In this document: piece after piece, positions 1 to 64,000 of the stretch | How positions within the stretch are numbered: the stretch's first letter is position 1 | Layout: each line of letters starts with the position of its first letter | Assembly (NCBI RefSeq): GCF_014396785.1 | Contig: NZ_CP060718.1 | Span: forward strand, 2,190,501-2,254,500 | Origin: Sphingomonas lutea | GTDB taxonomy: Bacteria > Pseudomonadota > Alphaproteobacteria > Sphingomonadales > Sphingomonadaceae | Direction: 5' to 3' | DNA length: 64,000 bases | The notes under the pieces: model-generated | What the model was told of the DNA's origin: nothing | Database searches by the model: none | What the model saw: the letters and a program-made list of their open reading frames with translations, nothing else | Position numbers and translations under genes: made by a program

Positions 1-385
1 AACCGATGTAGTCGATGCCGCCGTGGCGGTAGAAAGTCTTGTCCTCCGCCGACAGGAAGGCGTTCAGCAGCAGCGGCGGATATTCGTCATAATCAAGCTC
101 GACCCGCCGCTCGCGTGCGAACGTCTGGATCGGCGTCCCGTCATAGCCGCGAACGTTGGTCGGCAACGGCGGCTGATAAGCCAACAGCTTCTCAGACGAC
201 GGCAGTCCGCTCGCGAAATAGAGCCAAACGACGGCGAACAACGTGAACAGGCCAAGACCGGTCCACGTCCCGCGGCGGACCCATTTTCGCTGCCACAGCG
301 GGGCGAACCGATCGCGCACCCTCGCGTTGAAGGCGACCAGATCGGGGAGCGGCAGGGCAGGAACGTTGAGACGCGCGAGCTTCAT
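1..385 (-). CDS. mrcA: Penicillin-binding protein 1A, N-terminal part (runs off the window)
   Basis: These are the first 128 codons of a class A penicillin-binding protein, the bifunctional glycosyltransferase/transpeptidase that polymerises and cross-links peptidoglycan in the periplasm. A basic cytoplasmic segment of about 40 residues precedes one membrane anchor (about residues 41-58). A glycosyltransferase-51 motif follows at residues 111-120 (LSAEDKTFYR), and its Glu114 is the expected catalytic acid. The ATG start is well defined because an in-frame TAG lies five codons upstream. The gene follows amiC on the same strand after 46 bases, so a cell-wall synthesis and hydrolysis operon is likely. 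The catalytic remainder lies outside the window, so whether it is intact cannot be judged. Confidence 0.9.
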   Translation of the reverse strand, partial: MKLARLNVPALPLPDLVAFNARVRDRFAPLWQRKWVRRGTWTGLGLFTLFAVVWLYFASGLPSSEKLLAYQPPLPTNVRGYDGTPIQTFARERRVELDYDEYPPLLLNAFLSAEDKTFYRHGGIDYIG

Positions 386-431
386 CAAGCGCCTGCTCTA
401 GCCCTTTCGTCCCGCCGCTGGAAGTTGCGAA

Positions 432-1346
432 TTAGCGTTTGAGGCGCGACGCAACGTCGGCTTCGACCGCTTGGGCGAGCGCCTGCACGATCGCGCTGCG
501 ATGCTCGGCCGAGCGCAGCAGCAGTTCGTCATCGGCATTGCTGATATAGCCGGCCTCGAACAGGACGGCGGGCGTATCGGCGCGCTTGAGGACGTGGAAG
601 GCGGCGAAGCGATGCGGGTCGGGTCGAAGCTCGAATTGGCCGGCCGAGCGTTTGACCAGCCGTCCCGCGAAGGCCGCCGACCTTTGCATTTCCGACCGCA
701 TGGCAAGGTCGGCAAGGATCGCGCGCACCGACCCGTCGGCTTGGCCAACAAGCTGCATCGCGCCATCGCCATTTGCATTTTGCGCCGCGGAAAGCCGGGC
801 AGCCTCTGCATCGGACGCGACGTCGGACAGGGAATAGACGGTTGCGCCGCGGGCCAGCGGATTGGGCGCGCTATCGGCGTGGATCGACAGGAACAGACTG
901 GCGCCGAGGCGGCGCGCGACGGCCGTTCGTTCCTCAAGGGTCAAATAGCGGTCGTCTTCCCGGGTCAGGGCCACGCGCACGCGGCCGCGTTCGACCAGCC
1001 GGTCGCGCAATTCCGTGGCCAGCTGCAACGTCAATGCCTTTTCGTGCACCGCGCCGGAAACGCTCACGGCACCGGGGTCGCGTCCGCCATGTCCAGCGTC
1101 GATGACGATGATCGGCCGTCCCGCGGCATTCGCACCGCCATAGATGCGATTGGTGACGGCGGCGGGAACGTCGAGCGTCAGGCTGGCCTGACTCGCTTCG
1201 CCAAGGACGGGAGACAAGGCGCCACCGCGACCCGCAAGAGCAAGGGCCAGCGCAGCGATTGCCGCGACGCCCAGGCCGATCCCGGCCAGCGTCCGTCTGT
1301 CCCCCAACCCCGTCACTCTATCGGCCCGCCAACCCGTTGAACACAA
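432..1346 (-). CDS. amiC: N-acetylmuramoyl-L-alanine amidase (Amidase_3 family)
   Basis: This 304-residue exported zinc amidase cleaves the bond between N-acetylmuramic acid and the stem peptide, usually for daughter-cell separation. A hydrophobic segment at about residues 21-40 acts as signal or anchor. The Amidase_3 domain starts near residue 78 with VIDAGHGGRDPGA. The expected zinc ligands and catalytic acid are visible: His86, Glu102, His156 (in SIHADS) and Glu264 (in LFEAGYISN). It lacks the long N-terminal AMIN domain of some AmiC proteins, so it could also be called a generic Amidase_3 enzyme. It lies directly upstream of the PBP1A gene and is divergent from rne. Confidence 0.9.
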   Translation of the reverse strand: MCSTGWRADRVTGLGDRRTLAGIGLGVAAIAALALALAGRGGALSPVLGEASQASLTLDVPAAVTNRIYGGANAAGRPIIVIDAGHGGRDPGAVSVSGAVHEKALTLQLATELRDRLVERGRVRVALTREDDRYLTLEERTAVARRLGASLFLSIHADSAPNPLARGATVYSLSDVASDAEAARLSAAQNANGDGAMQLVGQADGSVRAILADLAMRSEMQRSAAFAGRLVKRSAGQFELRPDPHRFAAFHVLKRADTPAVLFEAGYISNADDELLLRSAEHRSAIVQALAQAVEADVASRLKR

Positions 1347-1719
1347 AGCATAGTATCACGCGCAAAAGGTTAAGGTGAAATTATCCATGTTTTCCGCAGA
1401 TTCGGCACCCCGCCGCAGTTGCGGGACATGTGTCGCGGTGCTACTTCATTGCGTCCCCGGCCCCTGCCGGGTTTCCACGCCGCGGCCCGGATCGGCGCGC
1501 GGCTTCACGAGGTTGACGCTCGCATGACGCCACAGAACGCCCTTCGTCCGCTCTTCGCAGAAGCGGCGAACGCGTTCCGCGCCCACAGGGACGCGATGGT
1601 CCAGCGAGCAGAGGCGCTTTCCGTAAATCCCGCCACCGATGCCGGCCACGTGCCGGCGCGGACGGCATCACATATCGCGCGGCAGCGACACGTTCCGCAG
1701 CCGCGCCGGAGAATTTTCA
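1347..1719. other. Divergent intergenic region and likely long rne leader
   Basis: This 373-base gap separates amiC (minus) from rne (plus). I see no convincing gene in it; the short open frames are GC-driven. It holds an AT-richer patch at about 1345-1390, where promoters may lie, then GC-rich stretches able to form several hairpins. RNase E genes of proteobacteria commonly have a long 5' untranslated region through which the enzyme controls its own mRNA, so part of this stretch probably serves as that leader. That is inference, and no transcript start can be fixed from sequence. Confidence 0.5.
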
Positions 1720-4176
1720 ATGTCCATGCGCATGCTGATCGACGCGCGCCACCCGGAGGAAACCCGGGTCGCCGTGGTCAAGGGAAACCGGATTGAGGAG
1801 TTTGACTTCGAATCCGCTGAGCACAAGCAGCTCAAAGGGAATATCTATCTCGCCAAGGTAACCAGGGTCGAACCGTCGCTGCAGGCGGCCTTCATCGACT
1901 ATGGTGGAAATCGTCACGGCTTCCTTGCCTTCAGCGAAATCCATCCGGATTATTACCAGATCCCCAAGGCCGACCGTGAAGCCTTGCTTCGCGAAGAGGC
2001 CGAGCATGCCGCCGAGGAAGAGCGGCTGCGCGCGGAGATCGATGCCGCCCATTATGACGACGAGGACGATGCGAACGGCGATGAACTCGCCGGCGACGAA
2101 TCCGTCGGTGAGGATGGTGACTCGACGACCGAGGCCGGCACATCGTCGAGCCGATCGCCGGTCGACGAAGCCGCCGCCGATGAGCTCCGCCGCAAGCGCC
2201 AGGAACTGCGCCGCCGTTATAAGATCCAGGACGTCATCCAGCGCCGCCAGGTGCTGCTGGTCCAGGTCGTCAAGGAAGAGCGCGGGAACAAGGGCGCGGC
2301 ACTGACGACCTATTTGTCGCTCGCCGGCCGCTATTGCGTGCTGATGCCCAACACCAGCCACGGCGGCGGCATTTCGCGCAAGATTTCCAATGGCGCCGAC
2401 CGCAAGCGGCTGAAGTCGATCATGTCGGACTTGAAGCTGCCCTCGACCATGGGGCTGATCGTCCGCACCGCGGGCCTGCAGCGCACCAAGACCGAGATCA
2501 AGCGCGACTTCGACTATCTCGCCCGCCTGTGGGACGAGATCCGCGAGCGCACGCTGACCAGCGTCGCACCGGCCTTGATCTACCGCGACAGCGACCTCAT
2601 CAAGCGCGCCATCCGCGACCTCTATCATCGCGAGATCGACGAAGTGCTGGTCGAGGGCGAGGACGGCTACAAGGCGGCGCGCGGCTTCATGAAGCTGCTG
2701 ATGCCGAGCCACGTTCGCCGAGTGCAATTGCACAGCGAAACCACGCCCCTGTTCCAGCGCCACGGCGTCGAAGATCAGCTTTCCGCCATGTACCAGCCGA
2801 TCGTCCAACTGAAATCGGGCGGCTATCTGGTGATCAATCCGACCGAGGCGCTGGTATCGATCGACATCAACTCGGGCCGGTCGACGCGCGAGCACAATAT
2901 CGAACAGACCGCGTTCAACACCAACCTTGAGGCCGCGCAGGAAATCTCGCGCCAACTCAGGCTGCGCGACATGGCCGGGCTCGTCGTCATCGACTTCATC
3001 GACATGGAACAGAATAGCCATGTCCGTAAGGTCGAGAAGGCGATGAAGGAGGCGCTCAAGAACGATCGCGCGCGCATCCAGGTTGGCCGCATCTCCAGCT
3101 TCGGCCTGATGGAAATGAGCCGCCAGCGCCTGCGCACCGGCGTGCTCGAAGCCTCGACCAAGCCGTGCGCGCATTGCGAGGGCACCGGCCTGATGCGCAC
3201 TGCCGCCTCGGCGGGCCTGTCGGCCCTGCGCATGATCGAAGACGAAGCGACGCGCGGTCGCGGCGACAAGATCCTGCTCCGCGCCGGCCGCGAAGCCGCG
3301 GTCTATGTGCTCAACAAGAAGCGCGCCGAGCTGGCCGAGATCGAGCAGCGCTACGGCGTGTCAATCGATGTCGCGATCGACGAAAGCTTCGAGGGCGCGC
3401 GCATGGCGGTCGAAAGCTCGGGCCCGCGCCCGCAGCCGATGCCGCGCAGGGAGATGGTCGCCGCCCCCGAGCCGGAAGAGCTCGAGGTCGATGAGATCGA
3501 GGAGGAGGACGAAGAGGAATCCGAAGCCGCCGAGCGTGCCGAGGGCGAAGACAGCGAAAGCGACCGCCAGGGTCGCCGCCGCCGTCGCCGTCGCCGTGGT
3601 GGACGCGGGCGCTCGCGCCGGGACGGCGACGGCCCGCGCGTCGATGACCAGGCCCCGGCCGAATTTGCCGAGGACGGCGGGCAGCCGGCCGCAGCCCCCG
3701 AGCCTGCGGCCACTCCTGAAGCGGACGCGGCGCCTGCGCCGAAGAGCGGCGACCGCCGCCGCCGCCGCTCGCGCAAGCCGGCTGCGACCAGCGAAGGCGC
3801 GGTCGAGCCCGACAGCTCGCCGATGGTCGAACGGCCGATCGATGCCGAGCCCGCGATCGCGGACACTGCGCCCGCCGAGGAAGCCGCTCCGGAGAAGCCG
3901 AAACGCCGGCGGTCGAAGAAAGTCGAGGCTATCGTTGAAGCGCCCGTCGAGCCAGCGCCCCCACCCGCGCCCGAGCCTGCGGTCGCCGACGCTGAGCCCG
4001 CACCGGCCAAACCCGCGCGCAAGCGCCGCACCAAGGCCGCTGTCAAGGATGCGGCACCTGCGGAGCCGACCGCAACAGAGCCGGTCGCCGTTCCCGCCGC
4101 CGCCAACAATGATTCGGCGTCCGACGAGATCGATGGCGAACCGCGCCGCGGCTGGTGGCAGCGAACCTTCGGCTAG
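1720..4176 (+). CDS. rne: Ribonuclease E/G family endoribonuclease
   Basis: This 818-residue endoribonuclease starts mRNA decay and matures rRNA and tRNA, normally as scaffold of a degradosome at the membrane. ATG 1720 is chosen because GGAG sits eight bases upstream and MSMRMLIDARHPEETRV matches the family N-terminus. The S1 domain (from about residue 37) is split by an acidic insertion (about residues 90-170), as in other alphaproteobacteria. DNase I-like catalytic segments are SIDINSGRSTR (near residue 380) and GLVVIDFIDM (near 423). The zinc-link PCAHCEGTG lies near residue 483. The last 230 or so residues are disordered, rich in Arg, Glu, Ala and Pro, and probably bind RNA and degradosome partners. 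Confidence 0.95.
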   Translation: MSMRMLIDARHPEETRVAVVKGNRIEEFDFESAEHKQLKGNIYLAKVTRVEPSLQAAFIDYGGNRHGFLAFSEIHPDYYQIPKADREALLREEAEHAAEEERLRAEIDAAHYDDEDDANGDELAGDESVGEDGDSTTEAGTSSSRSPVDEAAADELRRKRQELRRRYKIQDVIQRRQVLLVQVVKEERGNKGAALTTYLSLAGRYCVLMPNTSHGGGISRKISNGADRKRLKSIMSDLKLPSTMGLIVRTAGLQRTKTEIKRDFDYLARLWDEIRERTLTSVAPALIYRDSDLIKRAIRDLYHREIDEVLVEGEDGYKAARGFMKLLMPSHVRRVQLHSETTPLFQRHGVEDQLSAMYQPIVQLKSGGYLVINPTEALVSIDINSGRSTREHNIEQTAFNTNLEAAQEISRQLRLRDMAGLVVIDFIDMEQNSHVRKVEKAMKEALKNDRARIQVGRISSFGLMEMSRQRLRTGVLEASTKPCAHCEGTGLMRTAASAGLSALRMIEDEATRGRGDKILLRAGREAAVYVLNKKRAELAEIEQRYGVSIDVAIDESFEGARMAVESSGPRPQPMPRREMVAAPEPEELEVDEIEEEDEEESEAAERAEGEDSESDRQGRRRRRRRRGGRGRSRRDGDGPRVDDQAPAEFAEDGGQPAAAPEPAATPEADAAPAPKSGDRRRRRSRKPAATSEGAVEPDSSPMVERPIDAEPAIADTAPAEEAAPEKPKRRRSKKVEAIVEAPVEPAPPPAPEPAVADAEPAPAKPARKRRTKAAVKDAAPAEPTATEPVAVPAAANNDSASDEIDGEPRRGWWQRTFG

Positions 4177-4235
4177 AGCAACGCGGGAGCGATTTTCATC
4201 GCGCGTTCAGCCGATGGGATGGTAGACCGACCGCG

Positions 4236-5605
4236 ATGAAAGTTTTCCTTTCGCGCGGTGCGCGCCTCGTCATGGTCGCGCTCCTCCTCACCGTTGCGGC
4301 CGTTCGTCCCGCGGCGGCGCAATCCGCGCTGCGCGATGCCGAAACCGAAAAGCTGTTCGAGGATCTGGGGCGGCCGCTGATTACTGCGGCCGGCCTCGAC
4401 CCCAAGTCCACCAAGATCGTGTTGCTCAACGACCCGGAGATCAACGCCTTCGTCGCCACCGGGCAGACCGTCTATCTCCATTCGGGAATGCTGACCGCGT
4501 CGGACAATGTGAACCAGGTCCAAGGCGTCGTCGCGCACGAGCTGGGCCACGTTGCCGGCGGCCACTCGATCCGCATTCAGGACGGCATGAAGCAGGCCAC
4601 GGGCGTGACCATTGCAACGATGGTGCTGGGCGCGCTGGCAATGGCCGCTGGCGCGGGCGAAGCCGGCATGGGCATCATGGCCGCGGGTCAGCAGGCCGCG
4701 CTTGGCAGCTTTCTGTCGTTCAGCCGCGCGCAGGAAACCGCGACCGACAGCGCCGGGGCCAAGTATCTCTCGACCGCGGGCATAAGCGGCAAGGGCAGCC
4801 TGGAATTCTTCAACAAGCTGCAGACGCAGGAATACCGCATCGGGGTCTATGCCAAGGACAGCTATTCGCGCACCCACCCCTTGTCCCGCGATCGCATCAC
4901 CTCGCTAGAGGCGATCTATCGCAAGGATCCGGCGTGGAACAAGCCGTCCGACCCGACCTCGAAGCGCGCTTCCAGCGCGTGAAGGCGAAGCTCATCGGCT
5001 TTGTCCAGCCGAGCGAGGCGGTGAAGAAGTATCCGGAATCCAACAAGAGCATTCCGGCGCATTACGCACGCGCATATGCTTATCACGTCAGCGGTTATCC
5101 CGATAAAGCGCTGGCGGAGGCGGACGCGCTGCTCGCGCTCGTGCCCAACGATCCTTATTTCCTCGAACTCAAGGGTCAGGTGCTGCTTGAAAGCGGCAGG
5201 CCCAAGGATGCGCTCCCGCCCCTGCGCGCGGCGACGGAAAAGTCCGCCGACAACCCGCTCATCGCCTCGATGCTCGGCCATGCGCTGGTCGCGACGGAGG
5301 ACCGCAAGAATTTCGCCGAAGCCAAGCAGGTGCTGAAAACCGCAGTGACTCGCGATAATCAGAACCCGTTCGCCTGGTACCAGCTGGGTATCATCTATGA
5401 CCGCGAAGGCGACATTGCCCGCGCCGCGCTGGCCACGGCGGAACGCAGCAACCTTGAAGACAAGCCCAAGCTCGCGCTGGCCAGCGCGGAGATGGCGATG
5501 AAGGGTATTCCGCAAGGCTCGCCCGACTGGCTTCGCGCGCAGGATATCGCCATGGTGTCGCGCGCCGAGCTCAAGAAGAACAAGAACAAGGAAGATCGGA
5601 AATAG
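4236..5605 (+). pseudogene. M48 metalloprotease with TPR repeats (BepA-like), interrupted by a frameshift
   Basis: As one reading this would be a 456-residue exported zinc protease that guards outer-membrane protein assembly, like BepA/YfgC. The first frame (4236-4982) has a signal peptide ending near PAAAQS, the zinc motif HELGH followed by GGHS, and the third-ligand region QETATDSAGAKYL. It then runs into TSKRASSA and a stop. The second frame (to 5605) continues as DLEARFQRVKAKLIGF and carries TPR-like helices with KYPES, YARAYAYHVSGYPDKAL and GRPKDALPPLRAA. One added base at the CCC run 4952-4954 joins the frames as D-P-D-L-E-A-R-F. It may be a sequencing error, in which case the gene is intact. 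The DsbA-like gene follows with a one-base overlap. Confidence 0.85.
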
Positions 5606-6323
5606 TGGACGAGACCAAAGCGGCGCCGCCTCCTGGGGGGAAATTGGGAGCGGCGATCGCAGGCGGCGTAATCGGCGCGCTCCTCGTCGCTGCCGCGCTC
5701 ATCTTCATCGCCCCGCAATTCCTGAGCAGCCGGATCGTGCGCGAAGGCCTGTTGTCCGAACCGCAGATCCTGTCCGACGCTGCCGACGCCTTGCGCGACC
5801 AGCAGTTCGCTCCGGTGATCAACGCCCAGCGCGCGGCGATCGAAACGCCCTTCGCCAGCTCGTGGAAGGGCGCTTCCAAGCCGGACGTCACGATCGTCGA
5901 ATTCTACGATTACGCCTGCCCCTATTGCAAAGCGAGCAACCCCCACGTCGACCGCCTGATCGCCGAGGATAAAGGCCTGCGCATCGTCTATCGCGAATTG
6001 CCGATCCTCGGTCCCAACAGCCTGACCGCGGCGCGCCTGGCGCTGACCGCCTCGAAGCAGGGCCGCTTCATGCAATTCCACGATGCTTTGTGGGCGGCGG
6101 GACGGCCTTCCCCGAGACCCTGGCCAGGGCCGCGGAAGCCTCGGGCATCCGTCCGGTGGCGCAGGAAGACCCGGCGATCGAGGCCGAGCTGCGCAAGAAT
6201 TTCAAGATCGCCGGCGAACTCGGCGCGACCGGCACCCCGGTGTTCATCGTCGGCAACCGCGTGATGAACGGCGCGGTGGGGTATGAGGCGCTGAAGAAGG
6301 CGGTCGAGGACGCCAGAAGCTAG
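5605..6323 (+). pseudogene. DsbA-family thiol:disulfide oxidoreductase, interrupted by a frameshift
   Basis: This is a membrane-anchored periplasmic thioredoxin-fold protein, about 239 residues if the frame is mended. A single transmembrane segment lies at about residues 14-37. The active site is CPYC within DYACPYCKASN, and the substrate-binding cis-Pro loop is GATGTPVF near the end. The GTG start overlaps the stop of the M48 gene by one base, so the two are coupled. Near 6107-6112 the reading passes from WAAGRP to FPETLARAAEASG in another frame. One extra C in the GGCCTTCCCC stretch would repair it. As written, the first frame ends at 6264 and lacks the C-terminal third including the cis-Pro loop. 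Confidence 0.82.
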
Positions 6324-6349
6324 CGGTCAGGCCGTTTCCTTTCATCCCG

Positions 6350-6444
6350 CTCATCCTGAGTAGGAACGGAGCGTAGCGAAGGCCCGTATCGAAGGACGCA
6401 CCACGGTCCTTCGATACGCCGCTGACGCCGCTACTCAGGATGAG
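6350..6444. repeat. Palindromic repeat, family B copy 1
   Basis: The arms CTCATCCTGAGTAG and CTACTCAGGATGAG flank an inner inverted pair around TCGAAGGAC and GTCCTTCGA, so the whole unit can form a long hairpin. It lies between the convergent DsbA-like and ftsJ genes and probably acts as a bidirectional terminator. Its right arm supplies the last codons and the TAG stop of ftsJ. Related copies lie near 19.9, 21.7, 29.6, 49.1 and 57.5 kb. Confidence 0.85.
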
Positions 6445-7111
6445 TCGTGTTGGGTGTGGGATCGGCGTATGGTCGTTCGCCCTTGAACCCCTGCGCGACG
6501 ACATACCACTCGCTCGACCCCTTCCGGCTCGCGGGAGGCTTGGCGTGCTTCACGGTGGTGAAGTGCCGCTTCATCGCCGCCACCAGCTGGTTGTCGGCGC
6601 CGCCCGCGAGCACCTTGGCGACATAAGCCCCGCCCGGCTTCAGCACCTCGACCGCGAAGTCCAGCCCGGCCTCGACCAATCCCATCGTCCGCAAATGGTC
6701 GGTCTGCTGATGTCCCACGGTGTTCGCCGCCATGTCCGACAACACCAAATCCGCCGGGCCGCCAAGCGCGTCCTTGAGCCGCTGCGGCGCGGCTTCGTCC
6801 ATGAAATCCATTTCGAGGATCGTGACGCCTTCGATCGGATCGGTCGGCAGCAGGTCGATGCCGACGATGCGTGCCTTGGGCGTCGTGCGGCGCACCACCT
6901 GGCTCCATCCGCCCGGCGCAATGCCGAGGTCGACTACCGCCCCGACGCCTTTCAGCAAACCGAACCGTTCGTCGAGTTCGACCAGCTTGTAGGCCGCGCG
7001 GCTGCGGTAATTCTCGGCCTTGGCGCGTTGGACATACGGATCGTTAAGCTGCCGTTCGAGCCAGCGCGTCGACGAAATCTTGCGGCCCCTGGCGGTTTTG
7101 ACCCGCTTCAC
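6431..7111 (-). CDS. rlmE: 23S rRNA 2'-O-ribose methyltransferase RlmE (FtsJ/RrmJ)
   Basis: This 226-residue SAM-dependent enzyme methylates the ribose of a uridine in the A-loop of 23S rRNA, a heat-shock linked modification. The K-D-K-E catalytic tetrad can be recognised in SRAAYKLVELDE, LSDMAANTVGH, YVAKVLAGGADN and SSEWYVVAQGFKG. The SAM loop is DLGIAPGGWSQV. The GTG start at 7111 overlaps the TGA of the upstream Ppx/GppA gene as GTGA, so translation is coupled. The final HPE residues and the stop codon are encoded by the arm of a palindromic repeat. Confidence 0.92.
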   Translation of the reverse strand: MKRVKTARGRKISSTRWLERQLNDPYVQRAKAENYRSRAAYKLVELDERFGLLKGVGAVVDLGIAPGGWSQVVRRTTPKARIVGIDLLPTDPIEGVTILEMDFMDEAAPQRLKDALGGPADLVLSDMAANTVGHQQTDHLRTMGLVEAGLDFAVEVLKPGGAYVAKVLAGGADNQLVAAMKRHFTTVKHAKPPASRKGSSEWYVVAQGFKGERPYADPTPNTTHPE

Positions 7112-8193
7112 AAGACCCAGCCGTCGCGTGCCATCAGCGAGCGCAATATGCCTTCGCGAATGCCGCGGTCGGCGACGCCGAGGTTCTTGGCCGGCCAGAT
7201 CTCCATGATCGCCTCGAGGATGGCGCAGCCCGCGACGACCAGGTCCGCGCGCTCGGAGCCGATGCACGGCAGCGTCGAGCGTTCCTCATAGTCCATGCCC
7301 GCGATCATCGTGCTGATCGACTGCATCGCCTCGATTGGCACGTGAAGGCCATCAACCGCGCGCCGGTCGTAGGACGGAAGCGCCAGATGGACGCTGGCGA
7401 GCGTTGTCACGGTGCCGCTGGTGCCGAGAAGACGTATCCCCTCTTTCTCTTCGGGCAGCATGGTGGCGAAGCGGGCAAAGGCATGGCGGGCGCGTTCGCG
7501 CATGCGGCCGTAGGCGGCAACCCGGTTCGGTCCCTCGATATGCTCGCGCCCTTCGCTTTCGGTGAGCGACACGACGCCCCACGGCGCGCTCCACCAGGCG
7601 CGGATGCGCGGCGTGCCGTCTTCCTGGTCGATCAGCACCAGTTCGGTCGATCCGCCGCCAATGTCGAAGATCAGCGCCGGGCCATCACCGGGCTCTAGCA
7701 ATTTGTGGCAGCCGAGAACCGCCAGCCGCGCTTCTTCCTGCGGCGGGATGATGTCGAGGACGATGCCCGTTTCATTGCGGACGCGGTCGGCGAACTTGTC
7801 CCCATTGGTAGCGCGGCGGCAGGCCTCGGTCGCGACCGAACGCGCGATCGACACATTGCGCCGGCGCAACTTGTCGGCGCAGACCGCGAGCGCGCCGACC
7901 GCGCGGTCCATCGCCTCTTCGGACAGCTCGCCAGACTGCGACAAACCCTCGCCCAAGCGGACGATGCGTGAAAATGCGTCGATGACGGTGAAGCCCTCGG
8001 CATTGGGGCGCGCGATCAATAGCCGGCAATTATTGGTGCCAAGATCGATCGCGCCATAGGTATGACGAGAGCTTTCGCGCCGCCGCGGCGGTCCTGCCGG
8101 CCTGCTGTCCCCCGGGTGACCGTGGACCAGAGCCGGCGCACTGGCCACACTCTGTGCCATGTCCCACGCCCGTTTCTGTCCTTCACCGCGCAT
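7108..8193 (-). CDS. Ppx/GppA family phosphatase (exopolyphosphatase type)
   Basis: This protein of up to 361 residues belongs to the actin-like ATPase superfamily that hydrolyses polyphosphate or the pentaphosphate alarmone pppGpp. The phosphate-binding segments are AIDLGTNNCRLLIA, the RIVRLGEG region, FDIGGGSTELVLI and LGTSGTVTTLA. It lacks the C-terminal HD extension of E. coli Ppx, like most alphaproteobacterial members. The first 45 or so residues are low-complexity, and the start could instead be the ATG at 8160 (MAQSVASAP); no clear ribosome site decides. It is coupled to rlmE by a GTGA overlap. Sequence alone does not tell whether polyphosphate or pppGpp is the substrate. Confidence 0.88.
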   Translation of the reverse strand: MRGEGQKRAWDMAQSVASAPALVHGHPGDSRPAGPPRRRESSRHTYGAIDLGTNNCRLLIARPNAEGFTVIDAFSRIVRLGEGLSQSGELSEEAMDRAVGALAVCADKLRRRNVSIARSVATEACRRATNGDKFADRVRNETGIVLDIIPPQEEARLAVLGCHKLLEPGDGPALIFDIGGGSTELVLIDQEDGTPRIRAWWSAPWGVVSLTESEGREHIEGPNRVAAYGRMRERARHAFARFATMLPEEKEGIRLLGTSGTVTTLASVHLALPSYDRRAVDGLHVPIEAMQSISTMIAGMDYEERSTLPCIGSERADLVVAGCAILEAIMEIWPAKNLGVADRGIREGILRSLMARDGWVL

Positions 8194-8272
8194 TTCACGC
8201 GGCTGACTTGACCGGGGTTAAATCACATTCGAGGGGTTAACTGCAAGGGCGAGGGCGGAATGGACCCCGGCG

Positions 8273-8301
8273 TTGACACGCCGGAAGCCGATTTCTATCT
8301 C
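8273..8301 (+). promoter_or_regulatory. Promoter of tRNA-Gln
   Basis: A consensus -35 TTGACA (8273-8278) and a -10-like TATCTC (8296-8301) are separated by exactly 17 bases. The tRNA begins 15 bases after the -10, as expected for a vegetative sigma promoter. Confidence 0.75.
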
Positions 8302-8315
8302 GCCCGCTCGCCGAT

Positions 8316-8389
8316 TGCCCCGTCGTCTAATGGTAAGACTACGGACTCTGACTCCGTCAATTGAGGTTCGAATCCTCACGGGGCATCCA
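8316..8389 (+). tRNA. tRNA-Gln (anticodon CTG), CCA encoded
   Basis: The cloverleaf can be drawn by eye. The acceptor stem pairs TGCCCCG with CGGGGCA, the anticodon stem ACGGA/TCCGT encloses the loop CTCTGAC, and the T-arm holds GGTTCGAATCC. The discriminator base is T and CCA is encoded at 8387-8389. The anticodon CTG reads CAG glutamine codons. Confidence 0.95.
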
Positions 8390-8409
8390 CGCGACCTCAA
8401 GCACTCGGG

Positions 8410-8970
8410 TCATGATCCCGGCTGCACCGTGCCGCCACCACGCACCGCCATCGACACCGCAGGATTGCCGAGATAGCGTACGGCGCCGCCGCCGTTGACG
8501 GCGGCCTGCAAGTGACGCTGGGCGCGTACCAGGATCTGCCCGCCGCCGTTGACCGCCGCCGTCACGTTCGCGGCATTGACGGCGCGCGCGTCGATTACCC
8601 CGCCGCCGTTGACCGCTGCGGCAAGATGATCGTCGGCAAAGCCGCCCGCGGTTCGGATCGTCCCGCCCCCGCTGATCGCCAGGTCGGGCACGCGCGGAGT
8701 CTGGATCTCGACGCGAAGTCGATAGCGCTGCGGACAGCGTCCTTCGCAGACGCTGATGCGCAGCTGACCGTTTCCGTCGACACGGAAGCGTGTGATCTGG
8801 CTGCTGCCCTCGACTAAGGTCACGCGCTGCACCGGGCCGGGGCGGACGGAAACCTCGCCGCCGCCGTTCAGTTGCACGGCGCGAAAGCCGGGCACGTTGA
8901 CGGTCTCGGCTGGTAGTGCGGGCGCCGCGGCGGCAAGGGCGGCGGCGAACAAGGGAAGGGTCGAACGCAT
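8410..8970 (-). CDS. Exported GIN-domain (DUF2807-type) protein
   Basis: This 186-residue protein has a clear signal peptide ([21 protein letters not shown]) and a body of the GIN/DUF2807 type, a beta-solenoid-like fold thought to sit in or near the cell envelope. Five turns end in the triplet GGG (LNGGG at 35, SGGG at 100, VNGGG at 120, 140 and 158), and a sixth is VRGGG at 177. Start ATG 8970 is preferred over the ATG at 8979 because GAGG lies nine bases before it. Two cysteines (CEGRC, residues 75-79) may form a disulfide. The molecular role of this family is not established. A perfect palindrome overlaps its promoter. Confidence 0.85.
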   Translation of the reverse strand: MRSTLPLFAAALAAAAPALPAETVNVPGFRAVQLNGGGEVSVRPGPVQRVTLVEGSSQITRFRVDGNGQLRISVCEGRCPQRYRLRVEIQTPRVPDLAISGGGTIRTAGGFADDHLAAAVNGGGVIDARAVNAANVTAAVNGGGQILVRAQRHLQAAVNGGGAVRYLGNPAVSMAVRGGGTVQPGS

Positions 8971-8988
8971 GATCGTCATCCTCAACTG

Positions 8989-9027
8989 ATACGCTACATT
9001 TGTAGCGTATGTAGCTGCGCTTGTCCA
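8989..9027 (-). promoter_or_regulatory. Promoter with BlaI/MecI-like operator upstream of the GIN gene
   Basis: Reading leftward, -35 TGGACA (9022-9027) and -10 TACAAA (8999-9004) are 17 bases apart. A perfect inverted repeat covers the -10: arms ATACGCTAC (8989-8997) and GTAGCGTAT (9002-9010) around ATTT. Its core TACA-TT-TGTA matches the TACA/TGTA half-sites bound by BlaI/MecI-family repressors. No such repressor gene is in the window. Confidence 0.7.
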
Positions 9028-9214
9028 GCCCCGTTGCAAGTCTTGGCACGAATGCTCCTGCACGATCGGATGATGAGCGCCGGGACGACGATGCTTGCTG
9101 CTTTCGAGCATGTTCACGCAGCGCGGAAGATCCGACGCCGCTGCGGGGTCGCTTGCCGCCGAGGCGCCGCTGACGCTCGAGACGCGCGATGCACGACGCG
9201 CCTTGATGCAACCT

Positions 9215-9427
9215 TTAGTGCTTGTGGCCGGGCGCGTGCCCCGGATGATTACAGCTGGGCTTTTCGATCGGACGCGGCTTTTTGGCCTTGGCGGCCGGGG
9301 CCTTGTCGTTCGCTGCTTTCGCTACCGGTTTGGTCAGCGTGAACGGCTTCGCGTCGCACTTGATCGGCGTCGCCTGAACGGTGGACGCCGGGGCTGCAGC
9401 CAACAGGATCAACGCAAACGCCATCAT
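9215..9427 (-). CDS. Small exported hypothetical protein
   Basis: This is a 70-residue open frame with a credible signal peptide (MMAFALILLAAAPASTVQA), then a Lys/Ala/Pro-rich body and a His-rich end (CNHPGHAPGHKH) that could bind metal. It begins 10 bases after the stop of the receiver-domain gene on the same strand, which suggests an operon. I do not recognise a family. Low complexity and short length leave its reality uncertain. Confidence 0.45.
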   Translation of the reverse strand: MMAFALILLAAAPASTVQATPIKCDAKPFTLTKPVAKAANDKAPAAKAKKPRPIEKPSCNHPGHAPGHKH

Positions 9428-9437
9428 TCGCAACGCT

Positions 9438-9959
9438 TTAGCACGCCCGTTGCGAACCACCCAGTGGGCCGGAAATCCAATGTTCGAAGCGGGTGCGGAT
9501 CGACCGTTTAGACGGGATATATCCGACTTCCACCGACGCCTCGGCCTCCGCGGGCTCGTAAAGTGTGAGGTTCTCCGGAATCCGCGGGCGGAGCGTTTCA
9601 CGGCCGCGCAACAGGTCCTCGGCCATCGCCAGGGACCGGTGCACGTCCTCGGCCGTGAAGGGCTTCATCAGGCATCCGAGCGCAAGGTCGGGCATCGGAA
9701 AGCGCGGCGCCTTGCCGCTGACGAACAGGCACGGCACGCCTTGCTCTGTGAGGCGCGCAGCGACGGAGAAGCCGGTCGTGCCGTGCGCCAGGTGAAGGTC
9801 AAGCAGGACCAGGTCGGGATGATGCTCGGCCGCCGCGGCAATGGCGGAGTCGGCGTCTTCGGCGCTTCCGACGACGCGATAGCGCGGATTATCCTCGACC
9901 AGATATTTGAGCGTTGCGGCCAGCTGGCTGTCGTCTTCGACGATCAGGATCTTGAGCAT
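9438..9959 (-). CDS. Single-receiver response regulator
   Basis: This 173-residue protein consists of a CheY-like receiver domain (residues 1-120) plus a short C-terminal extension without a recognisable output domain. The acidic pocket ED (8-10), the phosphoacceptor Asp54 (LVLLDLHL), the switch Ser (FVSGKAP) and the conserved Lys99 (LMKPF) are present. It probably passes phosphate or binds a partner rather than DNA. No histidine kinase is adjacent, so its signal is unknown. A small exported protein gene follows closely. Confidence 0.85.
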   Translation of the reverse strand: MLKILIVEDDSQLAATLKYLVEDNPRYRVVGSAEDADSAIAAAAEHHPDLVLLDLHLAHGTTGFSVAARLTEQGVPCLFVSGKAPRFPMPDLALGCLMKPFTAEDVHRSLAMAEDLLRGRETLRPRIPENLTLYEPAEAEASVEVGYIPSKRSIRTRFEHWISGPLGGSQRAC

Positions 9960-10100
9960 GTGCGAGCCTTCCCCGAACTCGGCGCCTTGGAATTCCCCCC
10001 GGAAATTCCGTCACTTGACGGTCGCACGAGACAGAGTCGCGTGCGAATCCCCCGTGAACGAAGTTTACGACGAACCGACTCCGCCCAACGCCAGGACGAG

Positions 10101-10134
10101 AAAAAGGCCGGGATCGCCCCTCCGCGCCCCGGCC
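10101..10134 (-). terminator. Rho-independent terminator after sleB
   Basis: In the minus direction GGCCGGG pairs with CCCGGCC across a 15-base loop and is followed by TTTTT. It lies about 58 bases after the sleB stop and before the receiver gene. Confidence 0.7.
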
Positions 10135-10191
10135 CCTCCCCTCACCTGAACCTGCGCCCCCGCAGGTCCCGGCTTCTGCAACGCCCGATTA

Positions 10192-10947
10192 TCAGGCGCG
10201 GTAGAAGATGTGCGTACCGATCTTCTGCACAAAGCTCAGCCGGCGGCCCCATGAAGGTGCAACATAATCCGCATGGTACCACAGGACGTCGTTCGACAGC
10301 GTCGGCACCGCGTTCGCGACAGCCAGCTTGGTGATCGCCACAGCCTTGCGCCATGCGTTGCTGTTGGTGTCGGTGTAAGGAAACGCTCCGCTGCGCGGAT
10401 TGACGAACGAAAACTGCCAGGGCTGCTTCACCGTGGCGCACCAGCTGGACGGATATTTGCCCGAGGCGGCGCGGTTCATGATCACCTTCGCGACCGCAAG
10501 CTGTCCTTCGAGGTTCTCGCCACGCGCTTCATGATACACCGCGACCGCGATGCACCGCGACTGCTCGTCGAGCGCGTCGCCCGTGTCCGCAAACCGATCG
10601 ACCAGCGCGTAGAGCTGCCAGCCGGCGCTGCGCAGCCAAGCGGCTTCGCTCGCAACATTGTTGAGCTTCACGGTGACCGAAGTTGCAGGCTGCGACTGGT
10701 AGATGGTGCCGTTGCCAAGCGTGACCGCAGTCGTCGTCGCGACGGCCTTCTGCAGCACCGCGCCGGCCTGGGCCAGCGACGGCTTGCCGGCCGCTTCGGC
10801 CTCCACCGCCTTGACCGCCGCCGAGACATTCAGCCCGGAAATGCCCTGCGCATTGGCTCCGCTCGAGCCGACCGCCAGCATGAATACTCCCATCACCGCG
10901 GACGCGCCGCGGTTACCCAGAAACTTGATCAAACCTTTTGCCCTCAA
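10192..10947 (-). CDS. Exported cell wall hydrolase, SleB family
   Basis: This 251-residue exported protein carries a Hydrolase_2/SleB domain in its C-terminal half (from about residue 130), the fold of spore-cortex lytic transglycosylases. In Gram-negative bacteria it acts on peptidoglycan. The family signature AVAVYHEARGENLEGQLAVA contains the presumed catalytic glutamate, followed by VIMNRAASGKYPSSWC and the C-terminal WYHADYVAPSW. A signal peptide covers about residues 1-34 (ending SSGANAQ). It stands alone between a terminator downstream and a 279-base divergent region upstream. Confidence 0.9.
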   Translation of the reverse strand: MRAKGLIKFLGNRGASAVMGVFMLAVGSSGANAQGISGLNVSAAVKAVEAEAAGKPSLAQAGAVLQKAVATTTAVTLGNGTIYQSQPATSVTVKLNNVASEAAWLRSAGWQLYALVDRFADTGDALDEQSRCIAVAVYHEARGENLEGQLAVAKVIMNRAASGKYPSSWCATVKQPWQFSFVNPRSGAFPYTDTNSNAWRKAVAITKLAVANAVPTLSNDVLWYHADYVAPSWGRRLSFVQKIGTHIFYRA

Positions 10948-11226
10948 TGGCGGACGAGAGACTGAGCCTCGTGATCGTCCGTCTTGCTCTCGAGCCCGCG
11001 GCGTCTAAACGCGCCCTTGCGGCCCACTCGCTTCGTTCTGTGCGAGCGCCAATATGTTAACCCGTTAAACCCGCCAAGCGTTTGGCGGTAAACGGTTGGA
11101 GTCGTGCGGTAGAATCCGGAACTCTTTCATTTTGTTCAGTTTTTCGCCTCTTACTGCTCAACTCAACGCGGCTGGCACTCGGTTCACCGGCACGGCTATC
11201 GCATTTAACGAGAGGGGTGTCCCGGC
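10948..11226. other. Divergent region between sleB and the EVE gene
   Basis: No gene was seen in this 279-base stretch. It contains TTAA-CCCG-TTAA (11057-11068) directly followed by a 7-bp hairpin, CCGCCAA-GCGT-TTGGCGG (11071-11088), and an AT-richer stretch at about 11115-11170 where the rightward promoter may lie. The SD-like GAGAGGGG at 11211-11218 serves the EVE gene. Confidence 0.4.
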
Positions 11227-11637
11227 ATGGCACATTGGCTGATGAAATCGGAGCCCGAGAGCTACAGCTGGGCCGATCTTGAGCGCGACGGCGCGACCGA
11301 ATGGGACGGCGTGCGCAACAATGCCGCGCGGCTGCATCTTCGCGCGATGCAGCCGGGCGACGAGGCCTTCTTCTATCACAGCATGTCCGACAAGGCGGTG
11401 GTCGGCGTGATGCGCGTAACGCGCGCCGCTGAGCCCGATCCCAAGGCGCCCGACTGGGTCCGCGTCCGCGTCGAGCCGATCCGCAAGCTGGCGCGGCCGG
11501 TGACCCTGGCCGAGATCAAGGCCGAGCCCGCGCTGGCGAAGATGGAGCTGATCCGCCAGTCGCGCCTCAGCGTCGCCCCGGTCCGGGACGCGGAATGGGT
11601 AAAGGTACTAAAAATGGCGGACCACCCACGAAAATAG
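11227..11637 (+). CDS. EVE domain-containing protein
   Basis: This 136-residue protein is almost wholly an EVE domain, a PUA-like fold that binds modified bases in RNA or DNA. It begins with the signature WLMKSEPESYSWADL and continues with WDGVRNNAARLHLRAMQPGDEAFFYHS, in which the aromatic and Asn residues form the family's pocket. The GAGAGGGG element eight bases upstream supports ATG 11227. A glycine-zipper lipoprotein gene follows after 68 bases. The natural ligand of bacterial stand-alone EVE proteins is not established. Confidence 0.9.
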   Translation: MAHWLMKSEPESYSWADLERDGATEWDGVRNNAARLHLRAMQPGDEAFFYHSMSDKAVVGVMRVTRAAEPDPKAPDWVRVRVEPIRKLARPVTLAEIKAEPALAKMELIRQSRLSVAPVRDAEWVKVLKMADHPRK

Positions 11638-11705
11638 TGCGACGTCAGACACTTGACATCGGTTCGGCTGCAATCGAGCGTGCCTGCCGAAGGGGTGGGG
11701 GTTTC

Positions 11706-12149
11706 ATGGACAAGAGTTTGATGGCGTGCGCCGTGGCCGTGGGCGTGTTGGTGCAGGGCTGCTCGTCGCGGCCGCGCGAGTTCACGCCGGCGCTGGCTGC
11801 GGCGCCGGTCGACCAGGCCAGGTTCAACGCCGACCTTGCCGAGTGCCGCGAGCTTCTCGTCGCGGGCAAGCTCGACGGCAACGGCCGGTTAGGCTCGGCA
11901 GGCGCCGGCGCCGCGGCGGGGGCAGCGACGATGGCGGGCGGCGCCGCACTGGCGACCAGCGCCGGGCTCTACACCGGCGCCGCGATCGCCAGCGCCACCG
12001 TCGTCGCCATCCCGTTCGTCGCCATCGCCGGGGCGATCGGCATGGCCAAGGCCAAGCGCAACAAGAAGGAGCGCGCGATCCAGCAGGCGATGGCCGGCTG
12101 CCTCGAGCAACGCGAGTACCGCGTCACCGGCTGGGACCGCGCGAAATAG
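11706..12149 (+). CDS. Glycine-zipper lipoprotein
   Basis: This 147-residue predicted lipoprotein has a short signal with lipobox LVQGC-SS, a soluble segment with one Cys (LAECRELL), and a long Gly/Ala glycine-zipper hairpin (about residues 60-115). The end is basic and contains a second conserved Cys (GCLEQREYRVTGWD). The glycine-zipper region probably inserts into or spans a membrane. Similar small proteins are common in sphingomonads, but I cannot name a function. The start is ATG 11706, since the longer upstream frame reads into the end of the EVE gene. Confidence 0.75.
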   Translation: MDKSLMACAVAVGVLVQGCSSRPREFTPALAAAPVDQARFNADLAECRELLVAGKLDGNGRLGSAGAGAAAGAATMAGGAALATSAGLYTGAAIASATVVAIPFVAIAGAIGMAKAKRNKKERAIQQAMAGCLEQREYRVTGWDRAK

Positions 12150-12155
12150 GCAGAC

Positions 12156-12377
12156 CTACCGCCCCAAGAGGTCGAGCGTCGCCATCACCGCCGCAACTGC
12201 GCTGGCGCCGACCGCCATCGCCAGCAGCCGCGACGCAAGCTTAGCCCGATCCTCGTTGACGACCGAGCCGTCGAGCCGACGCAGCGCCGGCCGGCGAAAA
12301 ATCCGCGCCCAGGCCGCGACGGCGATGATCAGGACGACTCCCGCGGCGACGGCGAGGATCCGCGCGCCCTCAAGCAT
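12156..12377 (-). CDS. Small two-span membrane protein
   Basis: This 73-residue protein has two predicted transmembrane helices (about residues 5-24 and 50-70) joined by a basic loop (RIFRRPALRRLDG). It starts inside the end of the preceding gene with an 8-base overlap, which indicates coupled translation. I do not recognise it. Confidence 0.6.
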   Translation of the reverse strand: MLEGARILAVAAGVVLIIAVAAWARIFRRPALRRLDGSVVNEDRAKLASRLLAMAVGASAVAAVMATLDLLGR

Positions 12378-12591
12378 CGTCGCTCTCCGTGGCGGCCGCG
12401 CGGGGCATGATCGCGAAAATCGGCGGGGGCAGCGAATCCACCAGGTCGACCGCGCGCAGGGACGCGGTCGCCGCCTTCACGCTGTAGCGCCCGGCGAGGT
12501 CGAAATGGATCAGCCGCGCTTCCGAGCTTGCAGCGTCCGCCGCCGACTTGAGCGAGGCCCGCTTGCGGCCGAGCCAATAGGTCTGTTCCAT
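12370..12591 (-). CDS. Conserved small hypothetical protein
   Basis: This 73-residue soluble protein begins MEQTYWLGRKRASL and contains SSEARLIHFDLAGRYSVKAA. The pattern resembles small uncharacterised sphingomonad proteins I recall, but I cannot assign a role. It overlaps the following membrane-protein gene by 8 bases, forming a two-gene unit. Confidence 0.6.
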   Translation of the reverse strand: MEQTYWLGRKRASLKSAADAASSEARLIHFDLAGRYSVKAATASLRAVDLVDSLPPPIFAIMPRAAATESDDA

Positions 12592-12851
12592 CGATCATCT
12601 CCCTCGCGAGCGAGAGCAGTGCGTGTCTCTCTGTCACAGGGCGCTCGGATGTGTCGGCTCAGGTGATGCGCCGGTATGGCGCAGCGGTGATGAATGAGGT
12701 GTGGACGTGGGGCCGAATGCGGAGGACGGTGCGCGTTTGGCCTGCTACGCGGGCTCGCGGCGCGAAAGGTCACGGAAAGTCGCACCCGCTTCTCGCACAA
12801 GGCGACACCATGGCGTCGTACTCACCCGCCCGCGATTACGACTTCGCCCAG
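12592..12851. other. Intergenic stretch between the small two-gene unit and typA
   Basis: This 260-base gap holds no supported gene; the open frames here look like coincidental GC-rich frames. It includes the upstream region of the small two-gene unit and the 3' side of typA. No clear terminator with a T-tract was found. Confidence 0.35.
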
Positions 12852-14681
12852 CTACGCCGCCTCGAGCTTCCGCGCGTTCTTTTTCCGCTCATGCGGGTCC
12901 AGATACCGCTTCCGGATCCGCACCACCTTGGGCGTGACCTCGACCAGCTCGTCGTCCTGGATGTAGGCAATGGCCTGTTCGAGGCTCATGCGGCGGGGCG
13001 GGGTCAGGCGGATGCCCTCGTCCTTCGGTCCTGACGCGCGGAAGTTAGTCAGTTGCTTGCTCTTGAGAGGGTTCACCTCCAGGTCCTGGGGCTTGGCGTT
13101 TTCGCCGATGACCATACCTTCGTAGAGCATCTCGCCCGGCGAGATGAACAGCACGCCTCGGTCTTCCAGCGCGCTCAGCGCGTAAGCGACGGCGGCGCCT
13201 TTTTCCATCGAGATGAGGACGCCGTTCTGGCGGCCGGTGATCGTGCCCTTGTAGGGGCCGTAGCGTTCGAACAGGCGGTTCATGATGCCCGTGCCGCGCG
13301 TGTCCGAGAGGAATTCGCCGTGATAGCCGATGAGGCCGCGGCTGGGGGCGCTGAAGGTCAGGCGGGTCTTGCCGCCGCCACTCGGGCGCATGTCGAGCAT
13401 TTCCGCCTTGCGCAGCGCCATCTTGTCGATGACGGTGCCCGAGAATTCGTCGTCCACGTCGACCACGACGGTTTCGTACGGCTCCTCGCGGCCATTGGGG
13501 CCGTCACGGAACAGAACGCGCGGGCGGCTGATCGACAGCTCGAAGCCTTCGCGGCGCAAAGTCTCGATCAGCACGCCGAGCTGGAGCTCACCGCGGCCGG
13601 CGACTTCGAAGCTGTCGTTGTCGGCGGCCATGGTGACGCGGATCGCGACATTGCCCTCGGCCTCGCGTTCCAGGCGCTCGCGGATGACTCGGCTCTGCAC
13701 CTTGTCGCCGTCGCGACCGGCATAGGGGCTGTCGTTGACGGCAAAGCTCATCGCCAGCGTCGGCGGATCGATCGGGCGGGCCTTCAGCGGCGCCTGCACA
13801 GACGGGTCGGCGAAGGTGTTGGACACGGTCGCCTTGATAAGGCCGGCGATGGCGACGATCTCGCCCGCTTCGGCGCTGTCGACGGGCACGCGCTCGAGCC
13901 CGCGGAAGGCGAAGACCTTGGTCGCGCGTCCTTCCTCGACCAAGTTGCCGTTCACGTCGAGCGCCTTGATCGGCATGTTGGTGGTCAGCCGCCCGCTTTC
14001 GATGCGGCCGGTGAGGATTCGGCCGAGGAACGGGTCACGGTCGAGCAGGGTAGCGAGCATGCGGAACGGACCGGCGTCGACGCGCGGCGGGGGGACGTGG
14101 CGGACGATCGTTTCGAACAAGGGCGTAAGGTTGCCTTCGCGAACATCGTCGGTGAGGCCGGCATAGCCCGCGCGGCCGCTGGCGTAGAGCGTCGGGAAAT
14201 CGAGCTGCTCATCACTGGCCTCGAGGTTGAGGAACAGTTCGAACACTTCGTCGAGCACTTCGGCGGCGCGCGCGTCGGGGCGGTCGATCTTGTTGACGAC
14301 GACGATCGGCTTGAGGCCGAGGCTGAGCGCCTTGCCGGTGACGAACTTGGTCTGCGGCATCGGACCTTCGGCGGCATCGACGAGCAGGATGACGCCGTCG
14401 ACCATGCTAAGGATCCGCTCGACCTCGGCGCCGAAATCGGCGTGGCCCGGCGTGTCGACGATGTTGATGTGCGTGGCTTGGCCGTCATGCTCCCATTCGA
14501 CGCTGGTGCATTTGGCGAGGATGGTGATCCCGCGCTCCTTTTCCAGGTCGTTCGAATCCATCGCGCGCTCTTCCACGCGCTGGTTGTCGCGGAAGGTGCC
14601 CGACTGGCGGAACAGCTGGTCGACGAGGGTCGTCTTGCCGTGGTCGACGTGCGCGATGATTGCGACGTTGCGCAGATTCAT
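12852..14681 (-). CDS. typA: Ribosome-associated GTPase TypA/BipA
   Basis: This 609-residue translational GTPase binds the ribosome under stress and helps assemble the large subunit. The G motifs are IAHVDHGKTTL (G1), ERGITI (G2), DTPGHADFG (G3), VVNKIDRPDA (G4) and the G5 region that follows. Domains II, III, V and the BipA-specific C-terminal domain follow, ending in the basic KRYLDPHERKKNARKLEAA. Start ATG 14681 has AGGA upstream and the expected MNLRNVAIIAHVDHGK beginning. It is monocistronic here. Confidence 0.96.
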   Translation of the reverse strand: MNLRNVAIIAHVDHGKTTLVDQLFRQSGTFRDNQRVEERAMDSNDLEKERGITILAKCTSVEWEHDGQATHINIVDTPGHADFGAEVERILSMVDGVILLVDAAEGPMPQTKFVTGKALSLGLKPIVVVNKIDRPDARAAEVLDEVFELFLNLEASDEQLDFPTLYASGRAGYAGLTDDVREGNLTPLFETIVRHVPPPRVDAGPFRMLATLLDRDPFLGRILTGRIESGRLTTNMPIKALDVNGNLVEEGRATKVFAFRGLERVPVDSAEAGEIVAIAGLIKATVSNTFADPSVQAPLKARPIDPPTLAMSFAVNDSPYAGRDGDKVQSRVIRERLEREAEGNVAIRVTMAADNDSFEVAGRGELQLGVLIETLRREGFELSISRPRVLFRDGPNGREEPYETVVVDVDDEFSGTVIDKMALRKAEMLDMRPSGGGKTRLTFSAPSRGLIGYHGEFLSDTRGTGIMNRLFERYGPYKGTITGRQNGVLISMEKGAAVAYALSALEDRGVLFISPGEMLYEGMVIGENAKPQDLEVNPLKSKQLTNFRASGPKDEGIRLTPPRRMSLEQAIAYIQDDELVEVTPKVVRIRKRYLDPHERKKNARKLEAA

Positions 14682-14806
14682 GTCTTCGATGTCCTGAGAA
14701 ATTCGAGCCGCCCCGTAACTCAAACCGGCACATGCTGCAATGCAGCATGGCAACGGCGAGACGGGACGCGCGTTTTAGCGGCGGCCCCATGTGTAGGAGA
14801 TGAACC

Positions 14807-15031
14807 ATGCCCAAGGGCGCGTACACCGCCAAGCAGGAGCGCAAGGCGGACCATATCGCCGAAGGTTACGAGAAACGCGGCGTGTCGAAGGACGAGGCCG
14901 AGGAGCGCGCGTGGCGGACGGTCAACAAGCAGGACGGCGGCGGCAAGAACGACGGCGCGGGCCGCAGCCGGAGCCGCAGCGCGGCGGCGAAGAAAGGCTG
15001 GGAAACGCGGCGCAAGCGCGGCAACGCCTAA
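14807..15031 (+). CDS. Small basic 'plasmid stabilization'-type protein
   Basis: This 74-residue highly charged protein begins MPKGAYTAKQERKADHI and contains EGYEKRGVSKDEAEERAWRTVNKQDGGGK. The pattern is found in many proteobacterial small proteins that are loosely annotated as plasmid stabilization proteins. The C-terminus is Arg/Ser/Lys-rich (SRSRSAAAKKGWETRRKRG) and probably binds nucleic acid. GTAGGAGATGAACC just before ATG 14807 gives a good ribosome site. The real function is unknown. Confidence 0.75.
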   Translation: MPKGAYTAKQERKADHIAEGYEKRGVSKDEAEERAWRTVNKQDGGGKNDGAGRSRSRSAAAKKGWETRRKRGNA

Positions 15032-15033
15032 AG

Positions 15034-15444
15034 CTAGGTCGAGCGTTCGAGGATTTCGATCGCACGCTCGATCGCGCGCAATTCGCTGTGGGCGAGGCGT
15101 TCGAAGCGGATGGCCACGCCCGAGCCGCTGGCGGGCTGATCGGCGAGTTCCTCACGGCCGCGTGGCGTGAGGCTCAGCTGGAGGCGGCGGCGGTTGTCGG
15201 GATCTTGCAGCCGCTCCACCAGCCCCGCGCGAACCAGACTGTCGACCGAGCGGCTGACCGCCGGCGCGCCGCGCCCGGCGCGTGCGGCGACTTCACCCAG
15301 CGTGCAAGGCTCGTTCGAGCCGATGGCGGCGAGCAGCTTGCGCCGCGCGCGTTCGGCACGCTCGGCGGGGCCGTCGGCGATCCACTTCTGGGCCAGCGAC
15401 GCAAAGCGAGCGGCGAGCGCCCCGGGTGACGATCCCCCGAACAT
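15034..15444 (-). CDS. MarR-family transcriptional regulator
   Basis: This is a 136-residue winged-helix regulator. The DNA-binding core is GEVAARAGRGAPAVSRSVDSLVRAGLVERL, with the wing DPDNRRRLQLSLTPRGRE, typical of MarR proteins that sense small molecules. Start ATG 15444 (MFGGSSPG) is chosen because a longer frame would run through a palindromic repeat. It is divergent from the MFS transporter gene, which it may control. That is inference from position only. Confidence 0.75.
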   Translation of the reverse strand: MFGGSSPGALAARFASLAQKWIADGPAERAERARRKLLAAIGSNEPCTLGEVAARAGRGAPAVSRSVDSLVRAGLVERLQDPDNRRRLQLSLTPRGREELADQPASGSGVAIRFERLAHSELRAIERAIEILERST

Positions 15445-15500
15445 CGCTTGCAGGTTAGAAAATGTTTTGCGGCATTCAATATTGTTGTTTGCAGCGGTGA

Positions 15501-15573
15501 TTGCCTGCGCAGCGAAGCAATCGATGAACCGCCGCAATTGGATTGCTTCGTCGCTACGCTCCTCGCAATGACG
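15501..15573. repeat. Palindromic repeat, family A copy 1 (left arm degenerate)
   Basis: The right arm GGATTGCTTCGTCG then GCTCCTCGCAATGACG matches the copy at 31.0 kb. The left arm keeps only GCGCAGCGAAGCAATC. The element sits between the divergent marR and MFS genes and ends five bases before the MFS start codon. Confidence 0.8.
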
Positions 15574-15577
15574 GGTT

Positions 15578-16759
15578 GTGAAAGCCGGTCCGCCCCTGCC
15601 CCGCAACGTCTGGATCCTTGGCTTCGTCAGCCTGCTGATGGATCTGTCGAGCGAGATTTATCATGCCCTGCTGCCGGCGTTCGTGACCGTGTTCCTGGGG
15701 CTCCCGGCGACGGCGCTCGGCGCGATCGACGGCGTCGCGGAGGGCACCGCCAATTTCGCGAAGCTGGCGTCGGGGCGGCTGTCGGACGTAAGCCGCCGGC
15801 GCAAGCCGTGGGTGGTCGCGGGATATGGGCTGGCAGCGCTGTCGAAGCCCTTGTTCCCGCTGGCGGGCAGCGCCGCGGCAGTGATGGGCGCGCGCTTCGC
15901 CGACCGAGTCGCCAAAGGCATCCGCGGCGCCCCGCGCGACGCGATGATCGCCGACGAAACCGCGGCGGAGCAGCGCGGGCGCGCCTTCGGGCTGCGGCAG
16001 GCGCTCGACACGGTCGGCGCGCTGCTTGCGCCGCTGGTCGCGATCGGCCTGATGTGGTGGCTGGCGAACGACATCCGACTGGTGTTCTGGATCGCGGTGA
16101 TCCCGGCGGCCTTGTCGCTGCTGCTGGCGTGGGTCGCTCTGCGCGAACCCGCCCGGCATGAGCCGTCGGGAAAGCCGGCGCCGCTGTTCGCCGGCTTTCG
16201 CGAGCTTGCCGCGCCGATGCGGCGGCTGCTCGCGGTCGGCTTCCTGTTCACTCTGGCGCGTTTTTCGGAAAGCTTCCTGATCCTCAAGGGAATGGAGATC
16301 GGGCTTAGTGCCGCGTTGTCGCCGCTGACGCTGGTGATCTTCAACCTCGCCTTCGTCGCGCTTGCTTACCCGGCGGGATCGCTCAGCGACCGCTTCAGCC
16401 CGAAGGCGATCCTGGGCGCGGGGATGGCCCTGCTGATCGCGGGCAATCTGATTCTGGCGCAGAGCCAGGGACTGGCCGGGCTGATCGCGGGCGTGACTTT
16501 GTGGGGCGCGCACATGGCGCTGACGCAGGGCATCTTCGCGCGAATGATCGCGGACCTGGCTCCGCCGCACCTGCGCGCGACCAGCTTCGGCGCCTTCTGG
16601 TTCGTCAGCGGCATCGGCGCACTGCTCGCCAGCCTTGCCGCCGGCTTGCTGTGGGACCGCGACGGAAGCAGCGCGACGTTCATCGCCAGCGCCATGATGG
16701 CCGCTGTCGCGCTAGCGATGCTTAGCTTGCTACCGGCGGCGCGCGATCGCTCTTCCTGA
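15578..16759 (+). CDS. MFS transporter
   Basis: This 393-residue major facilitator superfamily permease has about twelve predicted membrane spans. The motif-A-like loop is SGRLSDVSRRRKPWV after span 2, and a second, GSLSDRFSPKAI, lies in the C-terminal half. The conserved RVAKGIRGAPRDAMIAD in the loop after span 4 is typical of a subgroup of uncharacterised MFS exporters. The GTG at 15578 directly follows a palindromic repeat and has no strong ribosome site. The protein starts LPRNVWILGFVSLLMD, which fits the family, so I keep it. The last 38 bases overlap the convergent cytochrome b561 gene. The substrate is unknown. Confidence 0.85.
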   Translation: MKAGPPLPRNVWILGFVSLLMDLSSEIYHALLPAFVTVFLGLPATALGAIDGVAEGTANFAKLASGRLSDVSRRRKPWVVAGYGLAALSKPLFPLAGSAAAVMGARFADRVAKGIRGAPRDAMIADETAAEQRGRAFGLRQALDTVGALLAPLVAIGLMWWLANDIRLVFWIAVIPAALSLLLAWVALREPARHEPSGKPAPLFAGFRELAAPMRRLLAVGFLFTLARFSESFLILKGMEIGLSAALSPLTLVIFNLAFVALAYPAGSLSDRFSPKAILGAGMALLIAGNLILAQSQGLAGLIAGVTLWGAHMALTQGIFARMIADLAPPHLRATSFGAFWFVSGIGALLASLAAGLLWDRDGSSATFIASAMMAAVALAMLSLLPAARDRSS

Positions 16760-17321
16760 ACGGCGGCATCCGGTCGGCGACGTTGGTGTCCGAACGGAAC
16801 TGGTTCCACAGCGCTGCGCCGACGTGCAGCACGACCAAGGCGAGCGTCGTGAACACCAACACGACGTGCCAGTCGCCAAACGGACTTTCCGCGGGAACGC
16901 CGGGGATCGCCGGCAAGGCTAGGCCGAACTTAAGCGGGACCCAGCCGCCCTCAGCGCGGCCCGAGACCGCCAACAATCCGGTCAGCGGCAAGGCGATCAA
17001 CAGGAAATAGAACATCCGGTGGTTCCACACTGCGACAAAGCGCTCCCACCGAGGGAAATTCTCCGGATAGGGCGGCGGCGGGTTCATCAGCCGGACGGCG
17101 AGGCGAACCAACGCGAGGACGAGGATCAGCGCGCCGATGGTCTTGTGCCAGGCGAACAGCTCCATCCGTTCCGGGCTGCCTTGCTCGGCAAAGCGGTGAA
17201 AGCCGAAACCGAGGATCACCTGCGTGACCACAACCAGCGCGGTGATCCAGTGGATCCAGACCACGATCGTTTTGTAACGGACAGCGGTCTGCCCGGTACT
17301 CTGTTCGACCATGTCGTCCAT
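16722..17321 (-). CDS. Cytochrome b561 family membrane protein
   Basis: This 199-residue di-heme membrane cytochrome of the bacterial b561/CybB type has four spans and presumably moves electrons from the quinol pool. Candidate heme ligands are His residues in VVWIHWITALV, LFAWHKTIGAL, FGDWHVVLVF and LVVLHVGAALW. GGGAGG four bases before ATG 17321 decides the start. The C-terminus overlaps the end of the MFS gene in convergent orientation. Confidence 0.88.
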   Translation of the reverse strand: MDDMVEQSTGQTAVRYKTIVVWIHWITALVVVTQVILGFGFHRFAEQGSPERMELFAWHKTIGALILVLALVRLAVRLMNPPPPYPENFPRWERFVAVWNHRMFYFLLIALPLTGLLAVSGRAEGGWVPLKFGLALPAIPGVPAESPFGDWHVVLVFTTLALVVLHVGAALWNQFRSDTNVADRMPPFRKSDRAPPVAS

Positions 17322-17429
17322 GAGCGCCTCCCGAATCGCTTGAGAAGCCCCAACGGCGCAGTCCGCCCCGCGTTCCGCCCGGACGGCCAAGTGGGGACGC
17401 CGGCCGACGGGCGTGGTATCCTGTCGCCT

Positions 17430-17764
17430 ATGCATCGCCTCTATCTGGGCCTGGCGTTTCTCATCATGCTCATCGGCGTCGTGCATCTCGGCGCGACGAC
17501 CCAGCTATTCGACGAGCTGAACAGCCGCGCTCTATGGTTCGCGAGCGGTGGCCTGCTTCTCATCCTGACCGGCGCGCTGAACCTGCTCAACCGCGCGCAC
17601 GGCGCGATTATTCGCGATCTGCGCTGGATGACGGTCGCCACCAATGTCGTGATGACCATCTTCGCAGCGGTCGCCGGCGTAGTCGGCGCCGCATCCGGCG
17701 CGCAGCTCGCTGTGATCGTCAGCATCTTGGCCGCGACGACCTTCGTGTCGCTGAGGCCGCGCGC

Positions 17765-17768
<4 letters not shown>
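17430..17768 (+). CDS. Four-span membrane protein
   Basis: This 112-residue protein is almost entirely hydrophobic, with four predicted helices and a basic loop ([13 protein letters not shown]) between helices 2 and 3. It is divergent from cytochrome b561 (108-base gap) and its end overlaps the convergent beta-oxidation gene by 4 bases. I do not recognise a named family. Confidence 0.65.
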
Positions 17769-19852
<2,084 letters not shown>

Positions 19853-19857
19853 GGTGC

Positions 19858-19907
19858 GTCCTTCGATACGGGCTTTCGCTGCGTTCAATCCCTACTCAGG
19901 ATGAGCG
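19858..19907. repeat. Palindromic repeat, family B copy 2 (short form)
   Basis: A shortened unit with TCCTTCGATACG at one end and CTACTCAGGATGAG at the other. Read on the minus strand it supplies the GAAGGAC ribosome site of the fadJ-type gene. Confidence 0.75.
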
Positions 19908-20037
19908 GACTCAGGTGCATTCGGGCGCGGTGGCTAGGCCGCTGCTGACAGGCTTGCAAGTGGCTCGGCCGGCGCAGAGTGATGCGAGCTAAAGGCCGTG
20001 ATTGCATCCGCCGCGAAATTGTTGACACTTGGACCGG

Positions 20038-20556
20038 ATGACCGCGCCCGACCTTACCAACCTATGTGTCGCCTTAAGCGACGACGCGCGTGTTCGGGAG
20101 ATGCTGAACGAGGTTTGTGCGGTCACCGGCATGGGCTTTGCCGCCGTCGCGCACGTCACCCACCATCGCTGGATCGCCTGCCAGGTCGAGGACCGGATTA
20201 GCTTCGGGCTCAATCCCGGCGACGAGCTGAAAATTCACGAGACGATCTGCGACGAAATTCGCGATCATGGCGAAGCGGTGGTGATCGACGACGCCAGCGA
20301 CGACATCAAATGGTCGCGTCATCCCGTGCCGGTAATCTACGGGTTCAAAAGCTATTGCTCCTTCCCCGTCTATCTCGACGACGGGTCTTTCTTCGGCACC
20401 CTGTGCGCGATCGACCACGCGCCGCGCAAAGTCAGCGACGAGGAGATCGTCGCGATGTTCACCGACTTTGCCAAGCAGCTTGGTCATATCCTAACCGAAC
20501 GGCTGCAATCGTTGCCGGAGCAGCCGATAGCCGGGGGCAGCCCGCATGAACGGTGA
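20038..20556 (+). CDS. GAF-domain protein
   Basis: This 172-residue protein consists of one GAF domain: DARVREMLNEVCAVTGMGFAAVAHV, a central ICDEIRDHGEAVVIDD, and the closing strands YCSFPVYLDDGSFFGTLCAIDH. Such stand-alone GAF proteins bind small ligands or chromophores. The Cys residues at ETICDE and SYCSF could be relevant but prove nothing. ATG 20038 is taken rather than the TTG at 20029. Its end overlaps the start of an acyl-CoA dehydrogenase by 11 bases, so the two are translated together. Confidence 0.82.
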   Translation: MTAPDLTNLCVALSDDARVREMLNEVCAVTGMGFAAVAHVTHHRWIACQVEDRISFGLNPGDELKIHETICDEIRDHGEAVVIDDASDDIKWSRHPVPVIYGFKSYCSFPVYLDDGSFFGTLCAIDHAPRKVSDEEIVAMFTDFAKQLGHILTERLQSLPEQPIAGGSPHER

Positions 20557-21714
20557 TCTCGAGACGTTCCGAAGCGAGACACGGGCGTGGCTCGAAGCCA
20601 ATTGCCCAGCGGAGATGCGCACCCCGATCCGTTCCGAGGACGATCTTTGCTGGGGCGGGCGCAACTGGACCTTCGAATCCGATGCGCAGCGCGCGTGGCT
20701 CGAAGCAATGGCTGGGCGCGGCTGGACGGTTCCCGACTGGCCTAAGGATTATGGCGGCGGCGGGCTGTCGGCGGACGAGAACCGCATCCTCAAGCAGGAG
20801 ATGGCGCGATTGGGGGCGCGGTCGCCGCTGACCAGCTTCGGCATTTCGATGCTCGGGCCCGCGCTGCTGGCGTTCGGCAGTGAGGAGCAGAAGCGCCACT
20901 ATTTGCCGCAGATCGCGCGCGGCGAGATCCGCTGGTGCCAAGGCTATTCGGAACCGGGCGCGGGCAGCGACCTGGCGGGCTTGCAGACCAAGGCCGAAGA
21001 CAAGGGCGATCATTGGCTGGTCAACGGGCAAAAGGTTTGGACCAGCTATGCCGACAAGGCCGACTGGATCTTCTGCCTGGTGCGCACAAGCAGCGAGAGC
21101 AAGCAGGGCGGGATCAGCTTCCTGTTGTTCGACATGGCGAGCCCGGGCGTATCGACTAAGCCGATCCTGCTGATCAGCGGCAGCTCGCCTTTCTGCGAGA
21201 CTTTTTTCGACGATGTGACGGTGCCCAAGGACCAGATCGTCGGCGAGGTGAACAAGGGTTGGAACGTCGCCAAATATCTGCTCGGCCACGAACGCGAGAT
21301 GATTGCGGGCATGGGGCTTGGCGGGGGGCTGAGCGGGGGGACGGCGCGGTCGCTGGGCGCGGCGCTGAAGCCGGCCGATGCGCTGCTGCGTGCCGAGATT
21401 GCCGCGTTCGATGTCGATGCCCTCGCGTTCGGCACGATGGCCGAGCGCTTCGCAAAGATGTGGAAGGCGGGCGAGGCGCATCCGGCAAGCCCGTCGATGA
21501 TGAAATATGCCGGCACCGAGCTCAACAAGCGCCGCAACGAATTGGTGATGGCGGCGGGCGGGTCGGACGCGCTCGAGTGGGACAGCGGGCGGTCGAAGAA
21601 CGGCGCCGCGCCGCGCGACTGGCTACGGTCGAAAGGCAATTCAATCGAGGGGGGACGAGCGAGGTGCAGCTGAATATCGTCGCCAAGCATATTTTGCAGT
21701 TGCCGGGCACCTAA
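20546..21714 (+). pseudogene. Acyl-CoA dehydrogenase, with a frameshift near the 3' end
   Basis: This FAD-dependent acyl-CoA dehydrogenase of about 389 residues introduces a double bond into acyl-CoA at the first step of beta-oxidation-like pathways. Signatures are GYSEPGAGSDLAGLQTKA, VNGQKVWTSYADKADW and the flavin-binding C-terminal domain. At 21649-21654 six G residues change the frame, so the written protein ends GGRARCS. One extra G gives the family ending GGTSEVQLNIVAKHIL then QLPGT. It may therefore be a sequencing artefact and the gene intact. It is coupled to the GAF gene upstream and followed by a second acyl-CoA dehydrogenase, with which it probably forms a heteromer. Confidence 0.85.
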
Positions 21715-21724
21715 GCGCCCACCT

Positions 21725-21800
21725 CGTTCGTGCTGAGCGAAGTCGAAGCGCGCAGCACGGGCGGTCGAGCCGACGCCCTTCGACAAGCTCAGGACGAACG
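21725..21800. repeat. Palindromic repeat, family B copy 3 (variant)
   Basis: The arms GTTCGTGCTGAGC and GCTCAGGACGAAC enclose GAAGTCGAAG and CCCTTCGAC in opposite orientation. It lies between two co-directional acyl-CoA dehydrogenase genes. Confidence 0.75.
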
Positions 21801-21811
21801 GAAGTTTTCGA

Positions 21812-22936
21812 ATGGCCTTGCTGAACGACGACCAGAAGATGCTGCAGGAGACCGCGGCGTCCTTCCTGCGCGACGAAGGCGGGCCGGCCAAGCAGTTGCG
21901 CCACTGGCGCGACACGGGGTGTAAGGACGGCTTCGGGCACGATTTGTGGAAGCAGTTCGGCGCGCTTGGGCTGACCGGGATCGCCATTCCAGAAAGCCAC
22001 GGCGGGCTTGGACTGGGCGCGACCGAGGCGGCGCTGGTGCTCGAGGAGATCGGGCGCAATTTGACGCCATCGCCGTTCCTGATGTCGGGCGTGGTGGCGG
22101 CGCGCGCAATCGAGGGGAGCGCGCACGGCGAGGCGTGGTATCCGCGGTTGCTGGCGGGCGAGGCGGTGCTGGCGCTGGCGATCGACGAAGGGCCGCGCCA
22201 TGCGCCCGAAGGGGTTGCACTCAAGGCTGAGCGGCAGGGCAACGGCTTTCTGCTAAACGGCACCAAGCAGTTCGTCGTGCAGGGCGGTTCGGCGGACATG
22301 ATCGTCACCGCCGCGCGCACCAGCGGACAGCCCGGCGACGCAGGCGGGCTGACCTTGTTCGCGGTGCCGCGCAACGCACTGGAGGTCGAAAATGTCGCCT
22401 TGGTCGACAGCTCGAAGGCGGCGCGGTTCCGGTACGACAATGTCGCGGTCGATGCCGATGCGGTGATCGGCGAGGTCGATGGCGGCTGGGCGCCCCTCGC
22501 TCGCGCGCTTGCCGCGGGGCAGGCGGGCGCGGCGGCGGAGCTGGTCGGGGTGGCGGCGGGCGCGACCGCGCTCACCATCGACTACCTCAAGCAGCGCAAA
22601 CAATTCGGGCGGCTGATCGGTGAATTCCAGGCGCTTCAGCACCGCGCCGCTCATCTCTATGGCGAAATCGAGATCGCCCGCGCCGCCGCTTTCAAGGCCG
22701 CGGCGCTGATCGATTCAGGCGATGCGCGCGCCGAACTTTTCGTGTCGGTGGCCAAGGCCAAGGCGGCGGACGTCGCACTGCTCGCCACCCGCGAAGGCGT
22801 GCAAATGCACGGCGGCATCGGCATGACCGACGAGCATGATATCGGCCTGTTCATGAAACGCACCGCGACGCTCGGCGAACTGTTCGGCGATGTGCATTAT
22901 CACCGCGGGCGAGTCGCGGCGCTCAGCGGTTATTGA
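21812..22936 (+). CDS. Acyl-CoA dehydrogenase, second subunit type
   Basis: This 374-residue acyl-CoA dehydrogenase family protein has the usual three parts: a helical N-domain, a middle beta-domain (LLNGTKQFVVQGGSADMIVTA) and a C-terminal helical domain (LKQRKQFGRLIGEFQALQH, then QMHGGIGMTDEHDIGLFMKR). Pairs of such unequal paralogs in tandem commonly form alpha2-beta2 enzymes for CoA-linked branched or steroid side-chain substrates. That context suggests, but does not prove, the same here. A palindromic repeat separates it from the upstream partner. Confidence 0.88.
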   Translation: MALLNDDQKMLQETAASFLRDEGGPAKQLRHWRDTGCKDGFGHDLWKQFGALGLTGIAIPESHGGLGLGATEAALVLEEIGRNLTPSPFLMSGVVAARAIEGSAHGEAWYPRLLAGEAVLALAIDEGPRHAPEGVALKAERQGNGFLLNGTKQFVVQGGSADMIVTAARTSGQPGDAGGLTLFAVPRNALEVENVALVDSSKAARFRYDNVAVDADAVIGEVDGGWAPLARALAAGQAGAAAELVGVAAGATALTIDYLKQRKQFGRLIGEFQALQHRAAHLYGEIEIARAAAFKAAALIDSGDARAELFVSVAKAKAADVALLATREGVQMHGGIGMTDEHDIGLFMKRTATLGELFGDVHYHRGRVAALSGY

Positions 22937-22945
22937 TTACCCCGG

Positions 22946-23101
22946 CTATTCGCCGCGCGATTTGAAGCCGCCGATGATGCCGAGGATGAAGCTGGTGGCG
23001 AGCGCCAGCTGGACCTTGCCCTGCGGATCGCTCCAGCCGAAATAGCCGGCGCCCCACCCGAACAGGGCGATGAACATCGCAATCGCGATCCCGACAACCA
23101 T
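22946..23101 (-). CDS. Small two-span membrane protein
   Basis: A 51-residue protein with two hydrophobic helices (MVVGIAIAMFIALFGWGAGY and LALATSFILGIIGGF) joined by WSDPQGK. GGGGGAGGG just upstream gives a strong ribosome site and fixes ATG 23101. It is convergent with the acyl-CoA dehydrogenase gene. Function unknown. Confidence 0.7.
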   Translation of the reverse strand: MVVGIAIAMFIALFGWGAGYFGWSDPQGKVQLALATSFILGIIGGFKSRGE

Positions 23102-23235
23102 GCGAACCCTCCCCCGCCACTCGTCCGGCTTTGCGGCAAGAATGCGCCCGCGAAGGTAAACAGATGGTAAAGCTTGCTGCTTGCAAGCGTCGCCGCCATA
23201 GGGGCGGCACCTCCGCAATCTCGACAGGCAGGCCC

Positions 23236-23475
23236 ATGAAAGCGCGCGTTTTCGTCACCTTGAAGCCCGGGGTTCTCGACCCGCAGGGCAAGGCCATCCA
23301 CCATGCGTTGGAGGGGCTTGGCTTCGCCGGCGTCAACGACGTGCGGGCGGGCAAGCTGATCGAGCTCGATCTCGCCGACGGCACTGACGATGCGGCAATC
23401 GAGGAGATGTGCCGCAAGCTGCTGGCCAATACGGTGATCGAGAATTTCCGCATCGAGAGACTTGCGACCGCATAG
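23236..23475 (+). CDS. purS: Phosphoribosylformylglycinamidine synthase, PurS subunit
   Basis: This 79-residue PurS subunit of the three-part FGAM synthase (PurL-PurQ-PurS) acts in step four of purine synthesis. It shows the family pattern ARVFVTLKPGVLDPQGKAI and ENFRIERL at the end. ATG 23236 is preceded by ACAGGCAGG. purQ follows after 42 bases. purL is not in the window. Confidence 0.95.
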   Translation: MKARVFVTLKPGVLDPQGKAIHHALEGLGFAGVNDVRAGKLIELDLADGTDDAAIEEMCRKLLANTVIENFRIERLATA

Positions 23476-23517
23476 GCTGCCAAATTTCCCGCATATTTGG
23501 TGCGTAGAGCGAGAGCC

Positions 23518-24186
23518 ATGAAAACCGCCGTCATCGTCTTCCCTGGATCCAATTGCGACCGCGACCTTGCCGTCGCATTGGAGCAGGTCACCGGCGCCAA
23601 GCCCGAGATGGTCTGGCACCGCGAGACCGCGCTTCCGCAAGGCGTCGACTTCATCGGCGTGCCCGGCGGCTTTTCCTATGGCGACTATCTGCGGTCGGGC
23701 GCGATGGCGGCGCGGTCGCCGATCATGGGCGCGGTCAAGGATGCCGCCGCGCGCGGCGTGCCGGTGATCGGCATCTGCAACGGCTTCCAAGTGCTGACAG
23801 AAGCGGGGCTTCTGCCGGGCGCACTGATGCGCAACGCGGGTCTAAATTTCGTCTGCCGTCCGGTGCCGCTCAAGGTCGAGAACAGCCAGAGCCTGTTCAC
23901 GGCGCAATATGATGCGGGCGAGCAGGTCACGTTGCCCGTCGCGCACCACGACGGGAATTACCAGGCCGACACGGCAACACTTGACCGCCTGGAAGGCGAA
24001 GGGCGCGTGGCGTTCCGCTACCTCGACCAGGTCAATGGATCAGCGCGGCAGATCGCGGGCATCCTCAACGATGCGGGCAATGTCCTGGGCCTGATGCCCC
24101 ACCCCGAGCGCGTGATCGAACCCGCACATGGCGGGACGGACGGCCGGCGGCTGTTCGAAGGCTTGCTGGGGACGGTTTCGGCCTGA
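23518..24186 (+). CDS. purQ: Phosphoribosylformylglycinamidine synthase, glutaminase subunit PurQ
   Basis: This 222-residue class I glutamine amidotransferase frees ammonia from glutamine for FGAM synthase. The nucleophile Cys lies in [11 protein letters not shown], and the catalytic His and Glu are in [11 protein letters not shown]. The N-terminal [14 protein letters not shown] and [12 protein letters not shown] are typical. It is transcribed with purS just upstream. Confidence 0.96.
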
Positions 24187-24194
24187 CGCGGCCG

Positions 24195-24512
24195 CTAATG
24201 CCGCCTGAGCATCGCCGTGTGGCGGGCAAGCAGCATCAGCACGGTCGGCCAGATGATGGTGTTGATCACATCCTTGAGGTTGGCGGCCAGCCGGATCGGC
24301 GAGTCGTAGACCAAGCTGTCGCGCAAGTCCCAGGCTTCGCCCGCAAGCGCCCCGGCGAGCGCCACCAGCCACGGCCGCCAGCTGCTCAGGGGCCACCGCA
24401 GCAGCGCCGCGCTGGTCAAGAACAAGGTCAGGCCGACGTAAACGTGCAGCGCATCCTTGGCGATGCCGAGCTGATCGACGATTATCAGCTTGGACGTTTG
24501 GAGCGGGCTCAC
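24195..24512 (-). CDS. Four-span membrane protein, coupled to yhhQ
   Basis: This 105-residue membrane protein has three or four hydrophobic helices and conserved-looking SSWRPWLVALAGALAGEAWD and NLKDVINTIIWPTVLMLLAR. Its GTG start overlaps the TGA of the yhhQ gene as GTGA. I recall similar unnamed VanZ-like or DUF membrane proteins but cannot assign one. Partnership with the queuosine-precursor transporter is only positional. Confidence 0.65.
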   Translation of the reverse strand: MSPLQTSKLIIVDQLGIAKDALHVYVGLTLFLTSAALLRWPLSSWRPWLVALAGALAGEAWDLRDSLVYDSPIRLAANLKDVINTIIWPTVLMLLARHTAMLRRH

Positions 24513-25249
24513 GGACCGACCGCGAACGGCGTGAAGGCGGTCTCACGGTCGTACACGTCAAAGCCTTCGCGGCGTTTGAGCCAGCCGACGACGGCGTAGG
24601 TGACCGGCGTCAGGATGACTTCCCATGCAATCTTGAGCGCCCATTGCGTGAGCATCACCTTGAGCACCAGATCGGTCGTCCAGCCGCTCGCACCCCAGAA
24701 AGCGAGAGGGTAGAAGATCAAACTGTCGACCCCCTGCCCGGCCACCGTCGAACCGATCGTGCGCGTCCACAAGTGCTTGCCCTGCGTCCAGACCTTCATC
24801 CGGGCGAGCACGACGCTGTTGACGAATTCGCCGGCCCAGAAGGCGAGCATCGAGGCGGAGACGATGCGCGGCACCTGCCCGAAGATTGCTTCATAGGCGG
24901 GCTGGTTGGTCCAGCTGGGGTCTGGCGGCAGATTGACGACGACCCAGCTCATGAACGCCAGGAACAGCAGCGCGGCGAAGCCCGTCCAGATCACGCGGCG
25001 GGCGCGGGCGAAGCCGTACACCTCGGTCAGGATATCGCCGATGACGTAGGAGATGGGGAAGAACAGGATGCCCGCGCCGAACGGCCAGGCGCCGATGCCA
25101 GGCAAAGTGATGGTCGCCACCTTGCCCGCGCCAATGACGTTCGACAGCACCAGCACGGTGACGAACGCAGCCATGACGAAGTCGAAATAGCGGAAGCGGC
25201 GGTGCGCCACGTCCTGCGCTTCGACATGCTGCAGATCGGCCCCCGCCAT
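24509..25249 (-). CDS. yhhQ: Queuosine precursor transporter (YhhQ/VUT family)
   Basis: This 246-residue inner-membrane protein of the vitamin-uptake-transporter (DUF165) family is thought to import 7-cyano-7-deazaguanine or a related queuosine precursor. About six spans are visible. Typical segments are VLVLSNVIGAGKVATITL, FFPISYVIGDILTEVYGF, WAGEFVNSVVLARMK and QGVDSLIFYPLAFWG. ATG 25249 is chosen to begin at MAGADLQHVEAQDVA; the longer frame runs back through tRNA-Arg. The gene ends in a GTGA overlap with the next membrane protein. Confidence 0.88.
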   Translation of the reverse strand: MAGADLQHVEAQDVAHRRFRYFDFVMAAFVTVLVLSNVIGAGKVATITLPGIGAWPFGAGILFFPISYVIGDILTEVYGFARARRVIWTGFAALLFLAFMSWVVVNLPPDPSWTNQPAYEAIFGQVPRIVSASMLAFWAGEFVNSVVLARMKVWTQGKHLWTRTIGSTVAGQGVDSLIFYPLAFWGASGWTTDLVLKVMLTQWALKIAWEVILTPVTYAVVGWLKRREGFDVYDRETAFTPFAVGP

Positions 25250-25308
25250 GGCCCGAAGGCTAGCGCGGTTCACTCGCGGGTCAATTGGCGTTAGTCCGGC
25301 ATAGACGC

Positions 25309-25385
25309 GCGCCCGTAGCTCAGTTGGATAGAGCACGTGCCTTCTAAGCATGAGGCCGCAGGTTCGAATCCTGCCGGGCGCGCCA
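25309..25385 (+). tRNA. tRNA-Arg (anticodon TCT), CCA encoded
   Basis: The acceptor stem pairs GCGCCCG with CGGGCGC. The anticodon stem CGTGC/GCATG encloses the loop CTTCTAA, giving anticodon TCT, which reads AGA. The T-arm holds GGTTCGAATCC, the discriminator is G, and CCA is encoded at 25383-25385. Confidence 0.95.
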
Positions 25386-25470
25386 AGCTTGCAGCACCGA
25401 GCGCAGCGAAAGCTGCGCGAGAGATGCGGAAAGCCGGACGGCCTGCGCGCCGGAGCGCGACAGGACCGAC

Positions 25471-25491
25471 GGCGCGGATTTACTCCGCGCC
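25471..25491. terminator. Perfect hairpin between tRNA-Arg and the FAD oxidase gene
   Basis: GGCGCGGA pairs perfectly with TCCGCGCC around a five-base loop. It lies between convergent transcription units (tRNA-Arg rightward, oxidase leftward) and may end both, but neither strand has a clear T-tract. Confidence 0.4.
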
Positions 25492-25505
25492 CCGGCCCGG
25501 CCGGC

Positions 25506-26927
25506 CTAAGGGACCAGCTTCCCCGGGTTCATGATGCCGAGCGGGTCGAGCCCCCGCTTGATCGCGCGCAGGGCGGCAATGCGTCCGGGGGGCGCGAGGC
25601 GGGCGAGTTCCTCGCGCTTAAGCTGGCCGATGCCGTGCTCGGCGGAGATCGACCCGCCCGCGGCGGTGACGAGGTCGTCGACCAGGCGCGTGATCGCCTT
25701 GCCTTCGGCGTCGTACCAATCGCCCGCGGTGCGGGCGCCGGCGCGGACGTGGAAGTGGATGTTGCCGTCGCCGAGGTGGCCGAAGCCGCTGGCGACGGTG
25801 CCGGGATAAGCCGCCTCGACCTCAGCCGCGGCGTGTAGGATGAAACCCGGCATGGCATCGACGGGCACCGAGATGTCGTGCGCGAGCGTCAGGCCCTCGG
25901 CGCGCTCGGCCTCGGAGATGGTGTCGCGGATCTTCCACAGCGCCTCGGCCTGTGCCTCGTTCGCGGCGATGACGGCGTCGCCGATGATGCCCTGGTCGAC
26001 AGCGGCGGCGAACAGACGCTCGACCTCCCCGGCAAGGTCGTGTTGCCGGTCGGCGGTCGTCGCCTCGACCAAGGCATGCCAGGCGTGGGCGCCATCAAGC
26101 GGAGGGCGGGTGCCGGGGACGTGCTTGAGAACGAGGTCGAGCGAATCCTGCGGCACCAACTCAAACCCCTCGACCGCGCCGGTGCGGGCTTCGAGGAAGC
26201 GCAGCAGCGCCAGCGCTTGCACGGGGCTTTCGACCCCCGCCCAGGCAACGGTGCGTGCGGCGACGGCGGGGACGAGCCGAAGTGCGGCGGCGGTGACGAT
26301 GCCGAGCGTCCCTTCGGCGCCGATCAGCAATTGATCGAGGCTGTAGCCGCGATTGTCCTTCTTGAGGCCCGACAGGCCGTCATGGATCGAGCCGTCCGGC
26401 AGGACGGCTTCGACCCCCGCGACCAGCGCGCGCATCGTGCCGAAGCGCAGTACCTGCGTTCCCCCGGCATTGGTCGAGACGAGCCCGCCAATGGTGCAAC
26501 TGCCGCGTGCGCCCAGCGTCAATGGGAAGCGCATGCCGATTTCGCCGGCGCGGTCGTGCAGCGTTTCGAGGATGACGCCGGCTTCGGCGATCGCCGTGCG
26601 ACTGGCGGAGTCCATCGTGCGGATGCGGCTCATGCGGCGGAGCGAGAGCAGAAGCGCGCTGCCGTCGGCGGGCGGGGTGGCGCCGGCGGCCATGCCAGTA
26701 TTTCCGCCCTGGGGGACGAGCGGGACGCGATACTCGCCGGCCAGCCGCACGATCTCCGCCACCTCGGCGGTGCTGCCGGGCGCGAGAAGCGCGTCGGACT
26801 GGCCGTGCACACGCCCACGCCAGTCGCTTAGCCAGGGCGCGAGGTCGGCGGGATCGGTCAGGACCGCCTTGGGGCCGAGGCGACGCTCGACCTCGGCGAT
26901 CATTTCGGCTCGGCGCTCGCGGCTCAT
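25506..26927 (-). CDS. FAD-binding oxidoreductase (D-2-hydroxyacid dehydrogenase, GlcD/DLD type)
   Basis: This 473-residue flavoprotein of the VAO/PCMH family likely oxidises a D-2-hydroxy acid such as D-lactate or D-2-hydroxyglutarate. The FAD-binding domain shows PLVPQGGNTGMAAGATP, LGARGSCTIGGLVSTNAGG and GAEGTLGIVTAAALRLVP. The C-terminal FAD-oxidase_C domain has SGFGHLGDGNIHFHV, SAEHGIGQLKREEL and DPLGIMNPGKLVP, the standard ending. ATG 26927 (MSRERRAEMIAEVERRLG) is preferred over the upstream ATG. The exact substrate cannot be told. Confidence 0.9.
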   Translation of the reverse strand: MSRERRAEMIAEVERRLGPKAVLTDPADLAPWLSDWRGRVHGQSDALLAPGSTAEVAEIVRLAGEYRVPLVPQGGNTGMAAGATPPADGSALLLSLRRMSRIRTMDSASRTAIAEAGVILETLHDRAGEIGMRFPLTLGARGSCTIGGLVSTNAGGTQVLRFGTMRALVAGVEAVLPDGSIHDGLSGLKKDNRGYSLDQLLIGAEGTLGIVTAAALRLVPAVAARTVAWAGVESPVQALALLRFLEARTGAVEGFELVPQDSLDLVLKHVPGTRPPLDGAHAWHALVEATTADRQHDLAGEVERLFAAAVDQGIIGDAVIAANEAQAEALWKIRDTISEAERAEGLTLAHDISVPVDAMPGFILHAAAEVEAAYPGTVASGFGHLGDGNIHFHVRAGARTAGDWYDAEGKAITRLVDDLVTAAGGSISAEHGIGQLKREELARLAPPGRIAALRAIKRGLDPLGIMNPGKLVP

Positions 26928-27008
26928 CGACCGTCCTTTAGCGCGGATCGGCGGACTTGGCATCGGCGGCGGTTCCGGTCAAACGCAAGGCAGCAAGGGG
27001 AATATGCA

Positions 27009-27869
27009 GTGGCGGGATGGTTGTTGGGATTGGGCGTGGCCGCTGCGGCCGCAGGCATTGCCGCGGGATCGACGCATATCGCACGGAAACGGCTGCAGCG
27101 TGCTCGCGCCGACCACGGCAACCGGCCCGCCTTGTGGAATCGCTTCTACGCCATCGACTGGGGTGAGACCGCGACGAACAATTACGGGTTCTCGCCTGCC
27201 GATGGCGACCATCCGCAACGCTTCCAGCACCAGATGTATCGCGAGATGCTGAAGCGGCTGACGGCAAAGCGCGCGCTGAGCGATGACCTGCGCTTGCTCG
27301 AGGTGAGCTGCGGGCGTGGCGGCGGGCTCAACGCCCTGGTCGAGGCCGCGGGCTGCAAGATCCGGGCCACGGGCCTCGACGTCGCGGCGAGCGCGGTGGC
27401 CTTCTGCCGCAGCTCATACGACAAGCCCAACATGGATTTCGTCGAGGGGAGTGCGCTCGACCTGCCGTTCCCCGACGCAAACTTCGACGTGGTGCTGAAC
27501 GTCGAGGCATCGAACGATTATGGCGACCGCCCGCGCTTTTTCCGTGAGGTGGCGCGCGTGCTCAAGCGGGACGGAATCTTCCTCTACACCGATAGCTTCA
27601 AGACCGCGCAGGTGGCGCAGATGAAGGCCGACCTGGCCGCTGCGGGGTTTGCGGCGGAGTTTGACGACATCACCGCCAACGTCATCGACGCCTGCCGCGC
27701 GGACACGCCGCGCCGGCGGGAGGTGGTGCGCCGCCACGCGCCGCTGCCGATCCGCCTGCTGCTGGGCAAGAGCCTGGACAACTACACGGCGATGGAAGGC
27801 AGCACCAAGTTCGACGCCTTTGTCAGCGGCAAGCGCACCTATTTGATGACCGCCGCAACGCGCGCATGA
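27009..27869 (+). CDS. SAM-dependent methyltransferase (class I)
   Basis: This 286-residue protein has an N-terminal hydrophobic segment (about residues 1-20), then a class I methyltransferase domain. SAM motif I is LLEVSCGRGGGLNALVEAAG, and the acidic loop LDLPFPDANFDVVLNVEA follows. The lead-in ETATNNYGFSPADGD recalls phthiotriol-type lipid methyltransferases, so a lipid or quinone-like substrate is possible. The GTG start has no close rival. Its TGA overlaps the ATG of folA (ATGA). Confidence 0.82.
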   Translation: MAGWLLGLGVAAAAAGIAAGSTHIARKRLQRARADHGNRPALWNRFYAIDWGETATNNYGFSPADGDHPQRFQHQMYREMLKRLTAKRALSDDLRLLEVSCGRGGGLNALVEAAGCKIRATGLDVAASAVAFCRSSYDKPNMDFVEGSALDLPFPDANFDVVLNVEASNDYGDRPRFFREVARVLKRDGIFLYTDSFKTAQVAQMKADLAAAGFAAEFDDITANVIDACRADTPRRREVVRRHAPLPIRLLLGKSLDNYTAMEGSTKFDAFVSGKRTYLMTAATRA

Positions 27870-28354
27870 GCGGGGCGATCACCATCGTCGTTGCGCGCGC
27901 CCGGAATGGCGTCATCGGCCGCGACGGCAAATTGCCGTGGCACTTGTCGGAGGATTTGAAGCGCTTCAAGCGGCTGACGATGGGCAGCGTGATGGTCATG
28001 GGGCGAAAGACGTTCGACAGCCTGCCGGGGCTGCTGCCAGGCCGCCGGCACGTCGTCCTGACCCGCGACCCGGCGTGGAGCGCGCCGGGCGCGGATACCG
28101 CGCGCACGGTTGAAGAGGCGGTCGCGTTAGCCGAGGGCGAACCCATTTCCGTGATTGGCGGCGCGGAGATTTTCGCGCTGTTCCTGCCGCTAGCAGACCG
28201 GATCGAGCTGACCGAGGTGTTGGCCGACGTTGCGGGCGACACGGTCATGCCCGACCCGCGCGATAGCGGCGGATGGCGGGAGGTGGAGTGCGAGGATCAT
28301 CCGGCCAAGGAGGGCCAGCCGCCTTATCGCTTCGTCACGCTGGAGCGCGCCTAG
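27866..28354 (+). CDS. folA: Dihydrofolate reductase
   Basis: This 162-residue NADPH-dependent enzyme reduces dihydrofolate to tetrahydrofolate and is the target of trimethoprim. Signatures are ARARNGVIGRDGKLPWHLSE, the catalytic acid in WHLSEDLKRFK, VMGRKTFDSLP and ISVIGGAEIF. It is translationally coupled to the methyltransferase by ATGA, and its end overlaps the convergent SRPBCC gene by 4 bases. thyA, its frequent neighbour, is not here. Confidence 0.95.
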   Translation: MSGAITIVVARARNGVIGRDGKLPWHLSEDLKRFKRLTMGSVMVMGRKTFDSLPGLLPGRRHVVLTRDPAWSAPGADTARTVEEAVALAEGEPISVIGGAEIFALFLPLADRIELTEVLADVAGDTVMPDPRDSGGWREVECEDHPAKEGQPPYRFVTLERA

Positions 28355-28872
28355 GTCCGCGGGCGGGAAACGGCGAAGGCGCGGTAGCGCCGCAGCTGAT
28401 CGGCAAGCACCTTGTCCACGAGCGGCGCGCTGGCGGCGGCGTTGCCCTTGGCAAAACCGGCGGCGCGGTAATTGAGCGTCAGTTGCGACCCGCCCGCTTG
28501 CGACTTCACCTGAATGTCCATGACTCCGCTGGTCGCGTCATAGAGCAAGGGGCCGAGCGAGCCGGTCATGACGATCCGCTTACCGGGATCGACATAAGTG
28601 ACGCGCATATGCTCGATCCCGCCGCCCTTGGGGAAACGCTCGCAAAAGCAGCCGCCGGGGTTGAGGGCCAGGCTGAGGTTTTTTGAGTCGCCGCTGTAAG
28701 TGTGATCGGCGTTCCACCACGCGGGCACGTTGGCGAAAGCGCTATAAGCGACATCCGGTTTGACCGTCAGGTTGACCGTGTAGGCGAGTTCGAAGCCATT
28801 GCTCGACGCGCCGACCACGTCGGCCGAGGCCGGAGTGGCGACGAGCATGGCCAAGCCCGCAAGATAGCGCAT
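28351..28872 (-). CDS. Exported SRPBCC (START/Bet v1-like) protein
   Basis: This 173-residue protein has a signal peptide (MRYLAGLAMLVATPASA) and an SRPBCC-type lipid/ligand-binding body: VNLTVKPDVAYSAFANVPAWWN, then FPKGGGIEHMRVTYVDPGKRIV and the C-terminal helix. The Cys pair in GGCFCERF is unusual for the fold. It follows adk after 32 bases on the same strand. The ligand is unknown. Confidence 0.75.
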   Translation of the reverse strand: MRYLAGLAMLVATPASADVVGASSNGFELAYTVNLTVKPDVAYSAFANVPAWWNADHTYSGDSKNLSLALNPGGCFCERFPKGGGIEHMRVTYVDPGKRIVMTGSLGPLLYDATSGVMDIQVKSQAGGSQLTLNYRAAGFAKGNAAASAPLVDKVLADQLRRYRAFAVSRPRT

Positions 28873-28904
28873 GAGTCCCCCCTTTTGCGGAGAAGATGGC
28901 GCGA

Positions 28905-29558
28905 TCAGGCCGGGCCGTCCAGAATGGCGTCGATTTGCGCCGCGACGTCTTCCACAGACGCCATGCCGTCGATGCGACGGACGAGCCCGCGTTCGTCGTA
29001 ATAGGGCAGGATCGGTGCGGTCTTGGCGCGATATTCGGCCATGCGCGTGCGCACGGTCTGTTCATTGTCGTCGGGCCGCCGTTTGAAGTCGGTGGAGCCG
29101 CACACGTCGCAGACATTTTCGACCCGGGGGCGCTTGAATTCGTCGTGATAGGGGGCGCCGCAGCGGCCGCAGGTGAAGCGACCGCAGATGCGCGTGACCA
29201 GCGCCTCCTCGTCGACCGCCAGCTCGATGACATGGTCGAGGGTCCGACCCCGCTCGGCAAGCAGGATCTCAAGCGCTTCCGCCTGGTGCTTGGTACGGGG
29301 GAAGCCATCGAAGATCGCGCCGCTTTGCGATGAGCCGTCGAGATGCTCGCCGATCAGGGCGCTGACGATGGCGTCGCTGACCAGTTCGCCTTTCTCCATT
29401 ACCGCCTTGGCCTTGAGGCCGACGGGCGTGCCGTTGGCGACCGCCTGGCGAAGCATGTCCCCCGTCGACAGCTGAACCATGCCCCGGTTTGCCTGTAGGC
29501 GCGCCGCCTGCGTGCCCTTTCCGGCGCCCGGCGGGCCCAGCAGGATGATATTGAGCAT
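28905..29558 (-). CDS. adk: Adenylate kinase
   Basis: This 217-residue enzyme interconverts 2 ADP with ATP and AMP. The P-loop is LLGPPGAGKGTQAARL, the AMP site includes STGDMLRQAV and FDGFPRTKHQAE, and the long LID domain carries four cysteines (CGRCGAP and CDVCGS) for a structural zinc. The ribosome site GAAGGA, five bases before ATG 29558, lies inside a palindromic repeat. It ends the spc-type operon after secY. Confidence 0.97.
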   Translation of the reverse strand: MLNIILLGPPGAGKGTQAARLQANRGMVQLSTGDMLRQAVANGTPVGLKAKAVMEKGELVSDAIVSALIGEHLDGSSQSGAIFDGFPRTKHQAEALEILLAERGRTLDHVIELAVDEEALVTRICGRFTCGRCGAPYHDEFKRPRVENVCDVCGSTDFKRRPDDNEQTVRTRMAEYRAKTAPILPYYDERGLVRRIDGMASVEDVAAQIDAILDGPA

Positions 29559-29571
29559 AACTGTCCTTCGA

Positions 29572-29612
29572 TACGCGGCTATGACAGGCTCAATCGCTAC
29601 TCAGGATGAGCG
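29572..29612. repeat. Palindromic repeat, family B copy 4 (short form)
   Basis: TGTCCTTCGATACG at one end and CTACTCAGGATGAGCG at the other, with a reduced middle. It lies between secY and adk and supplies the adk ribosome site on the minus strand. Confidence 0.75.
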
Positions 29613-29626
29613 GTTTTGAGAAGCCG

Positions 29627-30994
<1,368 letters not shown>

Positions 30995-31040
30995 GTGTTC
31001 GTGATCCCCTAGGCTCTGCGGCTCATATAAGCCGCAATGC

Positions 31041-31118
31041 CGTCATTGCGAGCGCAGCGAAGCAATCCAGACGTTTGCGCTGTTGGATTGCTTCGTCGTT
31101 GCGCTCCTCGCAATGACG
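31041..31118. repeat. Palindromic repeat, family A copy 2
   Basis: The arms CGTCATTGCGAGCGCAGCGA then AGCAATCCA, and TGGATTGCT then TCGTCG...GCTCCTCGCAATGACG, form a near-perfect 30-base stem with a 15-base loop. It is inserted in the 128-base gap between rplO and secY inside the ribosomal operon. Confidence 0.88.
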
Positions 31119-31122
31119 GTCT

Positions 31123-31671
31123 TCAGGCCTTCGCGCCCTTCGCGGACTGGCCGGCCAGGCGCGCTTCGCGGACCTTGCCCTTCTTGGCCGCGGCGAGTTC
31201 CGCCGGATTCTTGCGCTCGATGATTTCGACCGAACCGCCGGCCTTTTCGATCGCTTCGCGCGCGCCCTTCGACGCGCCGGCGACCTTGAGGTTCAGCTTG
31301 GCCTTGAGCTCGCCCTTGCCGAGCACGCGAACGCCGTCCTTGCCGCCGCGCGCCAGGCCGGCAGCCTTGAGCGCGTCATGGTCGAGCGTGCCCTTGGCGT
31401 CGAGCTTGCCGGCGTCGATCATCTTCTGGATCGCGCCCAGGTTCACCTCAGCATAATCGCGCGCGAAGATGTTGTTGAAGCCGCGCTTCGGGATGCGCAT
31501 GTGGAGCGGCATCTGGCCGCCTTCGAAGCCGGCGATGCTGACGCCCGAGCGCGACTTGGCGCCCTTGTAGCCACGGCCCGCGGTCTTGCCCTTGCCCGAG
31601 CCGATACCGCGGCCGACGCGCATCCGGCCCTTGCGGGCGCCATCATTGTCCTTGAGTTCGTTCAGTTTCAT
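31123..31671 (-). CDS. rplO: Large ribosomal subunit protein L15
   Basis: This 182-residue protein shows [20 protein letters not shown] and [20 protein letters not shown], which are hallmarks of L15. It is somewhat longer than E. coli L15 (144 residues) owing to a C-terminal Ala/Lys-rich tail ([20 protein letters not shown]). It binds 23S rRNA late in assembly. Unusually, an extra small gene stands between it and rpmD. Confidence 0.97.
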
Positions 31672-31701
31672 GTTCGTGCACTCGCTTTCGCTTTTGTCGC
31701 G

Positions 31702-31977
31702 CTATTCCATTTCAAAGAATGTGAAGCCAGCTTGGACCTCACCGTCTTCGAGCTCATTCGCCGGCTCGATCTCCTCAAAGTGGAGCGATGCTGGCGGATC
31801 GTCTGGGGACGAATTCGGCTTCAGTGACTGCAGCCTTTCATCCCCGCGGAGCAGGTCGAGCGCGACTTGCTCCGCATGTTCCTTGTCCTGCGCCTCCACA
31901 ACTCGCGTGGTGTAAAAGCCAAGCAGTTGCCGGGCGCCCTCCACCTGCCCCGGGAAATTGTCCCCCGGATCAGGCAT
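31702..31977 (-). CDS. Small hypothetical protein inside the spc operon
   Basis: This 91-residue acidic soluble protein lies between rpmD and rplO. The segment RQLLGFYTTRVVEAQDKEHA, then EQVALDLLRGDERL, resembles small uncharacterised proteins with a GFYTTR-x-VEA pattern. The end is rich in acidic residues (HFEEIEPANELEDGEV). The spacing fits one mRNA: 13 bases after the rpmD stop and 30 before rplO. No strong ribosome site is seen at ATG 31977. Such a gene is not part of the standard L30-L15 order. Confidence 0.7.
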   Translation of the reverse strand: MPDPGDNFPGQVEGARQLLGFYTTRVVEAQDKEHAEQVALDLLRGDERLQSLKPNSSPDDPPASLHFEEIEPANELEDGEVQAGFTFFEME

Positions 31978-31990
31978 CGGAAATAGGGCA

Positions 31991-32185
31991 CTAAGCTCCC
32001 TCGACGGTCAACAGGTGCGCTACCTTACGCACCTGCCCCATAACTTCGGATGTGGCCTCCACCTCCACCGTGCGGTGCAGCTTGTTGAGGCCGAGACCGA
32101 CGAGCGTCGCGCGCTGCGTCTTGTCGCGGCGGATGGGCGAACCGGTCTGCGTGATCTTGATCGTCTTGGCTTTTTCCTGGGCCAT
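31991..32185 (-). CDS. rpmD: Large ribosomal subunit protein L30
   Basis: This 64-residue L30 has TIKITQTGSPIRRDKTQRAT and LVGLGLNKLHRTVEVEAT, typical of the family. ATG 32185 is preferred over the GTG just before it because GGAG in the end of rpsE is eight bases away. It lies directly after rpsE, as in E. coli. Confidence 0.95.
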   Translation of the reverse strand: MAQEKAKTIKITQTGSPIRRDKTQRATLVGLGLNKLHRTVEVEATSEVMGQVRKVAHLLTVEGA

Positions 32186-32190
32186 CACTC

Positions 32191-32961
32191 TTACTCCACC
32201 GTCGCTTCGGCCTGAGCCTCGGCTTCGGCAACGCTGGCGCCGCCGCGGCCGAGCAGGTCGGCGACCTTCTTGCCGCGCCGCTGCGCAACCGCGCGCGGGC
32301 TGGTCTGATCCTTCAAGGCCTCGAAGGTCGCGCGGATCATATTGTAGGGGTTGGATGTCCCGACCGACTTGGTGACCACGTCGTGGACGCCAAGGCTTTC
32401 GAAAATCGCGCGCATCGGGCCGCCGGCGATGATTCCGGTCCCCGCCGGCGCCGTGCGGATCGTCACTCGGCCCGCGCCGAAATGGCCAAGGCCGTCATGG
32501 TGCAGCGTGCGGCCGTCGCGCAGCGGAACGCGGATCATCGCCTTCTTCGCCGCGGCGGTCGCCTTACTGATCGCTTCCGGCACTTCACGCGCCTTGCCGT
32601 GACCGAAGCCGGCGCGGCCCTTGCCGTCGCCGACCACGACGAGCGCGGCAAAGCCGAAGCGCTTGCCGCCCTTCACGGTCTTGGACACGCGATTGATGTG
32701 AACGAGCTTTTCGATCAGCTCCTCACCGCCATCGTCGTCGCCGCCACGGCCGCCACGGCGATCGTCACGACGGCCGCGGCCGCCACGATCACCGCCGCCA
32801 CGGCCACGCCCGCCGCCGGGCCCACGAGGACCGCGCGGACCGCGTCCACGCGGCTCTTCGGCCTGGACCGGCTGTTCGGCCTGCACCTGCTCGGCAGCAG
32901 CCGGAGCCGCGGTTTCGGCCGTTTCGGTGCCGGCGTCCTTGGTCTGCGTTTCGTCTTGCAT
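32191..32961 (-). CDS. rpsE: Small ribosomal subunit protein S5 with long RGG-rich N-terminus
   Basis: This protein has 256 residues, against about 166 in E. coli. The conserved S5 core starts near residue 81 ([20 protein letters not shown]) and has [20 protein letters not shown] and [17 protein letters not shown] [19 protein letters not shown]. The first 80 residues are an acidic/Ala part followed by Arg-Gly repeats ([20 protein letters not shown]), probably a disordered RNA-binding tail. S5 helps keep decoding accurate. Confidence 0.96.
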
Positions 32962-32963
32962 TC

Positions 32964-33317
32964 TTAAAACTCCAGTCCGCCTTCGCGCGCAGCTTCGGCG
33001 AGGGCCTTCACCCGGCCATGGAACAGAAAGCCGCCACGATCGAACACGACGCTCGACACGCCGGCCTTCTTCGCCCGCTCGGCCAGTGCCTTGCCGACGG
33101 CGGCAGCCCCGTCACGGGTCGCACCGGTCTTGCCCTTGAGATTCTTGTCGAGGGTCGAAGCCGCAGCGAGGGTCTTCCCCGCGGCGTCGTCAATGACCTG
33201 CGCGTAGATGTGCCGGCCCGAACGATGGACGGACAGCCGCGGCTTGCCCGAGGAACGCGCACGAAGCGCGGTCCGGACTCGGCGGCGGCGGCGATCGAAG
33301 AGGGAGAGGTTGGCCAT
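32964..33317 (-). CDS. rplR: Large ribosomal subunit protein L18
   Basis: This 117-residue 5S rRNA-binding protein has [20 protein letters not shown] at the start, [18 protein letters not shown], and the C-terminal [20 protein letters not shown] typical of L18. It sits 3 bases after rplF and 2 bases before rpsE. Confidence 0.97.
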
Positions 33318-33320
33318 GGC

Positions 33321-33854
33321 TTACTTCTTCTTGCCTTCTTTGCGGAAGATGTACTCGCCGCGATACTTGATGCCCTTGCCCTTGTACGGCTCGGGCTTAC
33401 GCCACCGGCGGATTTCGGCCGCGACCTGGCCGACCTTTTGCTTGTCGATGCCGCTGATCTCGACCGTATTCTGGTCGGGGGTCTTGACCTCGACGCCGTC
33501 CGGCACCGGGAAGTTGACGTCGTGGCTGTAGCCGAGCTGCAAGCGCAGGTTCTTACCCTGGGCCTGGGCGCGATAGCCGACGCCGGTGATTTCCAGCACC
33601 TTGGTGAAGCCCTCGGTGACGCCGACGACGAGATTGTCGACCAGCGTCCGCTGCATGCCCCAGAAGGCGCGCGCTTCCTTGGTCTTGTTGGCCGGCTTCA
33701 CGAGGATGCCGTCGTCGCCGATTTCATAGGCGATTTCGTCGCGCATCTGCAGCTGAAGGGTGCCCTTGGGCCCCTTCACCGACAGGATTTGCCCTTCGGT
33801 GGTGGCCGTCACGCCCTGAGGCAGCGGCACCGGGCGTTTTCCGATACGGGACAT
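33321..33854 (-). CDS. rplF: Large ribosomal subunit protein L6
   Basis: This 177-residue protein begins [15 protein letters not shown] and ends with the signature [20 protein letters not shown] then KKK. It binds 23S rRNA near the factor-binding site. Its ATG overlaps the rpsH stop by one base (TAATG). Confidence 0.97.
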
Positions 33855-34249
33855 TAGAATACCTCCGCCAGCACTTCGCCGCCGACATTCTGCTCGCGCG
33901 CCTCGGCGTCCGACAGCACGCCTCGCGGGGTCGACACGATGATCGTGCCGAGGCCGTTGCGGATGTGCGGCAGCTCCTTGGCGGCCGAATAGACACGGCG
34001 ACCGGGCTTCGACACGCGCGCCAGATGATGGATCGCGGGCTGCCCTTCAAAATATTTGAGCTCGATGCGAAGGCCCTTCTGGCCGGCCAGCTCTTCTTCC
34101 GTATAGCCGCGGATATAGCCTTCGCGCTGAAGCACATCGAGCACGTTGGCGCGCAGCTTCGACGCCGGCGTCAGGATCGAATCCTTCTTCGCCGACTGGC
34201 CGTTGCGGATGCGGGTGAGCATATCGCCCAGGGGATCGGTCATTGCCAT
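33854..34249 (-). CDS. rpsH: Small ribosomal subunit protein S8
   Basis: This 131-residue protein begins [20 protein letters not shown] and ends with [20 protein letters not shown], both S8 signatures. In E. coli S8 represses the spc operon by binding its mRNA; whether that holds here cannot be seen. Confidence 0.97.
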
Positions 34250-34259
34250 AAACTTGCCC

Positions 34260-34565
34260 CTACCAGCTCGACTTGGTCACGCCGGGGATCAGGCCCTTGT
34301 TGGCCAGTTCCCGAAGCATGATCCGCGACAGACGGAACTTGCGGTAATATGCGCGGCTGCGGCCGGTCAGCTCACAGCGGTTGCGGACGCGCGTCGGATT
34401 CCCGTTGCGGGGAATCTCCGCCATCTTCAGCCGCGCGATCAGCCGCTCGGTATCGTCCGCCGACTTGTCGTCCGCGACCGCCTTCAGCTTCGCGTACTTC
34501 GCCGCGTGCTTCTGAACGAGCTTCTTGCGCCGCTCGTTCTTATTGATCGAACTCAGTTTCGCCAT
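34260..34565 (-). CDS. rpsN: Small ribosomal subunit protein S14
   Basis: This 101-residue protein is the long, zinc-free type of S14 (no C-x2-C pairs), with [20 protein letters not shown] and [20 protein letters not shown] at the conserved rRNA-binding end. Confidence 0.97.
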
Positions 34566-34599
34566 GACTTAAGTTCTTCTCCTCATCGCAGGCACGCCC

Positions 34600-35277
34600 T
34601 TAGGCGGCCTGCTTTTCCTCTGCTTCCACGGGGAACGGAAAGTTGAACAGGCGCAGCAGTTCGCGCGCTTCTTCATCCGTCTTCGCGGTGGTGGTGACGA
34701 TCACATCCATGCCCCGGACCTTGTCGATCTGATCGTAGTTGATCTCGGGGAAGATGATCTGTTCCTTGAGGCCCATGGCGTAATTGCCACGGCCGTCGAA
34801 CGACTTAGGGTTGAGCCCGCGGAAGTCGCGAACGCGCGGCAGCGCGATCGTGACCAGCCGGTCCAGGAATTCGAACATGCGGTCGCGGCGCAGGGTGACC
34901 TTGCAGCCGATCGGCATGCCTTCGCGCAGCTTGAACTGGGCGATCGACTTCTTGGCCTTGGTGATCACGGGCTTCTGGCCCGAGATCTGCTGCATTTCGG
35001 CAGCCGCGGTCTCGACCTTCTTCTTGTCCTGGGTCGCTTCGCCAACGCCCATGTTGATGACGATCTTTTCGAGCCTGGGAACCTCGAGACGGTTCTTGTA
35101 GCCGAACTTCTCGGTCATCGCCTTGACGATGCGAGTTTCATAATCGGCCTTGAGGCGCGGCGTGTAGGACGAATCCTGCTTCGCCTTGCCGGCCTTCTTC
35201 TCGGCAGCCGGCGCCTCCGCAGCCGCGGTATCGACCGCGCTATCGGCTTCCGGGGCCTTCTTTTCCTTATCAGCCAT
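34600..35277 (-). CDS. rplE: Large ribosomal subunit protein L5 with N-terminal extension
   Basis: This 225-residue protein has a 5S rRNA-binding L5 core starting near residue 37 ([18 protein letters not shown]) with [20 protein letters not shown] and [19 protein letters not shown]. The first 36 residues are a Lys/Ala/Glu-rich extension absent from E. coli L5 (179 residues). Its start overlaps the end of rplX by 8 bases. Confidence 0.96.
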
Positions 35278-35590
35278 GGATCAGCTCTCCAGACTTGGCG
35301 GCGACACGGACCTTCTTGCCGTCACGCTCTTCAAAGCGGACGCGGGTCGCCTTGCCCGACTTGGGGTCGGCAATGGCAACGTTGGACACGTGAAGCGGTG
35401 CTTCCTTGCGCTCGATCCCCCCTTGCGGGTTGACCTGCGACGGCTTGCGATGGCGCGCGTGGACGTTCACGCCCGACACGACGACCTTCATTTCCTTGGG
35501 CATCGAGCGGATGACTTCACCCGTCTTGCCCTTGTCCTTGCCCGACAGGACGACGACGCGGTCGCCCTTGCGGATCTTAGCGGCAGCCAT
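35270..35590 (-). CDS. rplX: Large ribosomal subunit protein L24
   Basis: This 106-residue protein begins [20 protein letters not shown], the KOW motif of L24, which starts assembly of the large subunit. It sits 2 bases after rplN and overlaps rplE by 8 bases. Confidence 0.97.
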
Positions 35591-35592
35591 GG

Positions 35593-35961
35593 TTACAACA
35601 CCTCCGGTGCAAGGCTGATGATCTTCATGTGCTTGCGGGCGCGAAGTTCGCGCACCACCGGGCCGAAGATACGGGTGCCGATCGGCTCCTCGTTCTTGTT
35701 GACCAGCACAGCGGCGTTGGAATCGAACCGGATCACCGAACCGTCGGGACGGCGGATATCCTTGGCCGTACGGACGATGACCGCGCGATGCACGTCACCC
35801 TTCTTCACGCGGCCGCGCGGCGCGGCTTCCTTGACGCTGACGACGATGATGTCGCCAACGCCGGCAACGCGGCGCTTGGAGCCGCCCAGCACCTTGATGC
35901 ACTGGACGCGCTTGGCCCCGCTGTTGTCAGCGACGTCCAGGTTGGACTGCATCTGGATCAT
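35593..35961 (-). CDS. rplN: Large ribosomal subunit protein L14
   Basis: This 122-residue protein begins [20 protein letters not shown] and contains [20 protein letters not shown], signatures of L14. It begins the spc-type block, with rpsQ 30 bases upstream. Confidence 0.97.
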
Positions 35962-35991
35962 TGTTCGACCCTACCCTCTATCTAAACTTGC

Positions 35992-36378
35992 TCAGGCGTC
36001 CGCTTCGACGACGTCGTCGGCCTTGGCCTTCTTCGTCGACTTCTTGGCGGTCTTCTTGTCGGCTTCGTCCGTTGCCGCCGGCTTGGCCGGGGCATCGGGG
36101 GTGAGGTCCGGCTCGGCGATCTCGACCGCGACCGCCTTGGCCGCGCCGATCCGCTCGACGACTTCCCACGACTTCAGCTTCGAAATCGGGGCGCATTCCT
36201 GGATGCGCACCTGCTCGCCCGCCTTGTAGGCGTTGCCATCGTCATGGGCGTGATACTTCTTCGAGAGCTTGATGATCTTGCCGTACAGCGGGTGCTTCAC
36301 CCGCCGCTCGACGCGGACCACGACGGTCTTGTCACCCTTGTCGGACACCACGGTGCCGGTGAGGACGCGCTTGGGCAT
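35992..36378 (-). CDS. rpsQ: Small ribosomal subunit protein S17 with C-terminal extension
   Basis: This protein has 128 residues, against 84 in E. coli. The core [40 protein letters not shown] is typical S17. Beyond residue 90 there is an added Lys/Ala/Asp-rich tail ([20 protein letters not shown]) that is likely disordered. Confidence 0.96.
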
Positions 36379-36392
36379 GTTCCTATATCTCC

Positions 36393-36617
36393 TTACGCGC
36401 CGGCGGCTTGCGACTTGGTGCGCTGGTGCTGAAGCGTGCGGATGCGGGCGATGGTGCGGCGCACCTCGCGCACCCGGCTCGGCTTCTCGAGCTGGTTGGT
36501 CGCGGCCTGGAAGCGTAGGTTGAACTGCTCACGCTTGAGCTCGATCAGCTGCGACTGCAGCTGGTCGTCGGTCGCGACCTTCAGGTCGTCCTTGGTCTTG
36601 GCCTTCTTGGCAGCCAT
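36393..36617 (-). CDS. rpmC: Large ribosomal subunit protein L29
   Basis: This 74-residue protein contains [20 protein letters not shown] and [19 protein letters not shown], typical of L29 near the peptide exit, where trigger factor and SRP dock. Confidence 0.96.
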
Positions 36618-36618
36618 C

Positions 36619-37053
36619 TTACTTTTCCTCTCCCGCCAGGGTCTCGCCGAGCCGGGCGACGACCTTGGTCTTGATCGGCAGCTTCTCCGCCGCCCGCTCG
36701 AACGCGGTCTTGGCGAGATAGCCGGGGACTCCGTCGAGCTCGAACAGGATGCGGCCCGGCTTGACGCGGGCGACCCAGAATTCGGGACTGCCCTTACCCG
36801 AGCCCATGCGGACTTCGGCGGGCTTCGACGACACGGGCACGTCCGGGAAGATGCGGATCCACAAACGACCCGAACGCTTGATGTGACGCGTGATCGCGCG
36901 ACGGGCCGCTTCGATCTGGCGCGCGGTGATCCGCTCGGGCTCCATCGCCTTGAGGCCGAAGGCGCCGAAGTTGAGCTCGGTCCCGCCCTTGGCGTTGCCG
37001 TGGATCCGGCCCTTGAAGGCCTTGCGGAATTTGGTGCGCTTAGGCTGCAACAT
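36619..37053 (-). CDS. rplP: Large ribosomal subunit protein L16
   Basis: This 144-residue protein begins [20 protein letters not shown] and contains [40 protein letters not shown]. It contacts the A-site region of 23S rRNA. It ends one base before rpmC. Confidence 0.97.
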
Positions 37054-37074
37054 GATCGACTATCCTCTTAGCGC

Positions 37075-37787
<713 letters not shown>

Positions 37788-37788
<1 letters not shown>

Positions 37789-38165
37789 TATGCTTCTTCC
37801 TGCTCGCGCACGACGACGCGGATGCGGCTGAACGGCTTGACGATGCGCGACGAGCGGCCGCGCGCACGGGTGGCGAAACGCTTCATCGAGATCGACTTGC
37901 CGACACTCGCCTCGGCGACGACGAGGGCGTCGACGTCGAGATTATGATTGTTCTCGGCATTGGCGACGGCCGACGCGAGCACCTTGTAGACATCCTCGCT
38001 CATCCCTTTGGGGCTGAACTTGAGGATGTTGAGCGCCTGTTCGACCTTCTTGCCGCGGATGAGACCGGCGACGAGGTTGAGCTTGCGCGCCGACCCGCGG
38101 ATCGTGTTGCCGACCGCGAGCGCTTCCTTGTCGCCGACACGGCGGGGTGCGACTGGCTTGGACAT
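37788..38165 (-). CDS. rplV: Large ribosomal subunit protein L22
   Basis: This 125-residue protein includes [20 protein letters not shown] and the loop [20 protein letters not shown] that lines the exit tunnel, where macrolide-resistance changes occur in other species. It overlaps rpsS and rpsC by single bases. Confidence 0.97.
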
Positions 38166-38440
38166 TAGCGCTTGCCCTTCTTGTCGGAGGCGTGGCCGTG
38201 GAACGTCCGCGTCGGCGCAAATTCACCGAGCTTCATTCCGACCATGTCTTCGTTGACCGACACCGGCACGAACTTGCGGCCGTTGTAGACGTTGAAGGTC
38301 AGGCCGACGAACTGCGGCAGGATGGTCGAACGGCGCGACCAGGTCTTGATCGGCGCGCGCTTCGAATTGTCCTGCGCAGCTTCCGCCTTCTTCAGCAACG
38401 AAAGCTCGACGAACGGACCTTTCCAGATGGAACGGGCCAT
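38165..38440 (-). CDS. rpsS: Small ribosomal subunit protein S19
   Basis: This 91-residue protein begins [20 protein letters not shown] and contains [20 protein letters not shown] and [20 protein letters not shown], signatures of S19 in the head of the 30S subunit. Confidence 0.97.
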
Positions 38441-38443
38441 GGC

Positions 38444-39280
38444 TTAACCCTTCTTCTTCGCGTGACGGCTGCGGATGATGAACTTGTCCGTTGCCTTGTT
38501 GTGACGGGTGCGGGCACCCTTGGTCGGCTTGCCCCACGGGGTGACCGGGTGACGGCCGCCCGAGGTCCGGCCTTCACCACCGCCGTGCGGGTGGTCGACC
38601 GGGTTCTTGGCGACGCCGCGGGTCAGCGGGCGCTTGCCCAGCCACCGCGTGCGGCCCGCCTTGGCCAGCGTCTGATTGGCGTTGTCGGGGTTCGAAACTG
38701 CACCAACGGTCGCCATGCAATCCGAGCGCACGTAGCGCTGCTCGCCTGAATTCAGCCTGACGATGACCATTCCGCGGTCACGGCCGACAACCTGCACATA
38801 CGTGCCGGCGGCGCGGGCGATCTGGCCACCCTTGCCGGGCTTCATCTCGACATTGTGGACGATCGTGCCGACCGGCATCTGGCCGATTTCCATGGCATTG
38901 CCCGGCTTCACGTCGACCTTCTTGCCGGCGATGACCTTGTCGCCCGGGGCAAGACGCTGCGGCGCGATGATATAGGCCTGCTCACCGCCTTCGTAGGTGA
39001 CGAGCGCAATGAACGCCGACCGGTTGGGGTCGTACTCGAGCCGCTCAACCGTCGCAGCGACGTCCCACGTGCGGCGCTTGAAGTCGATGATGCGATACTT
39101 CTGCTTGTGACCGCCGGCGATTCCGCGCGACGTCACATGGCCCTTGTTGTTGCGGCCGCCGGTCTTGCGCTTGCCTTCGGTCAGCGCCTTGACGGGCTTG
39201 CCCTTCCACAGCGCCGACTTGTCGACCAGGATCAGGCCGCGACGGGCCGGAGAGGTCGGCTTATATTGCTTGAGAGCCAT
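38444..39280 (-). CDS. rplB: Large ribosomal subunit protein L2
   Basis: This 278-residue protein has [20 protein letters not shown], and the highly conserved [20 protein letters not shown] with the His needed near the peptidyl transferase centre. It overlaps rplW by one base. Confidence 0.97.
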
Positions 39281-39600
39281 TACGCCTTAGCCCCTTCGGT
39301 GATGTCGATCGACTGACCAGCGGCCAGCGTGACGATCGCCTTCTTTTCATCCGAACGCTGATAGGGACGCCCCTTCCAGCGCTTCGATTTGCCCTTGGTC
39401 ACGAGCGTGTTCACACCAGTGACCGTCACGCCGAACAGCGCCTCGACCGCGGCCTTGATCTCCGGCTTGGTGGCCTTCGACGCGACTTTGAACACGACCG
39501 CATTATGCTCCGACAGCATCGTGGATTTCTCGGTGATGTGCGGGCTCAGCACGACGTCGAAATGACGCGCGTCCGGCGCCTGCTGCTGCTTCTTAGCCAT
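39280..39600 (-). CDS. rplW: Large ribosomal subunit protein L23
   Basis: This 106-residue protein contains [20 protein letters not shown] and [20 protein letters not shown] [20 protein letters not shown], typical of L23, the main dock for trigger factor at the exit tunnel. It overlaps rplD by 8 bases. Confidence 0.96.
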
Positions 39601-40219
39601 TGAACCGGGCCTCCAGCTTTTCGACCGCGGCGCGGGTCAGGACCAGCGTCTCGTGGCGCATGATGTCGTACACATTGGCGCCCGCCGCCGGCATCAGGTT
39701 GATGCTCGACAGGTTCGACGACGCGCGGGCGAAGCCGACGTTCAGGGCTTCACCGTCGATGACCAGAGCAGTCTGACCGAAACCCAGCTTGCCGAGGCGG
39801 CTCTGCAGTTCCTTGGTCTTGCCTTCCGGAAGATCGAGGTTGTCGATCACGACCAGATTGCCGTCCTTGGCCTTGGCCGACAGCGCCATCTTGAGGCCGA
39901 GCGCACGGACCTTCTTGTTCAGGCTCGACGCGAAGATACGGGCACGCGGACCGTGCGCCTTGCCGCCACCGATGAAGATCGGGGCGCGGCGATCACCGTG
40001 GCGAGCCGTACCGCCGCCCTTCTGGCGACCAAACTTCTTGCCGGTGCGATTGACCTCGCTGCGCTCCCGCGCTGCACGTGCGGGGGCACGGCGGTTGACC
40101 AGCTGCCACGTGACGACGCGGTGCAGGATGTCGGCGCGCGGCTCGACGGCGAAAATCTCGTCGTTGAGCTCGATGTCGCCGCCACTCTTGGCGTCGAGGG
40201 TTTGGACCTTGACCTTCAT
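39593..40219 (-). CDS. rplD: Large ribosomal subunit protein L4
   Basis: This 208-residue protein contains [20 protein letters not shown] and [20 protein letters not shown], the extended L4 loop that reaches into the exit tunnel. In E. coli L4 represses the S10 operon through its leader mRNA; the long leader upstream of rpsJ here would allow a similar control, but none is shown. Confidence 0.97.
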
Positions 40220-40222
40220 GGC

Positions 40223-41161
40223 TTAGCCTTCCTTGCCTTCGTCGGCGTCGGAGGCGGGCTTGGCAGCCTCCTCGACCGAAGCGGCTTTCTCATTGTCCTC
40301 GGCCTGGGCCGCGTCGGCGGCGTCAGCCTCGGCCGCCTCGGCGGCTTCCGCAGCAGCGGCCGCGCCGGCTTCCTGCTCAGCAGCGATCGCCGCGACTTCC
40401 TCGTCGCTCGGGAGCGCCGGAATTTCGTGCACGGCGGCGTCATCGACCAGGCCCGCTTCGGGGATGTCGGCTTCGCTCAGCTTCTTCTTGTCGAGGATGC
40501 CGGCGGGATAGGGCACGTCGTCGTGGCGCGGCAGCTTGATCGCGTCGGTGACCGTCAGCCACGAACCCTTGTGACCGGGAACCGAGCCTTTGATGAACAG
40601 CAGGCCGCGGATCGGGTCCGTACGGACGACCTCGAGGTTCTGCTGGGTGCGATTGCGGGCGCCCATATGGCCCGCCATCTTTTTGTTCTTGAACACGCGG
40701 CCCGGATCCTGGCGGTTGCCGGTCGAACCGTGCGAGCGGTGCGAGACCGAGACGCCGTGAGTGGCGCGCAGACCGCCGAAGTTCCAGCGCTTCATGGCGC
40801 CGGCGAAGCCCTTGCCCTGCGTCACGCCGGCGACGTCGACGAACTGGCCGGCGACGAAATGCTCGGCACTGATTTCCGCCCCGACATCAAGCAGCGCATC
40901 GTCGGCGACGCGGAATTCGGCGACTCGCGCCTTGGGCTCGACCTCGGCCTTGCCGAACGCGGCGCGCTGCGGCTTGGCGACATTCTTCGCCTTGGCCTTG
41001 CCAGCGCCGAGCTGAACGGCGGTGTACCCATCACGATCGGCCTCGCGGCGGCCGACGACTTGCAGCTCGTCGAGCTGAAGCACGGTGACGGGCACGTGCC
41101 GGCCGTCCGCCTGGAACAGGCGGGTCATGCCGACCTTCTTCGCGATCACGCCGGTGCGCAT
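40223..41161 (-). CDS. rplC: Large ribosomal subunit protein L3 with long acidic Ala-rich tail
   Basis: This protein has 312 residues, against 209 in E. coli. The L3 core begins [20 protein letters not shown], and the loop [40 protein letters not shown] holds the usual methylated Gln region. After about residue 235 comes an Ala/Glu-rich tail ([20 protein letters not shown] and more), absent from E. coli. ATG 41161 is preferred to the ATG two codons upstream because GGAGGA has better spacing. A 175-base gap separates it from rpsJ. Confidence 0.96.
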
Positions 41162-41336
41162 GATCATACTCCTCCACAGAGGCACACGAGGCCAATCCCC
41201 GCGTGCGTGCAGCCCAAAAATTCTTGCGTGCCCCGCCTGGGCCAATGCCTCGCAAATGCGAGACGGCGGGGACGCAGCCCGGAGAGAACCTCCGGCGGTA
41301 TCCTCGTTTTTCGTCGCCGGAACGACGCGCCAGCGC

Positions 41337-41648
41337 CTACGCCAGCTTGATCTCCACATCGACGCCGGCGGCGAGGTCGAGCTTCATCAAAGCATCGACC
41401 GTCTGCGGCGTGGGCTGCACGATATCGAGCAGCCGCTTGTACGTCCGGACCTCAAACTGCTCGCGCGACTTTTTGTCGACGTGGGGCGAGCGGTTGACGG
41501 TGAACTTCTCGATGCGCGTCGGCATGGGAATGGGTCCGCGAATAAGAGCACCCGTGCGGCGCGCCGTATCGGCGATGTCGCCCGTCGCCTGGTCGAGCAC
41601 TCGATGATCGAAAGCCTTCAGGCGAATCCGGATGTTCTGCGTTTCCAT
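41337..41648 (-). CDS. rpsJ: Small ribosomal subunit protein S10
   Basis: This 103-residue protein contains [20 protein letters not shown] and [20 protein letters not shown], signatures of S10 (NusE). Besides its place in the 30S head, S10 works in antitermination with NusB. It is the first gene of the S10 operon here, separated from tuf by a strong terminator and its own candidate promoter. Confidence 0.97.
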
Positions 41649-41778
41649 GTCCCTACCGATGCGAAAGAGCCGACGAGCTGTTTCCAGCCCGAAAACAAGA
41701 GGCCATACCCGTTTGACCCCGGCGAACCGGAACGGACGACCCCATCTCTGATTTAATGCGACGCGAACGAATCCCCGT

Positions 41779-41818
41779 CTGTGGAGGCGCCTCTACAGAG
41801 GAGCGGGGATGAGGTCAA
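41779..41818 (-). promoter_or_regulatory. Candidate S10 operon promoter with overlapping palindrome
   Basis: Reading leftward, -35 TTGACC (41813-41818) lies 17 bases from a weak -10 TAGAGG (41790-41795), the same -35 and spacing as the str promoter. A 20-base near-palindrome CTGTGGAGGC-GCCTCTACAG (41779-41798) covers the -10 and probable start point and could be an operator. Confidence 0.5.
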
Positions 41819-41877
41819 CCGCTGTGCGTGTGGGAAAACAGACATTAGCCGCAGCCATTGCATGGAACGAAACCGCC

Positions 41878-41916
41878 AAAAGAAAAGGCCCGGTGCTTCG
41901 GGTGAAGCACCGGGCC
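41878..41916 (-). terminator. Strong Rho-independent terminator after tuf
   Basis: In the minus direction a perfect 13-bp stem (GGCCCGGTGCTTC with GAAGCACCGGGCC) closes a 4-base loop and is followed by TTTTCTTTT. It lies 34 bases after the tuf stop and separates the str operon from the S10 operon. Confidence 0.93.
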
Positions 41917-41950
41917 CATTTCCTCGGTCTAACGCTCGAGAGCGCGAGGC

Positions 41951-43141
41951 TTACTTCGAGATCGTGCCGACGACGCCGGCGCCGACGGTGCGGCCGCCTT
42001 CGCGGATGGCGAAGCGGAGGCCCTGGTCCATCGCGATCGGGGCGATGAGCTTCACGCCCAGCGACACATTGTCGCCCGGCATGACCATCTCGGTGCCTTC
42101 CGGCAGAACCACTTCGCCCGTCACGTCGGTCGTGCGGAAGTAGAATTGCGGACGATAGTTGGCGAAGAACGGCGTGTGACGGCCGCCCTCGTCCTTCGAC
42201 AGGACGTAGACTTCGGCCGAGAAGTCGGTGTGCGGGGTGATCGAGCCCGGCTTGCAGAGAACCTGCCCGCGCTCGACGTCCTCACGGCCGACACCGCGGA
42301 GAAGCGCGCCGATGTTGTCGCCGGCCTGGCCCTGGTCGAGCAGCTTGCGGAACATTTCGACGCCGGTGACGACGGTCTTCTGAGTGTCGCGGATGCCGAC
42401 GATTTCGACTTCCTCGCCGACCTTGACGATGCCCTGTTCAACACGGCCGGTGACGACGGTGCCGCGGCCCGAGATCGAGAACACGTCTTCGATCGGCATC
42501 AGGAACGGCTTGTCGAGCGGACGCTCCGGAGTCGGGATCCAGTCATCGACCGCCTTCATCAGCTCGAGGATCTTCTCGTCGCCGATATTGGCGTCGCGGT
42601 CTTCGAGGACCGCGAGGGCCGAACCGGCCACGATCGGAATGTTGTCGCCGTCGAAGCCGCGCTTGGAAAGCTCCTCGCGGATTTCGAGCTCGACGAGCTC
42701 GAGCAGCTCGGGATCGTCGACCTGGTCGACCTTGTTGAGGAAGACGACCATCGTCGGGACGCCGACCTGCGCCGCGAGCAGGATGTGCTCCTTGGTCTGC
42801 GGCATCGGGCCGTCGGCGGCCGAAACGACGAGAATCGCGCCGTCCATCTGCGCGGCACCGGTGATCATGTTCTTCACATAGTCGGCGTGGCCCGGGCAAT
42901 CGACGTGCGCATAGTGGCGCGCTTCGGTTTCATATTCGACGTGCGCGGTCGAGATGGTGATGCCGCGCTCGCGCTCTTCCGGCGCCTTGTCGATGTTGGC
43001 GAAATCGACGGCTTCGCCGCCACCATGCTTCGACAGCACCTTGGTGATCGCCGCGGTGAGCGAGGTCTTGCCATGGTCGACGTGACCGATGGTCCCGATG
43101 TTCACGTGCGGCTTGTTCCGCTCGAATTTCGCCTTAGCCAT
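41951..43141 (-). CDS. tuf: Elongation factor Tu
   Basis: This 396-residue GTPase delivers aminoacyl-tRNA to the ribosome. G motifs: [29 protein letters not shown], and the [12 protein letters not shown] [20 protein letters not shown]. The C-terminal domains show the usual [20 protein letters not shown] and [20 protein letters not shown]. It is the last gene of the rpsL-rpsG-fusA-tuf operon. Confidence 0.98.
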
Positions 43142-43216
43142 TTTACGCCTCTTCTTCTCTCAGGAAATCGGGCGGTCCGCCCGCATCGCGAGCGCGCCCA
43201 TAGCAAAAAAATCAGG

Positions 43217-45310
<2,094 letters not shown>

Positions 45311-45370
45311 TTTCTTTGATTCCTTAGCGATGCGGGGGGCCGGCGGATCCGGCTCACCCCAATATAGGAA

Positions 45371-45841
45371 CTACCAGCGGTAGTGCGAGAAGGCGCGGTT
45401 GGCTTCGGCCATGCGGTGCGTGTCTTCGCGCTTCTTGACTGCGTTGCCGCGGTTCTGCGAGGCGTCCATCAACTCCCCCGACAGGCGGGCGGCCATGGTC
45501 TTCTCGCTGCGCGCACGGGCGGCGGAGATCAGCCAGCGGATGGCCAGCGCCTGCGCACGCTCGGGACGGACTTCGACCGGCACCTGATAGGTTGCACCGC
45601 CGACGCGGCGGCTGCGCACTTCGATGCCCGGCTTCACATTGTTGAGCGCGTCGTGGAAGACGCCGATCGGCTCCTTCTTGAGGCGCGTTTCAACATTGTC
45701 GAGGGCGCCGTAGACGATGCCTTCGGCGACCGACTTCTTGCCGTCGAGCATGACCGAATTCATGAACTTCGACAGGACGATATCCCCGAACTTCGGATCG
45801 GGAAGGATTTCGCGCTTCTCTGGGCGACGACGACGGGACAT
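45371..45841 (-). CDS. rpsG: Small ribosomal subunit protein S7
   Basis: This 156-residue protein begins [20 protein letters not shown] and contains [20 protein letters not shown] and [20 protein letters not shown], all S7 signatures. In E. coli S7 represses the str operon. ATG 45841 is chosen over an upstream in-frame ATG. Confidence 0.97.
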
Positions 45842-45934
45842 TGGACATTCCTTTCTCTTCAGCCGTGTCCGGAACACTGGGCCCCTTCAAAGTCCTACTT
45901 TGATGGGAACCCCGTCCGGGGCTTACTCGCCTGA

Positions 45935-46306
45935 TTACTTGGGACGCTTGGCGCCGTACTTGGAGCGGGACTGCTTGCGGTCCTTGACGCCCTGCGTGTC
46001 GAGCACGCCGCGAAGCACGTGGTAGCGCACGCCGGGAAGGTCGCGCACACGGCCGCCACGGATCAGCACGACGCTGTGTTCCTGCAGATTGTGGCCTTCG
46101 CCGGGGATGTAGCTGATCACTTCGCGCTGGTTGGTCAGGCGGACCTTGGCCACCTTGCGCAGCGCCGAGTTCGGCTTCTTCGGGGTCGTCGTATAAACGC
46201 GGGTGCAGACGCCGCGCTTTTGCGGGTTCTGCTCCATCGCAGGGACCTTCGACTTGGCCTTCTGCGGTTCGCGACCCTTGCGGATCAGCTGGTTAATCGT
46301 TGGCAT
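45935..46306 (-). CDS. rpsL: Small ribosomal subunit protein S12
   Basis: This 123-residue decoding-centre protein begins [20 protein letters not shown]. The streptomycin-sensitive Lys43 is present in [13 protein letters not shown]. Residue 88, usually Lys (GGRVKDLPG in E. coli), is Arg here ([13 protein letters not shown]), encoded by CGC. Lys88Arg is a known streptomycin-resistance change in other bacteria. It is the first gene of the str operon, behind a good promoter and a leader hairpin. Confidence 0.97.
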
Positions 46307-46325
46307 GAAGCCCTTCACCTTTCAC

Positions 46326-46347
46326 GGGAACGCGATGCCGCGTTCCC
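46326..46347 (-). promoter_or_regulatory. Leader hairpin just upstream of rpsL
   Basis: GGGAACGCG pairs perfectly with CGCGTTCCC around a 4-base loop, ending 19 bases before the rpsL ATG and next to its AAGG ribosome site. No T-tract follows in the minus direction, so an mRNA control or processing element is more likely than a terminator. Confidence 0.55.
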
Positions 46348-46503
46348 TTTCATTGCCGGAAAAACCCCGGCGGTTACTTTGCTCAACACGAAAAGCGCGA
46401 CGCCCAAGCAGCTTAAGGCCGCCTGGCCACGCGCAGATGTGAGCAATGTTCAGCTCTTGCCCGGCGGAGCGAGGCTCGGCTCGCCGTCGTCTGGACGGGC
46501 GGG

Positions 46504-46532
46504 CACATAGCGGGGGGGCACCGAGGGGTCAA
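46504..46532 (-). promoter_or_regulatory. Promoter of the str operon (rpsL-rpsG-fusA-tuf)
   Basis: Reading leftward, -35 TTGACC (46527-46532) and -10 TATGTG (46504-46509) are 17 bases apart. The predicted start leaves a leader of about 190 bases before rpsL. Confidence 0.7.
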
Positions 46533-46629
46533 CCGCACTCGGTCGAAACCGATGCGCGTCGGGTCGAAACAAAGGTGATACGCATTTCGTTTAGGACTAT
46601 GCCCGTCGCGGACGGCTAGGAGGAATGAC

Positions 46630-46905
46630 ATGCGGCATCACGCATTCGCAATTGCAATTGGCTTCACCATGATCGCATCGGTTGTGTCAGCGCAGCCGGA
46701 CAGCGGCCCCTTAGAGGTCACTAGCGCGCGCTCGGCCGCGCAGCCGGCACCGCCAGGCGGGCCCGACACCCGATACTGCATGCGCGTCGAAGTCACCGGC
46801 AATGCGGCCGATCCCGTACGCTGCTGGACCCGCGCCGACTGGGCCGACCAGGGCGTCGACGTCGACCGCGACTGGGCCAAGGAGGGCGTGCGCGTCATCG
46901 GCTGA
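46630..46905 (+). CDS. Small exported hypothetical protein
   Basis: This 91-residue protein has a signal peptide (MRHHAFAIAIGFTMIASVVS, cut near AQP), a Pro/Ala-rich linker and a compact end with two Cys (RYCMRVEVTGN and RCWTRADWADQGVDVDRDWA). AGGAGGAATGAC gives a strong ribosome site. Similar short sphingomonad secreted proteins exist, but no function is known to me. Confidence 0.75.
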   Translation: MRHHAFAIAIGFTMIASVVSAQPDSGPLEVTSARSAAQPAPPGGPDTRYCMRVEVTGNAADPVRCWTRADWADQGVDVDRDWAKEGVRVIG

Positions 46906-46963
46906 CGTCGCCTGATCGCATTCCCCGCTGGACGGGCGCGCGGCAAGGCGCTCAACTGCGCGG

Positions 46964-48295
46964 ATGGTTGCGATCACCACCGGCAGCATCCCGCCCGTCA
47001 AGCGACGGCCGTGGTATGCCCAGCTTTACGTCCAGGTGCTCGTCGCCATCACGGCCGGCGTGCTCATCGGGCATTTCTGGCCCGCGACGGGTGAGGCGCT
47101 GAAGCCGCTCGGCGACGGCTTCATCAAACTGGTGAAGATGATCATCGCGCCGGTGATCTTCCTCACCATCGTCACCGGCATCGCCGGGATGCGCGACCTC
47201 GGCTCTGTCGGCCGCGTGGCATTGAAGGCGTTCGTGTATTTCCTGTTCTTCTCGACCCTCGCGCTGATCGTCGGCCTGCTCGTCGGCAACATCGTACAGC
47301 CCGGCGCGGGCCTGAACATCGATCCGGCAAGCCTCGACACCTCAAAGGTTTCCGACTTCGCCGCCAAGGCGCACGAAACCACGATCACCGGCTTCATCCT
47401 CAATATCGTGCCCGACAGCTTCCTCGCGGGCTTGGTCAGCGGCAATCTGCTCCAGACCCTGTTCGCCGCGATCCTGTTCGGGATTGGGCTGGCATTGATC
47501 GGCGAGCGCGGCCGGCCGGTCTTTGACCTGCTCGAACATGCTTCGCTCGTCTTCTTCAAGATCGTCGGCATCCTGATGCGCGCGGCGCCGATCGGAGCGT
47601 TCGGCGCGATGGCCTTCACCATCGGCGCCTATGGAATTGAGACGCTTGGCAACCTCGCGACTTTGGTAGCGACCTTCTACCTGACCTCGCTGCTGTTCGT
47701 GATCGTCGTGCTGGGCGCGGTGGCGCGGATCGCCGGCTTTTCGATCTTCAAGCTGATCGCCTATCTGAAAGAGGAGTTGCTGCTCGTTCTCGGCACCTCG
47801 TCGTCCGAAAGCGCGCTCCCCAGCCTGGTCGAGAAGATGGAACGCGCCGGCTGCCCCAAGTCGATCGTCGGGCTGGTCGTGCCGACCGGCTACAGCTTCA
47901 ACCTCGATGGCACCAACATCTATATGACGCTCGCGGCGTTGTTCATCGCCCAGGCGCTGAACGTGCAGATCGGCCTGGGCGAACAGCTTCTGCTGCTGGC
48001 GGTTGCAATGCTGTCATCGAAAGGCGCGGCGGGAGTCACCGGCGCGGGTTTCATCACGCTTGCCGCGACGTTGTCGATCGTGCCGTCGATCCCGGTCGCG
48101 GGCATGGCGCTGATCCTGGGCATCGACCGCTTCATGAGCGAATGCCGCAGCCTGACCAACTTCATCGGCAATGCCGTCGCGACGGTGGTCGTTTCGTGGT
48201 GGGAAGGCCGATTGGACCGCGAGCAGTTCGATCTCGCGCTCGCGGGCAAGCTCCCGCCGGTCGAGAAGCTGCCGCCGGGGGTGGTCGAGGCCTAG
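46964..48295 (+). CDS. dctA: Dicarboxylate/amino acid:cation symporter (DctA/GltP family)
   Basis: This 443-residue inner-membrane symporter imports C4-dicarboxylates or acidic amino acids with protons or sodium. Family signatures are [19 protein letters not shown], the serine-rich hairpin [18 protein letters not shown], the TM7 motif [20 protein letters not shown] and the re-entrant [20 protein letters not shown]. The DGT and the later [17 protein letters not shown] match DctA better than GltP, but the substrate is not certain. Its stop overlaps the convergent sulfotransferase-like gene. Confidence 0.92.
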
Positions 48296-49020
48296 GCCGT
48301 GATGCGGTGCTCGGCCAGCCGCTCGTAGAATGGGCGGCACTGGTTGGCGACGCGCTGCGCCTCCTCGGGTAAATCCGGCGCCTCCTCTTCGGGCGGGCCG
48401 AAGCCGGTGCTGGCCTCGACCGTCGCATACCAGTGCGGCGCCCACGGCCCGTCGGTCGCGCGCGGACCCGGCTCCCAGTACAGCATCCGCGGCGTCCATT
48501 CGAGGCCGAGCGCGCTGCACAGCTTGGCAAGCACGTGCTGCGGATCCCTGAGCACGTCGGCGGCGTCGATCACCGGCGGCGCATGGCCGAGCCGGTCGGC
48601 TTCGCGCTCGAAGAATTCGGCCTGCCGCTCCATGCCGAAATCCTCGAACCGCGCCGTCTCGCGCTTGTTGAGGTAGGAGGCGATCATCCGCTCGGGCTGG
48701 CGGATCAGAAAGGCGTGGGTGAAGCCCTCAAAATCGTCGTAACCCACCGGCCCCACCATGTGGTGCCACATGTGCTTCTGGTACCATATCGGCGCGCCAT
48801 CGTTCGCGGCGCCGCGCAGCGACGTCATGACCCTGTGCCAATCGCAATCCATCGCAGCGATCACCTCTTCCGCCATCGGATGATCGGCACCTGAGTCCTT
48901 GAGGAAGCAACCGTAAAAGGGCTCGTCCGACACGAAGGTGTCGGGTCGGCTGCCGAAGCTGCGCATCATCGCCGTCGACAAGTTGCGCGGTCCCGACCAC
49001 ATGGCGATACGTTTGGTCAC
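48292..49020 (-). CDS. Sulfotransferase-like protein
   Basis: This 242-residue protein resembles PAPS-dependent sulfotransferases. The N-terminal phosphate loop is [20 protein letters not shown], a further family-like segment is [20 protein letters not shown], and the acidic [15 protein letters not shown] follows. Proteins of this type often sit next to branched-chain aminotransferase genes, as here (a class IV aminotransferase lies 139 bases upstream). Real sulfotransfer has not been shown for the group to my knowledge. The GTG start at 49020 has GGGAGGG upstream, at the edge of a palindromic repeat. Confidence 0.75.
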
Positions 49021-49036
49021 GCGCTCAAACCCTCCC

Positions 49037-49148
49037 GCTCATCCTGAGGAGGGACTGAGTAAGCGAAGCGCATCGAAGGCCCGTCTCGAAGGACGGTCCT
49101 TCGAGACGCCGCTTCGACTTCGCTCAGCGGCTCCTCAGGACGAGCGGA
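49037..49148. repeat. Palindromic repeat, family B copy 5 (long form)
   Basis: Outer arms GCTCATCCTGAGGAG and CTCCTCAGGACGAGC, inner arms GCGAAGCG...CTCGAAGGAC and GTCCTTCGAG...CGCTTCGAC form a near-complete 110-base hairpin. It is between the aminotransferase and the sulfotransferase-like gene. Confidence 0.85.
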
Positions 49149-49159
49149 GGTTTTTGGCA

Positions 49160-50077
49160 TCAAGGCCGGTGCTGCTCCAAAATATCCTCCGCCACGCGCG
49201 CATTGTAGAGTTTCTGCAGCCGCTCGACCATCGGACCGCGGCACTCGAGCTGACGCCCGTCGACCTCGCGCACGGGCACGATCCCGGCAAAGGTGCCGGT
49301 CACGAACGCCTCGTCGGCGCCATAGACGTCGGTCAGTGAAAAGGTCTTTTCAACCGCCGGGATGCCCGCGGTGCGCGCGACCTCGAGCGTCACCGCGCGC
49401 GTGATCCCGCCGAGGCAATATTGCCCGCTCGACGTCCACACCTCGCCATTGCGGACGATGAAGAAGTGCGTCGAATTGCACGTCGCGACGAAACCGTGCG
49501 GATCGAGCATCAGCGCTTCGTCCGCGCCCGCCTGAATCGCCTGGATCGAGGCGAGGATGCAGTTGAGCTTCGAGTGTGAATTGATCTTCTGGTCCTGCAC
49601 CGCGGGGTCGCCGCGGCGGACGTGGACGGTGAACAGCTTGAGGCCGCGCTCGTGGATGCCTTCGGGCGGCTGCTTGAATTCGGCGACGATGACGACGGTT
49701 GCCGGCGTGACCACGACGCGCGGGTCCTGATAGGGGGTCGAACGCACGCCGCGCGTGACCATCAGGCGGATGTGGCCGCCGTCGCGCATGCCGTTGGCGT
49801 CGATGGTTTCGTAGAGCCGCTGCGTCAGCTGCGCACGGGTCAAGCCGACATCCATCGCGATCGCCTTGGCGCCTTCGAACAAGCGATCGAGGTGACGGTC
49901 GAGGAACGACAGCTTCCCGTCGTGTACGCGCAGCCCCTCCCAAACACCGTCGCCGAGCATGAAACCGCTGTCGAACACTGACACGACCGCTTCGGCCCGC
50001 GGCTTCAATTCGCCGTTGACATTGATGAGAACGCTGGCGTTGCGCGGGTCGGACACGTCGTGGAGCGACTTGCCCAT
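49160..50077 (-). CDS. Class IV (branched-chain or D-amino acid type) aminotransferase
   Basis: This 305-residue PLP enzyme of fold type IV shows SVFDSGFMLGDGVWEGLRVH at the start, the PLP-lysine in KINSHSKLNCILASIQAIQA, and the C-terminal LEVARTAGIPAVEKTFSLTD and TGTFAGIVPVREVDGR. It could be IlvE-like or act on D-amino acids or aminodeoxychorismate. The substrate is not clear from sequence. Its ATG overlaps the stop of the upstream amidohydrolase by one base. Confidence 0.88.
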   Translation of the reverse strand: MGKSLHDVSDPRNASVLINVNGELKPRAEAVVSVFDSGFMLGDGVWEGLRVHDGKLSFLDRHLDRLFEGAKAIAMDVGLTRAQLTQRLYETIDANGMRDGGHIRLMVTRGVRSTPYQDPRVVVTPATVVIVAEFKQPPEGIHERGLKLFTVHVRRGDPAVQDQKINSHSKLNCILASIQAIQAGADEALMLDPHGFVATCNSTHFFIVRNGEVWTSSGQYCLGGITRAVTLEVARTAGIPAVEKTFSLTDVYGADEAFVTGTFAGIVPVREVDGRQLECRGPMVERLQKLYNARVAEDILEQHRP

Positions 50078-51357
50078 CAGTCCTTCACCACCTCGCCGCG
50101 CACCATTACGAAGTCGACGCTCTTGAGCGCCCGTACGTCGGCCAGCGGATCGCCGGTAACCGCAATGATGTCGGCAGACTTGCCCGGCTCGATCGTGCCA
50201 ATCTCGCTCGACAGGCCGAGCAGATCGGCGGCATTGACCGTCGCCGCCTTGATCGCTTCGGCGGGCGGCATGCCATATTTGACCATCAGTTCGAACTCGT
50301 CAGCGTTGCGGCCGTGCTTGCTGACCCCGGCGTCGGTGCCGAAGGCGATCTTTACCCCCGCCGGATAGGCCTTGAGCAGTGACTGGCCGGCGATGCCGAT
50401 GCGCCAATCAATCTGCTTGCGGACTTCGGGGCGATAGGCGTTAGGATTGGCGGCGATCCGCTCAAGATAGCCGTTCACCGTGGACAGGGTGGGCACATAG
50501 TAAGTGCCCTGCCGAACCATGGCCCGGATGATCTCCGCATCCATCATCGTTCCATGCTCGATCGAATCCGCACCGGCGCGCAAGGCGAGCTTGATGCCAT
50601 CGGCGCCATGGGCGTGAACCGCGACTTTCTTGCCATAAGCATGAGCGGTTTCGACCAGAGCGCGGGCCTCTTCATCGATCATGCGCGTCGCAAGCCCGGT
50701 GCCGCTATTGACCCCGCCGGTCGTTGCAAATTTGATGACCTCGGCCCCTCGGCCGATCTGGTTGCGAACGACCTTCCGGCACTCATCAGCGCCATCGCAC
50801 AAATTCGTCGGAGCCGGCAGCAGCTCTGCCATGTCGTCGCTGATGCCGTTGCGGATATCCATATGTCCGCCGGTCGTGGAAATGGATTGGCCGGCATCGA
50901 CGATCCGGGGCCCCTGCACCCATCCGCGCGTCACGGCGTCGCGCAACGCCATTACCGAGCCGGCATCTCCGAGATTGCGAACGGTCGTGAACCCGGCACG
51001 CAAGGTCTTCATGCCGTTCCACTGCGCCTCGAGGGCGTGATGTTGCTGGCTGTCGCTTACCGATGAGGCTGCGCTTTCAATTCCGCCGCGGTCGGACGCC
51101 AGGTGGACGTGGCTGTCGATCAGGCCGGGCAGGACGGTCTTGGCCGACAGATCGATCACCTGGCCACCCGCCGCGGGCGCGACATGACCCGGCGTGACCG
51201 AGACGATCCGCCCCTGGTCGACGACGATGGTCGATGGCCCCAGCACCGCCTTCCCTGGCACGGCCATCAGCCGCCCCGCATGGATGGTGACGGGCGCGGC
51301 GAGCGCGGCGGAGCTGACCGCGGCGAGCGCGGCGGCGATGATGATGGTCCCCTTCAT
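50077..51357 (-). CDS. Exported metal-dependent amidohydrolase (paralog 1)
   Basis: This 426-residue amidohydrolase of the imidazolonepropionase/prolidase-like group is exported (signal MKGTIIIAAALAAVSSAALA). Metal-binding motifs: DSHVHLASD (HxH), the central KKVAVHAHGADGIKLALRAG with SIEHGTMMD, and the Asp in AFGTDAGVSKHGRNADEFEL. Such exported enzymes are thought to cut dipeptides or amides. It is coupled to the aminotransferase gene downstream and shares its domain layout with the amidohydrolase at 52.2-53.5 kb. Confidence 0.87.
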   Translation of the reverse strand: MKGTIIIAAALAAVSSAALAAPVTIHAGRLMAVPGKAVLGPSTIVVDQGRIVSVTPGHVAPAAGGQVIDLSAKTVLPGLIDSHVHLASDRGGIESAASSVSDSQQHHALEAQWNGMKTLRAGFTTVRNLGDAGSVMALRDAVTRGWVQGPRIVDAGQSISTTGGHMDIRNGISDDMAELLPAPTNLCDGADECRKVVRNQIGRGAEVIKFATTGGVNSGTGLATRMIDEEARALVETAHAYGKKVAVHAHGADGIKLALRAGADSIEHGTMMDAEIIRAMVRQGTYYVPTLSTVNGYLERIAANPNAYRPEVRKQIDWRIGIAGQSLLKAYPAGVKIAFGTDAGVSKHGRNADEFELMVKYGMPPAEAIKAATVNAADLLGLSSEIGTIEPGKSADIIAVTGDPLADVRALKSVDFVMVRGEVVKD

Positions 51358-51399
51358 GGCTGCGCACCTTAAGCGAGCGGCGCGCCAGCGCAACGGGCG

Positions 51400-51801
51400 C
51401 TATTCGGTGGTCTTGCCGTCCCACTCCTCGGCGTGGTGGCGCTCGTCGGCCTCCGCCTTGGTGGCCTGGACGATGCCGTCCTTGTGCTCGGGCGGACCGT
51501 AGATGGTGTAGAGCTGCAAGGGCTCATCGCCGGTGTTGCGCACGTTATGGCGCGCGCCGGCGGGCACGATCACCGCGATATCGTCCTCGACTGCATTTTC
51601 GACGCCGTCGATGTCGATGACGCCCGACCCTTCCTCGATACGGAAGAACTGGTCGCGGTCCTCATGCACTTCCTCGCCGATCTCCTCGCCCGGCTGCAGC
51701 GTCATCAGCACCAGCTGGAGGTTCTTGCCGGTATAGAGGACGCGCCGGAAATCCGTGTTTTCCTCGGTCAGCTTTTCGATGTCGTCGCGGAAACCCTTCA
51801 T
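51400..51801 (-). CDS. Cupin-domain protein
   Basis: This 133-residue protein is a single cupin. Motif 1 is EIGEEVHEDRDQFFRIEEGS and motif 2 is VIVPAGARHNVRNTGDEPLQ, with His and Glu ligands for a metal. The N-terminal DDIEKLTEENTDFRRVLYTG is typical of a widespread uncharacterised cupin group. It is spaced 42 bases from the downstream amidohydrolase start. Confidence 0.88.
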   Translation of the reverse strand: MKGFRDDIEKLTEENTDFRRVLYTGKNLQLVLMTLQPGEEIGEEVHEDRDQFFRIEEGSGVIDIDGVENAVEDDIAVIVPAGARHNVRNTGDEPLQLYTIYGPPEHKDGIVQATKAEADERHHAEEWDGKTTE

Positions 51802-51818
51802 CGGTGTCCCTCAATCCT

Positions 51819-52154
51819 TCAGGGGTCATGTCCCCAGTTCATCAATGAATAACGCCAGCGCGAAGTTGCAACGTTGGCCGGCTCCTGCGCAAGGTGGCGG
51901 CGGACATAGCCCACGACCTTGCGCATATGCCCGTAATCGTCGTCGCTGAGATCGTCCTTCGTCTTGCCGAGGATGGCGACGATCCGGCGGCCGCTGGCAT
52001 GGCCGACGCTCTCGCCGCGGCCCTTGCCGTCGGCGCCCTTGAAGCCGACCGCCTTGCTCTCCTTGGTCGCCAGCCATTCCTTGATTTCGGACGCGCTCAT
52101 GTTGACCGCTTCGCCGAAGTCCTTGCGGACCTTATCCTTGTCGATTTCCGCCAT
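51819..52154 (-). CDS. DUF3140-type DNA-binding-like protein
   Basis: This 111-residue protein matches the DUF3140 pattern: DFGEAVNMSASEIKEWLATK, then ESVGHASGRRIVAILGKTKD and YGHMRKVVGYVRRHLAQEP, ending SRWRYSLMNWGHDP. The family is often loosely described as DNA-binding, but its role is not settled. It lies 17 bases before the cupin gene in a likely operon. Confidence 0.85.
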   Translation of the reverse strand: MAEIDKDKVRKDFGEAVNMSASEIKEWLATKESKAVGFKGADGKGRGESVGHASGRRIVAILGKTKDDLSDDDYGHMRKVVGYVRRHLAQEPANVATSRWRYSLMNWGHDP

Positions 52155-52203
52155 GCGCCAAGAATGATCGTGGCGACGCGCGGTTCACACCCGGCCTAAA
52201 GCC

Positions 52204-53493
52204 TCAGTCGCGGGCGATCAGCTTGCCGCCCTTGATCACGGCCGCCGGCCGCACGAGCAAGGTCACGTCGCGCGTCGGGTCACCGTCTACCGCGACGATG
52301 TCGCCGAAGCGCCCGACCTGGATCACGCCGACATCGTTGCGCCCCAGCGCCTCGGCGCCGTTGCGGGTCGCGGCCTGGATCGCTTCGAGCGGGGTCATGC
52401 CGTACTGGACCATCGTCCGGAACTGCTTGCCGATCTGCCCGTGCGGCATGACGCCGGCGTCGCTGCCAAAGACCATGCGCACACCGGCGCGGTGCGCCTT
52501 GCGGAAATTGTCGCGCTGGATCTGCGCAATCTCGCGGTCCTTGCGCAGATTGTCTTCGAGGACGCCGTTCTTGCGTCCTTCGGCCTGGGTATATTCGGTG
52601 TTGTAGATGTCCATCGAGAACCACACCGGCTGCTTGCGCTGGACAGCAAGGCGGATGCCCTCGTCATCGACCAGGCTGGCATGTTCGATCGTGTCGATGC
52701 CGGCGCGGATCGCGCGCTTGATCCCTTCGGCGCCATGGGCGTGGGAGGCGACGCGCAACCCCCATTGATGCGCTTCGTCGGCGATCGCGCGCAGCTCGGT
52801 TTCGCTCAGTTGCGGCTGGCCCGGCTCGGTATTGCGCGAGAACACGCCGCCGGTGGCGCAGACCTTGATCACTTCGGCGCCGAACTTGCGCTGTCGCCGG
52901 ACCTGGTGGCGAAGCTCCTCCGGCCCATCCCCGATCCCTTCCTCCTTGTCGGCTTTCTCAAGGCTGGGCGGGAGGAAGGTGCTGTCGCAATGGCCGCCGG
53001 TGGCGCCGAGCGCATGGCCCGCTGGGACGATGCGCGGCCCGATCGCATAGCCATCGCGGATCGCCTGCGCGAGGCCGACGTCATTGCGGTTCTGCGAGCC
53101 GACATTGCGTACCGTGGTAAAGCCCGCGTCGAGCATGGCGCGCGCGTTGCCGACCGCGGTCATCGCCCAGAAGCTGTCGGTATATTCGAGCCCGCGATAG
53201 CCGCCGATGTCCGCCGGGCTGTCGAGGTGAACGTGCATGTCGATGAAGCCGGGGACCAGCGTCTTTCCCGCCATGTCGATGTGCGTAAGCGTTGGTCCAG
53301 CGGCGAAGCGCACCGTGCGCGCATCGGCAACGCTGGTGATCTTGCCATTGTCGTCAATGAAGATCGCGGGATGCTCGACATAGCGGCCCGACTGGACGTC
53401 GAGATAGCGGTCGGCGGTGATCACGCTGGCGGCGATTGCCGGAGCGGCGATGGAAACCGCGGTCGCGGCGGCCAGTAATGTTCGTATTTTCAC
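52204..53493 (-). CDS. Exported metal-dependent amidohydrolase (paralog 2)
   Basis: This 429-residue exported amidohydrolase has signal MKIRTLLAAATAVSIAAPAIAA. Metal motifs: FIDMHVHLDSPADIGGYRGL, RVASHAHGAEGIKRAIRAGI with DTIEHASLVDDEG, and VFGSDAGVMPHGQIGKQF. The GTG at 53493 is chosen because GGGGGA lies six bases upstream. It has the same domain order as the amidohydrolase at 50.1-51.4 kb, so the pair may stem from an old duplication. It follows lpd on the same strand. Confidence 0.87.
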   Translation of the reverse strand: MKIRTLLAAATAVSIAAPAIAASVITADRYLDVQSGRYVEHPAIFIDDNGKITSVADARTVRFAAGPTLTHIDMAGKTLVPGFIDMHVHLDSPADIGGYRGLEYTDSFWAMTAVGNARAMLDAGFTTVRNVGSQNRNDVGLAQAIRDGYAIGPRIVPAGHALGATGGHCDSTFLPPSLEKADKEEGIGDGPEELRHQVRRQRKFGAEVIKVCATGGVFSRNTEPGQPQLSETELRAIADEAHQWGLRVASHAHGAEGIKRAIRAGIDTIEHASLVDDEGIRLAVQRKQPVWFSMDIYNTEYTQAEGRKNGVLEDNLRKDREIAQIQRDNFRKAHRAGVRMVFGSDAGVMPHGQIGKQFRTMVQYGMTPLEAIQAATRNGAEALGRNDVGVIQVGRFGDIVAVDGDPTRDVTLLVRPAAVIKGGKLIARD

Positions 53494-53513
53494 CCGACTT
53501 CCCCCTCTGACGA

Positions 53514-54929
53514 TCACATGTGGATCACGCGCCCGTACGCAGCAAGGACGCTTTCGTGCATCATCTCGCTCAGCGTCGGGTGCGGGTAAACGGTCTGGAT
53601 GAAGTCGGTTTCGACCAGCTCGGCCTGCTTGCCGACCGCGTAGCCCTGGATCAGCTCGGTGACTTCGGCGCCGACCATGTGCGCGCCGAGCAATTCGCCG
53701 GTCTTGGCGTCGAACACGGTCTTGATGAAGCCTTCCGCTTCGCCAAGCGCAATTGCCTTGCCGTTGCCGATGAAGGGGAATTTGCCAACTTTTACCTCAT
53801 GTCCCGCCTCCTTGGCCTTGGCTTCGGTCAGGCCGACGCTGGCGACTTGCGGATGGCAATAGGTACAGCCGGGGATGTTGCGCGCGTCCATCGCGTGCGG
53901 GTGGACGTCCTTGTTGCCTAGTGACCCCGCAATCGCTTCGATCGCGATGATCCCTTCATGGCTTGCCTTGTGCGCGAGCCACGGCGGCGCGGTGACATCG
54001 CCGATGGCGGAAATGCCGGGCACGTTGGTGCGGCACATCGCGTCTGTGTCGATATGGCCCTTGGTGGTTTTGATACCGAGCTTTTCGACCCCGATATTTT
54101 CGGTGTTGGGGACGATGCCGACGGCGACGATGCAGTGGGAGAAGCGCTTCTCCTCAACCTTGCCATCCCTCGTCTTGATCTTCGCCACGACGCCCGTGGC
54201 GTCGGCCTTGAGGCTTTCGACGCCCGCACCGGTGAGCAATGTCATGCCCTGCTTGGCGAGGCTCTTGGCGAGAAAGTCGCTGACCTCGGCATCCTCCACC
54301 GGCACGATCCGGTCGAGCATTTCGACCACGGTCACCTTCGCGCCCATATCATTGTAGAAACTGGCGAACTCGATCCCGATCGCGCCCGATCCGATGACCA
54401 GCAATTCGCTCGGCATTTCGGGCGGGGTCATGGCGCTGCGGTAGGTCCAGATGCGCTTGCCGTCGCTTTGCGCAAACGGCAGCTCGCGGGCGCGCGCGCC
54501 GGTGGCGATGACGATATGCTTGGCGGCTAGGTCGGTGGTTTTCCCGTCGGTGCCTTTCACCGTCACCTTCCCCGGTGCGGGAATCGCGCCCTCGCCCATA
54601 TGCACCGCGACCTTGTTCTTCTTCATCAAGTGCGTGACGCCCTGGTTCAACTGCTTGGCGACGCCTCGGCTGCGCGCGACGACCGCGGGCAAATCGGCCT
54701 TCACATTGTCGGCGGAAAGGCCGTAGGCCTTGGCGTGATTCATGTTGTGGAGCACCTCGGCCGAGCGCAGAAGCGCCTTGGTCGGGATGCAACCCCAATT
54801 GAGGCAGATGCCGCCGAGGTTCTCGCGCTCGACGATCGCGGTCTTGAGGCCCAGCTGCGCCGCGCGGATCGCGGCGACGTAGCCGCCGGGGCCGGAGCCG
54901 AGGATGATAACGTCATATTGGTCAGCCAT
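53514..54929 (-). CDS. lpdA: Dihydrolipoyl dehydrogenase (E3)
   Basis: This 471-residue flavoprotein reoxidises the lipoyl arms of 2-oxoacid dehydrogenase complexes with NAD. Features are the FAD motif VIILGSGPGGYVAAIRAAQL, the redox disulfide GGICLNWGCIPTKALLRS, the NAD-binding VIGSGAIGIEFASFYNDMGA and the C-terminal His-Glu in VYPHPTLSEMMHESV. It lies in one unit with the E2 gene, a thioesterase and a small membrane protein, which points to pyruvate dehydrogenase. Confidence 0.96.
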   Translation of the reverse strand: MADQYDVIILGSGPGGYVAAIRAAQLGLKTAIVERENLGGICLNWGCIPTKALLRSAEVLHNMNHAKAYGLSADNVKADLPAVVARSRGVAKQLNQGVTHLMKKNKVAVHMGEGAIPAPGKVTVKGTDGKTTDLAAKHIVIATGARARELPFAQSDGKRIWTYRSAMTPPEMPSELLVIGSGAIGIEFASFYNDMGAKVTVVEMLDRIVPVEDAEVSDFLAKSLAKQGMTLLTGAGVESLKADATGVVAKIKTRDGKVEEKRFSHCIVAVGIVPNTENIGVEKLGIKTTKGHIDTDAMCRTNVPGISAIGDVTAPPWLAHKASHEGIIAIEAIAGSLGNKDVHPHAMDARNIPGCTYCHPQVASVGLTEAKAKEAGHEVKVGKFPFIGNGKAIALGEAEGFIKTVFDAKTGELLGAHMVGAEVTELIQGYAVGKQAELVETDFIQTVYPHPTLSEMMHESVLAAYGRVIHM

Positions 54930-55308
54930 TCGCTCTTTCCTCTGCCGCGATTTCCCGCGGTCGGTTGTTTTCGTCGAGCGCGACGAAGGTGAACTCGCCC
55001 TCCGCTACCAGCGTCTCCGCATCGCCGTCGCGTTCGCGGCCGAAGGCTTCAGCCTTGAGCCGCAGTGAGGTCCGCCCCTGTTTCAGTAATTCGACGTAGA
55101 CGCTGAGTTCATCGCCCACCGCCATCGCGCCCGGAAATCGCACCGCGTCTGCCGCGACCAGGATCGCTTTGCCGACTGACTTACGCGACGCGAACGACCC
55201 GCAGGCGAGGCCCATCTGGCCCATGAGCCAGCCGCCGAACACGCCGCCATAGGGGTTGGTGTCGGACGGCATGGCGGTGACGCGGATGAGCGGCGTTCGG
55301 TCAGGCAC
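54922..55308 (-). CDS. Hotdog-fold acyl-CoA thioesterase
   Basis: This 128-residue protein of the YciA/BFIT-like thioesterase group shows TAMPSDTNPYGGVFGGWLMG with the catalytic Asp region, LACGSFASRKSVGKAILVAA, and the closing GEFTFVALDENNRPREI. It overlaps lpdA by 8 bases. A role in keeping free CoA available next to pyruvate dehydrogenase is inference. Confidence 0.88.
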   Translation of the reverse strand: MPDRTPLIRVTAMPSDTNPYGGVFGGWLMGQMGLACGSFASRKSVGKAILVAADAVRFPGAMAVGDELSVYVELLKQGRTSLRLKAEAFGRERDGDAETLVAEGEFTFVALDENNRPREIAAEERANG

Positions 55309-55311
55309 GTC

Positions 55312-55524
55312 TCAGCGGCTGTGCCAATTGAAGAACATGCGAAAGATGATTGCCGCGCCGACCGCGATCGGGATTGAAAATAGCAGGCCGGGCGATCCCG
55401 CGTGCGGGCGGATGGTGCCCCAACTGGCGAAACTGCCCATCCACACGCCATTGGGACCGCCGAACAGCAGCGGCACGATGAAGCCGAGCACCGCGCCGAG
55501 GGCCAAGGCGGTGATCCATTTCAT
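55312..55524 (-). CDS. Small membrane protein in the pdh unit
   Basis: This 70-residue protein has two hydrophobic helices (ALALGAVLGFIVPLLFGG and GLLFSIPIAVGAAIIFRMFF) around WMGSFASWGTIRPHAG. It lies 1 base after the E2 stop and 3 bases before the thioesterase start region, so it is surely co-transcribed. No family recognised. Confidence 0.7.
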   Translation of the reverse strand: MKWITALALGAVLGFIVPLLFGGPNGVWMGSFASWGTIRPHAGSPGLLFSIPIAVGAAIIFRMFFNWHSR

Positions 55525-55525
55525 G

Positions 55526-56833
55526 TCAGGCGAGCATGCCGAGCGGGTTTTCGACCAGGCGCTTGAACGCCTGCATCAGCTTGGCGCCGTCGGCGCCGTC
55601 GATGGCGCGGTGGTCGAAGCTTCCGGTTGCGCTCATGATCGTCGCGATCTGCAGGCTGTCATTGATCACGTAGGGGCGTTTTTCGCCCGCGCCGATGGCC
55701 ATGATCATGCCTTGCGGCGGATTGATCACCGCTTCGAAATGCTTGATCCCGAACATGCCCATGTTGCTGAGGCTCGCGGTGCCGCCCTGATACTCATGGG
55801 GCTGCAATTTGCCGTCCTTGGCGCGGGCGGCGAGGTCTTTCATCTCGGTCGAGATGGCGGACACCGCCTTGGCTTCGGCACCGGTAATGATCGGGGTGAT
55901 GAGGCCATTGGGGATGCTGACCGCAACCGAAATGTCGGCGCGGCTGTACTTGATCAGCTGGTCGCCGGCGAAGCTGACGTTGCATTCGGGCACCTCGATC
56001 AGCGCCTGGGCCAGCGCCTTGATGAGCAAATCGTTCACGCTGAGCTTCACGCCGCGCGCCTCTAGCCCCTTGTTCAATTCGCCGCGCAGCTTGAGCAGGG
56101 CATCGAGCTGGATGTCGAGCGTCAGATAGATGTGCGGCACCTGCTGCTTCGATTCGGTCAGGCGGCGCGCAATGGTCTTGCGCATGTTGCTGAGCTTGAC
56201 GGCTTCGTGCGGGATATCGCCCGGGTCGACCGGCGCGGGCTGCGGCGCTGAAGCGGGTGCAGCAACTGCAGGCTGCGCACGGGCGGCGGGCGCCTTGCCC
56301 GCAGCAGCGTCGATGTCGGCGCGGACGATGCGGCCGCCGGGGCCGCTGCCGGTGATGGCCGACAGGTCGATGTTCTGCGCCTGTGCCAGGCGGCGGGCGA
56401 GCGGCGAGGCCTTTACGCGGTTGCCGGAGTCGGACTTGGCCGCAGCAGCGGGTGCGGGCGGCGTTTCAACCGAAGCCTGCGGCGGCGGCGCGGCTTTGGG
56501 CGTCGCGTCGGCCTTAGGCTCCGGCGCGGCCTTGGGCGGCGCGGGTGCGGAGGTGTCCGCCTTTGGCGCGGCGGCGTTGCTTGCATCTTCGCCCTCGCCC
56601 GCAAGAATCGCGATCGGGGCGCCGACCTTCACGCCGTCAGTGCCTTCCGCAACGAGAATCTTGGCGATGGTGCCTTCATCGACCGCTTCGAACTCCATCG
56701 TCGCCTTATCGGTCTCGATCTCGGCGAGGATATCGCCCGAAGCGACGCTGTCGCCTTCCTTGACCAGCCATTTGGCGAGCGTGCCCTCCTCCATCGTTGG
56801 GGACAAAGCGGGCATCTTGAGTTCGATTGGCAT
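55526..56833 (-). CDS. pdhC: Pyruvate dehydrogenase dihydrolipoamide acetyltransferase (E2)
   Basis: This 435-residue E2 core of pyruvate dehydrogenase moves the acetyl group to CoA. It has an N-terminal lipoyl domain with the lipoylated Lys in [18 protein letters not shown], a Pro/Ala-rich linker, the E1/E3-binding domain ([20 protein letters not shown]) and the catalytic domain with [20 protein letters not shown]. Start ATG 56833 ([20 protein letters not shown]) is typical of alphaproteobacterial E2. The E1 genes are not in the window, although they usually precede E2. Confidence 0.95.
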
Positions 56834-56961
56834 GCGGGGGCATCCTAACGCGTCGGCGTATTCCGGCTCAAAGCCAATGCGGCGGTCAGGGTCAAGTGGG
56901 CGACCAATCCCTAGCGCCATGCTTGCACAATCGCCGCGATTGACGCAGCACTGTGCGCGGC

Positions 56962-57435
56962 ATGGGGGCCGACGAACCGAAACGCACCTATCTCGTCGTT
57001 GTCGACGACAGCGCGGAGGCGCGCGTGGCGCTGCGCTTCGCGGCCCGGCGCGCGGCCAAGACCAACGGCCGGGTCGAAGTGCTGGGCATCGTCGAGGCAC
57101 AGGACTTTGTGCAATGGGGCGGCGTCCAGAGCGCGATCGAGGAAGAGCAACGGCTGCGGATCGAAGGCGTGGTCAGCGCCGCGGTCGGCGAGATTCTGGA
57201 TGAATCGGGGATCGAGGCGAAGATCATCGTTCAGGCGGGCGAACCGGTGAAGGCCGTGCGCGAATATATTGGCGAGCGCGAGGAAATCGCCGCGCTGGTC
57301 CTGGGCGCGGCGCCGAGTGGAAATCCCGGCCCGTTGGTCGCAAACTTTTGCGGCAATGATTCGGGGCAACTGCCGTGCCCGGTGATGCTGATCCCGGGGA
57401 GTCTGAGCGACGAGCGGCTGGAGCAGCTTTCCTAA
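56962..57435 (+). CDS. Universal stress protein family protein
   Basis: This 157-residue UspA-type protein begins [20 protein letters not shown] and has the nucleotide-binding end region [20 protein letters not shown] and PCPVMLIPG. The classic G-x2-G-x9-G-S/T motif is only partly conserved, so ATP binding is uncertain. The ATG at 56962 is preferred to the GTG three codons upstream. It is divergent from the E2 gene. Confidence 0.82.
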
Positions 57436-57446
57436 GCAAACATCCG

Positions 57447-57535
57447 GTCGTCCTGAGCGGAGCGCGAAGCGCGTAGTCGAAGGGCGTTTGGAACAGAGGT
57501 CGTGCGAACGCCCTTCGACAAGCTCAGGACGAACG
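57447..57535. repeat. Palindromic repeat, family B copy 6 (variant)
   Basis: The outer arms GTCGTCCTGAGC and GCTCAGGACGAAC and inner arms AGTCGAAGGGCGTT and AACGCCCTTCGAC form a hairpin. It lies between the convergent stress-protein and msrC genes, where it may end both transcripts. Confidence 0.82.
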
Positions 57536-57540
57536 AAGGT

Positions 57541-58020
57541 TCAGAACGCCCCGACCAAAATCTCCGCCAGGCGCACGCAGCCAGCTTCATCCTCTTCGCT
57601 GAACCGCGCCGGGGTCGGACTGTCGATGTCCAGCACACCAAGCAACTCGCCATCACGGATAAGCGGCACGACCAGTTCGCTCGCCGAGGCGCTGTCGCAG
57701 GCGATGTGGCCGGGAAAGGCGTCGACGTCATCGATACGCTGGACCTGTCGCGTCGCGGCGGCGGTGCCGCAGACGCCGCTGCCGAAGGGAATGCGGATGC
57801 ACGCCGGGCGGCCCTGGAACGGCCCGAGCACCAGCTCGCCATCGACATTGCGGTAGAAGCCGACCCAGTTGATGTCGGGCAACGTTTCCCACAGCAGCGC
57901 GGCGGCGTTGGCCATGTTGGCGATCGCGTCGCTTTCGCCGCCGACCAGGCCGCGCAGCGCGGAGTCGAGGTCGCGATACATGGTCGCGGTGTCGTCGGCG
58001 GCAATCTTGACGTCGTACAT
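57541..58020 (-). CDS. msrC: Free methionine-(R)-sulfoxide reductase (GAF type)
   Basis: This 159-residue GAF-fold enzyme reduces free Met-R-sulfoxide using thioredoxin. Three cysteines, Cys74 (RPACIRIPFG), Cys84 (GSGVCGTAA) and Cys108 (GHIACDSAS), have the same spacing as the catalytic and resolving cysteines of the E. coli enzyme. The conserved INWVGFY and LGVLDIDSP are also present. Its ATG overlaps the arfB stop by one base. Confidence 0.92.
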   Translation of the reverse strand: MYDVKIAADDTATMYRDLDSALRGLVGGESDAIANMANAAALLWETLPDINWVGFYRNVDGELVLGPFQGRPACIRIPFGSGVCGTAAATRQVQRIDDVDAFPGHIACDSASASELVVPLIRDGELLGVLDIDSPTPARFSEEDEAGCVRLAEILVGAF

Positions 58021-58430
58021 CAGAAATCCGTGACCCTTCCGCGGCCTTGCTTGACCGCGCTGCGCTGCTTTTTCTGATCGACCCGCTGCGCTTTGGCCGA
58101 CCGGCTCGGGCGCGTTGGCTTGCGCTTTGCTTGCGTCACATGGGCAGCGGCGATCATTTCGGCAAGGCGTCGGCGCGCGTCCTGGCGGTTGGCGTCCTGC
58201 GTGCGGAAGCGGCGGGCGGTGATCAAAAGCTCGCCCGCGCCCGTCACCTTGCCGCCGGCGATCGTACGCAGCCGTGCATAAACGTCGGGGTGAAGGCCGA
58301 GCTTGTATAGGTCGACACGCAGCTGCACCGCGGTCGCGACCTTGTTGACATTCTGTCCCCCCGGCCCGGTTGCGGCGAGGAAGCTTTCGCTCAGCGCGTC
58401 GTCGGGAATCTGAAACTCATCCGGCCGCAT
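58020..58430 (-). CDS. arfB: Alternative ribosome-rescue factor ArfB (YaeJ-type release factor)
   Basis: This 136-residue peptidyl-tRNA hydrolase frees ribosomes stalled on mRNA without a stop codon. The GGQ motif lies in LAATGPGGQNVNKVATAVQL, and a basic tail (KRKPTRPSRSAKAQRVDQKK) enters the empty mRNA channel. ATG 58430 is preferred; a GTG four codons upstream (58442) is possible. It overlaps the end of the pseudouridine synthase gene and the start of msrC. Confidence 0.92.
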   Translation of the reverse strand: MRPDEFQIPDDALSESFLAATGPGGQNVNKVATAVQLRVDLYKLGLHPDVYARLRTIAGGKVTGAGELLITARRFRTQDANRQDARRRLAEMIAAAHVTQAKRKPTRPSRSAKAQRVDQKKQRSAVKQGRGRVTDF

Positions 58431-59070
58431 CGCGCCACTCACCGAAATAGTCGGGCAAAGGCGCGCTGACGTCGATCAGGTCACGCCCTTCGCGCGGGAC
58501 GACGAGGCGCGAGGCGTGAAGCAGCATCGGTCCGCCCGGAATGCCGTAGACGCGGTCGCCGACGATCCCGCTGCCGAATGCCTCGCGAGCGTGAGCGCGG
58601 ATCTGGTGCGTGCGGCCGGTGACCGGGGTGAATTCGACCAGGGTACGGCCGTCGCGCACCGCGATCCGGCACCAGTTCGTCAGTGCCGACTGGCCATTGG
58701 GATCGGCGACCATGCGCCAGCCGGCTTCGGCGCTCGATACCTTGCCGAGCGGCAGGTCGATCGTGCCGGTCTCCTCTTGGATCGCGCTGCCGACCACGGC
58801 AAGATAGGATTTGCGCACCTCGCGGGCTTCGAATGCTTTCTGCAGCGCGGCCCGTGCGCGGGCGTTGCGGGCAAGCAGCAGGCAGCCCGACGTATCCTGG
58901 TCGAGGCGATGCATCGGCACCGGCGAGGAGCGGAAGCCGAGACGCAGCTCCGCCATCCGCGCCGCGAGCGACTCCCCGCCCCGGCGCGGCGCATCGACCG
59001 GCAAGCCCGCGGGCTTGTCGATGACCATCGCGTCGCCATCGACGAAGAGAATGCGGTCGGAGAGGTCCAT
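58417..59070 (-). CDS. RluA-family pseudouridine synthase
   Basis: This 217-residue enzyme makes pseudouridine in rRNA or tRNA. The catalytic Asp is in PMHRLDQDTSGCLLLARN. The start AMVIDKPAGLPVDAPRR and the later FTPVTGRTHQIRAHAREAFG are typical. There is no S4 domain, as in RluA and TruC. ATG 59070 is chosen because the longer frame covers repeat sequence. The target uridine cannot be told. It heads an overlapping three-gene unit with arfB and msrC. Confidence 0.9.
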   Translation of the reverse strand: MDLSDRILFVDGDAMVIDKPAGLPVDAPRRGGESLAARMAELRLGFRSSPVPMHRLDQDTSGCLLLARNARARAALQKAFEAREVRKSYLAVVGSAIQEETGTIDLPLGKVSSAEAGWRMVADPNGQSALTNWCRIAVRDGRTLVEFTPVTGRTHQIRAHAREAFGSGIVGDRVYGIPGGPMLLHASRLVVPREGRDLIDVSAPLPDYFGEWRDAAG

Positions 59071-59081
59071 GCGCCCCCTTA

Positions 59082-59200
59082 TCCTCCCCATGGGTTCGTG
59101 GGGAGGGGGACCGCACGAGGTTCGGCGGGGGGTTGGATTGCCGCACAGGAACCCCTCCACCAGCTTAGATGGCCCCCTCCCCGCGACCGTAGGGGAAGGA
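59082..59200. repeat. Palindromic element, family C (CCTCCCC type)
   Basis: TCCTCCCC pairs with GGGGAGGG near 59082-59110. A second CCCCTCCACCAGCTT and CCCCCTCCCCG with GGGGAAGGA lies near 59150-59200. The element resembles dispersed G/C-rich palindromes of sphingomonads. It occupies the gap upstream of ctrA; a single copy is seen here. Confidence 0.5.
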
Positions 59201-59240
59201 AATCGCAGCCCTGTGGATGGATTTGTGACTCCTGTGCAAC

Positions 59241-59335
59241 GAATCCAAGGAATCCAGCGCGTTACACAATATTAACCTTTTCCCGGCAGACCCCGAATGG
59301 TTAATGGGGGCTTCAAGGCCATTAAGAGCGCTTAA
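59241..59335 (+). promoter_or_regulatory. ctrA control region with GANTC and TTAA sites
   Basis: Two GAATC sites (59241-59245 and 59250-59254), targets of the cell-cycle methylase CcrM, are followed by TTAA at 59272, TTAA at 59301 and the pair TTAA-N6-TTAA (59322-59335), which is one base shorter than the CtrA consensus TTAA-N7-TTAA. The layout suggests methylation-dependent and autoregulated expression. Confidence 0.6.
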
Positions 59336-59366
59336 CCGCGCGGGCCGGCAAATTGGGGGGACAGCG

Positions 59367-60080
59367 ATGCGGGTGCTGCTGATCGAGGACGAGCCGACGA
59401 CGGCCAAGAGCATTGAGCTGATGCTGGGAACCGAAGGCTTCAACGTCTACACGACGGATCTGGGCGAAGAGGGCTTGGACCTCGCCAAGCTCTACGATTA
59501 CGACATCATCCTCCTCGACCTGAATCTGCCTGACATGCACGGCTATGACGTGCTGAAAAAGGTGCGCACCGCCAAGGTGTCGACGCCGGTCCTGATCCTG
59601 TCGGGCATCGGAGAGATGGACTCCAAGGTCCGCGCGCTCGGCTTCGGCGCCGACGATTATGTGACCAAGCCATTCCACCGCGACGAGCTGGTCGCGCGCA
59701 TTCACGCCATCGTCCGCCGCTCGAAGGGCCACAGCCAATCGGTCATCCGCACCGGGAAGCTCGCCGTGAACCTCGACGCCAAGACGGTCGAAGTCGACGG
59801 CAGCCGCGTCCACCTGACCGGCAAGGAATATGCGATGCTGGAGCTGCTCTCGCTCCGCAAGGGCACGACGCTGACCAAGGAAATGTTCCTCAACCACCTC
59901 TATGGCGGGATGGACGAGCCCGAGCTCAAGATCATCGACGTATTCATTTGCAAGCTGCGCAAGAAATTGAGCCTGGCTTGCGGTGGCGCCAATTATATCG
60001 AGACCGTCTGGGGCCGCGGCTACGTGCTGCGCGATCCGGAAGAGGAAGCGGCGCCCGAGCCGCAGACCGTGGCGGCCTAA
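59367..60080 (+). CDS. ctrA: Cell-cycle response regulator CtrA
   Basis: This 237-residue OmpR-type master regulator controls motility, division and related genes in alphaproteobacteria. The receiver domain has Asp51 (LLDLNLPDM) and Lys in [10 protein letters not shown]. The DNA-binding domain has [20 protein letters not shown] and [20 protein letters not shown], CtrA hallmarks. The end (PQTVAA) keeps the two terminal alanines that serve as a ClpXP signal in Caulobacter. ATG 59367 is chosen for the classic [20 protein letters not shown] start. A clear terminator follows. Confidence 0.97.
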
Positions 60081-60107
60081 ACCTTATTGCTGAGCGCGAG
60101 GGGAGAA

Positions 60108-60137
60108 GGCGGGGCGCTCACGGGCGCCCCGCCTTTT
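60108..60137 (+). terminator. Rho-independent terminator after ctrA
   Basis: GGCGGGGCGC pairs perfectly with GCGCCCCGCC over a 6-base loop and is followed by TTTT. It lies 27 bases after the ctrA stop and four bases before the end of the convergent TIR gene. Confidence 0.9.
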
Positions 60138-60140
60138 GCT

Positions 60141-62012
60141 TTAAGGCTTGGGGAAACTCAGCCGGGCGATGAGTGATGCGAAGCGCGGATCCCCGCGCAA
60201 CGGTTTCAGATGTTCATCGGTGGGAAGAAAACCAAGCCCCGGATCGCGCGCCCTGTAGGACGCCTCAAGCTCGGCCATGGCGCCGTCGCGGTCGCCCATT
60301 TGCGACAGCATTTGCGCATATTGATAATGCGCGCTGTCGCCGGCCTTCTGCCGCATCGCCGCAAGGATCGCGGCAGCTTGCGCGCGGTCGCCGGTCCGCG
60401 CCGCCGCGACCGAGCGGATCACAAACCAATTGGGATGCTCGTGAGGCAGCTGGTCGGCCGCACGGGCCGCATCGGCATACCGGCCTGAAAGAAGCAGTGC
60501 GGCCGCCAGCCCATTGCGGACGTTGGTCGACGTCGGTTCGTCGGCCATCAGCTTTTCGATCACTGCAAGCGCTTCCTGATAAGCACCTCTCCTGACCAAC
60601 AGATAGCCCCGCGACCGCGCCACGCTGGGATCGAGGGGGTCGCGGGCGTTGGCCTGGTTCCAGAGCGCATCCGCCCGACGGCTGTGGCCGATCTGCGCAA
60701 GAAAGTTTGCGACGCTGACCATGTTGCGGGTCGAACAGCCCGGGATGGCGATGGCCCGCTGATATTCGACCCAGCCGCCGGTAAAATCGAGCGCGCTGAT
60801 GAGATTGAACCCGAGCGCGTAATGGCCATCCGAAAGTTCGGGCGCCAGCGCGATCGCCTTGCGCGCCACGGCCGATGCCTTCTCGAACCCGGTCTCGAAC
60901 TCCGCCGCGCTATCCGCGTAATAAGCGACGAGATTGCTTTCGGCGACCGCCTTGCCGGAATAGGCCAGCGCATAATCGGGATCGAGGGCGATTGCCGCGT
61001 CATAAAGCGCGATCCTGGTCCTGTAGCCGTCGATGCTGCCGTCGACATTGGCGTCGGCCTTGAGCAGGAGGTCCTGAGCCGCGGCGTTCTTCGTGCCCCA
61101 GCGGTGAGCGCGGCGCGATCGGCGGCGCCGAGCCGGCTGCGCAATTGCTGGGCCACGGCCTCAGCGATGCTGGTCTGGATGGCGAGCACGTCGCCGGTCG
61201 GCCGGTCGAAGGTTTCCGACCATTTTTCCGTGCCATCCCCGCCGTCGACGAGCTGGGCGCTGACCCGGATCGTCGATGGCGAACGCCGGACGCTTCCAGT
61301 CACGATGCTTCCAACGTCGAGCCGCTGGGCCGCCGTCGTCGCATCATCGTTGCGCAGCACTTCGGACGACGTGCGTCCGATGACCTTGAGGCCATTGATC
61401 CGCGACAGCGCGCTACGCACCTCTTCCGCAAGACCGTCCGAAAAATAAGCCTGCGCCGGATCGCCGCTGAGATTGGCAAAGGGCAGGACGGCGACACTGC
61501 TGGTATTTGCCGCGGTGCCGCGCGTGAAGAACCAGCCGAGCCCGCCCGCAGCCACGAGTGTCGCCCCTGCCCCGCCGGCGATCGCCGCCCGGCGGCTGAT
61601 CCGCGGACCAGCATTGATCCCCGGAGTGTTGACATGGTCCCGGCCGCCAAGCCGCTGACGAATGGCCCTTCCATGAACTGAGCGAAATCGCCTGATGCTC
61701 ACGAAAGCCGAGCGGTGGGCGGACATTGTCGATTGTGATCGGGAGGTAGTGACCGGCCTCCTGCGCCGCGCTTGCTTCGTCACGGACGAAGCGGCCTTCC
61801 GGGCCGACGGTGCGCTTGCTCCAGACGACAATCACCACCTTGGCCGCGTCGAGATGGCTTTCGATCTCCTCCCGCCAGTTGGTGCCGCCGCCGATATGCT
61901 GGTCCCACCAGACGTTGAAGCCTTCCGCCTCGAGCGCTTCGACCAAGGGGACCAGCCGCTTGCGGTCCTCCGCCTTGTAGGAGATGAAGACGTCATTCGA
62001 CGCGTCGGTCAT
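60141..62012 (-). pseudogene. TIR - membrane segment - TolB-like - TPR protein, broken by two frame changes
   Basis: Read across frames this is one protein of about 620 residues. The first part (from ATG 62012) is a TIR domain: NDVFISYKAEDRKRLVPLVE, FNVWWDQHIGGGTNWREEIE, with a candidate catalytic Glu79 in GRFVRDEASAAQ. Near 61666 the frame changes, and a transmembrane segment (AAIAGGAGATLVAAGGLGWF) leads into a TolB-like domain (VAVLPFANLSGDPAQAYFSD, GLAEEVRSALSRINGLKVIG) typical of adenylate-cyclase-like proteins. Near 61097 it changes back, and TPR repeats (ARKAIALAPELSDGHYALGF and others) run to SFPKP. The second change is mended by one extra G in a G run. The first needs one base removed or two added, and the usual TIR-tail residues seem missing there. 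Confidence 0.78.
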
Positions 62013-62254
62013 GGCGCGCGCCCCCCTTGGCGATGCGTAGGCGCACCTTACCCGCCCTGAAACGTGTGACAAGTTTGGCACCGCGCTCGTGTAGCCGTGC
62101 CAACGCGGGACGAGGCTTTGGCACCGCTCTCGACATTCGCTTACACTTAACCGAAATTAACCCTTGAAGACGCCCGAGTCGCGGAAACGACATTTCCGGG
62201 ACCGGTTGATCGTTGCGCGAAGGCCGTGGCCGAGGCGTTTTTCGGGGGAAATGC
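62013..62254. other. Divergent control region of the two TIR genes
   Basis: No gene was seen in this 242-base gap. It contains TTAA-N6-TTAA at 62147-62160, the same spacing as the pair upstream of ctrA, and GGGGGAA at 62244-62250 as ribosome site of the rightward gene. Confidence 0.5.
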
Positions 62255-63214
62255 GTGTCTGGACCTGATATCTTCCTGTCCTATGCACGGTCCGATCGGG
62301 CCGTCGCGCGCACGTTCGCGGAAGCGCTGACCGAAGAAGGATTCAGCGTCTGGTGGGACGCATCGCTGCATTCGGGTGAGACGTTCGACGAGGTCATCGA
62401 GAAGAACCTGCGCGAGGCCAAGGCGGTCGTCGTGCTATGGTCGCCACGCTCGGTCGCGTCACGCTGGGTGCGCGCCGAAGCCACGCAGGCGGACCGCAAG
62501 AACAAGCTGGTCCCGGCGATGATCGAACCGTGCGACCGCCCCGTAATCTTCGAATTGACGCACACCGCCGATTTGATCGACTGGACCGGCGACGTCACCG
62601 ATATCCATTGGCGCACCTTCATGGACGACCTGCGCCGGCTGGTGCACGGGTCAAGCGATTTCGACGTTCCGGCGGCCGCGCGCCCCGCGGCCAAGGGACC
62701 GCGTCCGCAGACACCAGTCGCCGAGCCGATCGCACCTGCACGCCGCCCGCTCCGCCCAGGCAGCGACGACGTCATTTCCGCGGGACGGTCCACGCCGGAG
62801 CCGGCTGCGCCCGCGACGGCGGCGCCGCCGCGCGCCGTGGAGGACGATCAGCCGACCGAGATTCACTGTCTGGAAGTCGAGGAGGGCGAGTTCGCCGGTG
62901 AATTGTATACCGTTGCGGGCACCGGCGCGCAGATCGGCCGGTCTGCGCCCGCCGACATCGTCGTCCCAGACGGAAGCGTTTCGCGGCAGCATTGCGTCTT
63001 GGGCATCGCCAACGACGAACTGCTCGTCAGCGACCTCAATTCGACCAACGGCACGTATGTCGACGGCGAGCGCGTGACGCGCGCGACAGTCGTGCCGGTG
63101 GGATCTTTGCTCCAGGTCGGTCAGGTCTCGATGCGCCACGCTTTGCTGTCGCGCGCGGAGATCCAGTGGCGCAGCAATCCCGAATTCGACGCAAAGGTCG
63201 TCAACGCCCGCTAG
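62255..63214 (+). CDS. TIR-FHA fusion protein
   Basis: This 319-residue cytoplasmic protein combines two signalling domains. The TIR domain (residues 3-115) has PDIFLSYARSDRAVARTFAE, FSVWWDASLHSGETFDEVIE and AVVVLWSPRSVASRWVRAEA, with Glu75 at the place of the NADase glutamate. A Pro/Ala-rich linker (about 138-200) leads to an FHA domain (about 205-300) with the phosphothreonine-binding residues G228-R229-S230, S243-R244-Q-H246 and N262-S-T-N265-G. GTG 62255 has GGGGGAA upstream. It is divergent from the TIR-TolB-TPR gene. Its output (NAD cleavage, or protein assembly only) is unknown. Confidence 0.88.
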   Translation: MSGPDIFLSYARSDRAVARTFAEALTEEGFSVWWDASLHSGETFDEVIEKNLREAKAVVVLWSPRSVASRWVRAEATQADRKNKLVPAMIEPCDRPVIFELTHTADLIDWTGDVTDIHWRTFMDDLRRLVHGSSDFDVPAAARPAAKGPRPQTPVAEPIAPARRPLRPGSDDVISAGRSTPEPAAPATAAPPRAVEDDQPTEIHCLEVEEGEFAGELYTVAGTGAQIGRSAPADIVVPDGSVSRQHCVLGIANDELLVSDLNSTNGTYVDGERVTRATVVPVGSLLQVGQVSMRHALLSRAEIQWRSNPEFDAKVVNAR

Positions 63215-63232
63215 GGGCGCCACCCCATCACT

Positions 63233-64000
63233 TTATTGCTGCTTGGCCAGGAAAGCGATGTAGGCGCGCGTCTGCGTTGCCTGTTTGATCAGCCGGTCGG
63301 CCTCGGCGTTGGTCTTGATGCCTGCCATCGAGGCGCGGAGCGTGGCGAGATTGCTGTCGTAATTTCGGGCGAGCGCCGCATTCTGGCTGTTGCCGGAGCG
63401 GATGACCCGCCGGGCCTGCGACCGGGCATCGTCGACGATTCCATAGAATTGCGACAGCTTGGCTGGTGAAACACCCGTTTCTGCGGCGGCGGTCTTTGCT
63501 GGGGCCGCGGTTGTCGGTGTTTTCTTGATTTCCGTCGCGCTGCTGGCGGCGGCTTGCCGCGCCGCGCGAGCTTGCGCGCGTTCGATGGCTTTCAGCCGAT
63601 CCTCGGCCGCCTTGGCCTTGGCCGCTTCACGGCGAAGGGCGTCGGCGGCGGCAGTGTCCTCGACAGGCGTAGCTTCAGTCGACGTTTCCGCTGTTTCGAC
63701 GGGCGCGGTGTCATTCACGGTGGTGTTGGCGGTCGCATCGGTGACCGTCATCGTCGTTTCGGGCGCATCCAGAGCGGCCGTCTCCGCCGCCGGTTGCGGA
63801 TCGGAACCGCCGCGAAGCATCAATGCGCCGCCTCCAACGACCGCAAGGACAACGGCGGCAATCCCCGCCATCAGTACCGGGCTGCGCGATTTCTCCCCAT
63901 GCTTGGCGGGCGGCGCCGCACCAGCGTCGGCCTTCTTCGCAGGCGCAGTGCTTCGGCTGGTGCCGCGTTCGTCGGCAAGCGCCGCGGCAGTTGCGGCGCC
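63233..64000 (-). CDS. C-terminal part of an Ala-rich single-span membrane protein (runs off the window)
   Basis: The frame is open from the window edge to the stop at 63233. A cytoplasmic stretch (ALADERGTSRSTAPAKKADA and on) is followed by a transmembrane helix (VLMAGIAAVVLAVVGGGALM). Then comes a Thr/Ala/Glu-rich outer region with a coiled-coil-like part (ADALRREAAKAKAAEDRLKA) and a folded end (SPAKLSQFYGIVDDARSQAR, DRLIKQATQTRAYIAFLAKQ). It could be the tail of a membrane-bound Ser/Thr kinase, which would fit the FHA partner 18 bases away in convergent orientation, but no kinase motif lies inside the window. Confidence 0.6.
   Translation of the reverse strand, partial: GAATAAALADERGTSRSTAPAKKADAGAAPPAKHGEKSRSPVLMAGIAAVVLAVVGGGALMLRGGSDPQPAAETAALDAPETTMTVTDATANTTVNDTAPVETAETSTEATPVEDTAAADALRREAAKAKAAEDRLKAIERAQARAARQAAASSATEIKKTPTTAAPAKTAAAETGVSPAKLSQFYGIVDDARSQARRVIRSGNSQNAALARNYDSNLATLRASMAGIKTNAEADRLIKQATQTRAYIAFLAKQQ

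Follow-up and report, generated by a model that had tools for sequence, protein, structure and literature searches.

Close to one end of the 64,000 nt of Sphingomonas lutea DNA that was analysed here (NZ_CP060718.1; the window), beside ctrA, two different TIR domains are encoded, one together with TolB-like and TPR parts and the other fused to an FHA domain, and a membrane protein gene is cut off by the window edge. The initial annotation read this arrangement as a candidate phospho-regulated TIR system, which raises the question which of these genes belong together and whether a TIR output could be controlled by protein phosphorylation. Discussions of bacterial TIR proteins usually pair them with sensors that detect infection directly, with nucleic-acid guides or with associated NTPases.

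An insertion between ctrA and bpt

ctrA ends at position 60080 and the stop codon of bpt ends at 65930, and the approximately 5.85 kb in between hold all four genes treated here, encoding the TIR/TolB/TPR product, TIR-FHA, a kinase and a PP2C phosphatase (Table 1). In a search of ten genomes, ctrA was located directly beside bpt in all five relatives that were read (L156-L160), and ctrA is therefore regarded as a marker of the insertion site only. Six of the ten genomes carry the kinase; in these, ctrA was never found beside it, the smallest distance being about 45 kb (G216). The adjacency to ctrA is thus not conserved, and a link to ctrA or the cell cycle was rejected.

Table 1. Location of the features in and next to the window (one numbering throughout).
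Feature	Position	Strand or frame	Remarks
Inserted block, left part	60081..64000		whole block about 5.85 kb; ctrA to bpt
TIR/TolB/TPR gene	60141..62012	-	three frame pieces; broken or mis-assembled; within inserted block
TIR piece of this gene	62012-61659	frame -1
TolB piece of this gene	61600-61130	frame -2
TPR piece of this gene	61097-60144	frame -1
TIR-FHA gene	62255..63214	+	start GTG at 62255; intact; 319 aa (62255-63211)
TIR-FHA domain layout			TIR residues 6-112; FHA about residues 200-300; low-confidence linker in the middle
Ser/Thr kinase, C-terminal part within the window	63233..64000	-	membrane span (by eye) and distal domain
PP2C phosphatase gene	65212-65925 (outside the window)	+	next after the kinase

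The TIR-FHA protein

Both domains were detected in the same protein with scores far above the cut-offs (TIR_2, 83.9 bits, cut-off 28; FHA, 66.2 bits, cut-off 20.7). The FHA domain possesses the site residues of a phosphothreonine reader (GR, SRxH, NG), as the initial annotation had stated, and a count over the 120 best-listed homologs, which include the window's protein, gave 119 with the complete pattern (GR, SRxH, N[G/S]T). FHA domains are able to bind other ligands, too.

The TIR domain has the TIR fold, and of the same 120 homologs 119 likewise retain the catalytic glutamate motif. The glutamates that had been assigned to the NADase position in both TIR domains (E75 in TIR-FHA, E79 in the TIR/TolB/TPR gene) fall into one invariant column of an alignment of six TIR sequences, and E75 is also invariant among 68 sequences (alignment A3). 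In a profile comparison the local alignment with chain 7uwg closed with E75 paired to the glutamate at position 78; 7uwg is identical at this point to 8g83, a chain named AbTIR, for which the local alignment ended one residue sooner. Position 78 of 7uwg presumably corresponds to E208 of AbTIR. The relevant part of PMC10022894 gives E208 as the catalytic glutamate of AbTIR. TIR-FHA is a putative NAD+-cleaving enzyme, judged by its residues and fold.

The kinase and the phosphatase

The truncated membrane protein had been suspected to be the tail of a Ser/Thr kinase. The sequence beyond position 64000 (locus L009) was read for kinase motifs and PP2C genes, and this showed that the gene extends to 65119 and encodes a kinase of 628 aa (Pkinase, 125.8 bits), which is followed by a PP2C gene. 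The HRD (162-164) and DFG (182-184) motifs are intact, and K48, H162-R163-D164 and D182-F183-G184, the residues of active Hanks-type kinases, are invariant in an alignment of 11 sequences (A1). A single membrane span was recognised by eye.

The linker between the kinase domain and this span contains the stretch ATRF (307-310) with the threonine T308. It is part of a conserved acidic-x-T-R-F motif, which resembles FHA ligands. Of the 122 columns of the linker, seven are invariant, and T337 and T355 come close to invariance; T308 is a candidate phosphosite, one among several conserved sites of the linker.

A ligand within TIR-FHA itself was considered, too. The motif acidic-x-T-[RQ]-hydrophobic occurred in the own linker of none of 118 TIR-FHA homologs (two of 120 could not be placed), and an earlier, different phosphothreonine pattern in none of 98 (22 of 120 rows not placed). 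The stretch QPTEI of the window's TIR-FHA is not conserved among its closest homologs. By eye, T-Q-[F/I] was seen ahead of the FHA domain in nine of 11 FHA proteins from related loci, eight of these nine having an acidic residue at -2. Self-docking and TIFA-like chains were therefore dropped for the window's protein, because the motif was not found in the linker in its own family, although it is present in divergent relatives.

Distribution of the gene set

At a threshold of E <= 1e-60, the kinase was present in 22 of 71 genomes of the genus and absent from 49. TIR-FHA matches were obtained in the same 22 genomes and, as a TIR-only match, in one more; these genomes are not independent of each other, and two of the 22 matches (G227, G234) hold a single stop that may mark either a break or the place where the gene ends. 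Wherever TIR-FHA and the kinase of the genus carriers lie on one contig, they are convergent (20/20). Other layouts also occur: TIR-FHA is situated behind the PP2C gene and not convergent with the kinase in L043, and PP2C is downstream of the kinase in L042. In a sample of the family, six of 199 genomes carried the module. This patchy presence and the differing locations look like accessory, transferred DNA. In 50 distant kinase loci (34-47% identical) no TIR match and one FHA match were found; the VIA-align lists give no ground to exclude families absent from them.

Of the gene set proposed at the beginning, TIR-FHA, kinase and PP2C are hence conserved, whereas the TIR/TolB/TPR gene is not. 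While TIR-FHA is intact, the TIR, TolB and TPR parts are all present and do not form one open frame. A frame break of the same kind in the nearby ilvA makes assembly indels as possible as a pseudogene. The 42 related loci, which represent 35 distinct places, gave matches to the TolB/TPR pieces in two cases, once at a distance of about 5 kb from the kinase and once in a distant kinase locus, and in none of these loci did the gene adjoin TIR-FHA. As a partner of TIR-FHA it was rejected, and with it the divergent TIR pair as a functional unit. It is very probable that the two genes were joined by chance in an accessory insertion and work independently, the TIR/TolB/TPR gene decaying or being mis-assembled: the genome has 12 TIR_2 matches, several of which lie in frames that can also be aligned with the TolB and TPR parts of this gene. 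The location of both TIR genes inside the same inserted block speaks against a chance pairing. The chance reading concerns the TIR pair only, not the set of TIR-FHA, kinase and PP2C, and is compatible with the readings discussed below.

Variants of the locus and their neighbourhood

In other species the same kinase lies beside genes for FHA-SpoIIE, an RsbW-like HATPase and STAS proteins, so that related loci have SpoIIE in place of TIR; others have an additional SLOG-transmembrane (SLOG-TM) gene. In a kinase tree of 35 rows the FHA-SpoIIE kinases stand at more than one place. Since the forks on which this depends are weak, and rows whose type is unknown raise the counts, no number of TIR/SpoIIE swaps is claimed.

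The SLOG-TM gene adjoins TIR-FHA in eight of the 22 genus carriers, with a further partial match in G251, and the close subfamily (identity >= 55%; query taken from one of its genomes) occurred in eight genomes, every one of which is a carrier. Its N-domain has a SLOG fold in the predicted model, and membrane helices were recognised by eye. Pfam gave no match for the SLOG-TM protein of L063 at E <= 0.01, and for its relatives only matches below the cut-off, e.g. DUF4231. Neither the window locus nor its close named relatives L052, L053 and L074 contain this gene; the window's genome has a relative (33% identical) elsewhere only. At L151, away from the window locus in the same genome, a SLOG-TM relative has a TIR-TPR gene as its neighbour. 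Distant relatives occur in most genomes of the genus, carriers or not (any match in 50/71).

Among 112 proteins sampled from the neighbourhood of 14 related loci, at most four matched PADLOC models at E <= 1e-20, and we take these models to be generic. The sample comprised 112 of 117 neighbouring proteins from 14 of 30 loci, selected by a GC-codon rule, so that some may be wrong frames; four SLOG-TM genes, one ion-channel gene, genes overlapping the module and genes under 150 aa were left out. A defence-island context was rejected as support, and the defence role suggested by the initial annotation is unsupported.

Proposed mechanism and alternatives

The initial reading of a phospho-regulated TIR system is thus partly supported, through the kinase, PP2C and the co-inheritance with TIR-FHA; the divergent TIR pair, a link to ctrA and a defence role are not. 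We give about an even chance to a three-gene TIR module that is switched by docking of the FHA domain on the kinase and reset by PP2C. The distal domain of the single-pass membrane kinase would sense some stimulus, and the kinase would autophosphorylate T308, on which the FHA domain of TIR-FHA would dock. Several copies on clustered kinases would bring the TIR domains together and switch on NAD+ cleavage, which would deplete NAD+ or yield cyclic ADP-ribose as a signal, until PP2C removes the phosphate. Some related loci have this kinase/phosphatase pair next to an FHA-SpoIIE phosphatase instead, and in others TIR is joined by the SLOG-TM protein, which could read the TIR product. The wider generalisation, in which a dedicated transmembrane Ser/Thr kinase gates TIR via phosphothreonine and FHA, the kinase/phosphatase pair has interchangeable FHA outputs (TIR in some cases, in others SpoIIE together with an RsbW/STAS partner switch) and some TIRs feed a SLOG-transmembrane effector, is put forward somewhat more tentatively.

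Docking could also keep the TIR domain off. The active, phosphorylated kinase would then hold TIR-FHA inactive at the membrane, and loss of the phosphate through PP2C or damage to the kinase would free it, in a guard-like manner. GarA and OdhI switch off their own interactions when the FHA domain binds a phosphopeptide, and the tight co-inheritance would suit an antidote-like kinase no less than an activating one. Nevertheless, this is unlikely, since the FHA-SpoIIE variant reads more easily as an output activated by the kinase, and the authors of PMC6733907 argue, in the part concerned, that the FHA-enzyme fusion DgcB is activated by its phosphorylated tail. The same variant suggests stress signalling, and together with the scarcity of PADLOC families among the neighbours it would fit an envelope-stress or general signalling cassette, in which TIR serves as a scaffold or produces a benign signal and takes no part in phage defence or cell death. 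The accessory-like distribution and the retention of the catalytic glutamate argue against this, and we consider it improbable, if slightly less so than inhibitory docking. A defence function resembling Thoeris, where a cyclic ADP-ribose isomer made by TIR activates the SLOG-TM effector and the kinase senses infection or stress, would account for the SLOG fold, for the confinement of the close SLOG-TM subfamily to carriers and for the gene pair in L151. It is doubtful to the same degree as inhibition, because the window locus and three relatives do without the gene, distant relatives are common in genomes without the module, and the 14 related loci yielded no defence-gene neighbourhood.

Comparison with known systems

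A search of the available papers yielded no description of TIR-FHA with a dedicated kinase/PP2C set. The likeness to the type VI secretion threonine phosphorylation pathway (PpkA, PppA and Fha1/TagH) lies in the set of kinase, PP2C and FHA protein, whereas the output at the window locus is TIR. A link to this system was rejected: VipB (PF05943) gave no match in the window's genome and, among 11 carriers tested, one in G231 only. TIR-FHA also scored far below the cut-off of the TagH model TIGR03354 (32.7 bits; cut-off 120.25).

The KKP (kinase-kinase-phosphatase) module of Pf prophages, reported as antiphage defence, is likewise an accessory gene set that unites a Ser/Thr kinase, PP2C and an FHA domain, but of its two kinases the first is fused to FHA and the second to a cold-shock domain, according to the sections of PMC11341870 concerned. 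The window locus has one kinase without FHA, and its FHA domain is fused to TIR; the main text of that paper contains no match to 'tir'. In DgcB, the FHA-GGDEF enzyme of Bdellovibrio, FHA is also fused to a signal-making enzyme. The N-terminal tail of DgcB itself serves as the ligand, with Glu at -2 and hydrophobic positions +2 and +3, and that study did not identify the kinase, as far as the part of PMC6733907 concerned goes. The ligand candidate of TIR-FHA is located in the cognate kinase instead, and the self-tail switch of DgcB, OdhI and GarA was found in none of the 118 placed homologs; divergent relatives have a DgcB-like site ahead of their FHA.

Thoeris (ThsB TIR and ThsA) shares the TIR domain with the NADase glutamate, and related loci add a SLOG protein (PMC7272460 and PMC11204291, in the portions concerned). 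However, the input at the window locus is the kinase/FHA pair, and the SLOG partner has membrane helices where the SIR2-SLOG protein ThsA has SIR2. Among the neighbours of the window's TIR (ctrA, the TIR/TolB/TPR gene, the kinase, PP2C and bpt) there was no gene for a ThsA-type effector, and the model NF058526 gave 44.1 bits (cut-off 220). TIR, FHA and kinase are among the parts of the NTP-dependent conflict systems (Kaur et al. 2020, PMC7159879), together with SLATT and PP2C, and of those in the bacterial Death-domain study (2021, PMC8195603). In the passages concerned these are built on NTPase/vWA or GTPase cores, and TIR-FHA with a dedicated kinase/PP2C pair is not described there (12 of 13 and 12 of 19 places, respectively).

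Implications

If the proposed mechanism is correct, protein phosphorylation would be added to the inputs of TIR signalling, with a membrane kinase as the switch and a phosphatase for the reset, and the conserved threonine of the kinase linker offers a single residue for testing this idea. The exchange of TIR and SpoIIE beside the same kinase would show one sensor wired to different outputs. On the wider generalisation, Thoeris would have a counterpart controlled by phosphorylation, and the control of TIR signalling by receptor kinases would have a parallel in bacteria.

Gene set between ctrA and bpt

Reading beyond the window edge (locus L009; window position = L009 position + 58000) bore out the suggestion of the initial annotation that the protein cut off there is the tail of a Ser/Thr kinase. 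This kinase retains the catalytic Lys and the HRD and DFG residues, all invariant among 11 aligned kinases including itself, and a PP2C gene was also found. The PP2C protein exceeds the Pfam cut-offs, and its score against the Stp1 model (206.6 bits) lies below the cut-off of 230. Membrane spans were judged by eye throughout.

Genes at the module locus, in order, and further features of the genome (G000, one contig of 2.42 Mb; window at C1:2190501-2254500)
Feature	Strand	Position	Remark
ctrA	+		
TIR/TolB/TPR gene	-		TIR in frame -1, TolB in frame -2, TPR in frame -1
TIR-FHA	+	window 62255 (start)	best start GTG, purine-rich stretch upstream; 319 residues
Ser/Thr kinase	-		628 aa; window holds its end
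PP2C	+		
bpt	-		name presumed
ilvA		L009:8860-10112	frame change between L009 9240 and 9222
TIR-TPR gene, small unknown gene, SLOG-TM relative		L151:5559-10081 (G000:C1 about 371.6-376.1 kb)	SLOG-TM relative 33% identical

In five relatives (L156-L160; read from 10 searched), ctrA is followed directly by bpt across a short spacer with a terminator-like hairpin, while the first two of the four intervening genes in G000 are the TIR/TolB/TPR gene and TIR-FHA and the others kinase and PP2C. Two of these relatives (G216 and G233) possess the kinase module at another place. With a G+C content of 0.648 vs 0.652 in the window, composition gives no foreign mark to the inserted block.

Co-inheritance of kinase, TIR-FHA and PP2C

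A search of 199 family genomes (E <= 1e-30) found the kinase in seven, six of which outscored the seventh (G057) by far. PP2C adjoins the kinase in all six and TIR-FHA occurs in five, while the FHA protein found in the remaining genome (G178) belongs to the SpoIIE cluster. Within the genus, the kinase was detected in 22 of 71 genomes (E <= 1e-60). TIR-FHA matches (E <= 1e-35, a count that leaves out weaker TIR matches present in other genomes) occurred in 23 of 71, namely all 22 kinase genomes and G247, where the match spans TIR alone. Only the TIR end was covered in four of the 22 matches; FHA was found on direct reading in three (G213, G224, G248), and in G245 the gene runs off the end of the sequence. 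The matches in G227 and G234 contain one stop each. Kinase and TIR-FHA share a contig in 20/22 genomes and are convergent in every one of these, either as immediate neighbours or with a gene in between; they are split over contigs in G245 and G251, the latter with a kinase tail beside TIR-FHA. Outside the genus the layout varies, with TIR-FHA behind PP2C (L043) or PP2C downstream of the kinase (L042). TIR-FHA, kinase and PP2C make up a genuine, conserved set of accessory genes.

The second TIR gene

The expectation that the same gene set recurs in other sphingomonads held for the kinase with TIR-FHA, in all 22 genus carriers, but not for the TIR/TolB/TPR gene, whose TolB/TPR pieces matched in just two of 42 related loci (35 distinct places). 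Because these pieces are rare, the pairing with TIR-FHA is probably incidental, and the divergent TIR pair proposed earlier as a system was not upheld. The frame breaks of the gene may be assembly errors, since the nearby ilvA is broken in the same way, which suggests that indel errors are present in the assembly. Open relatives in G000 (L002, L003, L006, L008) align only piecewise.

TIR_2 matches were found at 12 places on C1, L001-L008 among them. As several of these frames can be aligned with the broken gene in its TolB and TPR portions, their abundance looks like a lineage expansion.

SLOG-TM genes

The close subfamily of SLOG-transmembrane (SLOG-TM) proteins (identity 55% or more) was present in 8/71 genus genomes, all kinase carriers, and each gene adjoins TIR-FHA; G251 has a 45% partial match next to TIR-FHA. 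Any SLOG-TM relative (E <= 1e-20) occurred in 50/71. Judged by its genes, L151 is a second TIR/SLOG pairing in G000; no kinase or FHA gene was seen by eye among its listed frames.

Other neighbours of the kinase

A search of the contigs of named relatives yielded 309 loci, of which the best 80 were kept. Thirty of these were close (Sphingomonadales, Caulobacteraceae and a few unplaced), with PP2C in 28, FHA in 22 and TIR in 14. FHA without TIR occurred in eight, six of them in the FHA-SpoIIE cluster C5; in the other two (L058, L067) the contig ends just behind FHA. Pfam analysis of one representative per cluster gave SpoIIE with FHA, STAS, HATPase_c_2, an ion channel, a TPR-S/cyclase protein and glutaminase.

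RsbU/W/V-like partner switch genes lie beside the same kinase in seven loci (L060, L061, L062, L064, L065, L066, L075), with the RsbW-like HATPase cluster in all, the STAS cluster in five and the FHA-SpoIIE cluster in the first six. A literature search, with subscription papers mostly outside its scope, found no paper on a kinase with such a FHA-SpoIIE/RsbW/STAS-type switch. The glutaminase gene (C6) recurs near the SpoIIE-type loci L061, L062, L064, L065 and L066. Proteins of cluster C9, whose middle part looks SLOG-like by eye, adjoin TIR-FHA in L055, L056 (TPR-S with guanylate cyclase) and L080. A small C8 gene lies between kinase and SLOG-TM gene in L063, L067, L068 (Ion_trans_2) and L078.

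Linker motif and proposed control of TIR

Among the 120 top-ranked kinase homologs (of 3185), T308 and F310 of the linker (residues 294-415) are invariant and A307 is found in 119. Five more columns (320, 322, 339, 340, 348) are invariant and T337 and T355 nearly so, and T308 is therefore the best, not the sole, candidate phosphosite. In the more divergent alignment of 11 kinases T308 is still invariant and T355 nearly. The motif, found in 18/19 kinases read from related loci, has mostly R or Q at 309, an acidic residue at -2 and hydrophobic residues at +2 and mostly +3, which matches FHA ligand tails as described in passages of PMC6733907. Conservation alone is no proof of phosphorylation, since homologs share ancestry.

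The same kind of literature search, again mostly without subscription papers, returned no description of a TIR-FHA protein, nor of TIR/FHA with a kinase or phosphatase. The simplest reading, to which we give an even chance, is that the kinase controls TIR through the FHA domain.
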